Source: Cladopsammia gracilis
Taxonomy: Eukaryota > Cnidaria > Anthozoa > Scleractinia > Dendrophylliidae
Length of the DNA stretch: 64,000 bases
Direction: 5' to 3'
Assembly (NCBI GenBank): GCA_022457155.1
Contig: JAJGOT010000204.1
Location: 1,007,501-1,071,500 of the forward strand
Part shown: positions 1-64,000 of the stretch, one piece after another
Layout of the letters: the number at the start of each line of letters is the position of its first letter
Numbering within the stretch: position 1 is the first letter of the stretch
Translations under genes and position numbers: made by a program
Notes under the pieces: model-generated
The model's database searches: none
Told to the model about the DNA's origin: nothing
The model's input: the letters and a program-made list of their open reading frames with translations, nothing else

Positions 1-230
1 TCCTACGAACTAATTCTTCAAAAACCACTTTTGAGGAAAATATTTCAAAATTTAGAAAACGCTTGCTGACTAGAGGCTACCCAAATAACCTGGTAGAAAA
101 AATCCTATCAGAAATAAAATTCACAGAAAGGGAATCGGCGCTTAAACAAGATAAACAAACTCAAAAAGACATTTTGCCTTTTGTAACACAATACCAACCA
201 TCAGTGCCAAACATCAAACAAGTTTTGTAA
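1..230 (+). pseudogene. Penelope-like retroelement ORF, C-terminal fragment (part 1)
   Basis: An open frame from base 3 to the TAA at 228-230 encodes a basic segment with the stretch FRKRLLTRGYPNNLVEKILS, then QYQPSVPNIKQVL. This resembles the linker between the reverse transcriptase and GIY-YIG endonuclease of Penelope-like elements (recognition from memory of the family, not a search). The frame is broken at 227 by an inserted inverted-repeat element and resumes at 856. The 5' part lies outside the window. It is a dead copy. Confidence 0.6.
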
Positions 231-855
231 AAATTAATTCTCCTTGGCCATCGTAGCTTAATAAGAAATAGCACACAAACTGCAGTGACAAACATGGCAA
301 TAAAACGCATGTTGGAAAACAAAATATTAACTTGATGTTTCGTATGTTACAACATACATCCTCAGAAGTGACCGTTTATAATACAAGTAACAACTAAATT
401 TAAATGAATAATAAGTAACTAATTAACAACAACAATAACATAAGATGAGAAAAATTTGCATATAAAAGATGCAAACTAAAAAAGAATTAGCTTTTCGCTG
501 CTGACATTATCGTTAAGGGTAGGTCTGAGTTCCTGAATAAGTAGAGTCTCCTTAATCTTACAGTGAGACTCTACTTATTCAGGAACTCAGAGCTACCCTT
601 AACGATAATGTCAGCAGCGAAAAGCTTATTCTTTTTTAGTTTGCATCTTTTATTTGCAAATTTTTCTTATCTTATGTTATTGTTGTAGTTGTTAATTAGT
701 TACTTATTATTCATTTACATTAAGTTGTTACTTGTATTCTAAACGGTCACTTCTGAGGATGTATGTTGTAACATACGAAACGTCAAGTTAATATTTTGTT
801 TTCCAACATGCGTTTTATTGTCATGTTTGTCACTGCAGTTTGTGTGCTATTTCTT
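227..855. mobile_element. Inverted-repeat (foldback) insertion with 14-bp target duplication
   Basis: Two arms of about 290 bp (roughly 259-550 and 565-855) are near-perfect reverse complements around a 14-base loop. The insertion is flanked by the direct repeat ATCAAACAAGTTTT at 213-226 and 856-869, a target-site duplication. It splits the Penelope-like ORF. The arms carry hammerhead-like cores, so this may itself be a head-to-head dimer of a Penelope-type terminus. Confidence 0.75.
753..784 (+). ncRNA. Hammerhead-ribozyme-like core
   Basis: CTGAGGA (753-759) is followed by the self-complementary GTATGTT-GT-AACATAC (stem II) and then GAAAC (777-781). This is the CUGANGA / stem II / GAAA order of the hammerhead core. 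An inverted copy lies at about 337-365. Penelope-like elements are known to carry hammerhead motifs. I could not identify a convincing stem I or stem III plus cleavage site, so activity is unproven. Confidence 0.4.
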
Positions 856-993
856 ATCAAACAAGTTTTAATGAGAAAATGGCACTATATACAAAACCAA
901 CCAATTTTACGGCAAATTTTTAAAGAACCACCTATTATATCCTTTAAAAAAGGAAAAACTTTAAAAGATACACTCGTTAGAGCAAAAATATAA
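856..993 (+). pseudogene. Penelope-like retroelement ORF, C-terminal fragment (part 2)
   Basis: The frame resumes after the insertion with IKQVLMRKWHYIQNQ and continues to SFKKGKTLKDTLVRAKI and a stop at 991-993. The repeated IKQVL residues are the target duplication, showing this was contiguous with the fragment at 1-230. No GIY-YIG endonuclease domain follows, so the copy is truncated or decayed. Confidence 0.6.
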
Positions 994-1118
994 AAGGTTC
1001 TCAAATGTTTCACACCGGTATAGAGATTGTGCGGCCTGTCACCCTTGCTATTTCCTGCTATGGTGAGTTTCTGAGTTCTGTCATTTTTATTTCAACAAAT
1101 AGTTCATTGAATCATAAA

Positions 1119-1226
1119 TATGATGACCCACCCCCTTTGGCTAGTTCAAAATTTAATGACCCACCCCTTTGTGAGGGCTCAAAATCTAGTGACCCACCCC
1201 CCAATTGCTCCGACCCACCCCCTCCT
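1119..1226 (+). repeat. Short GACCCACCCC repeats
   Basis: Four imperfect copies of TGACCCACCCC occur about 20-40 bases apart. In one frame they read as S/N-DPPP repeats. They follow the Penelope-like fragment directly and are probably part of transposon debris, not a host gene. Confidence 0.4.
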
Positions 1227-1271
1227 ATACTTATTGACCAGTCCCTAAACAGAGTGCATCCGGCCTTTTGA

Positions 1272-2327
1272 AAACCTTTTCCTAGACAAGTCCATCATAA
1301 ATTGTGTATGTTATCAGGACAAATTGAAAGGTCTGGACGGCCAGTTCGTAAAAATAAACGAATTGCCCGACCCGGCCAGCCAGTTCTGACAATTGAAATG
1401 GAAAGCGCGCCTTAGGTTAAACTAAACCCAACGATTAACCTGCTCACTCTCGGTATCGTATCATCAGCGATAGACACCTCGCAGTCTTATTATTAAGGAT
1501 CGTAGAGGTTGTGAAGATGATCGCTCAAAAAGATGGCGTGACAGGCTCCTCAATTTATGTTTAGGTGCTTGGATGTACCACACGACACTCACATTATTAC
1601 ATATTCCCTTTTCCTATAATAAACACACTAATTTTGCACTATATAGCTATAGGCGACAATCTAGAGCGGAAATTGTCCATCGCTAATTTACAGTTCTTAG
1701 GTCGGTAACACAGTCAGTCATCCATTTTGATGGCAGTGGTGACATGGTCGCTCCTGTGCAAATTCAGGTGTATCAGGCTTTCTGGTTGATTGACATCAGA
1801 AGCAGACTCTGATCCACTTTCTTGAGTTTCATTTCGCTGCCCGTAGGATCTGCTGACGGTTTCATCTGTAGACTAATCCACAATTCGTCTCAACTCCACT
1901 TGCTTCACTTTCACTTTCTACTGCCTATTTCTCTGCAACCTCACCACGTCGCCATTTTTTAAGCTGGAAACTGAGAATTCTTTTATGAAATGGAAATACT
2001 TCTGCAATTACTCTCTTTGACTCTAGACTCTGGTTGCCTTTCTTGTGGCACTGTTACTGCTGGAAACTTGGCAGACAACGTGTTTGTGTAACCATTTTCA
2101 ACCTCATGGGCCCGTTTGTTAGAAATCCGGTTACCGCTAACCTGGAATTAAAACCTAACCGAGGAATAATTTCTCCCGTTAGAAATATTTTCAAAAGCTA
2201 ATTTTAAGCTACATTCGAAGACAAGTCAAAGTATAAACTATATGTCATGTAAGTCGCACACTTGTTCGTCCTCTGCTTGATCGCTTTATTCATTGCAGCT
2301 AAGTACAGCCCGTCTTGCTCTTCTCTT
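1272..2327. other. Non-coding stretch, no gene seen
   Basis: No exon-like open frame was found on either strand. About 85 bases around 1510-1585 resemble 11340-11425 (shared AAGATGGCG and GGATGTACCACA), so an old interspersed repeat is present. Confidence 0.4.
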
Positions 2328-2757
2328 AGGTCGTGTTCTATTGGGATCAACCGTTTCAACCTAAACCGGTTTTGGTTGATTTGGTTGAGGTGTCCCAATA
2401 GAACACTTTTCAACCATTTTCGGTTTCAACCATTTCAACCATTTCAACCAGGTTCAGAGCTGGTTGAAATGGTTGATCAACCAAACCAACCGAAAACGGT
2501 TTTTTCCCAATAGAACACGAAAAAATTCCAACCAACCCAACCAACCGAAAGTATAAGGTTTTTGATTTTGTTGATATTTGTATTTTTCATGTACTTGTTT
2601 TGTCCCGCCCCGATTAGCTTTCCAGCTATTTGCAGGGCAAACAAATCAGTCAACTCTTTCATTATTATACTAAGTATACATTGTTGTTGTTGTTTCTTGT
2701 TGAATAAATTGTTGTTGTTGTTGTGTTAAAAGTGGTTGATCCCAATAGAACACGGCC
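2328..2757. mobile_element. MITE with GTGTTCTATTGGGATCAACC termini, nested LINE tail
   Basis: The left end GTGTTCTATTGGGATCAACC and the right end GGTTGATCCCAATAGAACAC are reverse complements. Internal CCAATAGAACAC copies occur near 2395 and 2507, and the body is dominated by TTCAACC/GGTTG words. From about 2555 to 2730 it contains a foreign segment ending in AATAAATTGTTGTTGTTG, which looks like a LINE 3' tail. Confidence 0.6.
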
Positions 2758-2949
2758 TTATACTTTTCAATTCCTAAATGTCCTTCATGTATCCCGTCGA
2801 GGATGGTGATCTCGTGTTAGTAGGAATCGCACAAGCCTACTGCCTTTCAACAACTTCGCTCCCCACCCCCATATTCTTTTACTTATACACATCCAAACTT
2901 TTCGAGATAAAAAAAAAACAATTTCTTTTTTGATATTAACATGTTTCAG

Positions 2950-3017
2950 GTAAACCCGTTAACGTGTCTTTTATTATTGAAGTCCTTGCGTTTGGAGAAA
3001 TAGACGAAGCAAATATG
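2950..3017 (+). CDS. Cys-loop receptor exon: N-terminal beta strands
   Basis: The acceptor TTTCAG precedes 2950. Two bases complete a codon from the missing upstream exon, then KPVNVSFIIEVLAFGEIDEA, then NM, then the donor GTAAGG. This matches the P-V-x-V ... FG-x-I-x-E-x-NM segment of the family. Confidence 0.88.
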
Positions 3018-6000
3018 GTAAGGTTGAAATTAAGCCATGCAATATACCCATTTTCTGTAAAGGATGAAAGGAAAATATAGAATATTGGGTAACTTTTGGG
3101 ACATCGCTTGCCGTTTTGTTTAAAAATTATGTTAGTTATTTTCTTTTTGCACTCTAGCTGACGTCTGAGATCTAGAGACAATTTTCATTTCGTTTTTCTA
3201 ATCTCCAAGGTCTGCAATAATTATTTGACTGAATGACCCGGGAGCACCATGCCTTGCTACTTCTCCCACGACAGATACCAATGGACCTCCTGAACCAGTC
3301 CAATCAAGGGAGTTGGATTGTTTCCCATGCACCCAACCTACAGGCAAATTCAGACAGGTGTTCGTCTCCCATTCTAACTTGACAGATGACTGTGTACTAT
3401 TAGTTTTCGTATTGATTGCATATAAATATATAGCGGATTTTAATGAGTGTTAAAGTAATTTCGCGATTGCTTTGGTTTTGCATTGCTATGCCGCTTAACT
3501 TAACAATATCGCGCCTTTTTCTCAACTTTAATCGAAGTTAAACCAAAACTAATCGTGATTTGCTCGCACGCGTTTTCCCGTGCTTGGTGCCAGCTTCATA
3601 TTATTTCTTGGAGTTCTGATTGATTCATTGACATTCATTGGATTGCAGCGCATGCGTCTGTTGCGACTAGTCAGAGTTATTTCTTTGGTTTTAGTTTTAC
3701 GACACTAAATTGAAAACCGCTCTATGTTTTACATTCAGGAATACGGATTGGACTTGTTTGTTATTCAAGTGTGGAAAGACATAAGGTTGGCTCAAGGCCA
3801 GGACAGAACATTCTCCTTTGGTGGGGACGACATAAAGAAGATCTGGACACCGGACACTTACTTCATGAATTCCAAGGAGTCTGGGATAAAGAATGTGAGT
3901 TTATTTTTTTTATCAAGTTTCAGATTTACGATTACAAAAACTCTGAGGTAGGATTGAAACAGAGTACATGACTCCTTAAAAATAAGCCACCTATTATTAC
4001 ATCACAAATATATCCAGAAAATTAGTATAGGTAATCATACGGTTTCGAGTTCAATTTGGGATTAATTTGCACGAGTGAGTTTTTCAAAAAGCTCAAAATT
4101 GCACGAGCTGCTTCGGCAATCGGCAATTTGCTCTTAGCCAATCAGAATCGAGTAATTTTTTCATGTATATTATTAATTAAGTAATGCAATTATCTAAAAC
4201 GTTCTATTAAAAAAATATTATTACAAAATACAGAAGACAATTATTAAGTAAAATACAATATAAAAATTAGAAAAAATCTACATTAAACTTATCATGATAA
4301 AAGGCCATCAAATTCTTACGAACGGATTGACAAGGTATTTGACTCTCTTATACTTAGAGGTAATTCATTCCACAGGTGACAAATCCGAACAAAAAAAAGA
4401 ATACTTAAAGACGCCAGTCCTGCTACCTTGTTCGTTGCCTTAATTGTTCCACGCCAAATGTTGTTCTCTATTTAATATTCTGTTGAAAATGATGTCAAAG
4501 TTATCTCCGCGGTTACAGTTGTTATTAAGCCCTCAGTGTTAGGTTGTATCTTAATGTTAATATCGTTGTTGTTGTTGTTGTTGCCGCTGTAAATTCATAT
4601 ATGCATCAATGCAATTAAGGTGGCTCGACTGGGTTTTTGAGCGACGATACCGTTTAGCTTTGAGAAACGTGTGTACCACCACAAACGATCCAACGAAAAA
4701 TCGATTGCCACAGCTGTACTAGAGAAAGATTAAAGTTTCAGATGAGGTTAGTTTTATGGAAATCGGAGTTGCCAAAGCAACGTTATGACGTCACTTCCGG
4801 TTTTACATAATACCGAATTACTTGCCATCAAGAGATAATTTTGGAAAACGCTCTCTGGATCCTCGACCTGACGTACTTGTCCTTAGGTCTTCAAAATTTT
4901 GCAAATTTCTATGGAAGCGTTTTCGAGAAAATTTCGAGTGAAGTTTTAAGGTGTTAAAATACAACAAAAACAAAACAATTTTGAAATGTTATTAAAACTT
5001 ATGTCTACAGGGCTTGATGAAAAAATGTTTTGGTCTTACATGAATTTTATACCATCCAAATACATTAGGTGAAAATCTCAAGGAAATCGCTCCGTTTGGA
5101 TTTCAGAAATATTACCTTTAATATGAAATGGCCTGGAGTGTTATTTCGCTTTTTCATCAAAAATTGACCCTACATTTATTAAAATTGTCATGAATTAAAA
5201 AGCGAATGATGAATTTTTTTTAAAACTTAGTCCTTATGAAGATTAATTAATTTTTAATACAATCTCCAAGTTTCAAATTCATTGAAACATTCTAAGGCTG
5301 TAAATTTTTAGCGCCAACTCAGGAAAATATTGAGCTGATTTTCGCGCTTGTGGCTTGTTGTTTCATTATGCATCTCCATTGTCTCAAATCGCCGTGGAAT
5401 TGTAGCTTTCAGTACATCATGAATTCATGTAACACTTAAAACAAAGCAATGAAGTGTTTATGAATTCATTATGTACTGAAATTTACAATTGCATGGCGAT
5501 TCGAGACAATGGAGACGCATAATGAGATCAACAAATCACTTTCATGAAAATCAGCTCAATATTTTCCTACGTTGAGGCTGTAAATTGACAGCCTTAGAAC
5601 GTTTCAATGAATTTGAAACTTGGCAGTTGTATTGAATATTAATTAATCTTTATGAGGACTAAGTTTTAAAAAAAATTCATCATTCGCTTTTTAATTCATG
5701 ACAATTTTAATAAGTGTAGAGTCAATTTTTGATGTAAAAGCGAAATAACACTCCAGGCCAGTTCATATTCAAGGTAATATTTCTGAAATCCAAACGGAGC
5801 GATTTCCTTGAGATTTTCACCTAATGTATTTGGATGGTATAAAATTCATGTCAGACCAAAACATTATTTCATCAAGCCCTGTAGACATAAGTTTTCATAA
5901 CATTTCAAAATTGTTTTGTTTTTGTTGTATTTTAACACCTTAAAATTCACTCGAAATTTTCTCGAAAACGCTTGCATAAAAATTTGTAAAATTTTGTAGA

Positions 6001-9000
6001 CCTAAGGACAAGTACGTCAGGTCGAAGATCCAGAGAGCGTTTTCCAAAATTATCTCTTGATGACAAGTAATTCGGTATTATGTTAAACCGGAAGTGACGT
6101 CATAACGTTGCTTTGGCAACTCCGATTTCCATAAAACTAATCTCATCTGAAACTTTAATCTTTCTCTAGTACAGCTGTGGCAATCAATTTTCCGTTGGAT
6201 CGTTTGTGGTGGTACACAAGTTTCTCAAAGCTAAACGGTATCGTCGCTCAAAAACCCAGTCGAGCCACCTTAAAAGGCATCGATACTGAAACACCAGTTA
6301 GGATGAATTTCTGCGCAAAACCGCTTGATTCAATTGAAGGAAACGTTAAACTGAGTTAAGGGCTTTATTTGAATCCAAACAGATCAAACTGTGATTGCAC
6401 AAGTTTACCAAACATCACCATTCACATTTCTACGATAATATATATAGATAGCCCAAGAGCTCCCAAGCCTAACAGCGTCGCACTTTGAACAAGCTTAATT
6501 AAGGTGAAACTTAACCAAGGTGAAACTTAACTAAGGTGAAAGGTTGGAAGCACAAGAATTAAGATTGACGAACGGGCTATTTTCAATTTTAGCAATTCTC
6601 AAAAACAGTATTACGCGACTGTCTGCACAGTACATTTTTATAGACCGTACAAAAGTTCACAAAAACAACTTTTCTCTGTCTAGAATAATGTACCAGTCAA
6701 TTCCAAGACCGCCGATCCCCCCCCCCCCGGGCAAACCCCCGGGCATTTGACTTTTTAAAAAAAAAATTGTCAAATGCCCCACTATGTGGGCAGTTTATAC
6801 GGTCAAATGCCCCACCGTGCAGGGCTCCACAGAGCGTCAAATGCCCCACCGTCCGGGCAAGGAGGGATTAAAGTAACTAGTTACAGTGGATTTCAGCTTA
6901 CTTTGGCCGCGCCAGTTGCCAAGTTCGTTGGGAGATACTACGTTGCGAAGTTGTCAACAATTAAGTTGTTCTTAAACGCTATTTGTGAAGTCAAAACAAT
7001 TTTTAGCCGATCTGGATGGTTTTCCTTAACATTTAATATTTTGTAGACTTGCCAAGACCAATCTATAAACTGGTGCTGTTCGGATTGTTTTCGAGGTGAG
7101 ATCACGTACGCTGTAAGATGCATGCCGCTATTTCAGTTGTGGTTTTGAATTCGACCAACCAGTATAAATTGTATATTATCTTTCATGTTCACTTTAAATA
7201 TCTTGCAATCTTTGCTTGTGCTGTTGTCTGTTGTTTATATATAGCTAGATTTAGTTTCAGCGAAAAAACTAGAACGATATTGCAACTTCTTGCTTAGTCA
7301 CTTTCCTTTTTTGTCCGTTGATCTGATTTCCAAATAAATATTTGAAAATAACAATGCACAATTTAATAACAACGTGTCAACAGACACATGGAACCGGAAA
7401 GATCAGACTTTTACCTTGCTGACTAACGTTTTTGTTGAAGTCAAATGCCCGCCCCGTCGGGCCTCGTTTCACGTCAAATGCCCCACCATGCGGAGTTAAC
7501 CTCTCGTCAAATGCCCGGGGTATGCCCGGGGGGGGGGGGGATGGGCGGTCTTGGAATTGACTGGTACATAACTAGTACCACTAGTTTCCGAATAAAATAC
7601 AGTTTTTGTTTGTCAAAAATTGCCCGAGAAACTGATTTGAAAATCAAAAATTGCAAAAATACACAAACATATTTGCATAAGGCGATACGAGTGAAGATAG
7701 AACTGTACTATAAAATCAAAGTCTTGTTTTGTTTACATAAAATCGCTTTTCAAACTATCTAATGAATGAACAAACACATAAAAATGGACAACACAAACTT
7801 ATTTCGAAAAAATTTATTCAAATCTACATTAGTTTACGTTTAAAAGCAAAACGCGTACCATTTAAGCTTAATTATAGCTCATCGAGTTCAAGCTTTCTTC
7901 GATGAAATTCAAGAGATCGATACAACTGAATTTAAGCACGTTTTAAAATCAATTCTCCAAAACTAACAATAACACCAATAAAAATTCACTCACAGATTGA
8001 TATCAACATAAATTCTCATCGAAAACTTAATCTGTTTTACCTTTAAGTCCCTCGCTTGCTTGGTTCTGAAATCCGTAGAAAACAAATATCTCCCGCATTG
8101 ATAAAAACGTAATACATGAAGTTCCTCGAAGCAAGATTTCATCCCTGAAAGCTCGTCTTTTTCCACTAAAGCGGCTTCTGAGTATCCCTTAATTAGTATC
8201 CTTGTCTTGAGTAGCAAACCGCGAAATATTAAGGGAAATAACGCCTTTAATTTCAACGGTTTTCTCCGCTTAGTAATTCACAGCAAAACATCAAAGTGTT
8301 TTTCTAGCTGACGTGACATTCGGCCGTGTAACCGCGCGAAAAACAAAGCCTCGCTTTGGTTTCAACATGACGTCGTACGCGCATGTTTTGCGACGTCATA
8401 CGCGCCCGCGAGCTAGTCCTGCGCGAAGGCAAGCTAGTCCTGCGCGACGGCGGCGGCGGAGGTCGGGCACACGCGCGCCCGCGAAACATTCCGCTAGCCA
8501 TGACCATGAAAAATGACGGGCATGGTTCTATGAGTATGGAGCTGCGCAGCCAGGCCTTCGGCCTGGCAAGTGCTCCGCTACAAATAGTTCCAAAAATAGC
8601 CCAAACGGGAGACAGACACTCCGGTTAATGGGCTCCACCTGATTTTTTTCGGATTCCTTTGATTAGGTTATGAAAAACAACCATATGGTGCACATAATGA
8701 AGGATGGTCAAGTTGTACAGATTTCAAGGTATAGACATTTCGCATTCAATTTTTTCGTATACTGATGATCACTGTTATTAGTCGGTGAGATTAAGTTCCA
8801 AAGCACTATTGGAGCAATTTTTAGTACCTTTTACAACATACTCCATCTGAGCTATAATACCTTTGAAGTTACGGAAGTTATGAAGTTACGGGACACAATG
8901 TGCACAGGTGCCAGGCCAGGGTGCCCAGACCCAGGTTAAATAATTTTAAAACGAATATCCTGCTTATCCATTGTAGTTATACGTTTTTAAAAAATCTGAC

Positions 9001-12000
9001 ATAAATAATTGGTAATGATAATGTGTACTGTGCCCTGCGTTCCTATATAAAGGTCTCCTTTGCCTTGAAATTCATTTCGCCAAAATTCAGTTTTTATTTA
9101 TTAATTGATCAATTCAGTTTTTTTTCTTCAGGGTTACATTAAAAGTTGCTTGCCATATGCAGTTACAGATGTATCCACTAGACCGACAGAAGTGTGACCT
9201 GGTGATAGAGAGCTGTGAGTTGTTTTAGGATTATTTTGCATCGATTGCTTGATAACAAAAATCATTCTGGAAACTGAAAAACAAAATTGTAATTTTGCAT
9301 AGAAAATGCCATATTTGTCGAAAATTTTCTATCGAAACAAAAGGGACATGCTCACTTCTTTTCTGCGTATCTTACCGCGCCGACCAAATTAAAGATTCTT
9401 CTCTCGGTTCTTGTGTAGTTTCATTTTCTCTTGCGTGACAACTATGGTCATATATCTAACGGTGCCCTTCATTGCAACAGCGAAATTTAACAAATACCTT
9501 GTATTTGATTTAGTTTCATTGAGTCAATTCAAGCTGGTTTACCACTGGGGCAACTTAATAGCAGACGAGTGTGTTGTTCAGGTCTTTGACGATGCCATGG
9601 CTCAGTACGAGTATAAAGGAGTGAAACTCAATTACAGGCATGAAAAGATTTCTTCTGGTATGTATCTTAATATATATACAGTAGACAATACATCGCTCCT
9701 TGGAGATATGACATTTTTCTTCCAGAGTTTAACTCGATGTCACTCGTTAGCTTCGCTCACTCGTGAGATATCAAGTTGAACGATCCAGCGATCGTAAGAT
9801 CATTCGGAAACCAGGCTATAGGTGCAGGTAGAATTATGACCTTTCCTCGAACGAAAGTGAGGAACTCAGCCTAGGGAGCGCTCACATCTGATATAAATAA
9901 AACGTGAATACAAGTTTGAGATCAAACGTTTACCTTTGCTTCGCACTTTATCACAGGCAGCCCAGGCTCATGATTAGATTACTCTGAAACGTGACTCGCG
10001 CTTAGCGGCTTTATGGTGGTGTTGTGTTACAACAGTTTGAATTTATAAAGGTTTGTATGAGAAAAAAAACGGTTTAGAAATTATTCTTGAATATATGTTA
10101 ATTTTGACAATAAAATCGACTTACTTCAATGCCTTGTTGTCTTTTCTGTTGTCCTATGGCTTTTCAAGCCGATCCGAAGCCATTTGGGTGAGTTATGACT
10201 TTTTTGGTTTTCCACCGCTAAGCCTCTTCACCGCTAATCATGAGCCTGGGCCGCCTGTGTTCAAAATTGCCACCACTCGAAAACAAAGGTAAATGTCTAG
10301 TCAAGAGGTTACTGAGAACTGATGTAATAAAATGCTCGTGTACAATACAAGGTGATGTATATGTGTTCTTATTCTGCTTGCAGGCAGTTTCTCAAACCTG
10401 TACGCTACGTTTGTGTTTGACCGCCGCACTTCATATACGGTTCTTCAAGTATTTCTCCCTAGCTATATGATCGTTATTCTTTCATTCATGGCTCTGTGGT
10501 TGCCACAAGATGCTGTGCCCGCTCGAATAGCCCTGGGAATAACAACCGTGCTTACTATTGTTTATTTTCTAGGTAAGAGATAAATCCAGTTATTGTCATG
10601 CTATGTTACGTCATAAGGTCATGTGATATTGTTGATTTCACCATGGTATGGTGTCAGAAGTGGACAATGTTGTTGTTGATTTAGCTGTTTTTGTTTCGTA
10701 CCCCTCGCATTCTTTTGAGGGGATATGTCATGATTTGTTACGTCATAAGGTCATGTGATATTGTTGATTAGTATATACTGAAACAGTGGATAGCATTGTT
10801 GGTGCGCTCTGATTGGCTACTGAAACTCGGAATAGCAAGTGCTATTCACCTCCCAGCAATTTGCGCGCGAAAATTGTAATCGTTGACAGGAATAAATGAG
10901 TTAAAAAGCATTATTTTCGTTATATTATCTCACTGTTTCAGTATATACTAAAACAACTATTCACCTCAGTGTAGGTGGTGGATATGTACCACGTATGCCC
11001 CCGTCGAAGGTTTGTGTTTCAAACCGAAATATCGGGCACAAAATATATATATCTTTTATTTTACTTTATTTTTCTTGAGTCAATCTTTTCTCGGCCGTAC
11101 GGATCAGTTTGCCGTGTTATTTTACATTTATTCAAGTTTTTCTACTGATCCAGATCTTTGTCACAGATCCGGCACCTCTCATTGGTTTGTAGTTGTGGTT
11201 TCTACTGTTCATTGTCTTAACTTCGATATGTACCGAGCCGGTGAGGTGAGCCGGTGAGGTAAATATCCACCACTACCCACCCCCACTGAGGTGAATAGTT
11301 GTTAAACATTCCATGGCAGTTATCTCGAACACATTGCGGCTTATATTTGTAAAGATCATCACTCAACAAGATGGCGGGACAACTCCTTGGTTTATTAGGT
11401 GCCCGGATGTACCACAGGAAACCCATAGAAATACGATCATTCCAATATCTCAAACTGCCACTATTTCTTACACTTTGTTCTTTCTCCGACGCATTGGAAA
11501 TACATTGTGAGTAGACTGCAACAACAAAGCAAAAACAAAAATAAAATAACAGTACACCAGTCATCTTGAACAGACGCTTCTTTGTAGTCATTAAAGATTG
11601 TAAAATAACAACTTGTACAAACTAAATAAGTAAGGAACAGAAATAAACACTTTGAAATAACAAAATTGGGAACGATCAATGCTATGTTACGCAAGTTAAT
11701 AATTTATCCTACAGCCCAACAATAAATTCGCTCTAGCACTAGCAACTGCTATCCGTTTCAATCGTCCTCGAAAGAAAGCCACCTGTACCGTATTTGTAGC
11801 GTTTACTGCAGAATTGTGCCTTACTTATGTGTACAAATTGTTATTTTAAAATCTTTAATGACCTTAGCCAAACAATGGAAAGATTTGTACAGGCATGCGC
11901 ATAGCGTAATACAGTCCCTTTAATAAAGACCCTGTGTCTGGATAAACACATTACGATGATCGTTTGTATTCAATTCCAAATAGGTACGGTCAACAGTAGT

Positions 12001-12913
12001 ATGCCTCGTTTGTCTTACATGAAGGCGATTGACTGCCATCTGTTTGTGTCCTTTGGGTTTGTGTTTGCCACCATGTTGGAGTATGTTATTCTCCTTAATG
12101 TCAAAGACAGAAAGAAAAGAACGCCAACTCGTCACGAGGACTGCGAGGTAAACAATTATTAGAATGTTAGTAATATAAACGATCTTAATTTCTTTTAACA
12201 AGCTTGGATACCCAGGGCGAGTCCCATATAAATGAGAAGTAACGAGTATGCCGATTGTACCGTCGTACCAGACCAAAAATGAAGTTTTGTTACCTTTTAT
12301 CGTGTTCACTTGAAACTTTCCCAGTTGTAGCTATGGCTAGGTCACATGCTGAGGCTAAGATACATAGCTGAGGGGCCAGGTAACCAAGCTCAGAGCCTAG
12401 GTCTCATGCTAAAGCTAGGTCACATAGCTGAGAGGCTCTGGATAACGCGTACGTGCTGAGGCTAGGTTACATAACTGGAATTCTGGATCACACAGTAAAT
12501 AGACTAGATCTGAGACAGACTTATCCACCTTCGATAAATCTGAAGCTATTGTATGCATTTTATATGAATTTAACACTGATTTTTCTTTCTCAAAGTAATA
12601 ATTTAACTCTTCCATTATTTTTTAACAGCTTTATCCGTTGACCAGCCATATACCAGAAGAGTCATCACAGGGCTACAATTATAACGACGACGTTGTTGTT
12701 CGTTATCGAATGGGAAATTGTCAAAATCATACCGATAATGGAACTATAACAGTTCTACCACATAAAAAGGAGTCCCATGACATCGCCCCACTTCACTCAA
12801 TAGACAGATTCGCTCGGGTTCTTTTTCCGGCTTCATATGGAGTGTTTGTTGCAGTTTACTGGGTGGTCTGTGCAGTACTCTCTCCTCAAAGAGAGGAATT
12901 AGATCTTTGTTAA
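2950..12913 (+). CDS. Anion-type Cys-loop ligand-gated ion channel subunit (GABA-A/glycine receptor-like), 3' eight exons
   Basis: Eight exons with matching GT-AG sites and compatible phases give 382 residues to a TAA stop: 2950-3017, 3739-3894, 8667-8728, 9132-9214, 9514-9657, 10384-10572, 11984-12147, 12629-12913. In order they show the N-terminal beta strands (loop D region), loop A (IWTPDTYFMNSKES), the Cys-loop (two Cys separated by 13 residues, MYPLDRQ inside), the pre-M1 FDRRTSY and VFLPSY, M1, M2 beginning VPARIALGITTVLT, M3, a short cytoplasmic loop and M4. Pro-Ala-Arg at the start of M2 is the anion-selectivity signature, so the subunit should form a plasma-membrane chloride channel gated by GABA, glycine or a related ligand. 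The ligand cannot be read from sequence. No second Cys pair typical of loop C in glycine receptors is seen. The signal-peptide exon is missing and is expected upstream. Confidence 0.93.
3433..3722. mobile_element. MITE family 1, copy a (ends CAATTGAAAACCGCTC)
   Basis: About 290 bp with termini related to AGCGGTTTTCAATTGAGTGTCG. The body shows the recurring words TGATTGGTT, GCACGCGTTTTCCCG and GCGCC. Four more copies occur at 33450, 39458, 42014 and 50713. This copy abuts the receptor exon at 3739. Confidence 0.65.
3739..3894 (+). CDS. Cys-loop receptor exon: loop D to loop A
   Basis: Fifty-two codons, phase 0-0, begin EYGLDLFVIQVWKD and contain KIWTPDTYFMNSKES (loop A tryptophan and the WxPD motif). 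The acceptor ACATTCAG lies only 16 bases from the end of a MITE; the donor is AAT/GTGAGT. Confidence 0.93.
4619..6269. mobile_element. 1.65-kb palindromic foldback element with TTAA flanks
   Basis: The outer ends GGTGGCTCGACTGGGTTTTT and AAAAACCCAGTCGAGCCACC are perfect inverses, and similarity continues through both arms to a centre near 5444. It is flanked by TTAA at 4615-4618 and 6270-6273, the target used by piggyBac-type transposases. There is no transposase ORF. It lies in the second visible intron of the channel gene. Confidence 0.85.
6690..7567. mobile_element. DNA transposon remnant with GTACCAGTCAATTCC termini and TCAAATGCCC subterminal repeats
   Basis: The terminal repeats GTACCAGTCAATTCC / GGAATTGACTGGTAC are followed inward by GACCGCC, homopolymer C/G and GGGCATTTGAC. 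The word GTCAAATGCCC recurs three times near each end (left about 6769-6842, right about 7439-7516), as expected for transposase-binding sites. No transposase ORF is seen. Confidence 0.75.
8320..8640. other. GC- and CpG-rich island in an AT-rich intron
   Basis: Base composition changes sharply: GCGCG and CGACGTCAT words, a direct repeat of CTAGTCCTGCGCGA (about 8413 and 8432) and the hairpin CCAGGCCTTCGGCCTGG near 8552. It precedes the receptor exon at 8667. It may be part of a GC-rich transposon or an intronic regulatory island; no coding evidence. Confidence 0.45.
8667..8728 (+). CDS. Cys-loop receptor exon: 62-nt exon before the Cys-loop
   Basis: It reads VMKNNHMVHIMKDGQVVQIS plus two bases of an Arg codon, completed by the next exon. 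It matches the family segment xNxxxxIxxDGxVxxSxR. The acceptor is GATTAG and the donor GTATAG. It is preceded by a 4.8 kb intron full of transposons. Confidence 0.85.
9132..9214 (+). CDS. Cys-loop receptor exon: Cys-loop
   Basis: It reads VTLKVACHMQLQMYPLDRQ followed by KCDLVIES, with exactly 13 residues between the two cysteines. The Pro-Leu-Asp is the invariant centre of the loop. Acceptor TTCTTCAG, donor GTGAGT, phase 2-1. Confidence 0.93.
9514..9657 (+). CDS. Cys-loop receptor exon: loops B/F to loop C
   Basis: It reads SFSLSQFKLVYHWGN and ends with LNYRHEKISS. Phase 1 at both ends agrees with the neighbours. Acceptor TTTGATTTAG, donor GTATGT. Confidence 0.85.
9953..10258. mobile_element. 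MITE with CCCAGGCTCATGATTAG inverted termini
   Basis: ACAGGCAGCCCAGGCTCATG and CATGAGCCTGGGCCGCCTGT are imperfect inverses, with a second inner pair GCGCTTAGCGG / CCACCGCTAAGC. It lies in the intron before the M1-M2 exon. Confidence 0.6.
10384..10572 (+). CDS. Cys-loop receptor exon: pre-M1, M1 and most of M2
   Basis: It contains ATFVFDRRTSYTVLQVFLPS, the M1 helix (YMIVILSFMALWL), a short linker and M2 starting VPARIALGITTVLTIVYFL. Ala 2', Thr 6' and Leu 9' are conserved. Positions 12'-14' are Val-Tyr-Phe, where relatives usually have Thr-Thr-Ile/Leu. The intron splits the Gly codon at 16'. Confidence 0.93.
10605..10769 (+). repeat. 33-bp direct repeats about 100 bp apart
   Basis: GTTACGTCATAAGGTCATGT followed by GATATTGTTGATT occurs at 10605-10637 and again at 10737-10769. 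The intervening segment contains CACCATGGTATGGTG. It may be a target duplication or a local tandem duplication. Confidence 0.6.
10770..10950. mobile_element. MITE family 2, copy a (AGTATATACTGAAACAGTG termini)
   Basis: AGTATATACTGAAACAGTG at the left and CACTGTTTCAGTATATACT at the right enclose a body nearly identical to that at 29931-30113 (CTCTGATTGGCTACTGAAAC, TTTGCGCGCGAAAATTG). Confidence 0.75.
10951..11303. mobile_element. Hairpin element ACTATTCACCTCAGTG, split by about 250 bp of other DNA
   Basis: AACTATTCACCTCAGTG at 10955 and CACTGAGGTGAATAGTT at 11286 are inverses with further pairing (GTGGATAT / ATATCCAC). At 30121-30219 the same element is a short intact hairpin, so here the loop has gained an insertion (about 10990-11230). 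Confidence 0.6.
11984..12147 (+). CDS. Cys-loop receptor exon: M2-M3 loop and M3
   Basis: It starts with TVNSSMPRLSYMKAIDCHLF, then the M3 helix ending MLEYVILLN and the basic KDRKKRTPTRHED that opens the cytoplasmic loop. Acceptor AAATAG, donor GTAAAC. Confidence 0.92.
12629..12913 (+). CDS. Cys-loop receptor terminal exon: cytoplasmic loop and M4
   Basis: Ninety-four codons plus TAA. About 60 residues of polar cytoplasmic loop precede HSIDRFARVLFPASYGVFVA and YWVVCAVL (M4). The I-D-x-x-x-R-x-L-F-P signature before M4 is family-typical. The acceptor is TTTTTTAACAG. Confidence 0.93.
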   Translation, partial: LYPLTSHIPEESSQGYNYNDDVVVRYRMGNCQNHTDNGTITVLPHKKESHDIAPLHSIDRFARVLFPASYGVFVAVYWVVCAVLSPQREELDLC

Positions 12914-13340
12914 AGTCAGTAATGGAGACACAGGCAAGAGACATCAAAAGTTGCTGGAGACAACGATATTTTTCTTTTACACAAGGCAATATCATGATAC
13001 CGATCGTAAGCTAGCGTTTTAAAAGTCTTATTAGCGCCTTATGCTTCTTTTAATTTTCATGTTTTGTAGCAAAAGAAATCGAGGACAGCTTCCAATTAAG
13101 AAAGTTTAATTTAATGCCATACCATGAAGTTAAATTGGTTTTCCACGGTGAAAGCTCTTTCGGATAACCAAGTTGTATGGTCGATCTTTACAAGAGTACC
13201 CTGATGGATTTTATCTATGTGGGATTTAGAATTGGCAAGTAATGACAAACGCTGTAAAAAAAGCTCCTAGTCCAAAAAATTAATGGAATTAGGTTTCGTG
13301 GGTTGAATGTTTTTCGAACCTTCAACAACTGATGTTTGAA

Positions 13341-13346
13341 AATAAA
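13341..13346 (+). terminator. Candidate polyadenylation signal of the channel gene
   Basis: AATAAA lies about 430 bases after the stop codon and is the first canonical signal I see on the + strand in that interval. Not proven. Confidence 0.35.
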
Positions 13347-13408
13347 AGGCTTTACGGTATGCGAACTGTTAAGAAACGGTGGCTTGACGCTGTATCGCCG
13401 TCCGTTCC

Positions 13409-13846
13409 CGGGGGGGGGGGGGGGGGCGGGGTACTCAACAAAGTTTTGTACGGGGATGCTCCGCCCCGAGGTTCAAACCCTTACCCTTTCATATACCGTT
13501 TTTGACAGAAAAGGTACCCCTTTCATATACCTTTCATTGAAAATGGTACCCCTTTCATATACCTTTCAATGAAAATGGTACCCCTTTCATATTGCCTTTA
13601 CGTGCGTCTGTTTGATATATTTTGAAAGGCCCTTTTTATAAGACTTAAATGGCAGTTTTCCCTACCTTTTTTACGCCTCCACGGCATGTTTTCGGTACCC
13701 TTTCCTATTCTTCGTGAAATTCCTACCCTTTCATATACTTCAACTCGTGAAATCACGACCCTTTCATATACCTCCAGCCTCAAAAAGGTACCCCTTTCGG
13801 GCGGAGCATCCCCGTATAGCCCATTATAGGGAGTACCCCCCCCCCG
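13409..13846. mobile_element. MITE with GGGGTACTC ends and GGTACCCCTTTCATATA repeats
   Basis: The left end is a G-tract then GTACTC with CGGGGATGCTCCGCCC; the right end has GGGCGGAGCATCCCCG and GAGTACCCCC, their inverse. The subterminal word ACCCCTTTCATATACC recurs at least four times, probably as transposase-binding repeats. Confidence 0.7.
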
Positions 13847-14572
13847 TTACAGGTTCCACTTTCTCGATTAAATAAAATTATCACCGGCCAGTGATCTTGA
13901 TTACTTCAACATTTACTACAGTGCTCCAAATAAACCAAAACATGTTTTAGTACTGTGTACACGTACTGTGTTAGTTATATAATGATACATGATTTGAAGT
14001 TTATATATTGACAACCACATTTAGTTAAGTGTATTACACAGATGTATAATATTATTTAGATAAATAACATGTTTTTTGTGCTGGACTACATCCAGATATA
14101 AACAGTCAGTCCTCGGTAATCGGTTTAATTAAAAATGGCAAACATTTCCAGCGAATTGTGAATCTATATAAATGAGAAATTAGGTCAGTGTTAGTTAGGC
14201 TCCAGTAATGTTATTATACTCTTAGTTAGATAACAAATAAACCTTGGAGAGAAAAAAAATTACTGGGAGAGATCTCACCGTCTTACATGACGGTGTGATG
14301 GTCTCTTTTTACTTCCCCCTTAATTCCTTCCCCAACCTTGAAAGATGTTGCTGTTGTTGCCTTATATAAAGACAAAATATTAATTATTTTCGTCTTTAGA
14401 ATTGTCCTCTGAGTTTCATAGTTGCTGTCAAACGGGTATAATTGTTTTTTGCCTTGGGCTTTATAAGTCGATAGATTTACACCTTTCAAAATTGGACTTT
14501 GAAAACTTACTTTTTGTACATGGTTTTAGTCATTAAACACCAAGTTTCATCTTGGATCTTAATTAAGCTATT

Positions 14573-14962
14573 TTAACTTTCTTCTTCCGGCCTTTTCTTG
14601 TTTCCTTTCTTGTTGTTGTTGTTTTGTTGTTTGTTGCGTGCTTGCTCTAACCCTTTTCCGGATTGTTCTTCTCCACTCCCGGTTTGTTTTTCTTTATTTC
14701 CGGATTGCTCTCCTAGACCACTTCCTGTTTGTTCTTCTGGTCCACTTCCAGATTGATCTTCCCCGCTTCCAGACTGGTCTTCCCTGCTTCCAGATTGTTC
14801 TTCCCCGCCTCCTGAAGCAGTGCCGTTGATGCAGGGTCGTGGCAGGGGCACGGTTGGAGGCGGCACCTGTCTCCTTACCCTGAGTTTTTTGTCAATTGGC
14901 ACAGAATTCACGACAGAAACGACTCCAAATGCGAGGAGTAAAAGACTTACAAAGACGTGCAT
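14573..14962 (-). CDS. Gene A: secreted prepropeptide with PLPRP core and Gln-Ser-Gly repeats
   Basis: 129 residues. The ATG (14962-14960) directly follows TTTTCAACAG, a splice acceptor, so a non-coding 5' exon is likely. The signal peptide is MHVFVSLLLLAFGVVSVVNS. A furin-type site LRVRR is followed by QVPPPTVPLPRPCINGT, the family's proline-rich core. The rest is about seven imperfect repeats of E-D/E-Q-S/T-G-S-G ending in a Lys/Asn-rich tail and EEES. The core and signal peptide match genes B and C, but the middle SGFK...FFRC exon of those genes is absent. Function unknown; it could release a proline-rich peptide or be an extracellular matrix protein. Confidence 0.7.
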   Translation of the reverse strand: MHVFVSLLLLAFGVVSVVNSVPIDKKLRVRRQVPPPTVPLPRPCINGTASGGGEEQSGSREDQSGSGEDQSGSGPEEQTGSGLGEQSGNKEKQTGSGEEQSGKGLEQARNKQQNNNNKKGNKKRPEEES

Positions 14963-15002
14963 CTGTTGAAAAGATGAGGCCAAAGAATGAAGTTTAAGTC
15001 TT

Positions 15003-15052
15003 GTTTGGCATGGTTAGTATACGTGGATGGGTGACCGCCCAGAAACCATATG
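15003..15052 (+). pseudogene. 5S rRNA-derived fragment
   Basis: GGCATGGTTAGTATACGTGG followed by ATGGGTGACCGCCCAGAAACC closely follows the 3' half of animal 5S rRNA (GGTTAGTAC-TGGATGGGTGACCGCC). The 5' half is missing, so this is a pseudogene or a relic of a 5S-derived SINE. It lies just upstream of gene A on the opposite strand. Confidence 0.6.
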
Positions 15053-15059
15053 GATATTT

Positions 15060-16385
15060 TTTTCGCCGTTTTTAAAAATGAGTTAGAAAATATTAATTAT
15101 AGTTCTAAAATCATCGAGATCTTAAATAGAGAATTGTGTACGTCTCCATGTGCTTTTATTAAGCCATAGTTAGGCATTTGATGGTTCTCGAGCTTCTCCC
15201 ATAAAGAATTGCCCTGCCGTCTTGCTAAATCGGACCTGGATTGTTCCGGTAGAGTCGTACCTCTCATAAACCTCTATTTTCATTGGCCGTTCTAAAACAG
15301 TACCTGCTATTGTTTATAGGGATATAGGTACACTGTTTAGGTCATTCATCTATTGTTTTGGTGAGCCAATAAAACAACTCGTTCAACGGAGGTACGACAT
15401 GACCGATTGTTCAATACTCCTGTTTGCATTGTTAATGAAATATTGAAAAAACAATAGAAACTGATATTGATAAGATCTGTAGCAATATATATGGAGCGTT
15501 TTTGGTGTATATTTATGCACGGTGAAGACGATGCCTCAGATTGAAGTCATCGGGATAGTTTTTCGTGTCGAACTCATCGAGGAGATGAAATCGGCTGAAA
15601 CAAATGATCATCATCAATTATCTGATTTTAGCGTTGCTTTGTTGTAATGTTTCACTGACCTATTACGGATGTTTTTGTGTCTCTTTGGTGAGTGCAAACC
15701 ACATGTGGTCATTATTTATATGGTCATTGCTCATCATATACAACAGTGCTGCTCACAATTACTAAAAAAAGATAGACCCCCCTACGCGACTCAGACCGAG
15801 CTTGCCCAAAGACGTCGTTGTATGAGTGGGATATGTTTTGGACATGAAAAACTGGCGAAATCAGCGATAAAAAGTCTGTGATTTCATCGTTTTGTGAACT
15901 TTAATTAGAATAAATAGGCAATAAAAAGGCAATGCTATACAAGGGAAGGAAAAACTGAGCAAGTGAATGTAGACGAGGCCGATCGATCGTTGGATTTCAA
16001 ATCTCCAGTTCTGATGCGATAACCAAACATTCTCGACTTTTGCTCAAAAATATGCCAGAAAGAAAAGTAAATCATCAAATTAATCTTTTAAAACTAAGAT
16101 GTGGCCATCGCTAGCCTTGAAAAGGTTCCAAATGGTCGAGAATATGTATTTAGCAGTCTATACGGCCATTTGATAAATAAAGAGCTGCTTATTCTCGAGC
16201 ATTCGTGATATAAACTTATAAATTATCGCGCCCTCGGTATTTGACCGCGTAAAAAGTATAAAAATAAGCATATCCGTTCTCTGGAGCAATGGGCAAATTA
16301 ATGTTTCTTTTCACCATAGAAACCACATCAAAGTGCACGCCAACACCACATTCCCATACAACAGATAACCATCGAAAAATACACT
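15060..16385. other. Non-coding stretch, nothing recognised
   Basis: AT-rich DNA without exon-like frames or clear repeats. It would contain the promoter and 5' exon of gene A (- strand), which I cannot place. Confidence 0.35.
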
Positions 16386-16389
16386 GCTT

Positions 16390-17490
16390 GAGAGTCTCAT
16401 TTGAGCAGCAGTCTCAAAACTTAAAACTGTGTTACATAACGCTATAAGACTGACTCCTAAAGTGAAAATGTTTATAATGCATTTCCACTCCTCTCCTTGT
16501 GTAATGAGAGATGACTAATGGACCATTATATTCGTTTTCAATTGTTGATGACTGCAGTCGAGATGTTATTAGAGGGTTAAATGGTTTTTAGTAGCCATTT
16601 AAAAGCAATGAATAAAGAGATTTCATAATTGTTGTCTATATTTAGCAGAGTGGATGTTAAACCCATTGTATTATCGAGAATGGACTAATATGAGTCACAA
16701 CGGGGATCAGAAATTTATGACGTCGTTTGTACGCAGCGCTATTCCTTGAACCTTTTTGTTTATTTTTAATTTCTTATCATGCAGTATCATAAGGAGTTTG
16801 TTAGCTATAATACTTAAGTTTCTACACTATCACGCAATGCGTTCAGTCCAATATACTTGGAAGCACATTTCTATGGCCATCATGGTTTATTGCGATATTA
16901 GTCTATTCTCGATTATGGGTTGAACATCCACTCTACTAAATATAGACAATAATTATGAAACCTCTTTATTCATTGCTTTTAAACGGCCACTATATACAAT
17001 TTATCCCGTTGTTGTTTGTCTAAAGACCCAAAGGTACTTTAATAACATCTCGACTGCAGTCATCAACAAAAACGAATATAATGGGCCATTACACATCTCT
17101 AATAATTTAAATTTAAGAACTGCAGCAGGAGGAGAGGACATTACACATCTCTATTACACATCTCCATTACCCATTTCTAAAAATTTAAATTTAAGAACTA
17201 CAGCAGGAGGAGAGGAGTGGAAATGCATCATATACATTTTCACATCTTGAAGTAGTCATCAACACAAAGAATATAATTGGCCATTACAGATGTACATAAC
17301 ACTTTCTTTGCAATAATTAATACTTAAGAGTTACAGCAAGAGGTAGGAGAGGAGTGGAAATGCATTATAAACCTTTCACTTCAAGAGTCATGTATAAGAA
17401 GCATGCAATTCTAACGTTTGAGACTGACGATGAAACCTTTAAAAAAATCAGTGTCCGCTGATTCAAGTGAAACTCTCAAGTAGTATATTT
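16390..17490. repeat. 1.1-kb foldback repeat with duplicated right arm
   Basis: The left segment 16480-16690 (TTGATGACTGCAGTCGAGAT, AGCAATGAATAAAGAGATTT, ATTTAGCAGAGTGGATGT) is the reverse complement of 16895-17110. The outermost unit, containing GAGGAGTGGAAATGCAT and the ATATA...GGCCATTAC words, appears once on the left but about three times on the right (near 17100, 17210 and 17340). Foldback transposon or unstable inverted duplication. Confidence 0.65.
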
Positions 17491-17499
17491 CGATGAGTG

Positions 17500-19430
17500 C
17501 TTTCGTGACATTTCAATACTTGTAAAACGAAATTAAGTTGCGGTATATTTTCTAGTTTGGAGCTTGCAGAGAAAAGAAGAAAATAGTTTTGAAGGTATTA
17601 TTAATACGGTATAAACATGAAACCTACAAATATTTTGTTTTAAACAAGTTGCCAAAATTGCATGCATGCTGTTGTCTCTACCAGAGGCAAAAAAAGGAAA
17701 ATAAAAACACTTCGTATTGGCTAGGATATAAAGTTATCCAGCTTCATAGGATTAAATAAGTCCTTACGTACAGAATATTTAACAGATCGAAGGAAATCTC
17801 AAAATCAGTGATAAATTCCCGACGGCCGTAAAGAAATTCCTGTGAATTTTCCTTAAAACAGGAACTCTAAAACTGGAATTTGGACATGTGATACATGTAA
17901 CTATCACAATTACTAAAACTCAACTGCATTACAATGTAGGGGATGATCTGTGCTAACAAGACCTGTCTTATACTTTGTTTGGTGGTCCGTCTAAGCAAAG
18001 TCATTAAAATAAAATTTTTGTCACTAAGTCTTAATTCCAGTTTACCCTTACTCGTGTCGTTTTACAATACTTATACCGTTTCAACAGCAGTTTTAAAAGT
18101 TTCGTTCCGGCGATATTTAGCATGGTCCGACCAGTTTACAGCTGGTAAAATGCACTTAATTAAAGGTTTCGCAAGTTGATAGGAATAACGAGGAAAATGA
18201 CAGACCGGCCGTGGAAAAGCCATTTTTCTCGGTTTCTGTCGCTCTTTCTAGTACGTTTCTTTTAGGAAGAAAGAGAAGACCTACCTTAAGTATTTTAGAA
18301 TGTGCCAAGATCGATGGCGGATCAACTTCTCCCGGGTAGGTGATAAGATGGTGTGAGTGGCTGCTTCATTCATAAAAGCAGTTATACAAAAATATCACCC
18401 AATATCAACTGCCCTTATTCACACGACCCAGTATCACAAATACACATTATAAGATCAAGCTCATCTTTATATCGCGTGATTCGTTGAAAAACCACACATT
18501 ACGTAATGTATTCGTGTGGCGCCATGGCGATATTCATACTGTGGCAACAATTTTTTTGAGTGTTCTCGTGAAAACTGAATTTTGTCCAGTATATATTTAT
18601 AACATTTCCTGCACGTGTTATAATAAGTCACATTTCAACTTAATAATCAAAGGAGAATAATGATATGAAATAGAAAAAAAAAGACACTACAGAAGTAAGC
18701 TCTCTCTAATGCGAACACCTTCGAGACCAACTAAACTAGCTGTCCGCCTTAGAGACTTGGTCGCCTTATAGAGTGTTTAGTCGCAGTAGTTCTGCCGGAA
18801 CAAGGCAGCTCTTGATGTCTGCATTTAGAGGTGTCCACTTTGAGAGAGTTGACCGTAACAATTCAGTATCTAAAACCAACCAAGCTCAACCGTTAAACTA
18901 AGTGCAATTGAGCTGTGACCGTTAATATCAAGGGAAATATATCAGCCAAACAGCCCACATATCAAGGTCATCAAGACACTAAACCAATGTTTTTTGGTAT
19001 TCTACAAGCAGTTTTATAACTTGTGTGAACGATTATGATACTGGATGCTCAGAACCTTGGACCGTGAATTGTGAGACGTTTCTCAAATTGCGCTGCCTCA
19101 AACCATTTCGCTTTGGGCCATTGCCGACATTGTCTTTGGGAGTTGGTGGTTAATGCTTGTACTAGAAAAGATTGAAACTGCGGAGCCGCGAAAGAGAGAC
19201 GACGTGCGAGTGGACGCCTATAAAACGTGTGGCGTTACTGGTCAGTACGTTGCCTTACGTCGGTCGATAGCCGCGAGTTATGGGCAAATGATATTTGCGC
19301 CTAGCCGCCCTAAATTTAAAACGTAAAACGTTGTTCTCAAAGGAAAAAATCAATTTTTGCTTGATAGCCGGCATCGATAGTGTTCTGCCCCCTGGTGGGA
19401 TAATATTGAGACACGAAGGACAAGACAATT
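17500..19430. other. Non-coding stretch with weak repeat similarity
   Basis: No exon-like frame. Around 18710-18870 the words CCGCCTTA-AGA, GCCGGAACAAG and GGTGTCCACTTTGAG recur at 28140-28390, so an old repeat family is present. Confidence 0.35.
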
Positions 19431-19439
19431 AGCCATAAT

Positions 19440-19568
19440 AATGTATAAATTGAAAAATCGAAATGTACCTGATCATTTGGCTCAAATTTTTAATAGTACA
19501 AACTCTATGTATTCTTACAATCTAAGAAACTCAACACATAATTTATTTGTACCGGTCAAGACCGTATA

Positions 19569-19633
<65 letters not shown>

Positions 19634-19839
19634 CCACTATATAAAGAGGGGCTGTTCTCTGGAATAGTCTATCAAGTACTATTAAAGGACAGACAAGCCT
19701 GAAATCGTTTATATCATATTTGTAATTAAGTATAATTTTAATGACCATATTTAGTTAATATTGTATTTTTTAATGCATGATTTTTGCACGGCTCTCTGGA
19801 AGAGCATTTTTATGAATGGGATTCCGTGACTAAATAAAG

Positions 19840-19870
<31 letters not shown>
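19440..19870 (+). mobile_element. LINE 3' end (reverse transcriptase C-terminus) with internal AAT expansion
   Basis: The frames read MYSYNLRNSTHNLFVPVKT, then, after an (AAT)n tract, RGAVLWNSLSSTIKGQTSLK and SFISYL-stop. LWNSLP-like motifs near the C-terminus are typical of CR1/L2/Jockey-class LINEs. It ends in AATAAAGATGATTGATTGATTG, a simple-repeat tail. The microsatellite has expanded inside the former ORF. Confidence 0.7.
19569..19629 (+). repeat. (AAT)n microsatellite
   Basis: About 20 uninterrupted AAT units lie inside the LINE fragment. Confidence 0.95.
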
Positions 19871-19873
<3 letters not shown>

Positions 19874-19924
19874 TTTATTCTATTATTTTTTCCACAAGGG
19901 AGACTCAGGTCTGAAAGGGGGCGT

Positions 19925-19977
19925 CCGGACCCCCCCCCCCCCCCCCCCCCGACCCTCCCCCTGGATCCGCCACTGCC
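19925..19977. mobile_element. MITE end (CTGGATCCGCCACTG) with C-tract
   Basis: A C homopolymer is followed by CCCTGGATCCGCCACTG, matching the right terminus of the elements at 34543-34857 and 38083-38270. The left end is missing. Confidence 0.5.
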
Positions 19978-20029
19978 ATAACCTTTAAATTGAAAAAGGA
20001 AGACATACAAAGCCTTTAACACCAAGAGA

Positions 20030-20170
20030 ACTAAGGAGCTGCGAATGCTGCCATTCAAAAAATGTAGAAGATGAGTGTCATTTCTTTTTCGACTGCGTCT
20101 CATATGTTGATTTACGGAACAACTTATTTTACGACATTAGAAAATATTGTGCAAGTTTTAAGAATTAAGC
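20030..20170 (+). mobile_element. LINE C-terminal zinc-knuckle fragment
   Basis: A short frame reads LRSCECCHSKNVEDECHFFF followed by DCVSYVDLRNNLF. The C-x2-C...EDE-x-HF-x3-C-x2-Y-x2-LR pattern is the C-terminal knuckle of many LINE reverse transcriptases. Truncated on both sides. Confidence 0.65.
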
Positions 20171-20265
20171 AGACGAAGACCTAATTCAGGAGCCCTGCCT
20201 AATTTTATTTTTCTTCAATAGCATAGATCCCTTGATTTGTAAAAAAAAATGCATGAGAGTTATGG

Positions 20266-20632
20266 GGGGCAGCGTGGTCGAGTGGTTAGGGTCGAGTGGT
20301 TAGGGCGTCGAGTGGTTAGGGCGTCGAGTGGGCGTTAGGGCGTCGAGTGGTTAGGGTCGAGTGGTTAGGGCGTCGGACTTATAATCCGGAGGTCCCGGGT
20401 TCAAGTCCCGCTCTGACCACTTACTGGAGTTGTTTCACGGCAGACCTGAGTTCAACTCCTCGGCCTCGCTTGTAAAATAGCCAACTGGTTTGCCTCCTGC
20501 CAGTTGGGATTTTTCACGTGTTATGTTCTATTTGCGATATTTGTTTCTTTATTTAGTGTCCCCAATTAGTGCTTGCGCGCTAAATACCTTGACACTTAAA
20601 TAAAGTGATTATTATTATTATTATTATTATTA
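20266..20632 (+). mobile_element. tRNA-headed SINE with amplified A-box region
   Basis: The head GGGCAGCGTGGTCGAGTGG ... GGACTTATAATCCGGAGGTC, CCGGGTTCAAGTCCCGC is tRNA-like, with A box TGGTCGAGTGG and B box GGTTCAAGTCC. The word GTCGAGTGGTTAGGG(C) is repeated about six times in tandem where a tRNA has one. The body follows, ending TAAATAAAGTGATTATTATT, an (ATT)n tail. Confidence 0.8.
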
Positions 20633-21342
20633 TGAAGCGTCCTTGAGGCGTGATGATTTGTTAATCCGCAACTAGTAATTATTACATTCATCATTGTTAT
20701 TGCAATACCTTTAATGTTATATGGGAATGCCAATAAAATATGTTATGTTAGTTATATCGAATTGCTCCTTTGTGATCCTTTGTTTCGAACTGAACATAAA
20801 TCACCTCAACCACCCTGGAGAGAGAGGAATTTGACCTCGGACCCAAGTCTCTCCGACGGCCGTGTCGACTTTCAGAATCACCAGTTCGCGCCGAAAAAAG
20901 CGATCTTGGAATCGGTGGCAGAAAATGCTCATTTTCAGCGTAATGTGCGATGATTTTCGGAAACCAGACATGTTTTATGGTGGAAGGGACATAGTGCTTT
21001 AACTTTGGCTGGAAAAATCGCCGATCGGATGGATTTTTGGGACGCAAACCGCCTACCGAGTGGCAGTCGGTCTGAAACCGAGTGTTCTGTCTTGACTATG
21101 AAGGGTATAACAGTGGTGACAAAACAACCCAAAACGGCTTGAAATACCCCAAAGGACAAAATAATACACCAGAGGTAAGTTCAATAGAATCACTTTATTG
21201 AATTAATGCCTAAATTTCGCTTTATTAAGCGTTCGAAATCTACGTTATTTTTTTCCCGATACAAAGTCTTAAATTTTTAAAACGGCCGCCGTGTAACCCA
21301 ATACCGCTTTCATCGAAGGGTCAAGTCCCGTCTCACACACCG

Positions 21343-21622
21343 CTAATAGCGTTCCGCCCAGATTCTAAAAATAGAATTGGCGCGCAGCATCATGGGATTG
21401 AAGTGCGTACAAGCATTCAAGAACTATGCAGGGAGCTACGAAAAAAGCAGTTGCTACGAAGCACTGTTCTTGGGTACAACTCGACAATTATCCCCAACAT
21501 GTACAGGAATCGCAAAAACTGGTGTTTCCGAGGCAGCCATTTTGAAATATTTGTCCGCATTTCGATCCCACAATGCAATGCTGCCAAATATGACGTCACC
21601 TGGGCGGAACGCTATTATTAAT
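21343..21622. mobile_element. MITE with AATAGCGTTCCGCCCAG termini
   Basis: TAATAGCGTTCCGCCCAG at 21345 and CTGGGCGGAACGCTATTATTA at 21600 are inverses. The short open frames inside are incidental. Confidence 0.65.
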
Positions 21623-22148
21623 CCTTCGCTTTCTCGTGACGTGAGTTTGGGCTGCCTGTGCCCAAACCAGTCTGCTGCAATGGAGGCTATGTGATGCAGT
21701 GAAGGGATGATGCGGTACACGGCGGAGGAACACCGTGGTGCAACTGATGCTAAACTAGCTGGAATTGAACACGATCTGGAGTCCTCGGCGACAGACAGGG
21801 CACAATGGCGGGACTTGCTCGCACTATTGGTGTCATGACACGAAGTTGTAAAGGTGATGATTCAGTTGCTGTCAGTATTCATGTAACAATACCAGGAAGT
21901 GAATGAGAAAGCAATTGCTGCATGGGTGGTTGCACCTTACACGTGTTACTCAATGTGGTCCTAGATTATCTTTAATTTATCAACTTTTTATATCTGAAAA
22001 TGACTTTAACCGTCAGCCTGACGATTGCCTCAAAACACTGGACAGATGAAAAATGACGTAGAAACATAAATTGACAAATAACAAGTGGTATCTTTTAAAC
22101 ACTGTTATGGATTCGAAACGCAAACTGTCTTTTCCTTCTTATCAATGT

Positions 22149-22447
22149 TTAGACGCTGTCTTCTTGTGTGCAAAGCGGATTTCTAGTTACCGTTACGCTT
22201 GCATCATCTGACGACGAGTATACGCCAGATGATTCCGAATCATCTGGCACCGTATCATTGACACATGGCCGAGGTAGGGGTGGGGTTGGGGTATTTTGAG
22301 CAGAGCGCTTGGCCCTCTTGAACTTGAGCTTCTTTACGTTTTTTTGCGGATTGCATCTGAAGAATAGATACAACTTCTCGTCTGTTGCTAAGTAACCAGA
22401 ATTGTACTTTCTTAGCCAACCCTTGAAGCCGCTTGAGGTCCCTGGAG
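22149..22447 (-). CDS. Gene B coding exon 2 (SGFK domain, furin site, proline core, acidic tail)
   Basis: Acceptor ATCTCTAG, two bases completing an Ala codon, 98 codons and TAA. Contains FFRC and PTPPLPRPC. Confidence 0.82.
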
Positions 22448-23655
22448 CTAGAGATCAAAATAGAAATAAAGGGGTTAGTGTCTAAAGCAACTGTGGTGCT
22501 GCGTGGGTGGCGGAGTGAAACATAAAAAATGTGTTAAAAAATCTAAAAATTTCCGTACTCAGAGTGTAATAAAATATGTAAAAATCGAGAAATATTCGTT
22601 CGGTTCTCCCGAACTTCATCAGTCTCAAATGAATAATTTTAATCAGGGGGATTATATCGTGTTTGTGGGTTTCTCGAGGGGGGTTAAAATAGTGTCGTAT
22701 ATTTTGGCTAATTCATAGCCATTGTTTCTGTTCAAAGAGGGCTTTTTTTAAAACTTTATCTCGATTGCCTCCCTTATGCGTCGCTTGGAGGTGTTATTCT
22801 CCGTGGCGAGAACGTTTCTTTCACTAGCTATTATAGAATGTCTCGTGAGATGGCAATGTTCATGAATTGCTGACGAATTGAGTTAATAAGGTAAACTGGC
22901 CACCGTAAAAAGATTTTAAAGAGCTGATGTTTCGAGTCGTCTGGGCCCTTCGCTCTGACCAGCACGATATTCCCTCAAGAATAATGAATAGCATTACTTG
23001 AAAAGAACAGCTTGAAATAATGGATATCATTAATTCAGGCTACTTAACAAAGTGGAACAAAGACTCAAAATTATATGAAAGCAACGGAGCTTATGTATCC
23101 AATAGGGTTACCTTAACCCTAACCCTAATCTTCTTTGGCTCTTTTCCCCCTTTTACTCCCTTTCGCGGTCGCCATCTTTTTTCTGTTATGATGCAACAAA
23201 GCACCACGGGAAGATACCATCCCGGTGGCGGCCTGAATTAATGATATCCATTATTTCAAGCTGCTCTTTGCAAGTAATGCTATTCATTATTCTTACGGGG
23301 ACACCGTGTTGCTCTGACAAAGGGTTAGTGCTCCAAACGTCAGCTTTTTAAATCTTTTTACGGTGACACTGTAATGTGTTTTGAAGAAAATTTATTCTAC
23401 CAAATTTATATTAAGAAGTGATCACTAACCCAGAGAAAGAGATAAACGTCTGAAACAGAAGCCACGGTTGCGAGCTTTGATGAAATGCCGGGGCATAACC
23501 AGTAGGAAAATGGGAGTATTTTGTTGAACCGCTGATACCTCGTAGCGGTTTCGAGTCTCTTGTTGTGAACCAGATTTGAGTTTTTCCTCAAATGGCGCAG
23601 AATTGATAAGAATAGCCCCCAGGACAAAGTATACCACACTTATAATGAGATGCAT
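22149..23655 (-). CDS. Gene B: secreted prepropeptide of the PLPRP family, two coding exons
   Basis: 174 residues from exons 23655-23430 and 22447-22149, phase 1. The ATG follows TTTTTCTTCACAG, a splice acceptor, so a 5' non-coding exon is likely (a GAC/GTAAGT donor lies near 24570). The signal peptide is MHLIISVVYFVLGAILINSA. Exon 1 continues through SAVQQNTPIF to GFCFRRLSLSL. Exon 2 has SSGFKGWLRKYNSGYLATDE, then KLYLFFRC, a basic stretch with the furin-type site RAKR, then SAQNTPTPPLPRPCVNDT and an acidic Ser/Asp tail. Gene C shares all blocks. Function unknown; the layout is that of a processed precursor, or of a small secreted matrix or defence protein. The intron is occupied by a nested MITE. 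Confidence 0.82.
22905..23372. mobile_element. Nested inverted-repeat element in the gene B intron, with telomere-like core
   Basis: The outer arms CACCGTAAAAAGATTTTAAA / TTTAAATCTTTTTACGGTG and inner arms AATAATGGATATCATTAATT / AATTAATGATATCCATTATT pair, with GAATAATGAATAGCATTACTTG also mirrored. Near the centre is TTAACCCTAACCCTAA (about 23112-23127), two and a half telomere-type units. Confidence 0.7.
23430..23655 (-). CDS. Gene B coding exon 1 (signal peptide)
   Basis: 75 codons plus one base. Acceptor CACAG immediately before ATG; donor CTGG/GTTAGT, identical in context to gene C (ATGG/GTTAGT). Confidence 0.8.
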
Positions 23656-23983
23656 CTGTGAAGAAAAAGTTAAAATTGAAGTTAGTCAAGAGAACATCTC
23701 GGGCAGTTGGCTCCACCCCTTGATATCCGTATAACCGTCCTGCGCAAACAAAGTTTCCTTGGAAACAACACGATTCGTAAAAACCGAAGCCATTTGGTAA
23801 TTGTTTTCTTGATCATTTTGAGTATGAATATCTATAAAAAACAATTTACACGGCGTCTACAAACCTAATAGTTTTTTATTAGCCATTTTAGTCATTTTTC
23901 TTTCCTTTTACCGTTCCTGACGTTGACTAATTTTAGGTTCATAGGTCGAGTAGGAAATAAATTGTAAAACAATTAACCAAAGA

Positions 23984-24026
23984 ACGAGAAAGAAAGAAAG
24001 AAAGAAAGAAAGAAGGAAGGAAGGAA

Positions 24027-24059
<33 letters not shown>

Positions 24060-24066
24060 GAAGGAA

Positions 24067-24140
<74 letters not shown>

Positions 24141-24150
24141 GAGAAAGAGG
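23984..24150 (+). repeat. (GAAA)n / (GGAA)n microsatellite
   Basis: A long purine tract of GAAA units interrupted by GGAA blocks. Open frames through it are compositional artefacts. Confidence 0.95.
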
Positions 24151-24335
24151 AGGAGTCTCCTGACATATGGGTTGGTAATTCATCATCATTGACGTGGTCT
24201 AAGAACGGCAAGTTGTGGAGATGGAGGACAAAACTATAGATGCATTGTGATAGCATGATTCGACATGATTCAACATGATTCGACATTCTTAACAACTGCT
24301 TTAAGAAAAAAATATGCAGTCGATGTTTGGGGGAA

Positions 24336-24372
24336 AGGCTCGTGAAAGAGGATAAAATCCTCTTTCACGAAG
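24336..24372. repeat. Perfect short hairpin
   Basis: CGTGAAAGAGGAT-AAA-ATCCTCTTTCACG can form a 13-bp stem with a 3-base loop. No T-tract or nearby gene end explains it. Confidence 0.6.
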
Positions 24373-24509
24373 AAAGGTTGGAAGACGGTAAGCCGGTGAG
24401 AACGGAGAAAATATGGGACAGTCTTTGTAAGATTCTAAAACATACATTCAATCCTTATGACCATCATGAGTCGTCAACAACGTTAATTGTTGGGAATTCG
24501 GAATTTTGA

Positions 24510-26730
24510 CGAGATACATTGCATGATTCTACGATTCCACCAGAGGTCATTTCTTGTGAATACGTACTTACGTCATAATCTCGAAATTAATTTATAGTTC
24601 CTGCTCAGTTTGTCGTGTAAGTGCCTTGGATGTATGACTCAGACGGCAATTACTTATATAGTGACTTTAGCTGTGCTAGGTAATTATAGATAATTAGCTG
24701 AATTTCTTTTTCTATTTTTTTTTAACAACAATATCGTACTATGAAATTTGTCAGCTATAAAGCATTGTTTCCATAAATGGATTGGTTCACATTTAGCTCG
24801 TCTGTTCCTCCATTCATCGATCAATTCCGTTTACTTTAGCGTTCAGAAAATTAGTATTATAAAGTATTTTGCTAGCATTTCTTGGTGTTTGAGACAAAAA
24901 AAAAATTGACAAAAGTCTTTCACGGCTTTTTCGGTGGAATTACAAGGTTATTGACTCCCTGTTGGGTAAATATATACAAATTTGGGCAAATTTGTTTGAA
25001 TACATATACTTTGTCTTATTCTTTTGTTTACTCCTTCAGCGTCTTGCCGTAAGGATCAGTTTGCCGTTTTCTGATTTTCTACAAATACTGAAGCCCATTG
25101 ATACTTGCTAGTTAAAGTGGTTATTGACTTGGCCTCGCTTTGTCTATGACATTATGCAACGAAGCGGGTGGTTAATTTTTGAAAAATCGATCAGTTAACA
25201 ATCAAGTGATTAAGAGATTTGAAATCCATCAAGAGTCCTTTTAAAGAAAGCACGAACACGAATCCGTCATAATTAGGGTTAGATGATCACGAAATGCCTG
25301 CAATTTTGTAAACAAAACATAACCATCAATCCACTATTTGCTTTCCATGTAGGGGTGTTCAACAGTTGGCAAGTTTTGTGTTTTTATATGTAATCATATA
25401 CCTTAGCTTGCTTCTTATAAACGTTCAGCACTGCTCACCTTGCATTGGCCTTTGTTTTGTTCAATCTCTACATGATATCTGACCAGATCGTTTAGTGAAT
25501 TAGATGTAAGTTAAAAAGGTTTCAGATGAGATGACACAACAGTCTAAAACCGGCAATAAGAAAATTTAACCAATACCTCTCCAAGGTATCTGAGCAAATT
25601 TTGTTTCTTTCGTACGCCAGTCATAAAAATTTGAAACACTGGACAAAGTTTAAAGCGGCGTTTGGTACAAAATACTTCAGTCTCAGCTGACCGAGCACTG
25701 AGGGATAAAAGGCCGTGATTGATTACTTCTACCCCTCTACGATGCCAGTTCGTTGTACCCTAGCGTTTTGTTAAGCTTTCCAATTAAGGGATCTTTGTTA
25801 CCCATTTACACATCTGATCATGGTGATGTGGAACAACAGTCTAGAGTTGGCAGAGAGCAGGATTCGCAAACCCCTAAATACATTGTTAAACACTTTCTGC
25901 AAATATAAAAATGTACGCTCAATTTTTGTCGAGAGTTAGAGAGAGAAAAGTATATACCTGAAAATTCCACATCCGATTGAGTTATAGCTTTGTTCGGATA
26001 GTTGCTTCGTCCGCAGTTCAGTATACAACACAGTGATTATGAAATTAGTACAGACTATTTTTATATACACTGAAATGTCACCCAATATATATCAACCGCA
26101 TTTATTCACACGATCCAGTATAAAAAATCCGTTACATGCAAGTGCCGCTTGTGCTTAATGATAATATTAGTTTTGCTGACTGCATGATGCAACAGTTATT
26201 CACCCTAAACCTAATAACTAATATTAACGTGTGAAAAAGTAATCAGTGAAGAATAAATTATACCGTGAAATTACTCCTTTCAAATTGAAATTAATTTTAC
26301 GTTCCTCGAAGGCAGTCTTATTTTAACTGTCCAAAATTAAGTTTCTGGGTTTGATATTAAATTTATTTAACTGTCCCCTTGTTTGAGATATCTAACGTTA
26401 AATCAGCATTTCCAACAGCAATGTTATCAGTAATACTATGTAGAACCACTCCTACAAGAACTGGTATTGTTGTTGAGTTTGTTAAATGAAAAATATTGAT
26501 TATTATTAAAACTGATATGGGTTATTTTGGTAATCGCGATCTCTTAACCATATTATTAACTGAACTGAAACATAACCTGCAGTGTCATAGCTTGTTTGCA
26601 AGTTTAATTTTAATCTAGAAATAATACTTTCTAAAATATAGTGACAGTTTTCAATGAGTTATTTTGGGTTTTACTAAGTTTCCATCAATATATGTGAGAT
26701 GCAACTTGAAATCATCATCTTTGACATCAG
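24510..26730. other. Intergenic stretch between genes B and C
   Basis: AT-rich, no exon-like frame. Expected to hold gene B's promoter and 5' non-coding exon (- strand; the donor-like GTAAGTACG near 24570 is a candidate) and gene C's 3' UTR. Confidence 0.35.
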
Positions 26731-26734
26731 ATGC

Positions 26735-26916
26735 TTATTCAGGACGAGGTAAGGGTGGGGTTGGGGTATTTTCATGATCGCGCCTGATTCGTTTGCGTTT
26801 TCCTTCGGCGTTGCTTGCTCCACATCTGAAGAAATGATATAGCTTCTCGTTTGCTGCAACGTAACCCGAGTGATACTTTCTTATCCAACGCTTGAAGCCA
26901 CTTGGAGTTCCTGGAG
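26735..26916 (-). CDS. Gene C coding exon 2
   Basis: Acceptor ACCCTAG; 59 codons plus TAA; contains SGFKRWIRKY, FFRC, RIRR and PTPPLPRP. Confidence 0.83.
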
Positions 26917-27708
26917 CTAGGGTATAAAAAATACAAATTAAGAAGTTTGTAAAACGCTAAGAAGCTTAATTGCAGAGTTGTACAGAATGTTTGCACAACA
27001 CATGTAGCTAAAAATGTAGGACCGCTGTAAGTGTTTATTGTTGTTTTCGATTACACCAAAAATTCATTGCTATTTGCTTCTTTAAGATTGCATATTTCAA
27101 AAACTGGTTAAAAACCGAAAAGAGTTACTAGACTTCCCACATCACCAGTATCTATCGCACAAGCCAAGTGACGGACACATCGGTTGTTTTTCAATCTTGT
27201 CAAGTGGTTCTCTAGTCCAGATTATATACTCTTGTCTACGACCCGAAAACTAAAATGTTAAATTGGAGGCTGGGCTTTGGAAGGAAACTACCAGCTACTT
27301 CACTAGATATGCTTTTTAATCTTACGGAAAATATAATTTCGGTGATAATGCGACCTATTTTTTATATAACTGGTTTTGCGCAAAACAAATTAATCTCACA
27401 ACTGACTACTGTCGTTCTTAATTGTCTATGCCTTATATTTACTGAGATATTTCAATGTAAAATCACTCTATCACTCTACAAACCTATTACAAAAACGTTT
27501 TCTACTAACCCATAGACAAAAGCCTGAAGCAAACGCGACGGTTACGAGAGATTACCACTGGAATTATGGGACTGTTTTGTTGAACCGCTGACACCACAGA
27601 CTTGCCTCGCATCTCTTTTGATCCCGAGTTGCGCTTTTCCTTTACTGGCACAGAACTGATAAGAATGGCAGCAAAGGCCAAAATTAATAGACTTGAAATC
27701 AGATGCAT
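26735..27708 (-). CDS. Gene C: secreted prepropeptide of the PLPRP family, two coding exons
   Basis: 126 residues from exons 27708-27510 and 26916-26735, phase 1. The ATG directly follows TTCCTTTTCTACAG. The signal peptide is MHLISSLLILAFAAILISS. The propeptide SAVQQNSPII matches gene B, and exon 1 ends VCFRLLSM. Exon 2 reads APGTPSGFKRWIRKYHSGY, ANEKLYHFFRC, then KRKRIRR (furin-type) and DHENTPTPPLPRPE-stop. Compared with gene B it lacks the Cys and acidic tail after PLPRP. A donor-like ACA/GTAAGT at 28927 (- strand) could end the 5' non-coding exon. Function unknown; conserved blocks show B and C are duplicates under constraint. Confidence 0.83.
27510..27708 (-). CDS. Gene C coding exon 1 (signal peptide)
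   Basis: 66 codons plus one base; acceptor TACAG abuts the ATG; donor ATGG/GTTAGT. Confidence 0.82.
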
Positions 27709-27980
27709 CTGTAGAAAAGGAAGAAATGTAGCAAAATCAGTCGACAGTACAAAATCATCATAAATCCTTCATGTAACTAAGTGTTGTTTAGTTAGCATCG
27801 TTGCAAAAATTGATCTTGAGGTACATTGTTAAAAACGTTTCATTGACCTGAAAGGAATGCGGTTACAGTGCTTTATAATGGCCTGACCATACAGAATTTA
27901 CTTTAAATTGGAAATATGCAGTGAACTCTTTCTAAGCTAGCTGGGCACATCTTCCAGTTCAGCTCTAGCTTTCCGCCTTA

Positions 27981-28146
27981 TAGCCTGTTCCAGGCGTTTA
28001 GATTGCGGGGAGCAGCGAAAAGCGACGCGCGGCGCTATAGGGTTGGCGCGAGGGAAAACTGGGAGGCTCCCCAGCCTCCCCTCGGTTTTTCTCTTTCGCC
28101 CGATTTTTCTTTCGCGCGCCACAAACTTAACGCCTGGAACAGGCTA
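27981..28146. mobile_element. MITE with TAGCCTGTTCCAGGCGTT termini
   Basis: TAGCCTGTTCCAGGCGTT at the left and AACGCCTGGAACAGGCTA at the right are perfect inverses. The inside is GC-rich. It has inserted into a CCGCCTTATAGAG-type repeat, probably at TA. Confidence 0.8.
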
Positions 28147-28149
28147 TCC

Positions 28150-28390
28150 GCGTTATAGAGGTGTCTGCCTTATAGAGAGTTTAGTTACAGAAAATTAAGT
28201 GAAATTTGGCCGGAACAAGCCGGCGTCCACCTTACAGGGGTGTCAACTTTGAGCGAGTTAACCGTATCAGGATTATTATTAACATAATAATAATGCTGAT
28301 ACTGTCAACTCGCTCAAATGAAGCAAGCACTCCTGTAAGGCGGACACTTCTAAAGGGGGACATCAAGGACTGACTTGTTCCGGATGAAAT
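28150..28390. repeat. Inverted repeat around 28280
   Basis: GTCCACCTTACAGGGGTGTC ... GAGCGAGTTAACCGTATCAG on the left mirrors CTGATACTGTCAACTCGCTC ... CTCCTGTAAGGCGGACAC on the right; GCCGGAACAAG / CTTGTTCCGG extend it. Related to 18710-18870. Confidence 0.6.
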
Positions 28391-28399
28391 GGCTGGTAA

Positions 28400-29925
28400 T
28401 ACCGTGATAGCTTTCTTTGTGAAGACAGTGGGAAATTAGGAAACACTCCTTAGTAATTCAACATCATATTGCATCCTCTTCCTTCTGTCCTTAATATAAA
28501 CTTCAACACACAAGTTGAACTTAGGGTTTATAGGCAAAAAAATAAAAAGTAATGAAACATTATGCGCCCAATCTTTGAGATCTATTGATGACCCTCGGCG
28601 ATGATACTTGTATTCTAATAAAGAAATTGATGTTTGCTATATTTTTTCATACAGGTTGTAACACGGTCAAGTAGAGAACAGTAAGCCAATATCATGACTC
28701 AAACTTTCAAGCCTTTTCAAAGTTTAAACACGCAACTTGAAAACGTTGCTTTTTTACTCTCGCAGAAATCAATCCGTTCTTAAAAAGAAGCGTCTTTAGC
28801 AACAAGTTGAACGCAGTGATCACAAGAACAAAACATTTTGCTGATAAATAGGTCAGTAAGAATTTAAGTTAAGTTAAGTTGGTTTGTTAATGTCAGTATA
28901 TTAAAACTCAATAACAAAAAACTTACTGTTTAGCCTTTATAGATTGTAAACGCAAACCACTTCCCTGTAAATTTAAAACAGTCACTCTGCGGCACCCGAA
29001 AAAAATATAAGTAGTTCAAGTAGTCTTATGCTAACCTGGTGAAAAAATGCTACTGTTTCGTTCCGTTCGTTGAACGGTCAAACTTATAAAACCGTAGGGT
29101 TATACGATCGCGTGCGATATGAACTGTTAGTAGCACTAAACAGCACTTAAAACGTACAAAATGTCAATCAATATCGAGACATTGATGACATTGATTCATA
29201 CAATCCAAAAGAAGCATTCCAGTTTTACGAGTTATGAGACACTAATATTAGTGATATCACTTTTGTATACAAAACAGATTTAGAGCCGGGACATTTCCTC
29301 CACTTATTTCTCTAATGATCACGGCTGGCGGTTAACCAAGTCCGGATTGTGGTTTAGTCATACGGTAATCATCATTTCACTTTAATATTCCATTCAGCGC
29401 GGGTTCAAACATTCCTGGTTTTGTTTTTCGCATTGTGCTATATGTTGTTATTTTCTGTTGGTTCAGGCGCATATGTTTTTAGTACCCTTTCTCGGGAATG
29501 CAAACCACGCAGATATCTTCTTATTTATACAGAAACATCATAAGCAGATAAATAATATAACATAGATAACTTCTAGCAGTAACAATACGATATTCGTTAG
29601 GAAGTGCGGACGGTGTATATTTTAAAGTTTACATTTATTTTTTTTTGTGTTTGTTTTATGATGTGTGACAAATATTTGACAAGTTTCGGCCACGGTGGGA
29701 GGCTATTACGATTTCTCACTAGTTAGAGAAATACTTAAAATACTTGAAATATTGTAAAGCTGTATCGTTAAGTTGCGACTTTGGGTGATCTCAGGAGCCC
29801 ATGATATCAGAGCTCCTGATGATATGAATTTCGAATTGAGATATGAGCATCTAGCTAATTACGTTTTATGCTTCTATAAGCTCATTTTCGCGAGAACACG
29901 CCGCGCCTGTTACTGGAATAAAGTT
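28400..29925. other. Intergenic stretch upstream of gene C
   Basis: No exon-like frame. On the - strand a GTAAGT donor (28926-28921) and a TTTTATAAG box near 29080 make this a candidate promoter and 5' UTR exon for gene C (inference). Confidence 0.35.
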
Positions 29926-29930
29926 ATTTA

Positions 29931-30219
29931 GTATCCTGATACTGAAACAGTGGACAGCATTGTTGGCGCGCTCTGATTGGCTACTGAAACTCGGAATAGC
30001 AAGTACTATTCACCTCCCAGCAATTTGCGCGCGAAAATTGTAATCGTTGTCAGGAATAAATGAGGTAAAAAGCATCATTTTCGTTATATTATCTCACTGT
30101 TTCAGTATATACTAAAACAACTATTCACCTCAGTGTAGGTGGGTAGTGGTAGATATTTACCGAGCCGCGAAGCGGCTCGGTAAATATCCACCACCACCCA
30201 CCTCCACTGAGGTGAATAG
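29931..30219. mobile_element. MITE family 2, copy b, plus intact ACTATTCACCTCAGTG hairpin
   Basis: 29931-30113 matches 10770-10950 almost base for base. 30121-30219 is a palindrome centred on GAGCCGCGAAGCGGCTC with arms CTATTCACCTCAGTG / CACTGAGGTGAATAG. The two units are adjacent in the same order at both loci, so they move as one element. Confidence 0.75.
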
Positions 30220-30333
30220 ATACCAATGACAATTATACGAGAAAGGAGTTAGTTTCTAAAGAAACTGTACTGTGTCAGTGGGGGAACGAAACACGAAAGT
30301 TTGGTTTTGTCAACTAAGTTAAGCAGATGTTAA

Positions 30334-30879
30334 GGTGGCTCCGTTGTTATTTCGGGCGCACTCGTCTATGACAAACTTAGGGTCATAACGTTTTTCAGCT
30401 TTAAAGATATGGCAATAAAACTTTCCAAAAACGTTCAGCTTCACATAAGGCTTCTCCCGAAAATTCGGGCTCGTGCATTTTTTTTTTTGTAATAGAGCAT
30501 CAAGTATTTTAAATTTCAAGAGAATTTAAGAGCTAAATTTTGTTGCCCTTAATACTTCGGCACTTCTGCTTCACCGATTTTGCTGAAGCTTGGTAACAGT
30601 ATGTATAAAGTCAATTGCAAGGTAAGCTGATTCCTAAAATTTGACACTAATATAACGGCAAAATGTTTCATTGGGTGCGAGTTTGTTCAAAAAGTGGGGT
30701 TCACTCAAGCTCAATTATCACTAAAAATATTTTTCCCAGTTAAATTGAATTCTATCATTATTGCTAAATAATAGCTTTAGGTTTTCGCAACCTGTTATAG
30801 GCATCGTTTTAAAAGCCGAAAAAGTTATTACCCAAAGTTTGTCATAGACGAGTGCGGCCGAAACAACAACGGAGCCACC
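30334..30879. mobile_element. Palindromic GGTGGCTCC element with TTAA-type flank
   Basis: GGTGGCTCCGTTGTTATTTC and CGAAACAACAACGGAGCCACC are inverse ends, with CACTCGTCTATGACAAACTT mirrored further in. The left flank is TTAA, the right GTAA (one mismatch). The ends share GGTGGCTC with the element at 4619-6269. Confidence 0.75.
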
Positions 30880-30999
30880 GTAATTGGTCACCGTAAACAG
30901 TTTCACATGCTGAGAGCCCTTCGTCAGAGCCGATTCGCTCTGATAAAACTAAATTGCAGGAGTACGCGCAGTTTAAGCCGGTGTGATGTCAGCGTTTGG

Positions 31000-31835
31000 T
31001 CTAAAATGTGCAGGATAAGAAAGATATTCCGCAGCAAGATTTTTCTTGGCTGTACAAAACGCGAACGACAAGATTAGGAAGCCGGGAAGTAGCTTCTTGT
31101 AGATTATTTGGTCTTTAGCTTAAAATGTTCCAGCTGTTCGACGGCGCCAAACAAAAGATGACCAGGTTTTAAACCGAAAACAGAATCAAACCTATCTAAG
31201 CTAGCTAGAAAACACTCCATTTTCTCTTTGACCGTTTTCATTGTTAGTAGTGTTGATGATCTCCCTCTAGTTTCTTGTATGAAACGCACTCCTTTATGAG
31301 AGCACGGCGCTTAAGCCCCAGCGGCTGGGACTTGCGTTTAACTCCACCCAATATAGATGCAAAAGCCAAATGTATTCAAAATTGATTTCTGGTACGTGAC
31401 AATTCACCATTATTTAGAACAACTCTTATTAAATGAGAAATTTGTCTCTTGCATCAGAACTAGCTAGAACTTCTGTATAACGCAATAGATCGCGCTCTTA
31501 TAAATACACTGTGAACTGAAATTACTACAATTTCAGGTTCTTCCATATGTTCACTAAGATATATCTGATAAAAACAAACCGGTGAAGTGTAAAATGTAGT
31601 AGGAAAAATGTATAGTAATACGTTTATGACCATGGTTGACTGTGAACTACATGTATGATCAATATCCATTTATCAACCCTGGCCAGACACCATTGTCACA
31701 ACGTTGTTGACAATTGACAACCAATGATGGTTAACATGGAAAAATAATGATACCATAGTCATATGCATCTTGACGTCGGGAAATGACTGATGATACATCA
31801 GTGGATCGGCAAATTAAAGAAACATTTTAGATTAC
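31000..31835. other. Non-coding stretch
   Basis: No exon-like frame or clear repeat. Lies 3' of gene D. Confidence 0.35.
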
Positions 31836-31840
31836 GTGAA

Positions 31841-31846
31841 TTTATT
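31841..31846 (-). terminator. Candidate polyadenylation signal of gene D
   Basis: AATAAA on the - strand, about 80 bases after gene D's stop codon. Confidence 0.5.
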
Positions 31847-31926
31847 GTTATTTTATCCATAAAGGTACATTGCCATTAACTTGTATTCAATGTTGTTTTC
31901 TTACAACGACAAAATGCGGGTACCAT

Positions 31927-32194
31927 CTACCACTCGTCAGGCCCGTTTATTTTAAATTTATGTTGAATTTCATTTGCATCTTTTTGTGATTCGGCGTCCT
32001 CTTGACCTGACCCGGAGTCCGCCTCTTCTTCTCCCGACTTTTCTTCCTCATTCGTGTTATTTTCCTCTTCATTCTTGTTGCTTTCCTCCTTTTCGGCCTC
32101 CTCATTTGTTCCCTCGTTATTCTCGTTGCTTTCTTCTTCATTTCCTCCTTCGAGGACAGAGAGGATGTCTAGCAAAACATCGATTGGATTCTTG
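31927..32194 (-). CDS. Gene D exon 3 (acidic tail)
   Basis: Starts at 32194 if the AAAAG acceptor is used. Glu-rich runs such as NEEEKSGEEEADSGSG; stop TAG. The opposite-strand frames here are shadows. Confidence 0.65.
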
Positions 32195-32745
32195 CTTTTT
32201 GATATTCCCTGTAAGATTTTTTTCAATACTGGTATCCTTAATTAAAAAAAAAGAAAAGAAAAGAAAAACAGTTGTTTGCAAAGATCAAACTAGTACGCAG
32301 GGCGGCTTGTTTCGGATCACAAAATAAATTTAAAGAAGTATAAAAAAAAACTAAGCATGGACTCTAGTGCTGATAGTGTATGATCAATTCTGTATTGTTT
32401 TCTCCCTATTTAAAGAGACTATATATGCCACCCTTTTTAGTGTTACCTTAAAAAGCCAAACGACATATTTAGTTTTGTCAGAAACCCATAAGTGGGTTGA
32501 AACGTGCAACTGTCTCTTGTACGCTTCAAAACAAGCCTCCGATTATTGGTTTATAGAATTATTGGTTACATTACGGTTAGGCTTTAGATTGTATTAGGTT
32601 CTTAGGATTTATATTGATCATATAATTACTTATGTATATTTTAGATTTTATTATTTCTTATTATTTATTAACTGTTAGTATTATATTATTAGGCACAGCT
32701 TCAGTGTAAATAAGTGTATACTTTCTGAATTCTGTGTGAAATAAA

Positions 32746-32780
<35 letters not shown>

Positions 32781-35234
32781 ATAGGCCATTTCCGAGTTAT
32801 GTTATGCCTCGTTATGAAAGCGAGGCTAGGTGCACAACCTTTCATATGGAAATGAGTTTTATTTGCATTTGAATAAAAAATCATTTCCATATGAAAGGTT
32901 GTGCGCCTAGCCTCGCTTTGACAACGAGGCATAACGTAACTCGGAAATGGCCTATTTGCTAAGAAGTTGTTACAGCCATATTTGTGGTTCATAAAAATAA
33001 TAGAATAAAATTGTTTTATACGTAGTTGTTTCACTTCCACCAATTGACTGTTTGTCAATTTTTTGACTTAACAAACGCTTTTCGAGTTTCAGGAATGAGG
33101 GAAATGGCGTTTCAGAGGGAAACATCGGAAAATTTTCTGAGGAGGCATGAACCCGGACTCCCCTTTAAGAAATTCCTGGATCCACCCCTGCTATAAGCAT
33201 TTCGTGCTTAAGAAAGGTACTTCGTTTTAATTTGGGGCAGATTTGACCAAAATCCCCATGACATTAAAATAAGTTCCTATTAAAAAGTTAAAGCTCATAT
33301 CAAAGAATTGAAAGCGAAATGTTTTGTAATACGGCTGGGTGTTTTTACGAGTTAGTTTTCATTAGTTTGTGCCTCTAGGCGTTGCATATTTTCAACTAAC
33401 TATAAATTAACCACTCTTTTTCTTTTCTTAATATATCCAAGCATGAGTGTCAAAAGTAATTTCACGGCTATTGCTTTGGTTTGGATAAATAATCTCGCGC
33501 CACTTTCGAATTCTCAACCACTCAGAAGCAAAAACAAAACCAATCACGTGCACAAATTACTCGCACGCATTTCGCGCGCTTGGCGCCGGCTACATGTATT
33601 TGCTTTGAGTTCTGATTGGTTCATTGGATCATCTGCCTCTGCTGTAATTGGCCAGAGTAATTTCTTTGGTTTGGGTTTTTACAACACTTAATTGAAAACT
33701 ACTCAATATATTATATGTACTTACAAAAACTTTTTGAAAGGAATATGTTTTACAATATACTTGAGTGTAGACTTCCAGTCCTTCTGTTCAGCGAGTGCTG
33801 TCATATCATCTTCGCTGATACAATTCAGCTTTGCTCGAACATCAGTTGGGTAACAGGCTGAAACATGTAAAAACAAACCAAACAAATTTAACCGCGGTCA
33901 AACTAGAGAAATTTGCAAAAGTTAAGCAAAGTACTTAAAAGTTAAGGTTGTCATTTTCACTGTTTAAAGTTTAATATATTGCCAATACACTGTTAATTTA
34001 CCAAATGTTTTGAGAGTTTATCAAAAAAGTTCTAAGCGTTTAAAAACTGTGAACTGCAGAATTGTTGGCGCCATTTTCCAACATAATTTTGATCAGACAC
34101 TAAGAGTTTTGGTCAGTTTTCAACGGAAAAAAGCTCATCATTTTGAGAAAAATTAAACGACAGTAACGTCAACTAATTTTTTTAATACATCCTTGCCCGT
34201 ATTTCCATTTAATATTAAATAAAATCGCACTAAATGAAACGAAAAATGCCTCGGACGTTTGACCGCGGTGGACAAACAAATAAACGACAATTTGCATAAC
34301 GAGCTTGTGGTCCAACTTCGTACCCAGGGCTTCTCCGCTTTCAAAATGGCGCCAGCTATTTTGAAAGCGGAGAATGGAGTTGCTTAGTTATCATCAGTCC
34401 TGGGACCGTTAAAGATTAACTCAAAATACCGGCATCATTATAAAAGAACACCGATTGGCGAACATACTCATCTCGCAGAACATATCCTTATATAGCTAAA
34501 CATAAAGATTCCGCAGAAGCTTCTCAGTACATCAGATAAAACAGTGGCGGATCCAGGGGGAGGGTCGGGGGGGGGAGGGTCGGGGGGGGGGTCCGGACCC
34601 CCCTTATCAGACCTGTGTTTCCCATGTGGTTCATAAAAATAATAGAATAAAATTGTTTTACACACGTAGTTGTTTCACTTCAACCAATTGACTGATTGTC
34701 AAGTTTTTGGCTTAACAAACGCTTTTCGACTCTCAGGAATGCCGGGAATGGCGTTTTAGAGGGTATAATCTGAAAAATTTTCCTGGGAACGTGCACCCGG
34801 ACCCCCCCCCCCCCCCCCCCCCCCCCGCCCACTCAGAAATTTCTGGATCCGCCCCTGTAAAACATATACTCATGAGTAATCATGTTTGGAGGGAGAGGGA
34901 GGACCTACTTGTTTACTAGCTATCGGAGGGGTTTTTGTGTCTCATTTTAGGGCCCCTAGTAGCGCACAAGGACGAAACAGCTGTACATGGCTGTCACTGC
35001 CAGGGTGATATGGCCGCGCGCATGCGTAAGGTATTGGCCATAACGCAGAAATGTGTCGTGTGACCCATTGCTTTCAGATGGCTCTTTATACACTTGGCAT
35101 ATCGTTTTCAGACCTAGCTAGCTATATAGTGTGCATGTTATTCAAATAAAAAATATCATTTTTCAGTACTCACCCATTTCTTGAGCCAATATCATCAAAC
35201 ATATCACAAGAATTAACCCCCGCTTAGCTTCCAT
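31927..35234 (-). CDS. Gene D: secreted protein with two-Cys domain and Glu/Asn-rich acidic tail
   Basis: Three exons, about 153 residues. Exon 1 (35234-35174) begins directly after TCCTAAAACAG and encodes the signal peptide MEAKRGLILVICLMILAQEM; phase 1. Exon 2 (33857-33725) reads CYPTDVRAKLNCISEDDMTA and KSTLKYIVKHIPFKKF and ends at the perfect donor GTAAGT. Exon 3 ends at TAG (31927) and encodes NPIDVLLDILSVLEGG, then about 60 residues rich in Glu, Asn, Lys and Ser, closing INGPDEW. The exon 2/3 junction is uncertain: the CAG acceptor at 32209-32211 is out of phase, whereas AAAAG/C at 32194 is in phase and gives KKFFKNPIDV. No known family recognised. Acidic secreted proteins of this kind bind calcium or mineral in some animals, but that is speculation here. 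Confidence 0.7.
32640..32779 (+). mobile_element. Retroelement 3' tail ending in (ATT)n
   Basis: GTGTGAAATAAAGTTATTATT with about ten ATT units resembles the tail of the SINE at 20266-20632 and of LINEs. No coding part remains that I can identify. Confidence 0.45.
32780..32956. mobile_element. Hairpin MITE AATAGGCCATTTCCGAGTTA
   Basis: About 75-bp near-perfect arms: AATAGGCCATTTCCGAGTTA...CATATGGAAATGA mirrored by TCATTTCCATATG...TAACTCGGAAATGGCCTATT. Confidence 0.85.
32977..33190 (+). repeat. Copy of the 34626-34857 repeat
   Basis: GTGGTTCATAAAAATAATAG through CTTAACAAACGCTTTTCGA and GGATCCACCCCTG matches 34626-34857 over about 210 bp. Confidence 0.7.
33450..33708. mobile_element. MITE family 1, copy b
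   Basis: Contains GAGTGTCAAAAGTAATTTC, TCTGATTGGTTCATTGGATC and ends CACTTAATTGAAAACTACTC. It lies immediately 3' of gene D exon 2 on the - strand. Confidence 0.6.
33725..33857 (-). CDS. Gene D exon 2 (two-Cys domain)
   Basis: Acceptor ACATGTTTCAG, phase 1; 43 codons; donor TTTTT/GTAAGT. The two cysteines are 10 residues apart. Confidence 0.7.
34543..34857. mobile_element. MITE with CAGTGGCGGATCCAGG / CTGGATCCGCCCCTG ends
   Basis: The terminal repeats enclose G/C homopolymers and the 34626-34800 body. Such ends are common to hAT-like non-autonomous elements in animals. It sits in gene D intron 1. Confidence 0.7.
35174..35234 (-). CDS. Gene D exon 1 (signal peptide)
   Basis: ATG preceded by a CAG acceptor; 20 codons plus one base; donor GTGAGT. 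A donor GTTTCAAAG/GTAAGT near 37467 on the - strand could belong to its 5' non-coding exon. Confidence 0.7.
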
Positions 35235-35239
35235 CTGTT

Positions 35240-38080
35240 TTAGGATAATAACATCATGAAATTCTTATATTTATAATTTATTTAAGACGTTCTACGTTAA
35301 AACATCCCCCGGACCCTCCGAGCCTTTGCTTAGTCGATGTGCCCAGTGGATAGCGAGAATTAATTTGGCATGCGCGGTTGGCAGAAGTTTAAACAAATTG
35401 CCTGAATTCCATGTTTGGAGTTGCATAGAAACTGCGAGCAGCCTCTTATTCGTCTTTTAGTTAGTCGAGCGCCGAAGCCGCGAGGAACGAGGGCATCAGC
35501 CCGAGGAAAACTAAACTAGAATCCGGTTCGTTTCTGCGCGCGAGCCAGAGCGTCATAATTAATATCGGAAATATTTCATCATATGTACGTGTTGTCCTCA
35601 AAAACGGTGTCTTCGATTTCTCAAATGTGGTTTCTATCCCCTTCTAAAGTCCGGGTTAAGTTTGTCGATCTTACGGTGGGGTATATCTGTCTACAAAACA
35701 AATCATAACTTTTAATTTTGAAACGGAGCCAAATTTAAAAACATCCGACATCGTTTTGCGATCCAACTATCACAGGACATTTATGTCAAAGTTCAACCCA
35801 ACTGTTAATTAAAGGCTCCTGTGTACCAACTCGTGAATACGAAATGCTAACGGTAACGCAATATTGCGGGATTTTTTTGGAAATTAAATGTAACGACTTG
35901 TGACGAACGCAAACAAAAAAAAACAGTAATTTTCAGTTCGAAAAAAGAAAAGCTAAAAAGTCCTTCGGCTCCCTCTGGCTCTATTGTCCCATCATTTACC
36001 CCCCACACTACCTAGGATTTGGTTAATTACCAAGGCCAAATTTTGTTATTTCAACGTAAATATGCTAAAAAAAATTACATCTGAGTGATGGATCGAGCGA
36101 GCGAGCGAGCTAGCGAGTGAGTGAATTAGTCACCGTTACCGATAACCCGTCCATTACGCTTGCGCGTATTCACGGGTTAAAAAAGGAGCGCGTAAACGAA
36201 GCAGATTTAAGCTTTAAAGTGAATCTGAATTCTTTCTTGAATATTTCTTACAGAGGTTTCTTTTTTGAAATTCATAAAGACAATGAGCGATTCTAATAGA
36301 AAATGTGTAAGTTGTTGGGGTTGCATATTTTCTCTCGAATGCGAATGCGAGCGCATAAAATCACAAAAAGTAAAGATCGTCAAACCATTTATACTGATAC
36401 CTTAACTGTCCCCTTAGGATAGGACCTTACAATTCAGTTGAATAAACCAACAATTTAATCGGTACAGTTGTCCCTTTCACCTTTCAGGACATATAAATGT
36501 AGATTGATCTTTTCTTCTCGTGTTTTTGGCGGAGCTACTTTAGGCATCAGAGGCGAGGAAACCGCCGCTAACGAAGTATGGTTGAGTAAACTTTGGCGCC
36601 AAAAAAGTGGGCAAAAGTTATTATTTTGCAGGCATAAAATTGTGTTCGCACAAAAGATATCCACCTGCCAATGAGCTTGTGGACGTTTTTGTTTCTAATG
36701 AGGTGTGACCCGCCTTACTTTAAACATAATGCGACACCAGTTGCATTTTACCAAAGAAACACTACAAAATATTAAATTTCCTTCAAGTATGACATGAATC
36801 GTGTAATAAAACAAAATTAAAGTTCAACTCATTAGTACATTCTAAAATATTGCCAACTCGATCTGTCATCATTTCATCAAGAAGAACATAAAACAAAAAC
36901 ATAATTATCCTAATAAGTTATACAATTGCGCCTTCCAATTATATTACAACGTCGCGTTTAAATGTGTTTGCAAAACATTCTTTTAGACATCGTAAGATTT
37001 TAGAGTTCACAAAAATCGTAACCGAGTACCTACACCTTAAATCGGCTAAAACGACTCTGTTTTCTATCATTGCTCGAAGAATGTTAGGCAATTGCATCCA
37101 TTCTGTTAAATGGAGTTGTAATAAATTTTACTGAGTGGCATGCATACTCCACGTAATCATAAACTCGCTACTTTTGGCAAAACAACTGTTCATTTCTTGG
37201 ACTAAGAGCAGTTGTTATATTGTCCAGTCAATGAACTCCTGTTGTGTGTTTCTGAGCCAAAAGGTTTGATTTAACCACAAAAATACGAGTAGACTAAACA
37301 GATCTTAGCAAAACAATAAACATCGTGTTTTGTCTTTTGCTCTACAAGCCATTCAAATAATTTCCCAAATTAATTTCTTGAAAATGCTATTTTTTGTTCA
37401 TCGTCTTGCAAAAAATAATGTTTCAATTTGAAAATGGCCAAAGTAATTTTTCTTGGACTTAACTTACCTTTGAAACGACAGCGTGTCCGTCAAGGTCGAC
37501 AATGAAGCGTTACAAAAGTCTCGAGCAATTATCCCTTCCATGCAAGCATCGTTTTATAATTAATGTAATATGTTCTTGTGTCACCTACCTGTTATTTGAC
37601 AAACATGTAATTAAATTACTTGGTCAACTGGTCGTCGAACAAAAGAATGAACTGCTTCGCTTTCAATATAAATCACAGTGAAAATCATTTTCATCACTCT
37701 AAAAGCCTGAAACATTTTTTAGTTGTTACTAAACTGTCTTTGTAATAGAAATAAATAAGAAAATAACAAAAAAGGTAGGCTTCGATTAATTAGACTTGGA
37801 GATGATATGCGACACTGACAACTAGCCTATTTAGGTTAGAAGCCGTCAATGCTGATATCGATTTACTGTACGGTTACAGACACATTTCACTTTACTGCGT
37901 TTTTTTTACACGACTTGTCACGGATCTTTACATGACATTTTTATTGTTTCAGTGTTGACATTTAGAAGTAAACTCCAGCCATCGGAAACACCCCTTCCCC
38001 GCGAAGGAGTTCAGCGTTAATCGGTCTTTAACCCGCGGCTGTACCAAGACTTTTGTTTTTTGCCGTTACAGTATGCGATT
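35240..38080. other. Non-coding stretch upstream of gene D
   Basis: No coding exon found. A (GAGC)n run lies near 36096-36118. The - strand donor GTTTCAAAG/GTAAGT at about 37467 is a candidate 5' UTR exon end for gene D. Confidence 0.35.
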
Positions 38081-38082
38081 TC

Positions 38083-38270
38083 AGCGGCGGATCCAGGATT
38101 TTGAAATGGGAGGGTGAAATTTTAAATGCAATAGAACCAAAGCCTGGTTGAGGAGGTGTTTGAGGTCAGTGCATCAGAAAGAAAGGGTCTCAGAAAAGTG
38201 GGGGGGGGGGGGGGGTGAAAATTCACCCATTTCACCCCCCCCCCCCCCCCCCCCTTGGATCCGCCCCTGG
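38083..38270. mobile_element. MITE with CAGCGGCGGATCCAGG / TGGATCCGCCCCTG ends
   Basis: Same terminal family as 34543-34857, with an interior of G- and C-homopolymer tracts that mirror each other. Confidence 0.7.
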
Positions 38271-38639
38271 ATTTACTTGATAAAACTTGCTAGATCTGCA
38301 AACGGGTTGGGAAAGTCGCATAATTTGGTCAGAAAAGGGGAAAGGGTTTTCACTGGGGAAGACCGTAAATTTTGAGGGGTAGACACCCGACAACCCGAGT
38401 GCAGTGGAAGTTATATTCATAATCATATGGATTGTAAACTGTCGGTTGCTGGTATTGTCTGGCTGTTGCTGTCATTGGACAGCCATTATGTTATTAGCTG
38501 TTGAGAGTTACTGGAGAGTCGAGTCAGTGATTGGTGCGTGTCGATCCGCGTCATTGTTAGTGTAATTTTCGTCGGTCTATTGTTGGTCAAATTTGACGGT
38601 GGCTTCAGCCTATTGTTTGTCTGTTCTACTGATGTCGTT

Positions 38640-38990
38640 TATAAGTCGATTGTAAGCCTCATTTTACAAGTCCGCGTTTCACAAGTCCTCGTGTCACTGG
38701 TCCTCGTTTTATAAGTCCGCGTTTGTCATACTGTAAACCGATACTGGACTGGACTGGACTTGTAAAACGGCGAGGACTAGTAAAACACGGACTTGTAGAA
38801 CGAAGACTTGTAAAACGTGGACTTGCACGACGCGAACCAGTAAAATGCGTTGATATTTCTCTTCATTAAAACAATCATCTATATAAAGAACTTCTCTACT
38901 GATCTAATAATCAAAAGCACCAAAACGAAATATTAACGCATTGCACTATTCCGCGTTACTAGTCCTCGCTTTACACGAGTCGTTTTACAA
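38640..38990. repeat. Array of GGACTTGTAAAACG-type 14-16-mers in both orientations
   Basis: 38757-38850 holds about six degenerate direct copies of ACTTGTAAAACG(C/G)GG; 38655-38725 and 38955-38990 hold inverted ones (CGTTTTACAAGTCC-like). The whole folds back on itself. Confidence 0.65.
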
Positions 38991-39457
38991 GTCAGCCATA
39001 TTTTTAAAATTTTATTGCCGTCGCAAACATCTAACCATCCCTTCGAGGAACGCGCGAAACTAGAGTCAGACAATCATTCGCTTTGAACACTTCTGACAGG
39101 TACCCGCAGCTAGCGTTTCAAGTTTTTAACCTGATAATCAGTTCAATTGTAAAACTGAGCCAGAATCTGACACTGTACATGTGCCAGCAGTGTACTGCCC
39201 ACGTGACCTGCCACACACTTCTCTGACTTAAGTACTAGCCGCAACTTTTTGCTTTATTTTTTTATTATTTTCTCATAGCAGATTCGCTTTAGTTAATTTT
39301 ATTGGACAGTATGATTATGATTAGAAAAAGGGCTAGTGGGACATTTTCGCGAACTTTCCCTTTTCTTTAATTTGGCGCCGGTTGCATGCATTTAGTTCAG
39401 TCACTTCGAGTGATTCGATGCGTTGTTTTAAATTTCGGTTTGTTAGAGAAGTTTGAG

Positions 39458-39857
39458 TGTCGTAAAACTGTTAATTACTCTGGCCAATCACAACAGACGC
39501 AGACAATCCAATGAATCAATCATCGTCTAGAATGCTACGACACATCCGGGACTTTTATTGAACTGTTGAAGCTAAGTTTGAAAACTAATTAGGAAAACAT
39601 GCGTCAGACAGCAGAGAAAATGGCCTGAAAAGGTCGAGAAAAAGGTTTACGTTTTGCTCGTTTACTCATAAACTACTATTTATAGACTTCTATGCGGCTT
39701 TTATGGAAGAAAGATCAATTAAACCTGTGTGAAGTGAATACATGCAGCCTAGCTACGCAAATTACATGATTGGTTTTCTTTCTGATTGCCGGTTAAGAAA
39801 CTGGCCATGCCGTGAGATTTTTCAGCTAATCACAAAGCATAGCAATGCAAAACTAAA
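39458..39857. mobile_element. MITE family 1, copy c, interrupted
   Basis: The left part GAGTGTCGTAAAACTG...CCAATGAATCAATCA and right part GATTGGTTTTCTTTCTGATT...AGCAATGCAAAACTAAAGCAAT are separated by about 200 unrelated bases; the right end runs into the next MITE. Confidence 0.5.
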
Positions 39858-40107
39858 GCAATCCTCGGTAGGAAAAAAGATGGCGACTGGTACATTTACC
39901 CATGCTTAGCGCACAAAAACCTTAACAACGTTAATAAAAATGTAACGAAAAGTTGTAAAATCTTCAAACCTAGTCTACACATTGTCCTTAGTACTGGAAC
40001 AAATATTGCAAAAATTTGGCTTTCTTTGTGCCTTATGTGCTGTGTTAGGTCCGCAAGGTATTGTGGTAAAATGAACAGCCGTCATCTTTTTTCCTACGGT
40101 GGATTGC
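39858..40107. mobile_element. MITE family 3, copy a (GTAGGAAAAAAGATGGCG ends)
   Basis: GCAATCCTCGGTAGGAAAAA and TTTTTCCTACGGTGGATTGC are inverse ends. The body matches 47815-48066 in reverse orientation. Confidence 0.8.
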
Positions 40108-40402
40108 GAAATTACTTTCCAATCGACAATCAACTGAAAAACGCTCCATGGTTCGCCATAAGTAATTACTTGGGTTTTTAACAGAGATGGCATGTTTCGA
40201 ACTCAAACATCTGGAATGGATTTAGTTGTTAAACCAATTAGCGCCCTTTCCCCCTGTATTTTTGGCTGAGTGCCGTACTGAGACCGACAAAGGTTCAACA
40301 GCGCAAATAGTAAATTAACATTATCCGTGGAAATCGATATCAACGTGACTTTTTGCGAACACGTTTGGTTCACTAACTGAATAAAAATAATAAAGCATGA
40401 GG

Positions 40403-40533
40403 CAGCCTAGTCCCTAGGCGTTATCTCTTGCCCCGTTGTCCGCGCGAAGTCTGGGACGGGGTGGGCTTCGGTGACGTCACGGCTCAAAGTAGGGTCCAGG
40501 TTTAACCGAGCCGAGAACGCCTAGGGACTAGTC
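40403..40533. mobile_element. Short MITE CCTAGTCCCTAGGCGTT
   Basis: GCCTAGTCCCTAGGCGTT at the left is mirrored by AACGCCTAGGGACTAGTC at the right; GC-rich inside. Confidence 0.75.
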
Positions 40534-41169
40534 TGAGTGTCAAGTGTGCCCCTTTTAGCAAAATACAAATCGAACATCTTGTCGCTGATGCTATATTACA
40601 AAAATAAATCACCATCTGGCAAAGTTTATGCATGCATCCCTCGCTTGCACTTTTACTGCTCTTCAAGGAATTTGGAGTGGTTGTAAAGTAAATTGCCGTC
40701 AAGAGGCTGAAAAGTCTTCTTTCTAGCTAAAGTTAGGCGTTGCACATATGTTTCAGTGAAATTCACTATAAAGCACTCATTTCAGAAAGCTGACATGAAC
40801 ACTGGGATGTCAATCGAGATATATTTGTCATGGACGTCATAATTTTACTCTTGTGGTGAATCTGATTTCTTTTCAATTTAACTGATTTGGAATTCCAGGA
40901 CGTTTATGTATTTACGTCTTTGCGTGTATGCTTATTACTTTCTGCACAATTTTCTTAACCCTTTTCACTCCCAGGGTCAATTATGGAGACATGTAGGACA
41001 GTTCTAATTTTTTAACCTGTCGACCAAATCCTATGGTGTATGCGACCATTCAAACTGAAATCTCTTCAGAAGCACTTTTTCACGGTACCATTTATTTTCC
41101 AATATTTTACAAAATGAAATTTGGGATTTTTCTTGAATTTTGATTATTGACACTCATGGGAGTTAATTA

Positions 41170-41359
41170 ACAAATAGATTCCATTTGGCCGTGTGTCTGT
41201 TCAGTTATACATCACAGATGACGTCAAAATGTGGGAAGAACAAAAAAGTGGCACACGAGCTGCAGGCGAGTGTGTCACTGATGTTCTTTAATACCACATT
41301 TTGACGTCATCTGTGATCTATAACTGAACAGACACACGGCAAAATGGAATCTATTTGTT
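41170..41359. mobile_element. MITE with ACAAATAGATTCCATTT termini
   Basis: About 70-bp arms: ACAAATAGATTCCATTTGGC, GTGTGTCTGTTCAGTTAT and GATGACGTCAAAATGTGG mirrored on the right. Confidence 0.8.
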
Positions 41360-42013
41360 CTATACAATGAACAGAAAAAAAAAACGAACTTGCCTCGTAG
41401 CGCTCGACTGTACTGCATGTTCGAAGATTTGTCCCAGTTTAGGTATTTTTCAAGTCGCCAAGAACACTTTTCGTCTTGGTTTCTTCTTTTTCTTGCTCGT
41501 GAACAGCTCCTGGTAAACATTTTTCGCGGCATTTACTTGCTCAATCCAGAATAATCTCGCAAACATTTTCAAAACTGTGCGCCACGTTGGACAAAACAAA
41601 GCAAACAATTTTTTCTATGACCTCAGCCGTGCGACTGTACTTTGATAGATCATAGGCAACGACCAATCACAGAGCGCGTAGTATTCAGTTCTTTGTATAA
41701 AGGGTTATAGTTAATGTCATTTCCGAGGGGTAGGAGAGGTGGGCGGCTCAGGTGGATTCACACTCCTAGAATAGGGACGGAAGAGTTCAAACAATAAAAC
41801 CGCAGGGGATGGTATAGATAATTTTGGGCTATTACAAATGAGAACGCTTTGTGTAAAAACAGGTTCCACTGATTCTGGATTCAACTGAGATTACAACTTC
41901 AGTTTCCCCTATTAACGTCAACGCAGAAATCACTATCTATTAGACAAATTAGTTCATCTTTATTTATCACACGGGGTTGCGTACTATTATTAAATAAACG
42001 TGACATATGATAA

Positions 42014-42297
42014 AATAAAAGCGCGGTTATCAGTTGATTGTCTTAAAACTAAAACCAAATTAATCATCTAGCCAATCACAATAGAGGCAGTCATTCCAAT
42101 GAATCAATCAGAACTCGAAGCAAATACATGTATACGGCGCTAAGCGCGGGAAAACGTGTGCGAGCAAGTCACGATTGGTTTTACTTCTGATTGGTTGAGA
42201 ACGTGGCGCGAAATTTTTTAGCCAATTGCAAAGCGTAGCTATTCAAAATCAAAGCAATCACGAATTACGTTCGACACTCAATTGAAAACCGCTCTAT
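42014..42297. mobile_element. MITE family 1, copy d
   Basis: Contains CAATCAGAACTCGAAGCAAA, GCGCGGGAAAACGTG, GATTGGTTGAGAA and ends GACACTCAATTGAAAACCGC TCTATA. The LTR retrotransposon inserted into its last bases. Confidence 0.75.
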
Positions 42298-42301
42298 ATA
42301 G

Positions 42302-42454
42302 TGTCATGAGAAATTAGCATATAGCCAATGCGCATGTGCGCATGTAGTTTTACGGACCTCGTGCTTTTGTGTTGTTGCTCCGGTTTCATGTTGTAGTTTC
42401 GCTAAATGCAGAAACGAATTCAAGATTAAAGTTTGTTTGTTTATTACCATGACA
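42302..42454 (+). repeat. 5' LTR
   Basis: 153 bp, TGTCA...TGACA ends, one difference (AAATTAGC versus AAACTAGC) from the 3' LTR. Very short for an LTR. Confidence 0.95.
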
Positions 42455-42466
42455 TGGTGGCAGCGG
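42455..42466 (+). promoter_or_regulatory. Primer-binding site
   Basis: TGGTGGCAGCGG directly abuts the LTR and is complementary to a tRNA 3' end ending in CCA; the tRNA was not identified. Confidence 0.75.
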
Positions 42467-42485
42467 TAAAAACGACAGCTAAACG

Positions 42486-45400
42486 ATGTTGAAGCTTGAT
42501 CCACCGGAAAAGCTCGACTTTTCAAAGCCGCAAGAGTGGCCAAACTGGAAGCAGCGTTTCGATCGCTTTAGATGTGCGACGAAGCTAAACAAAGAAGACG
42601 AGGAACTTCAAATCAATGCTCTGATCTATACAATGGGCAAGGAGGCAGAACACATATTTAACGCATTTACGTTCGCAGAAGGTGATGAGAAGAAATACGA
42701 CGTGGTGTTAGGCAAATTCGAGGAACATTTCGTGCCAAAGCGAAATATTATCCACGAGCGAGCATGTTTTCATCGACGAGTGCAGAAGGATGGAGAAACT
42801 GTTGAAGCCTTTATTCGAAACCTCTACGAACTAGCGGAACATTGTGAATTTGGTCTACAGAGGGACGAACAAATTCGAGACAGGATAGTGATTGGAATTT
42901 TGGACAAATCACTCTCGCAAAAGCTGCAGATGAAATCCGATCTGAACCTTGACACGGCTATACAAATGGCGCGTCAATCAGAGCAGGTAAAAGTTCAAGT
43001 CGCAGACCAAGTAGACAACAAACACCTTGGAGAAGTAAATCGAAAGAATTGGAGGCCGAACGCAAATAGAAGACAAGGTCCTACTCAGCGTGGCAGGAAT
43101 TTTAGGCGACCTGGAGCTCCTTCGATTCAGCTATGTTCTAGATGCAACCGTGCTCATAAGCCTGACGAGACATGCCCGGCGACAGGAGCCAAATGTTCTA
43201 AATGCAAGAAAAAGGGACATTTTGCTGTAGTTTGCCGTTCGAAGGTGGGAGAGGTAACACATACTCCCCAAGAAACTAGCCAGCATTTCTTTCTTGGAGC
43301 TATTAAATCGGGTGACAGTGGCGAAGAACCATGGAGCGTCATGTTACACATCAACAAGAAGCCTGTGCAGTTCAAAATTGACACTGGAGCTGATATCTCC
43401 GTGATGTCAGAGTCAACATATCAAGCTCTTCCACAGTGCCCTGAGCTTAAACCTTCGACTGCGATCTTATCCAGCCCAGGAGGAAAGCTTAACTGTAAAG
43501 GCCAGTTTACTGCTAACATCGCTTTAAATAAGAACACTTACAGTCAAGATATTTACGTAATCGAAGGTCCATGTGTAAACAATCTTCTTAGTCGACAAGC
43601 AGCATGTCGGATGGGTTTAGTCCAACGCGTCAATGAAACCACCGCAGATGTTTACGGAGACATTGGTCTCATGGACTGTGATGTAGCAAAAATTGAGTTA
43701 TCAGATGATGCACAGCCTTATTGTATTAATGCAGCGAGGAAAATTCCCTTTCCACTTCTTCCCAAAGTAAAAGAGGAACTTACACGCATGCTTGAAGCTG
43801 GAATTATTGAAGAAGTCACAGAACCGACGGATTGGTGTGCTCCTATGGTTCCAGTTGTGAAACCCAATGGCAAAATCAGAATTTGCGTTGACCTGAGGAA
43901 GCTAAATGAAGCTGTCAAGCGAGAGAGATACATTCTCCCTACCTTGGAAGATGTAGCCCCAAAATTAGCTGGAGCAAAAGTATTCTCTAAGTTAGATGCA
44001 TCAAGTGGTTATTGGCAGATACCCTTGCACCCTGACAGCACAAGGCTCACAACGTTCATAACTCCAATGGGTCGCTTCTGTTTCCGCCGCCTGCCATTTG
44101 GGATAACCTCAGCACCTGAAATATTTCAGCACAGAATGACAAGTCTACTTAAAGACCAAGAAGGCACAGCAGCTATTCAAGATGATATCATAGTCTATGG
44201 GAGAAGTGTAGCAGAACATGACAAGAGACTGCAGGAAGTATTCGAGACCATTGCCAAGTCAGGTCTGAAGCTCAATGAAAAGAAATGTGAAATCCGCAAG
44301 CCCAAAATCTGCTACTTTGGAAGTGTTATCAGTGAGCAAGGAGTCAGCCCAGATCCAGATAAAGTAAGAGCAATTCAGGAACTTCCACCACCACAGAATG
44401 TATCCCAATTGCGACAAGTGCTGGGCATGATCAATTACCTTGGCAGGTTCCTTCCAAATTTATCAACAGTGATAAGTCCAATGAGTGAGTTGCTGAAATT
44501 AGATACTGCCTGGACTTGGTCCCATAGGCAACAACAACAAGCCTTTGAGAAAGTTAAGGCCATGGTGACCACGACACCAGTATTAGACTTCTATGATGTC
44601 AACAAACCTACCGTAGTCAGCGCAGATGCCAGCAGCTACGGCTTAGGTGGTGTCCTTCTTCAGAAACACGGTGATCAACTACGCCCTGTAGCATTTGCCT
44701 CACGCACGATGACAGATGCTGAAAGAAGATATGCACAAATTGAAAAGGAATGCTTGGCATCAGTGTGGGCCTGTGAAAAGTTCTCGCGCTATCTTTGTGG
44801 TCTGGAGTCATTCAGGTTGTTGACGGATCACAAGCCACTCGTACCCCTGTTCAACCGCCAAGACCTGGATAAAGTACCTTTACGATGCCAACGTCTTCTC
44901 ATGCGTATGATGAGATTCAAACCTAAGGCAGAACACGTGCCAGGAAAGGAACTCGTTGTTGCTGATACCCTCTCCAGAAACCCGCTTGTAAATGTCGCGG
45001 AGGCATCAGACTCAGAAGATGATGTCAAAGCTTACGTTGATGCAGCTGAGATGTCACAACCAGTATCACTTGAGAAACTGGAGCAGATCAAGCAAGCTAC
45101 ACTGTCTGACCCACAGCTCAGTCTTGTACTGAATTACACAATTAATGGATGGCCAAAGTATGCAAAGGATGTTCCAGAACAGGTTCGTCAGTACTACACA
45201 GTTCGTGGTGACTTGTCTGTAGTAAATGGCAAAATCATCTATTGCAACCGAATTGTTGTACCTCCAGCTCTACGTTCAGAAGTCTTGGACCGTATCCATG
45301 ATGGTCACCAGGGCGTGGCTAAGTCCCGTGAAAGAGCCAACATGGCTGTGTGGTGGCCAGGCATTAGCCATGACATTCAAAACAAAGTGTCCACATGCAC

Positions 45401-45536
45401 ATTCTGCCAAGAGAATCTACCCAGCCAGAGGAAAGAGCCATTAGTCACTACACCACTCCCTAACAGAGCATGGAAGAAGATTGGTGCAGATCTCTGTGAA
45501 CACAAAGGAAAACAGTTTCTAGTCGTTACCGCCGAC
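42486..45536 (+). CDS. gag-pol polyprotein, 5' 1017 codons (to SINE)
   Basis: A single frame from ATG. Gag capsid-like region about residues 1-190. Two zinc knuckles about 220-255 (the second CSKCKKKGHFAVVC). Aspartic protease about 290-390 with KIDTGADISVMS. Reverse transcriptase about 440-620 with GYWQIPLHP, RLPFGITSAPE and catalytic IQDDIIVYG. RNase H about 705-830 with VVSADASSYGLGG and LTDHKPL. Integrase zinc domain with H-x3-H region near HDGHQGV and C-x2-C in CTFC; then the catalytic core begins with GADLC before the SINE. Gag and pol are fused with no frameshift, as in many chromovirus-like and Mag-like elements. Confidence 0.95.
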
Positions 45537-45596
45537 CGGTAGCTCAGTAGGTAGAGCGCCGGACTGCTGTGCGGGAGGTCTCGGGTTCGAGCCCCA

Positions 45597-45637
<41 letters not shown>

Positions 45638-45928
45638 CATGCTGCCTTTGCAATGTTATCCGCAAATGGTTAGATGTTCTAGTCTTCTCGGATAAGGACG
45701 AAAAATCGTAGGCCCCGTCTCCTGCATCTTCAATGTTATATGCTTAGCAGGGGACGTTAAAGAACCCACACACTTGTCGTAAAGAGCAGGGCACGGAGTT
45801 CCCGGTGTAGTGGTCTGGCCTTGTTTCACGGGTTGGTGCTTCACATAGGGTTAACCTCATTGCACCTTTCCCCGCTTGGACAGATTTGTCCAAAGAAAAA
45901 ATGAGTATGAGTATGAGTATGAGTTATT
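45534..45928 (+). mobile_element. tRNA-derived SINE inserted in integrase
   Basis: The head GACCGGTAGCTCAGTAGGTA ... GGGTTCGAGCCCCAGACCGG has A box TAGCTCAGTAGG and B box GGTTCGAGCCC and ends ACCA, that is, a nearly intact tRNA-like fold. A roughly 300-bp body follows, with a tail of GAGTAT units (about 45902-45924). Only GAC is clearly shared at both junctions. It introduces a stop right after VVTAD. Confidence 0.88.
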
Positions 45929-46834
45929 GACTATTACTCAAGATTTCCCGAAATTGCCTATATGTCCAGTACCACAAGTGATCATGTGATCAACAAACTG
46001 AAAGACATTTTTGCCCGATGGGGAATACCCGAGGAAGTTGTTAGTGATAATGGACCTCAATTTTCTTCAGAACTGTTCTGCAAATTCAGCCAAGAGTATG
46101 ACTTCAAACATACCACAACAAGCCCTTATCACCCGCAAGCAAATGGTGAAGCCGAAAGTGGTGTCCGTATTGCCAAGAAGATCCTTAAGCAGAGTGATCC
46201 ATTTGTTGCTTTGATGAGCTATAGAGCTACACCCCACACAGCCACTGGTGTAAGCCCTAGTCAGTTGATGATGGGAAGAGAAATTCGGACTCTCCTTCCT
46301 ACGTTGGAGTCTAACCTGAAGCCACTCTCAGTAAGCTATGAAGCCGTTGCTGAAAGAGATGAGAAAAGCAAGACAGCCTATCGACAGTCCTTTGACAAAA
46401 GACATGGTGTGCGAACGCTATCAGAACTACAACCCGGAGATGCTGTCCACATGAAGCTAGATCAGCAGAAGGGATGGAAAACCCCTGGGGTAGTCATCGC
46501 CAAAAGTTCTACACCTAGATCTTATGTTATCAAAACACCGCAAAGCATTGTGCGTCGAAACAGGAGACACTTGCGCCCGACGACAAGCCCTATTGATGTT
46601 GAGAAGTTTGAAGAACTAGAACCAGATATAGAACCAGAACAGGATCTTAGTCCAACTGCTGATGTGCAAGAGTTACCTCCAACTGCGACTCAGTGCAAAG
46701 TGCCACTAGTTAGACAGCCACACCCTGATCCGATGAGTCCTCTTAAAACTGTCACTAAGTCGTCTGGGGCAGAAGTCAGAACCTCGAGCGGTCGAGTTGT
46801 GAGGAAACCAATCCGCTTTCGAGAGGACATTTGA
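45929..46834 (+). pseudogene. gag-pol polyprotein, 3' part (integrase core and C-terminus)
   Basis: The frame resumes with DYYSRFPEIAYMSS, then VVSDNGPQFSS (second catalytic Asp) and HPQANGEAESG (catalytic Glu), followed by the C-terminal domain with PGDAVHMKLD and a Pro-rich end, and a stop at 46832-46834. Separated from its 5' part by the SINE, it has no own promoter. Confidence 0.9.
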
Positions 46835-46969
46835 TTTTGACATTTGATTTATTGATCAACATTTGATTCATTAGTCAGAGACATTGACAGTTTGATACAA
46901 GTGTTGTCATTGTTCAGTTTATTTCTAAGTTCGTACATCAGTTTCATTATCTGCTCCCTAAAGAGCTCT

Positions 46970-46979
46970 GAGAGGGAGA
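46970..46979 (+). promoter_or_regulatory. Polypurine tract
   Basis: GAGAGGGAGA immediately before the 3' LTR, the plus-strand primer position. Confidence 0.75.
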
Positions 46980-47132
46980 TGTCATGAGAAACTAGCATAT
47001 AGCCAATGCGCATGTGCGCATGTAGTTTTACGGACCTCGTGCTTTTGTGTTGTTGCTCCGGTTTCATGTTGTAGTTTCGCTAAATGCAGAAACGAATTCA
47101 AGATTAAAGTTTGTTTGTTTATTACCATGACA
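46980..47132 (+). repeat. 3' LTR
   Basis: Matches the 5' LTR; followed by the target duplication TATAG. On the - strand it carries AATAAA (47118-47123), 72 bases past gene G's stop codon. Confidence 0.95.
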
Positions 47133-47194
47133 TATAGGACAGCACAAAAAATGACATGACATGGTTGCTGACTCATTACATATTCTCCAGGTAA

Positions 47195-47256
47195 TTACTG
47201 TTGTTTTTCTGGTAAAAATGCAGCTCCTTTAGTAATTCCAATTGAGTTACTTTTAC
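47195..47256 (-). CDS. Gene G terminal exon
   Basis: Acceptor TTCGTTTCAG; encodes KSNSIGITKGAAFLPEKQQ and TAA. The LTR element begins 62 bases further on. Confidence 0.8.
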
Positions 47257-49115
47257 CTGAAACGAAATGAAAAAAACCGTTTCTTCGTAATATGGACATT
47301 TTTGTAAATATTTTTTAATTTTCACATCAAAATCTAAAAATACATACCGTATACATTTTCAAACGTTTGTTCGTAATTAGCTTCTGCTTTTTCAACTTTC
47401 ATTGCTTCTCCCAATGTTTGAGGAACATTTAGGCCTGTTAAACATGCATAATACATGATTATTATATTACACCGTACCGTAAAACTCGGGTTGGACTACG
47501 GAAGTCAGGGGTCGGTTTTATGAAGCTCTCCTAAGTTAACTTGATATATCCTAAGTCATATATCCTAAGTCGTATTGTCGGAATTACAATGAAAATGTAA
47601 TGCTGTTACTTTCACCTTTATTAGAATAACTCGCTAGCTCCTGTTCTTCTGCGTTGCCTAACTTATTAAAGGCCTCCGAGAAGGATTGGGCTGTTGATAA
47701 ATGGAAAAGGAAGCGTTTTTACCAGTAAAAAAAATTCGGCACGTGATAAAATCAAACGGTAAAAGCACGTTTCCATATTAAATCGGTTCTAGTTTCAGTA
47801 TTTTCAATCCCCATGCAATCCACCGTAGGAAAAAAGATGGCGGCTGTTCATTTTACCACAATACCTTGCGGACCTAACACAGCACATAGTGCACAAAAAA
47901 AGCCAAATTTTTACAATATTTGTTTCAGTACTGAGGACAATGTGTAGACCAGGTTTGAAGATTTTATAACTTTTCTTTACATTTTTATGAATGTTGTTAA
48001 GGTTTTTGTGCGCTACGAATTATGGGTAAATGTACTAGTCGCCATCTTTTTTCCTACTGAGGATTACTTCAAGTGCAATAGATTAACCCCTTGGCTATTT
48101 TTTTTTCTAAGTCAAGTGCATGGCAGAACATGTATGTCTTACATGAAAAATTGGAAAACTCCCGCGAAAACATTTATATGACGGCCGTGTCTATATCAAC
48201 CGTTAGTCAAGTCTTATTGATTTTGAAAGCTATATAATCTATCGATATAAATTGGGCTAGTTTGTACTAAACAAATCCCATCAATCAGCGTGAATTTTGC
48301 GAAACTCGCCTAGTCTTGCACAGCCTATGCACTAAAGCGGCGGCCTGTGGGGTGACAAACTGCTAACTTAATTGAGGACAGGTTCCTTTGTGGGAGCCTG
48401 ATAGGGTGTCCGACTGAGCAATTGGCACGCCAAGTGAACAGAGCGATGACTGGGAGGAGGAAGGGCAGTAAGTAGATTAACCGTTTTCAGCCTGGGCTTT
48501 TTTTGAGTTTCTGAGCCTGGGAGGGCACATTGTGCCCCCCTTCGTAACTTCAAGAACATTAAGGCTATGACAATGAAACCTAGAAGGTACATAGTACGTC
48601 CAAAACTGTCTCCTTTGCGGTCCGCACAATGGAGCGATGACGTCATATGACGTAGTTATTAGGTAATTAGTTATACAGCCGCAATCTTGGATCCGCCATC
48701 TTGGATTTCTGAAATTTTTTAAAACCTCTTAAAAACCGTCCAAATTCACTCAGAAGTAATCAAAACCAATAAATAAACGCTAAATGACGTAAAAATATAA
48801 AAGTTATACCAATAAACATTGTTTTTCTTCATTCAAAGGTATAAATATGCAAATTTTAAAAAAACATGGCTGTCAAAATTTTGTTGCCATGGAAACATCA
48901 ATCACGTGATCAAAAAATTGTCATATCAAATTGTTATTTTCATATTTTTACACAGTTTCATAAACGATTAGCCGACGTTCTCACCGACACCTTGTTCGTC
49001 TGCATTTCCAGCGAATCTGGCTAATTGAGTTATGTCTATAAAAAAGCAAAGAAAGTAATCAAAACAAATGTAAGTCTCCTGATAAACCTATTCTGTGTTA
49101 CAGGATCATTATTAA

Positions 49116-49155
<40 letters not shown>

Positions 49156-52100
49156 GTCGTCGTCGTCGTCATCGTCATCGCCATCATCTATATCACTACC
49201 ATAACCATCCTGGTCCTCGCTACAGTCATCAGCAATACATCGTGGTCGTAATACCACCCTTTCAATCATCATCATCATTATCATCATCATCTTTATTATT
49301 ACCATCATTACATCATCATCGTCATCATCATCGCCATTGTCATCATTACCACCACCATCATCAAGGTCCTTACCTTCATCATCATTATCATCGTCATCAC
49401 CATCACTTTCGTGGTCCTTACAACCCTCATCATCAATACCATCTTACTCGTCATACCCCCTTTTCATCATCATTGACCATCCGTAATACTTTTTGTTAAC
49501 TTTAAGAAGTAAACTTTTAGTTTGTTACTCTTACGACTGTCACCCAGTCAGGAAATAAAGTTGCTTATTATTTACAAACAGATTCAGCAATATTAGGTCT
49601 GCAGGCTTCCTCGATACATAAATAATTCATCATAGCAATTGTAATTTATCCCAGATATCGCCTTCTGAATGCCTACCCGGATCTTTAAGAGGACTTGTGT
49701 AACTTCCTAAAACCAAAAATAAAATGAAAAACAATTCTGTTTTCGATCGACATAATGTACAGTACTTGCTATGATTTCCTGGCGTAATATCATTCTATAT
49801 ATCTTGCGCTTTAAGACAACGGAGCCATATTTTAAACATTTCAAACACTTAGCACCCATTTGAGAGGAACCGGAAGCTTTGAAATAATCGTTGAAACATT
49901 CTGCTAGTAACACATGTGTACAACTCAGTGCGGATTGATGACATTTAAATTGGATTGCTCCTGTATGAACTCTTTACTGCCATTGTTTTGTTCATTAAAA
50001 TTTGTTATTCCATAATCCTTTCCAGTATCGTTTGGAAATCTACCTTAATTATTACCATTTTACTTTAATTATTAATTAAAAGGAGGTTTTCTGAGGGTTT
50101 AAAAGTATTTAAATTGCCGTGAAAGGAACACTTAACTGAGCCGATACTTGGACAATCAAATAATAGCTAATGATACGTAATATCATTTTGCGGTTTACCT
50201 TGCGAGAAGTCTTGTCCCAGAGGGGCTGGGTTGGTTACATAACTTGCGTCTACAATAGGAGGTTAAATGAACCAATCAGTTATGACTTAGAATCCGGCCC
50301 AGATAAATAAACGCCAAAAGATAGGGCAAACAAAAAACTGTGAGTGGATTTTTTAATGGATAAATCTTAAGCTTGTAAGGAATTGAAGCAGCAGAAACTG
50401 TATTCGGCTCGACTGAGTTATTTGATTCTACATGCTGAATTTGTCTGCTGAGCTGCAACACTCAGGAGTCCTGTTGTAATGATTTTACGAAAACCTCTCT
50501 TTGCGAGTCCAGTGAATCATTTCATCCTATACAGAGTAGAATGTGTGTAGACGTCCGACGTATCGGGACGTTTGTGCGCAAGAAAATTCAATTGGACTGT
50601 AAAATGGTCCGTTTCCGTTTTCTGAGAAAGTAAACTGCTAAATAATACCCGGGTATAATACTGTATAACAACCACGTAGAATGCACGATTACTGCAACTA
50701 AGTTTAACAGTATTAGAGCGGGTTTAAATTGAGTGTCGTGAAACCAAAACCAAAGTAATTACTCTGACCAATCACAGAACTCGCAGACAATCCGATGAAC
50801 CAATCAGAACTCGAAGCAAATACATGCAGCGGGCACCAAGCGCGGGAAAACGCGTGCGAGCAAATCACGATTGGTTTTGGTTTTACTTCCGATTGGTTGA
50901 GAAAATGGCCAAAAACAAACGAAACAGCAAACTGATCCTTACGAACATAAAAACAGAAACAAAAGCAAACAAAAAAAAAATAAAGGTGAAATATAGTAAT
51001 GTGTCTCTGATTTTATACCGTGCCAGGATCAGTTTTCCGTATAGTTTATCAGAATACTATACACGATCTCCAAACCCAAAGTGATTTAAAATGCAGTGAC
51101 TACTTAAATAACCTGAGGCTGCCAGTGGAAGCTGATTGCCATGCTGAGGTAGTGGATTGTTAACAGGTTGACGTGAATATGGCGTCATATCTAAAACGAT
51201 TAAACTGATGTCAACATATAATATATATTGATCCTAAATTTAATATTTTCTTGCCATATTTTCAGTAGCCGAAGATGTGCAGCTGTGCAGCTTTCTGGAC
51301 ACAATTTATTTTTTTACATAAAAAAACAAATCCGGAGTTTCATTTAACGAAAACATTAAAATTATCTCTTGATGATTTATTCGCATACATGTATTATACT
51401 GACAATGGGACTATTCACTGTCATTTGCCATTTTCTATCTGAAATCTTTAATTTTACTTTCAGGACACTCTGCTTTGGTATGCAACCTTATATTCAGTAA
51501 GTTTCTTAGAAAAATATGCATTTCTTACAGTCTCGCATGTAGCTCATATTTAACATGAGGTAATTAAACTATTAATTTCACGATTAAGTTCTGAGTTTCT
51601 TGGATTAATCTTTAACTATACTCAATCTTACCGACACCGCTAGGGAACTGAGGCATGTTGTCTAATCCAGTTGAGGAGAAATACCTTTGCATATCTAACA
51701 AATTATAGAGAAAAAATGTTTGCACATATTAAGTTTTTTCAGTAGAGACTGTCACCTTTTATCAGAGTGGAAAATAACTTATCAAAATAGCTAAAGGAAA
51801 ACATTTCTAGCACAGACTAGATCACCCAACCCCTCCCCCCTCCTTCCCTCCCCAATGAGAAGTCTTATGGTAGTTTCTTGGTGTTGCGGATGGTGTGATC
51901 ACCAAACGACGTAAAACAAAAGATTCAAAAGACACTGAACAATACCCACACCACAACACAAAAGCTAACCAACAATGGCTTCCGCAACACCAAGAAACAC
52001 CCAGTCTTATGGTTCGTTCCTTACTACTTATCATAGTCAAATCCTTTGATCATCAAACAATTGTTGCAGGGGCATACCCAGCCATTCTGAAAAGTGGAGG

Positions 52101-55100
52101 TTTTATCTCGTCCGAAATCAGTCACTCAAGACAGTTCAGTTACACAGACATTCAAACGCATGTATATGTCATGTTCAGGAATGAAGAGTCAATACGTAAA
52201 ATAGCAACAACTTCCCATTTCTCGTTTTCGCATTGAAATAGTCTGTTCCGGCTTTCTAGATTATTTTTGTACGGATTCTGTTCTCAATTCTTCGGGCGAC
52301 CCCGTAGCTGTCCAAACGATGTCTGTGATTGGCGAACGATACAATTGATATATCACTTGAACAATGCCCCTATCCCTAATCCCTATCCCAGCGGGACAAA
52401 TCTATTGTTTTCTTAGCGAATCACAGACATCGTTTGCACAAGAGACAATTCTTCATTTTTTCTCGAAAAGGGGCGTTACGGAACTACTGGAACACTTCCC
52501 AGGTTACTCCCCTGTGTTGCAACAGTACTGGTCACCTACCGCTTCCTTCCTCAGCATTTTTAGGTATAGGGTTGTCCATCGCGGCAGGTGGGACAATGCT
52601 AACTGCATAACATAAAAGTAAAAAGGGACGTATTTTAAATTTGCGAAGATGTAAATTAGTCGCAAACAAAACTGAATAAGATATCGGAATTGTCAAATGA
52701 CAGAATTCAAATTTTGTTGAATGGAAAAATGTTTGTAACTTACCAAAATTAGATGGAACTTCTTTCTCGTCATGTTGATCACTAAGAAATTGAGCGTTTC
52801 CTTTAAAAAGATATATATAATGCATCGTAATTAATTTTATAAAGTTTAACAATTACTCTTCTACGTATACAGATATTTAAAAATTGACAACAGCTACAAC
52901 AACCCTCTGTAAGTATACATTACAAAGTTACTAGTTAATTTCAAAATAAAAGAGGCTTGGCCTTAAAAAATCTTATTTCGCCTAGTACTTTTGTTACCTT
53001 CTTTTTCTGCGTTATTTTTCAAAAGTTCCGTTGTATCAGACACTGTTTGCAACAAAGAGTCTGGAAAGAGAAAGAAAACACGAAAAAGTTTTTCTCTTAC
53101 GCTTTTTACGCGAGTGACGACGATAGATCGTTGATCATCTAAGGCTACGTTCACACGGTACCGGACAAATTTTCGACCGGTTAAAAAATTTGACCGGACA
53201 TTTTGTTCACACGGAACTGACTAACCGGTTGAAGTTTAACCTTTGTCAGTGGTTTTACCATCTGCCCATGCGCAGAGCGCTACTTTACCAAATCCAAAAT
53301 GGCGTCTCGAAAGAGAAAGGCCAACAATGGTAGCGATAACGGTAAAGATTCGACACCTGATAGCGACAAAGATTTTACTTGGACGGAAGAAGAAACGTCC
53401 CTACTGCTCCATGTTGCTTCATCATATAAAACCGACAAAACGACTGAGGGAAAAAAATATTAATAGGACTCCAACACACCGTTGCCTCCGTACGTGGAAA
53501 GCTCCGCATATCATAGCTATTTGCAAGATGATATTTTGCATTGATACTGTAATATTAGCGAGCAAAGCGATTAATAACCCAAAACATTCCATCTTCATAG
53601 TCTATACTTTCTTTCTCTCTTCTTCTAGCTGAGTTACCACGCATCCATGCAACCACGCCTTTGCCGTACAAAAATTTAGACGGTCAAGGTGTTCACACCG
53701 CGCCGGTTAAATTATTGACCATAGCGGCTAAAACTCCGTCCCCGATTTTGGCGTTCAAATTTTTGAGCCGTTAGATGTCTAAATTTTCGTACGGTTAGCG
53801 TGGTTCTGTGTGAACGGAACACCTCAGTAACCGCACGAAATTTCAACCGGTCGAACATTCGTCCGGTACCGTGCCAACGTAGCCAAAATCTCCTGTGTAA
53901 ATCTATTATTTAACAATTTTAATAACATCATGATAGCTTAACATATTCGAACAACAATATGTATGTAATCAAAATAGGTGATTTTCTAAGTTAGGAGACT
54001 GTATGTTATCAAAACAACACGGTATCTCCTTTCTAAGACTTCGCTTTCAAAACTTATAGTCAAAAAGAGAATGTTTCCAGTAGAGTTTTCGAAGGAGTTT
54101 TCAGTAATACCTTCAGAGGCTGGAAGAATTCCCTCGTCACTGACATCATTGTCGACAGTTTCAATAGTGTTGTCATGTTTCACTGCAAGAATGTTTAGTC
54201 CACTTAATACTTTATAATAATAATAACTGGTTTATACTTTCTGGAGATAAAATGTCACAAAGAAAGGTCTAGAAGCTAAAAGACCAGAAGAAGGCTTCCT
54301 AGAAGGTTTGTTTCTATTTTTATCAGAACCTGGAACATATATGAAAATAGTTGAAAATAGCTCTTAAGATATGTTTAAGTCTAAACTTTTAAATTGTATA
54401 TTAATTGATTATAATTTGCTATAATTTGTTATAATTTATTTAAAAAGTAGAATGAAACTTAAATTAAATTTAAGCATTTGTGACACAGTAATGTAAAATC
54501 AAATCATAAATAGAACAACATCGTACTTGGACTGAGCCCTTCCGGTTTCGATGTGTGATACACACTTACGACGTAAGCATGAAAGAGAGGCCTGAGGGCC
54601 ACCAAACTTACCGCAAACTTCAAAAAAAGTAAATATGGCAGCGGAAACAAGAGCGATTTGTGATTTAGAGATTAAAAATTAACCCCAGAAGATATTCCTG
54701 GAGCAGATACAGTAAACGAAAGTCAGTTGAAAAGTGGACGGCGGAAAAACTAACCTTCGGTAAGGATCCTTCGGAAATGCGTGAAACGTCAAGTCTTTCC
54801 TATTATCGGAACGATTATTACAAAGCGCAGCGACGCAACATTTGTCAGAGGATTTTTATCGTATAGTTATAGGCTGCACTTCTGCCTTTTTAATTGCGAT
54901 GTGGCCCTTAGGCCTCGCTTTCATGCTTACGTCGTAAGTGTGTATCATCAAAAGTGTCTGTTTTTTTTTGCCAAAGAAAAAGAGAGTTTAAAAAATAAGA
55001 GAGGTGAATGGAAATGAATGTATCTACTAGCTTTTGACCGTATCTACATGTATCTACTTTCATCTTTTATCCATTGTATTATTTATTAATATAATTAATA

Positions 55101-55272
55101 TTATTATTATAAAGATGATATTTTCTTCACACTTACTACTGTTCTCTGATGATTGACGTTGATGACGTTTCATTTTATTCTCAACAAAAGCAGGAGCTGT
55201 CGATACAGCAAAACAAATTAAGCAAACAAGAGAAATGGAACTTGACAGAATGATAAAACTAAAGATACACAT
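47195..55272 (-). CDS. Gene G: secreted acidic protein from many symmetric phase-1 micro-exons
   Basis: Ten exons give 214 residues. Exon 1 encodes the signal peptide (MCIFSFIILSSSISLVCLIC, cleavage likely after FAVST) and a short basic stretch KMKRHQRQ. Internal exons: 54182-54111, 53060-52998, 52800-52744, 51661-51632, 50225-50199, 49020-48985, 47690-47616, 47434-47348, of 72, 63, 57, 30, 27, 36, 75 and 87 nt. All are divisible by three and all begin and end in phase 1, so any can be skipped without a frameshift. The terminal exon 47256-47195 ends EKQQ-stop. The mature protein is acidic and low in Cys, with no known domain. The layout (signal-peptide exon, then symmetric micro-exons) is that of schistosome micro-exon genes, where it yields variable secreted proteins; homology is not claimed. 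Two DNA transposons sit in its introns. Confidence 0.8.
47348..47434 (-). CDS. Gene G exon 9, 87 nt
   Basis: Acceptor TTTAACAG, donor GTATGT. Encodes LNVPQTLGEAMKVEKAEANY and EQTFENVY. Confidence 0.8.
47616..47690 (-). CDS. Gene G exon 8, 75 nt
   Basis: Acceptor TTATCAACAG, donor GTGAAA. Encodes AQSFSEAFNKLGNAEEQELA and SYSNK. Confidence 0.8.
47815..48066. mobile_element. MITE family 3, copy b
   Basis: GCAATCCACCGTAGGAAAAA...CATCTTTTTTCCTACTGAGGATT; an inverted copy of 39858-40107. In a gene G intron. Confidence 0.8.
48985..49020 (-). CDS. Gene G exon 7, 36-nt micro-exon
   Basis: Acceptor CTCAATTAG, donor GTGAGA. Encodes ARFAGNADEQGV. Confidence 0.7.
49107..49470. repeat. (CAT)n / (ATC)n microsatellite in a gene G intron
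   Basis: A long run of CAT units with CGT and interspersed ACC variants. On gene G's strand one frame reads a run of more than 20 Asp residues (about 49107-49190). Confidence 0.9.
50199..50225 (-). CDS. Gene G exon 6, 27-nt micro-exon
   Basis: Acceptor AACCCAG, donor GTAAAC. Encodes APLGQDFSQ. Confidence 0.68.
50713..50912. mobile_element. MITE family 1, copy e, truncated
   Basis: AGAGCGGGTTTAAATTGAGTGTCG...CAATCAGAACTCGAAGCAAA...GATTGGTTGAGAAAATGGCC, then similarity stops. Confidence 0.7.
51632..51661 (-). CDS. Gene G exon 5, 30-nt micro-exon
   Basis: Acceptor TCTCCTCAACTGGATTAG, donor GTAAGA. Encodes DNMPQFPSGV. Confidence 0.68.
51871..52002. mobile_element. Short inverted-repeat element with 10-bp direct flanks
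   Basis: GTTTCTTGGTGTTGCGGA and TCCGCAACACCAAGAAAC are perfect inverses, flanked by AGTCTTATGG at 51861-51870 and 52003-52012. Confidence 0.7.
52078..52086 (-). CDS. Candidate 9-nt micro-exon of gene G
   Basis: CTCCACTTTTCAG / AATGGCTGG / GTATGC, phase 1-1. Similar candidates: 50660-50649 (12 nt, acceptor TTATACAG) and 49682-49677 (6 nt). Chance occurrence cannot be excluded for such short exons. Confidence 0.2.
52314..52435. repeat. Inverted repeat AAACGATGTCTGTGATT
   Basis: 17-bp perfect arms at 52314-52330 and 52419-52435; probably a MITE core. Confidence 0.6.
52744..52800 (-). CDS. Gene G exon 4, 57 nt
   Basis: Acceptor CTTTTTAAAG, donor GTAAGT. Encodes NAQFLSDQHDEKEVPSNF. Confidence 0.78.
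52998..53060 (-). CDS. Gene G exon 3, 63 nt
   Basis: Acceptor CTCTTTCCAG, donor GTAACA. Encodes DSLLQTVSDTTELLKNNAEK. Confidence 0.78.
53143..53884 (+). mobile_element. Harbinger-like DNA transposon (742 bp) in a gene G intron
   Basis: The ends GGCTACGTTCACACGGTACC and GGTACCGTGCCAACGTAGCC are inverse repeats with two mismatches and inner ACCGGT words. The left flank is TAA and the right AAA, close to the TWA target of PIF/Harbinger. It contains a short Myb-like ORF and no transposase. Confidence 0.7.
53299..53463 (+). pseudogene. Myb/SANT-like ORF fragment of Harbinger-like element
   Basis: 54 codons beginning MASRKRKANNGSDNGKDS, then DKDFTWTEEETSLLLHVASS. W-T-x-E-E-x-x-x-L-L is the first helix of the Myb/SANT-like domain carried by Harbinger elements. 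It ends early at TAA, so only the first helix remains. Confidence 0.55.
54111..54182 (-). CDS. Gene G exon 2, 72 nt
   Basis: Acceptor TTGCAG, donor GAAG/GTATTA. Encodes KHDNTIETVDNDVSDEGIL and PASE. Confidence 0.75.
54285..54329 (-). CDS. Candidate extra micro-exon of gene G (45 nt)
   Basis: Acceptor ATATGTTCCAG is good, donor G/GTCTTT is weak. Phase 1-1 and divisible by three; encodes SDKNRNKPSRKPSS. It could be an alternative exon. Confidence 0.35.
54550..54949. mobile_element. TIR transposon remnant (GATGTGTGATACACACTTAC ends), SAP-like fragment
   Basis: GATACACACTTACGACGTAAG, CATGAAAG and AGGCCT at the left are mirrored at the right (CTTACGTCGTAAGTGTGTATC). Inside, a broken frame reads IPGADTVNESQLKKWTAEKL, resembling the SAP-type DNA-binding module seen in some transposon proteins (weak). 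Lies between gene G exons 1 and 2. Confidence 0.6.
55137..55272 (-). CDS. Gene G exon 1 (signal peptide)
   Basis: 45 codons plus one base; ATG at 55272; donor GTAAGTG. The hydrophobic run is followed by APAFVENKMKRHQRQSSENS. Confidence 0.72.
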
Positions 55273-55299
55273 GTATATACATATGTACAAAACACCAAT

Positions 55300-57220
55300 T
55301 CTGAAGACTCAATATATAAAATATCCTAGGTATGTCCTATGTATCTCTATGTATCTTTACTGTGCTTAATTAATTCCAGTATTGTAAAGACGAAAATGGC
55401 GCGGTATAAAGTTATTACTATTAATGAATTATTAAAACTAGAATAAGAAGAAGCCAACTAGAGTAAGTGCTAATTGGCGTTCATCGTCCAGGAATGTAGT
55501 GACAAGCCAAGTTGAACGTCTCGAGTGAGAAGCCACGCAGTGAAGACCATCCCTCTCTGCTCAAGTCTGCAGTTTCCATGTCCTTCCCGCTATCCCTTCT
55601 GAATATTGGACTTTACTGTCCTCCAAGCCCATAGGTGGAAACACATCATGTGCTCAACGCGTTAGTCGACGAAAGACTTAATATATGATTTCTAAAAGAA
55701 TATCAACCACACAAAGTTGGGTGAAATTTGTGTTTCTTTTTCCTGTAAGTTGGCCTAAATAACGCAGCTGGGATTTTTGCAGGAATTCACAGTGGTCGAC
55801 AGTTTGTCGGCATGGAAAAGAGTGGAGACATTCATTTAGTGACAAAATAAGATAATAAGACCATTTCCAGACAAGACATACCAATAAACAGCTCTTTGTT
55901 ACTGCGAAAAAAGTTCTTCTTCGCTGCATGTTCTTGAGAGAAAACGAAAGAGCTTTACTATAACAAGTACGTACGTATATAAACACCGTCATATAAACAC
56001 CCCTCTCCATTTAACGCCAGTCTGTAAAATTCAGTGAAATTATAAAGTTCAGTACAGTTACATTTTATTTAACGTCTCCTTTCTATGGAAAATAAACTCC
56101 CTATCACGATTACACGCCTCTCTTGAATAAAATAAAATGCCCCTTCTAACGGATCAAATTTAATAAATCCCGCAGACATTTTATTCTCTTTATTTGAGCC
56201 CGACGGTAACATAGTTCAGCATGGAGCCGGCCTAATCTGCGCACAGAAATCTCATTTTTCTTTTTTTTGTCGAGAATGCGCCGTAGCGCAGACGTCCCTT
56301 ATCCGAAAAAAAGTAAATAGCAGACGTCTACGCAAAGGCTAGTGAAATGAAACTGAATGTAAGTGTAATTTTTATGAGAGTGCTGAGAAGAGTAAAACCC
56401 TTACAAATCCCTCTAGGGTGCACGCCCTTGAACAGTCCTTCAAAAACTCATTAATAATTCATGAGCATATCAGCCAATTACACGACGCAAATCGATCACG
56501 TGTATGAGCCTTTATACCTGGTAATCTACGGTCATTATGAAAAGCCTGGTGGCGGCTTTGATTTCAGTCACAGGGGAGTTCGGGGCTGAATGGGCAAACA
56601 ATGTAATTATCGCTGAATTTTTAATGAGAATGATTTTAAAATGACCGTGATATTTATATTAAGATCACACGTAATCTTTATATAAAGATTACTGATATGG
56701 GTAGTAATTGTTTAGGATTCTTAGTACAACAAATGGTGACTTTAATATTTTTGTGCAGTACTGTTTTACGAAATCTGGTCTTTCGCCATTCTATTTGGAA
56801 TTTTCTCGACAAAATAAACAACCAACAGTTTAACAAGTGAGCCGTTATTTGAATGACACCAGCGCCCTCGTGTAAATTGCCAGGTAAGCGACTGGTTCGC
56901 AGATGCAAGCTGCTTATTTCTACTCGTACTCTACCTCTGAAAAAAAAATTGTCAGCCGTTTTATCTACCGTACCTGACAACTTTAGTATAGCATTTTTCA
57001 GTAGATGTTTTCCCTCGAACTATAAAATCCCAAAACTTTCGACAGGAGCCGGGAAGCAATGGTCACTTCGTCGAAGACGTGGCACATGTGTTGTATGCTA
57101 ATCAGTCTAGTCTACTTGTTTTTCTCGTATGCTAATTTCCTCTTTGCACAAAAGCGCAATTGTTTTAATTCCGAAGGGAGACGCTTTTGAAAGAATGTTT
57201 TTGAAGCCGTTCAAAAAACT
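55300..57220. other. Intergenic stretch upstream of gene G
   Basis: No convincing exon. Expected to hold the gene G promoter on the - strand; none recognised. Confidence 0.35.
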
Positions 57221-57228
57221 CGCAGCAC

Positions 57229-57289
57229 GTGTATTATCAGGTGTAAAAACTCTCGGCTTCGCCTCGAGTTTTTAAACCTGATAATACAC
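57229..57289. repeat. Hairpin GTGTATTATCAGG...CCTGATAATACAC
   Basis: Imperfect 24-bp arms including AAAACTC / GAGTTTT, with centre GGCTTCGCC. Short palindromic element. Confidence 0.7.
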
Positions 57290-57639
57290 TACTGCTCGTT
57301 TTTTAAACTATACATAAAAGTCTTAGGGTGATTCCCTAGTATCGCATCACGCATCACTACGGCGCATAATATCTTGCGTCATTTGCGCTTGCACGAGCGC
57401 GGGCGCATTCCGAAGCAATAGGGTTTCCTTTGAGGATTCAGTTCTGAGTAAATAAGTGGTTGTTTTCTCCTAAACGAGCATTGTGACCTATCTTTTTTAT
57501 TTCATGTATTTGAAGAAACTACTGCTCTCCATAATGTATCCAAATTTGAGAATTTTTCATGAAAAATATTCTCATGAAATCACTTTTACAATCTATTTTT
57601 TAGCATTTCACTAAGAGCGTGCAGATGCTGAAAATGCTC

Positions 57640-57935
57640 TATTATTTCATTTGTTTCTCTTTTTCGGCAACTTTAAGGCTTTTCACGAAAGGCTTTTGAC
57701 ATCGTTCTGCTATTATAAGAAAAATTATACTAATATTTCATTTCTAATAATAACTATATTTCACTATTTTATTCATTTTCTCTTAATTCTAAACTTTCTA
57801 ATTGTAAAAAATTATAACTTTCTCCGTGTACTTCTCTTTAATCTGCCCGCCCAGAATAGCCTTTGCTAAACGCGGGCAGCTAAAATATAACTGTGTTTCT
57901 GAAAATAAAGACTTGTTGTTGTTGTTGTTATTTTC
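57640..57935 (+). mobile_element. LINE-like 3' tail with (TTG)n
   Basis: GAAAATAAAGACTTGTTGTTG follows a hairpin-forming CCCGCCCAGAATAG...GCGGGC segment, a layout resembling the tail at about 2576-2720. No ORF remains. Confidence 0.5.
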
Positions 57936-58323
57936 TGGAGATAATGGTTGCTTTCGCTCAAGGTATACGAGAGTTACGCGGCTCTCATATATTATATTGT
58001 TTACGTGAAGGTTAGGCATGGTCTAGTGGAATGCGTCCTTGTTAAATGACACACTTAACTAAGTCCATAACATCCCATTCGATTCTACCTTGCCTAATGG
58101 GATACAAAGAAATCGTTAGCACATCTTTAAGAAAACAGTAGTGGAAGTTATCCATGTGCACAGTGTGATCGCTTTACTTAAACGGAAGCCACTTGGATCG
58201 TTATATTTTTCCACTTGTAGCCTTCCAAGCAATTTCTGAACGTCTAACACTAAGTATGTCTCTTGGTATGTCCTATAAAATAAGTATAAGATACCAGCAG
58301 CAAATTTGTATTATTTTATTTAC

Positions 58324-58444
58324 CAGTAGAAACACAATCTTCAATGTACGTTGCCAAGTTCCCTTCCCTGTCTTCAAAAAGCATCGCTTCTCTGGGCCTG
58401 CGAAAAAGCGTAGCACTATCAAAATCTGTTGTCTGGGATTCAAC
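58324..58444 (-). CDS. Orphan exon candidate
   Basis: Acceptor TTTTGATTTATAG, donor ACTG/GTAAAT. The best frame (phase 0 to 1) reads VESQTTDFDSATLFRRPREA, MLFEDREGNLATYIEDCVST. It does not join in phase to gene E exon 2, so its gene is unknown. Confidence 0.3.
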
Positions 58445-58560
58445 CTATAAATCAAAATCCCTTAAAATAAATGCATGGTGGCCAAAACCATAAATCAAAG
58501 GCTTCTACGAGTCATCTCGGACCCTTCCCTCTCCTACGTGTTTTTTTTCCACCGACTCCC

Positions 58561-58756
58561 CTAGTGTGCTAGGGTGCTAGTGTGCTAGCGTGCTAGTGAG
58601 CTAGTGTGCTAACGTGCTAGCGTGCTAGCGTGCTAGCGTGCTAGCGTGCTAGCGTGCTAGCGTGCTAGCGTGCTAGCGTGCTAGCGTGCTAGTGTGCTAG
58701 TGTGCTAGCGTGCTAGCGTGCTAGTGTGCTAGTATGCTAGCGTGCTAGAGTGCTAG
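58561..58756 (+). repeat. GTGCTAGC octamer tandem array
   Basis: About 24 copies of the 8-mer GTGCTAGC with variants (GTGCTAGT, GAGCTAGT). Each unit contains CTAG and the array centre contains the NheI-like palindrome GCTAGC. Confidence 0.95.
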
Positions 58757-58898
58757 TTGCACAATTGAGACAATGGAAATCATATAGAAATAAGCCTTTT
58801 CTAATGTAGCCATATTTTGTTGTGTGCTGTGAATGGCCGGCAGAAATTACATACTTAACTGTTAAAACAAATATTGTTAATATATTAAAAATGTTTAC

Positions 58899-59077
58899 TT
58901 ACAGATGGAACCTTTTCTTCGCTCTAATAAACTTGTGCAACACGTCTTTCCTGTATTTCACGTGAATGCGTCTCTTGAGGGCGTCGGAAGTTTCCTTTTT
59001 CATATGCAAGTTACGGTTCACTATAAATTTCACTTGACGACACTTAAAACCTGCAGGGTCATGGTTATGGTAATGAT
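58899..59077 (-). CDS. Gene E exon 2 (basic C-terminus)
   Basis: 58 codons plus TAA; one Cys; starts with further His residues, which supports joining to exon 1. Confidence 0.65.
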
Positions 59078-60470
59078 CTATAAGAAAACAACGAAACCTG
59101 TCAGCAATTAAAACTGTAAACTGTAAGCCTCTTTAAATACTAAGAGAACAATTTTAATCAAAGTAAATGATTGCTGGTTTTAAAACAGCATCTATGCCTA
59201 CTAGACGTTGGACAAAATAATGTTTTTTGTCAGTACCGCGCAATTTCCATCAAACACAAGACACGTTTTGAATTGAATACCTCTCTAGTCTCCTACGCAA
59301 TGTTGACCGTTATTGGGGTCGCACGCAAAGTCACTTTTCCCCACTTAAAGTGCCCCTATGATCAAATTTTTCATTTTCATTTTTTTTACATTTTCGTATA
59401 CAATTAGACTTTCTTACTCATCTTGCCAAATTTCAATCCATTACGAACATCAGAAGTCATTTTATTTTAACACTTATTTCCGAGAATTTACGGCCGCCAT
59501 TAATCAACCTTGTTCCAAGGCTTGGTTGCGAATGGGCCGGAGAAAGTGACGTCAAAGACTCAAACATACCTCACGGGTTGAAATTATAATAACGATAAGT
59601 ATTGAAAACCACACGAAAAGCAACAAAAACTTTGAACTTGTTCTTCGTGCAATTTTCGATGAAAACCAAAAATTTGATCATAGGGGCACTTTAATACCGT
59701 TCATACCAGCAGCGAATTCAGAGCTGCTAATAGGGTTACGTTGCCCAGGGCACCAACAAGGAGGGGACCCAAAGAATGTTTGGCCCTTCTGGCGTTACAA
59801 ATGCTTTACAAATAAGAAGTAGCAGCTGGCCTTCTCAGGCCCCTAACCTGAATTTGTTACTGCCTCTGAGTAAAATCAGAAACCCATTATTCTTTATCAA
59901 CGGGTTTCCTCCCTTTACTCGATCCTTTGTAATTTAAAAGTAACTAGTATATAGATGCCATTTTTCTATAACATTTAATTAACAGTACTGATACGTCAGG
60001 TCTTTTTAAACAACCGATATAATAACTTTAGGAAGTTTAACACATATAACAATCATTGGATCTTAATTTTAAAGTTTGCTATAATTTAAACAGTTACATG
60101 GATATAACACAATGCAGGTCACACTTGACACTGAATAAACGAATAAAAGGCAAATAACGCTTAAGTTGTAATTTCCTTCTAACTACACATTCCACCAACC
60201 TTTGAAATGTAAGTGACGATGTAAGTGACCTACATGTAAGCGACTTTCATGTAAGTGACCATGTAAGTTACCATGTAAGTGACCATGGTGGTGCGCCACC
60301 TTTTTGTGGCTCCTCTGGTGAATCAAGTGCTTTTCATTAAAAAAGTAGTGTACATGCTTGTGGTGAGATTCCTTTTGTTTGTTTCTTGTTTCGTGAATGT
60401 GTTTACCATCAACAACGCTTATGACTAAAACAAGGGAAACAAAGACGCTAACCGTGTGATAGCACCTCAT
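58899..60470 (-). CDS. Gene E: secreted histidine-rich protein with basic C-terminus
   Basis: Two exons, 149 residues. Exon 1 (60470-60200) encodes the signal peptide MRCYHTVSVFVSLVLVISVV and a region where about one residue in three is His, with a repeating G-H-L-H pattern (HHHGHLHGNLHGHLHESRLH). The donor AAAG/GTTGGT is phase 1. Exon 2 (59077-58899) follows TTTTCTTATAG and continues HYHNHDPAGFKC, then a Lys/Arg-rich helix-like stretch ending AKKRFHL-stop. The stop overlaps a perfect donor (CT/GTAAGT), so a third exon cannot be excluded. Without splicing, exon 1 would stop 5 codons after the donor (GWWNV), a possible isoform. Such His content suggests binding of Zn, Cu or Ni, pH-dependent behaviour or antimicrobial action; none is shown. 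The intron carries a MITE. Confidence 0.75.
59349..59690. mobile_element. MITE AGTGCCCCTATGATCAAATTTT with TTAA flanks, in gene E intron
   Basis: AGTGCCCCTATGATCAAATT and AATTTGATCATAGGGGCACT are inverse ends flanked by TTAA at 59345-59348 and 59691-59694. Confidence 0.8.
60200..60470 (-). CDS. Gene E exon 1 (signal peptide, His-rich repeats)
   Basis: 90 codons plus one base. The DNA shows matching ATGTAAGTGAC repeats on the + strand, so the HLH repeats arose by short tandem duplication. Confidence 0.78.
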
Positions 60471-61759
60471 GGTTTTGAATAACAATGAAAGAAGACCAAA
60501 GTTTTGCCCTGCAATAGTGCCTAACTCATACGGACACTGTAAGTTTCAGGAACACTTAACTTTGTATCTTACTGACAAACTTTAACACGCGCCTGGCTCT
60601 TGATTTTAAAAATTTGGAATTGTTGAATTGATGGAGCTTTTGACCTACAATTAATAATCAATAATGTTTTAAGCTCCAGTTATGAATAAGTAATGTTCGG
60701 ATTGTTCTAATAAAATTTGTTTTATTTCTTATCAAAAGTAAATATAAATGTACGTGAATTAAGGTAACACATTGTCATCCTTAAGCTTTGCAAAAGGGAA
60801 ACTAAATCAGCAAACTATGTTACAGCTCACATTTCTTTCTTTGATTAACCTTCGTGAAGGAATAGCAGAATACAAGCAAAATGGGCGTGTCTCGTTATCA
60901 AATTCTCCGGGTACCAGGCCTTTGCGATAAAAAGTTTGAACGGATTGGTGGAACGTCGGAGATACATGTTATACAGTCTTTTTAGATAAACGAAATACTC
61001 CGCGAGCTCTGATTTGATAAAAAGAAAATTCATACACCATAACTACAGTAGATAAAGGGATAGAAAATTGTTTTGAGTGTTTATTTGATAAAATCAAGGG
61101 CTCCTATGAGCCAACTCGTGAATAAGAGAATACGGTTCCAGCCCCCCCCCCCCACCCCTGTCCGAGACGTTTTGCTTCACCGACCCCCCACTCCCTGCGT
61201 CTAACCTCCACCCACCCCTCCCTCCAACGCCGTCCTCATGGGTAAGGAAGGTGACTATTATATATCGCGGGATTAATGTTAACAGCCGATCGACCGATCG
61301 AGGGAAATTATGCCCCACTACTATAAGTCGTTAAACGGCCCTCCGAGGATAGGCGGGTACAAAAGCATGAACGTCGTATAGGCGTCGACTCACTTGTGAA
61401 AGGAATCAATCACGGCTTTGTTTTTGCAGACCATCGTGACTGGGGTACCCGTGGAGCCTGGAGCCGAGTCGTCTTTCGTTAGAAATTAACTCCACCCCTT
61501 TATCCGATTTTGTCAAGGGCTTGTCGAGAAATTTATAAATAGAACATTGAGTGTCACAGGAAGAAGGAAGGGGATAAAGATTATCATCTCTCTGGAACAA
61601 ACGTTCCCCAAAAGTTTTTGATTAAATCTTACCCTTTGCGATAAAAAGACTTTTGTCATAAACCTCGACATACATTTAGCATCGTGCTGTACGTGAAAGA
61701 TTTATTCTGCCATGAGCATACTTAAATCTATTCAGTATGAGGGTATTGGTTCCAACATT

Positions 61760-62100
61760 GTGCAGCTTGACCTCATAATTAACGTCCTCAGAGTTTCTTC
61801 ATAGGGGATATTTTTATGAAGGGTTCGCTTTTGGCTAATATAATTGCCTGTTGCTTATTTATTTATTTACTTATTTATTTATTTATTTTCAGGTACCCCC
61901 TTTGACACACCTCAAAATTTTCAGACACCCCCATTTTCTCCTCATCCCCCCCCAATAATTTTTTGTGAATGCTCCTTAAGCCGACATGATAGTGTGTTGC
62001 ATCTTACTCGTGCTTCCAAACTTGTGCAATTTTACCTCATAATTAATAACGTCCTCAGAGGTTCTTCATGGGGATAAGCCGACATGATAAGTGCCCTGCA
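61760..62100 (+). repeat. Interleaved direct duplications
   Basis: CCTCATAATTAACGTCCTCAGAG (about 61771) recurs as CCTCATAATTAATAACGTCCTC (about 62035), and AAGCCGACATGATAGTG recurs at about 62077. A segment of about 100-270 bp has been duplicated, with a (TTTA)n run (61855-61890) between. Confidence 0.6.
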
Positions 62101-62109
62101 TCTTACTGA

Positions 62110-64000
62110 GTTGGCTCAGTGTAAACTGTTTACTATACTTTCATGTTAAGTAGATGAAAATATATATTAAGTTGATGAAAGATGTTTAATGTTATTATCC
62201 AATAGCCTATAGGAACGATAAACACTAGACAGATAAAATAGGCATTAAGACGAACTAAGTGACATGACTAAATTCCTTTCGAGAAAAATTATCAGTGCAA
62301 GACCAAGCTGTATTCGAGAACTAACACTGTCCTCAACAGACGCAATCTACTTTGTAGCTTTGTCTTTTAACCTTCTTTATACTATAGGGGCTTTCAGGTT
62401 TGTGAAAATACGAACTAATGATCTCTGGTCTGGCAAGGTATTTTTTTTTTGTATTTTATAAGGTATTTGCTAAGTCAGTATTTTGTAAGTCGACCTTTAA
62501 CTATATCCTAACGTCCACAAAATGTTTTCTATCTCATCGCCAGAAATCAGGGACATTGGAGCAGCGAATTTTCGTGCGTCTTACACTGCGATGTCGCTTC
62601 ATTGGTATACACCGCTGTGCCACCCTACGGGCTCAAATTCGTTTGGTGCGGCTTCGGTGCGACAAAAATGGTTGTGTTAAATAAAGCGTATTTAGGCCCA
62701 TATAGAAACCACTGACCGAAATAATTCGCTCGCAGTTGAAAACAACAAGACTTTAGCTTTTGAATGAGGGATTTGCAGCAAAATTTGGAGCATTCTGTGC
62801 CCAAATATCGCAGTTCGAAGACAGCGAACTTCAAGACTTTAGCGTGGACTGTTGGTGGAAATGATTTTTACAGCTCTGAACGATTTTTGAAAGCAAAAAG
62901 CAGGGCGAAGGAACCATCGTAGAAAGTGAGAATGCGATGATCGTCAGTTCAGTCGGTGCTTCTTCTCGGACGATTGCGGCAAGTTGGCTACCCCCATCAC
63001 TTTACGAACTATGGTGCCTCGAAATCCCGTTTTGAGTGAAAATCGGCATTAATGGCTTCTAAAATAGAGAGCATTGTATGAGCGAAGCTTCGGAAATATG
63101 TTTTGTTGAAAAGCAGGGCCAGTAACAATTGTGGGAAAAATCAAGCTTACAAAAACACTTGAAAAGATGTTCATAAATTTACCCGGAATGCGGCAAATAT
63201 TCCAGGTAAGCTAAAAGCCAGCCAATTTGATTTTGTTTTATTTCTGCCATACAAAGCGTTCTAGTGTTTGGCGGCCATATTGCCACTGAAACTCGCGCAC
63301 GCGCGGTGAACATGTCCGCTATTTCTGGCGATGATTAAGCCAGAATAAAGTGAACAACAAGTAAAAAATACTTTTTAATTAACAAAGACCTCAGTTTTTC
63401 TATTGTGGATCAAGAATATAAAAAGAAGAAAAAAAAATTCGAAATTCGACATGATAAAAAAAGAGGGCTTATTAATTTAACCAATGTTTTAAGTTGCATG
63501 TCATAACATAAAACTTTCGTTCATTTAACATTCTTCAAAGAGCTAGGATCGAGCTGACTTGCGTTTGCAATATACCTTATGAAAATCGGGCAAAAAATAA
63601 CTGTAAATACACAGCCAACAAACTCTAACAGAGTAGTATAACACCGATCAACCGTCAATTTATTCAGGGATATTTATTAGACATATATATTGATGCTTAT
63701 GGCACTATATATGGTTCTTTGCTGCCTGGACATTATTGATTGTGAACGTGTGAGCATTACAAAAATTACCCTTGAATCTTGGACGAGAAACGCGATATCA
63801 AAATGTGGCTGCATGCAACTGAAGGAATGATTCCGTGGGGCTCATTTCATTAGAATATTGTGGCTAGAAAAAATGCATTCAGATCATGTAAACTTCCATC
63901 ATAATGTTTGGTAACTAGAAAACTAAATTCCGTGAATGCTTACAGAGCTACTGAAAAGTGTTTGGATTACTACGTGGTTCCTCGTTGTTCATCCATCTTC
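62110..64000. other. Non-coding right end
   Basis: AT-rich; open frames at 62264-62461 and 62418-62684 show no known motif or splice context. Nothing recognised. Confidence 0.35.

Follow-up and report, generated by a model that had tools for sequence, protein, structure and literature searches.

A run of short, frame-preserving exons in Cladopsammia gracilis DNA (a stretch of 64,000 nt, hereafter the window) raised the question of whether a stony coral carries a gene of the schistosome micro-exon type, in which skipping would create protein variants, or a modular gene of another kind. The former had been proposed in an initial annotation made from the letters alone. The explanation that we regard as fairly probable is that of a gene apparently restricted to stony corals and encoding a secreted two-part protein: its head is basic and His-rich, and its acidic tail, modular in its exons, would vary through skipping and duplication of exons.

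Gene model and splice sites

A minus-strand gene of 17 exons encoding 460 residues was modelled from 60470 to 47195 using the proteins of relatives, and the reading frame was intact across all exons. The gene spanned approximately 13 kb. From the initial annotation, the multi-exon gene on the minus strand, its stop codon at 47195, and its good splice sites were retained, but the start had been misread and the gene was larger. The proposed start ATG at 55272, together with its signal peptide, fell in an intron: the exon there begins at 55196, and the relatives join E4 directly to E5. The extent of 47195–55272 given previously overlooked E1–E4 (60470–55882), including the putative true signal peptide, and this interval holds 11 whole internal exons (E6–E16) plus E5 and the last exon instead of eight internal exons. 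E1 could be aligned with the N-terminus of all nine relatives. A general trap is illustrated here: the pyrimidine-rich end of an intron, once translated into Phe, Leu, Ile, Cys, and Ser, can pass convincingly for a signal peptide.

Phase 1 was observed in 15 of 16 introns, including all 14 between E3 and E17. All 13 exons from E4 to E16 were multiples of three and phase 1-1, as had been claimed for the internal exons, and their lengths ranged from 30 to 87 nt (27–87 nt in the earlier description), 51 and 63 nt being the commonest. One of the 13 was 30 nt or shorter, and four were 51 nt or shorter. Because one phase is common to all, the reading frame survives the skipping or duplication of any tail exon, and all 8192 inclusion patterns of E4–E16 stayed open in an in-frame test.

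Table 1. Features of the gene, listed in the direction of transcription, with positions in the window.
Feature	Position	Strand	Description
E1	60200..60470	-	271 nt; start codon, putative signal peptide, His-rich basic stretch; ends phase 1
E1 putative signal peptide	about 60470-60405	-	5.2 kb upstream of 55272
E2	58903..59077	-	175 nt; KCRQVKFIVNRN... basic module, first conserved Cys; ends phase 2
E3	58324..58397	-	74 nt; LFEDREGNLATYIEDCV, second conserved Cys; ends phase 1
E4	55882..55932	-	51 nt, phase 1-1; overlooked initially
Not an exon	55197..55272	-	pyrimidine-rich intron end before E5; translates by chance as "signal peptide"
E5	55137..55196	-	60 nt, phase 1-1; absent from P0009
E6	54111..54182	-	72 nt, phase 1-1; aligned with relatives
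E7	52998..53060	-	63 nt, phase 1-1; aligned with relatives
E8	52744..52800	-	57 nt, phase 1-1; absent from P0005 (Orbicella isoform X2)
E9	52540..52602	-	63 nt, phase 1-1; aligned with relatives
E10	51632..51694	-	63 nt, phase 1-1; aligned with relatives
E11	51113..51190	-	78 nt, phase 1-1; absent from P0001, present in P0004, doubled in P0005
E12	50199..50249	-	51 nt, phase 1-1; inserts on both sides in relatives
E13	49677..49706	-	30 nt, phase 1-1; sole exon of 30 nt or less
E14	48985..49035	-	51 nt, phase 1-1; conservation weak except in P0001/P0004
E15	47616..47690	-	75 nt, phase 1-1; aligned with relatives
E16	47348..47434	-	87 nt, phase 1-1; among the best conserved exons
E17	47195..47256	-	62 nt up to stop; last coding exon
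Possible polyadenylation signal AATAAA	47118..47123	-	about 70 nt past the stop

Scored with consensus frequencies, the model acceptors ranked between the 84th and 99.9th percentiles of all AG in the region, and the donors between the 92nd and 99.6th percentiles of all GT. Open candidates of 27–90 nt on the gene strand, counted with cut-offs equal to the weakest model site and hence in a partly circular manner, numbered 20 in phase 1 and 7 in each of phases 0 and 2; 13 of the 20 were model exons, and the remaining 7 corresponded to the background level. The controls yielded 9 in phase 1 and 3 and 8 in phases 0 and 2 for the plus strand, and 5, 4, and 2, respectively, for the reversed sequence. 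At a stricter cut-off (4 bits for each site), zero candidates were obtained anywhere, the model exons failing too. Open candidates of 6–15 nt numbered 4, 4, and 3 in phases 0, 1, and 2 of the gene strand (controls in the same order: plus strand 1, 1, 1; reversed sequence 0, 2, 2). Since this phase-1 count matches those of the other phases on the same strand, the extra micro-exons of 6, 9, and 12 nt proposed previously were unsupported. An additional 45-nt exon (54329–54285) was likewise discarded; its donor was poor by eye, and a counterpart was present in none of the nine relatives.

That the model merely strings together open splice-like pieces by chance, or describes a dead gene, appears highly improbable. 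The initially proposed start exon was itself one such piece, and a background of seven candidates per phase exists on the gene strand; against this, nine protein clusters, transcript-sized contigs included, align exon-wise, and the 17-exon frame is intact. These homologues already refute a chance origin, and they are the decisive support for the predicted exons, independent of the splice-site scores.

Homologues and exon-wise variation

The nine homologous clusters, from Oculina, Desmophyllum, Orbicella, Pocillopora, and Stylophora together with three further clusters, aligned exon by exon with the gene model. Every relative with a named genus was a stony coral, in agreement with the cnidarian assignment made initially, and the nine hits included no flatworm or insect protein and no SCPP-type enamel protein. 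The contigs of P0001, P0004, and P0008 (1467, 1340, and 1508 nt; 427, 398, and 428 codons) were too short for introns and are therefore probably cDNA. The window protein grouped with P0001/P0004 in a midpoint-rooted tree. Genome searches returned this locus in 8 of 8 matches with P0001 (22 candidates scored) and in 7 of 8 with P0002 (10 candidates scored), the eighth having an E value of 6.58 and two stops. The gene is single-copy as far as searched, although strongly diverged copies could have escaped with so few candidates scored.

All internal tail gaps and inserts of at least 10 residues relative to the window lay 0.3 residue from a predicted exon boundary, the aligner leaving some freedom in gap placement. 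Three boundary-exact losses (E5, E8, and E11) were found, and inserts occurred only after E11 or E12. E5 was absent from one Pocillopora model (P0009), where the join is Val, the split codon predicted by the window exons for E5 skipping. P0006 and P0009, two models of one species, differed by exactly E5; the latter comes from a genome project and could be a misprediction. E8 was exactly absent from the Orbicella record labelled isoform X2, and records from Oculina and Stylophora carry the label isoform X1; these labels indicate that annotators recorded more than one form. E11 was missing from the transcript-sized contig P0001 and present in two copies in P0005, which match over 25 identical residues with a score of 133, compared with at most 49 in 30 shuffles. 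Because P0001 and P0004 agree at only 350 of 370 shared positions, E11 may differ by species and not by splice form. A 27-residue stretch was duplicated in P0003 (score 113 against 45 for the null). Of the earlier proposal of protein variants, exon-wise variation is supported in the form of these differences among relatives, with E5, E8, and E11 missing and E11 doubled.

Other differences did not follow exon boundaries. P0004 and P0005 stop early, away from any boundary, and indels of fewer than 10 residues occur inside tail exons, such as 9 extra residues within E5 of P0006. When four query peptides from the relatives' extra exons after E11 and E12 were compared with 51640–49700, the only clear match was E11 itself. 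Internal duplication was not detected in the window tail (best self-match 38, null maximum 49). The window exon pairs 7/14 and 5/9 (2 of 91) had scores reached by 0 of 200 shuffles, and E4-E5 against E6-E7 scored 46 in P0004 (null maximum 43) and 43 in P0001 (44); these values carry no conclusion because the null cuts were coarser than the observed ones.

It is rather unlikely that the same gene is spliced constitutively, with the differences between corals reflecting gene evolution and annotation noise instead of regulated isoforms, and with the run of short phase-1 exons left over from tandem exon duplication and from a bias of secreted proteins toward phase 1. The exon duplications in P0003 and P0005, like the inserts that follow E11 and E12 in particular clades, show that genomic change suffices to vary the tail; P0001 and P0004 could represent two species; and a phase 1-1 excess is general in extracellular modules according to excerpts of one source (PMC8001218). 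The recorded isoforms X2 and X1 and the exact E5 difference within one species argue against constitutive splicing. A generator of combinatorial diversity resembling the micro-exon genes, with many tail isoforms produced purposely, perhaps in gland cells or stinging cells or in response to symbionts or microbes, is possible but unproven and, in our estimate, unlikely: the 13 cassettes are all freely skippable in 8192 predicted open combinations, and three relatives lack a different exon each (E5, E8, or E11), but the skips seen are single only and the exons are not tiny. E3 (15–19 of 24 residues identical across nine relatives), E7, and E16 (18–26 identical residues in the seven relatives reaching it) are well conserved, and free shuffling is therefore not suggested. 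An independent cnidarian diversifier driven by splicing, with a constant head and 13 cassettes used in a tissue- or symbiosis-dependent manner, seems doubtful as well. The compact gene is suited to asking whether cassettes of this kind are maintained because they allow diverse splicing or simply result from exon duplication combined with phase bias.

Protein properties and proposed organization

In all ten proteins, the head had a pI of 10.2–11.7 and the tail a pI of 4.2–5.0, and both parts were classed as disordered by the charge-hydropathy line, with small margins for the tails. The mean AlphaFold pLDDT was 36.4, which is weak evidence of disorder because the model rests on nine sequences. 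A hydrophobic N-terminus was present in ten of ten proteins; secretion, as claimed initially, is probable, although the signal peptide then described is intronic. Pfam revealed no family at E 0.1 for the 460-residue model, two matches for the 295-residue model, both below their cut-offs, and four sporadic families across the ten proteins, each in one. The best match among solved structures had an E value of 0.77. Literature searches by locus ids or topic retrieved no paper on the gene, and the protein is not named in excerpts of two skeletal-proteome papers, one of them PMC8086859. A neuropeptide precursor was considered and rejected, as repeated peptide units were not seen by eye.

In the two-part protein preferred here, E1–E3 would form a constant head consisting of a signal peptide, a His/Lys-rich basic stretch, and the conserved Cys pair. 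The 13 short phase-1 exons and the terminal exon would encode the acidic tail, which is probably disordered. Tail length and motif content would vary through duplication and loss of exons over evolutionary time and, at least in some corals, through alternative splicing that may be regulated. The product is most likely a protein of the extracellular matrix, mucus, or skeletal-matrix type, this role being the weakest step; the head may bind polyanions, metal, or mineral, and the tail may act as an adjustable spacer.

Comparison with known exon designs

Published descriptions were taken from excerpts of the cited papers. Schistosoma mansoni has 35 micro-exon genes (MEGs) with exons of 6–81 bp, the majority 15 bp (PMC10526429); many short exons, mostly multiples of three, lie between long introns, and the frame survives skipping (PMC10526429, PMC4350168). 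MEG products are secreted, and that of MEG 2.1 is described as disordered. The coral gene shares the many short 3n exons, frame-safe skipping, and a putative secreted disordered product. Unlike in MEGs, its symmetric exons are 30–87 nt with no majority near 15 bp, tiny extra exons are unsupported, and two genome searches found one copy instead of several genes, so the schistosome-type assignment was abandoned. Aphid bicycle genes, encoding secreted salivary proteins, average approximately 17 exons, with small internal exons nearly all in one phase, and evolve fast (PMC9168663). Serial small same-phase exons are common to both, but E4–E16 are all phase 1-1 where bicycle exons are nearly all phase 2, and one copy was found where bicycle genes form a family. 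Shuffled domains of extracellular animal proteins are as a rule encoded by symmetric phase 1-1 modules (Patthy; PMC8001218). All 13 symmetric coral exons, whose duplication or skipping would preserve the frame, are of this type; unlike those known folded, mobile domains, the coral pieces comprise 10–29 residues without a Pfam domain. The earlier statement that no counterpart exists outside flatworms was too strong for the design, given the same-phase small exons of bicycle genes and the phase 1-1 modules of extracellular domains.

The coral gene resembles micro-exon and bicycle genes in design and belongs to neither. Stony corals join flatworms, aphids, and vertebrates as lineages in which restricted secreted proteins are encoded by series of short exons of a single phase, which in the coral gene is phase 1. 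The introns of vertebrate SCPP genes are phase 0. Among SCPP enamel proteins, ameloblastin, which is secreted and disordered, is comparable to the putatively secreted and disordered coral product; 15 residues at the beginning of exon 6 distinguish human ameloblastin isoforms (PMC7730623). Acid-rich and uncharacterized skeletal matrix proteins of corals, as far as excerpts describe them (PMC8086859), are secreted, disordered, and acidic in one region, as predicted for the product of this gene, which differs from them in its strongly basic His-rich head.

Gene structure and intron phase

When the first five relatives were mapped onto the region, matches were observed well outside the ten-exon interval of the initial annotation, which began at 55272. 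The gene consisted of 17 coding exons (E1–E17, numbered 5' to 3') and 16 introns and encoded 460 residues, with an AATAAA approximately 70 nt downstream of the stop codon. Its true N-terminus, MRCYHTVSVFVSLVLVISVVDG, aligned with the start of all nine homologous protein clusters (P0001–P0009). The start codon and signal peptide proposed initially (55272–55197) turned out to be the T-rich end of an intron, across which the relatives join E4 directly to E5.

Intron 1 was in phase 1, intron 2 in phase 2, and introns 3–16 were all in phase 1; thus, 13/13 of the exons E4–E16 were multiples of three with phase 1-1. A splice-site scan was conducted using consensus frequencies with the weakest site of the model as the cut-off; at a stricter cut nothing passed, the model exons included. 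On the gene strand, the scan revealed 20 open phase-1 candidates of 27–90 nt, 13 of which were model exons, while the remaining seven equalled the background of seven in phase 0 and seven in phase 2; the phase-1 controls gave nine on the plus strand and five on the reversed sequence. Candidates of 6–15 nt numbered 4, 4, and 3 in phases 1, 0, and 2, respectively, against 1, 1, and 1 on the plus strand and 2, 0, and 2 on the reversed sequence. The model exons therefore stand out and the tiny exons do not, and the extra micro-exons first proposed could not be upheld.

Two further features were seen in the head (E1–E3). The 12-nt repeat of E1, where 23 residues were absent in 9/9 relatives, would represent coding repeat growth in the lineage of the window. 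Near the end of E2, KS(S/A/P)RE or KSPRK in P0007, P0008, and P0009 versus KRFHLPRK in P0006 would be consistent with the GT in AAAAGGTTCC of the window serving as an alternative donor.

Features of the 64-kb window
Feature	Position	Strand	Remark
Gene	60470–47195	-	start to end
E1 tandem repeat	60207–60287	-	12-nt unit, coding, His-Leu-Gly-rich
Possible alternative donor	58903–58912	-	9 nt inside E2 end
E4	55932–55882	-	
E5	55196–55137	-	
MITE-like element	53143–53884		intron 6; 742 bp, 44-nt inverted ends, 89% complementary
Repeat	50710–50910		intron 11; about 200 bp
Retroelement	42483–46834	+	frame broken between 45542 and 45923
tRNA-family match	45533–45606	+	33 bits; flanked by the retroelement's two open pieces
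tRNA-family match	20349–20419	+	41 bits; overlaps a 16-nt tandem repeat
Open frame	14573–15013	-	signal-peptide-like start, then EEQSGSGE-type repeats

Homologues and exon-wise variation

A 295-residue protein built from phase-compatible minus-strand exons was searched against approximately 5.8 billion sequences and matched five clusters (E 3e-80 to 4e-29; 729 candidates). The profile of these five and the window yielded nine clusters (E up to 1), and a wider profile returned the same nine with none added at E up to 10; as the search requires shared 5-residue words, it may overlook remoter relatives in other corals. Every named relative was a stony coral: Oculina patagonica (LOC144635587 isoform X1), Desmophyllum pertusum (OS493_024778), Orbicella faveolata (LOC110057747 isoform X2), Pocillopora damicornis (LOC113681702 and pdam_00010678), and Stylophora pistillata (LOC111326669 isoform X1). 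Among these five species, the four looked up all belonged to the suborder Vacatina; P0001, P0004, and P0008 (3/9 clusters) carried no species name. The gene belongs to a real coral gene family, nameless in every record examined; among open-licence papers, neither locus ids nor the titles listed by topic led to a report on it.

All internal tail gaps and inserts of 10 residues or more lay 0.3 residue from a predicted exon boundary, which demonstrates the exon modularity of the tail (E4–E17). These comprised losses of E5 in P0009, E8 in P0005, and E11 in P0001, together with insertions that followed either E11 (12 residues in P0006, P0007, P0008, and P0009; 24 in P0005; 44 in P0003) or E12 (15 residues in P0002 and P0005; 14 in P0003). 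The E11 piece of P0005 occurred as two adjacent copies with 25 identical residues, and P0003 contained a duplicated 27-residue stretch. Exceptions to this rule were P0004 and P0005, which ended early; length differences within the His-rich part of E1, where all nine relatives lacked 23 residues and P0001 and P0004 had 15 additional ones; and indels below 10 residues, some inside tail exons such as E5 and E12. Judged from its residues, the P0005 end (GKDFKII...) resembles what translation into an intron after a phase-1 donor would give. By identity, E3, E7, and E16 were best conserved and E5 and E14 least.

P0006 and P0009, both from P. damicornis, were identical at 414/416 shared positions. 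Where E5 is missing from P0009, Ile is replaced by Val, as would also result in the window from splicing E4, which ends in G, to E6. Isoform X1 and X2 record names indicate that more than one form is annotated for three of these genes. The contigs of P0001 (1467 nt), P0004 (1340 nt), and P0008 (1508 nt), with 427, 398, and 428 codons, have sizes that would fit spliced RNA. Alternative splicing is therefore graded as likely in some corals, short of proven because P0001 and P0004, identical at only 350/370 positions, may come from two species, and because P0009 is a genome-project gene model. It is least secure for the species of the window.

Known systems and protein properties

In the excerpts of the sources cited here, schistosome micro-exon genes comprise 35 genes with exons of 6–81 bp, mostly 15 bp (PMC10526429), and their very small symmetrical exons make variant proteins possible (PMC4350168). 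The coral gene has this logic in common but differs in exon size and gene number, so the schistosome-type classification given initially is not supported; a single copy was found in the genome (877.8 Mb, 1469 contigs) in searches with P0001 and P0002 that scored the best candidates only. Aphid bicycle genes have a similar single-phase small-exon design, but in phase 2 (PMC9168663). In extracellular animal proteins, symmetric phase 1-1 modules are the classical mark of exon shuffling, and such modules lend themselves to skipping that keeps the frame (PMC8001218). The coral gene family is characterised by a serial phase-1 short-exon tail.

The window head after the putative signal peptide had a pI of 10.2, and its 151 residues included 29 His and 2 Cys (relatives' heads, pI 10.4–11.7). 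The 287-residue tail had a pI of 4.65 and no Cys (relatives' tails, pI 4.2–5.0, Cys being confined to the divergent end of P0005). Relative to the charge-hydropathy line, all heads and tails (10/10) plotted as disordered, the tails only narrowly. AlphaFold prediction of the Oculina member (9 sequences) gave a mean pLDDT of 36.4; weak strands and helices appeared in the head, at a confidence too low for fold search. Neither a Pfam family above the cut-off nor a fitting solved structure was obtained. Human ameloblastin is a secreted, disordered protein, and 15 residues encoded by exon 6 distinguish its isoforms (PMC7730623). Coral skeletal proteomes include disordered proteins, and the coral protein is not named in the excerpts of these texts (PMC9532382, PMC8086859).

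Other elements in the window

The minus-strand open frame beginning with MHVFVSLLLLAFGVVSVVNS had no Pfam match above the cut-off and may perhaps encode a second secreted low-complexity protein. One open piece of the retroelement encoded reverse transcriptase, RNase H, and integrase zinc-binding domains, and a second encoded the integrase core. Both tRNA-family matches are perhaps tRNA-derived short repeats rather than tRNA genes. The intron 11 repeat had at least 42 other matches (88–98% identity); scoring covered only 40 of 3519 candidates, so many further copies probably exist.
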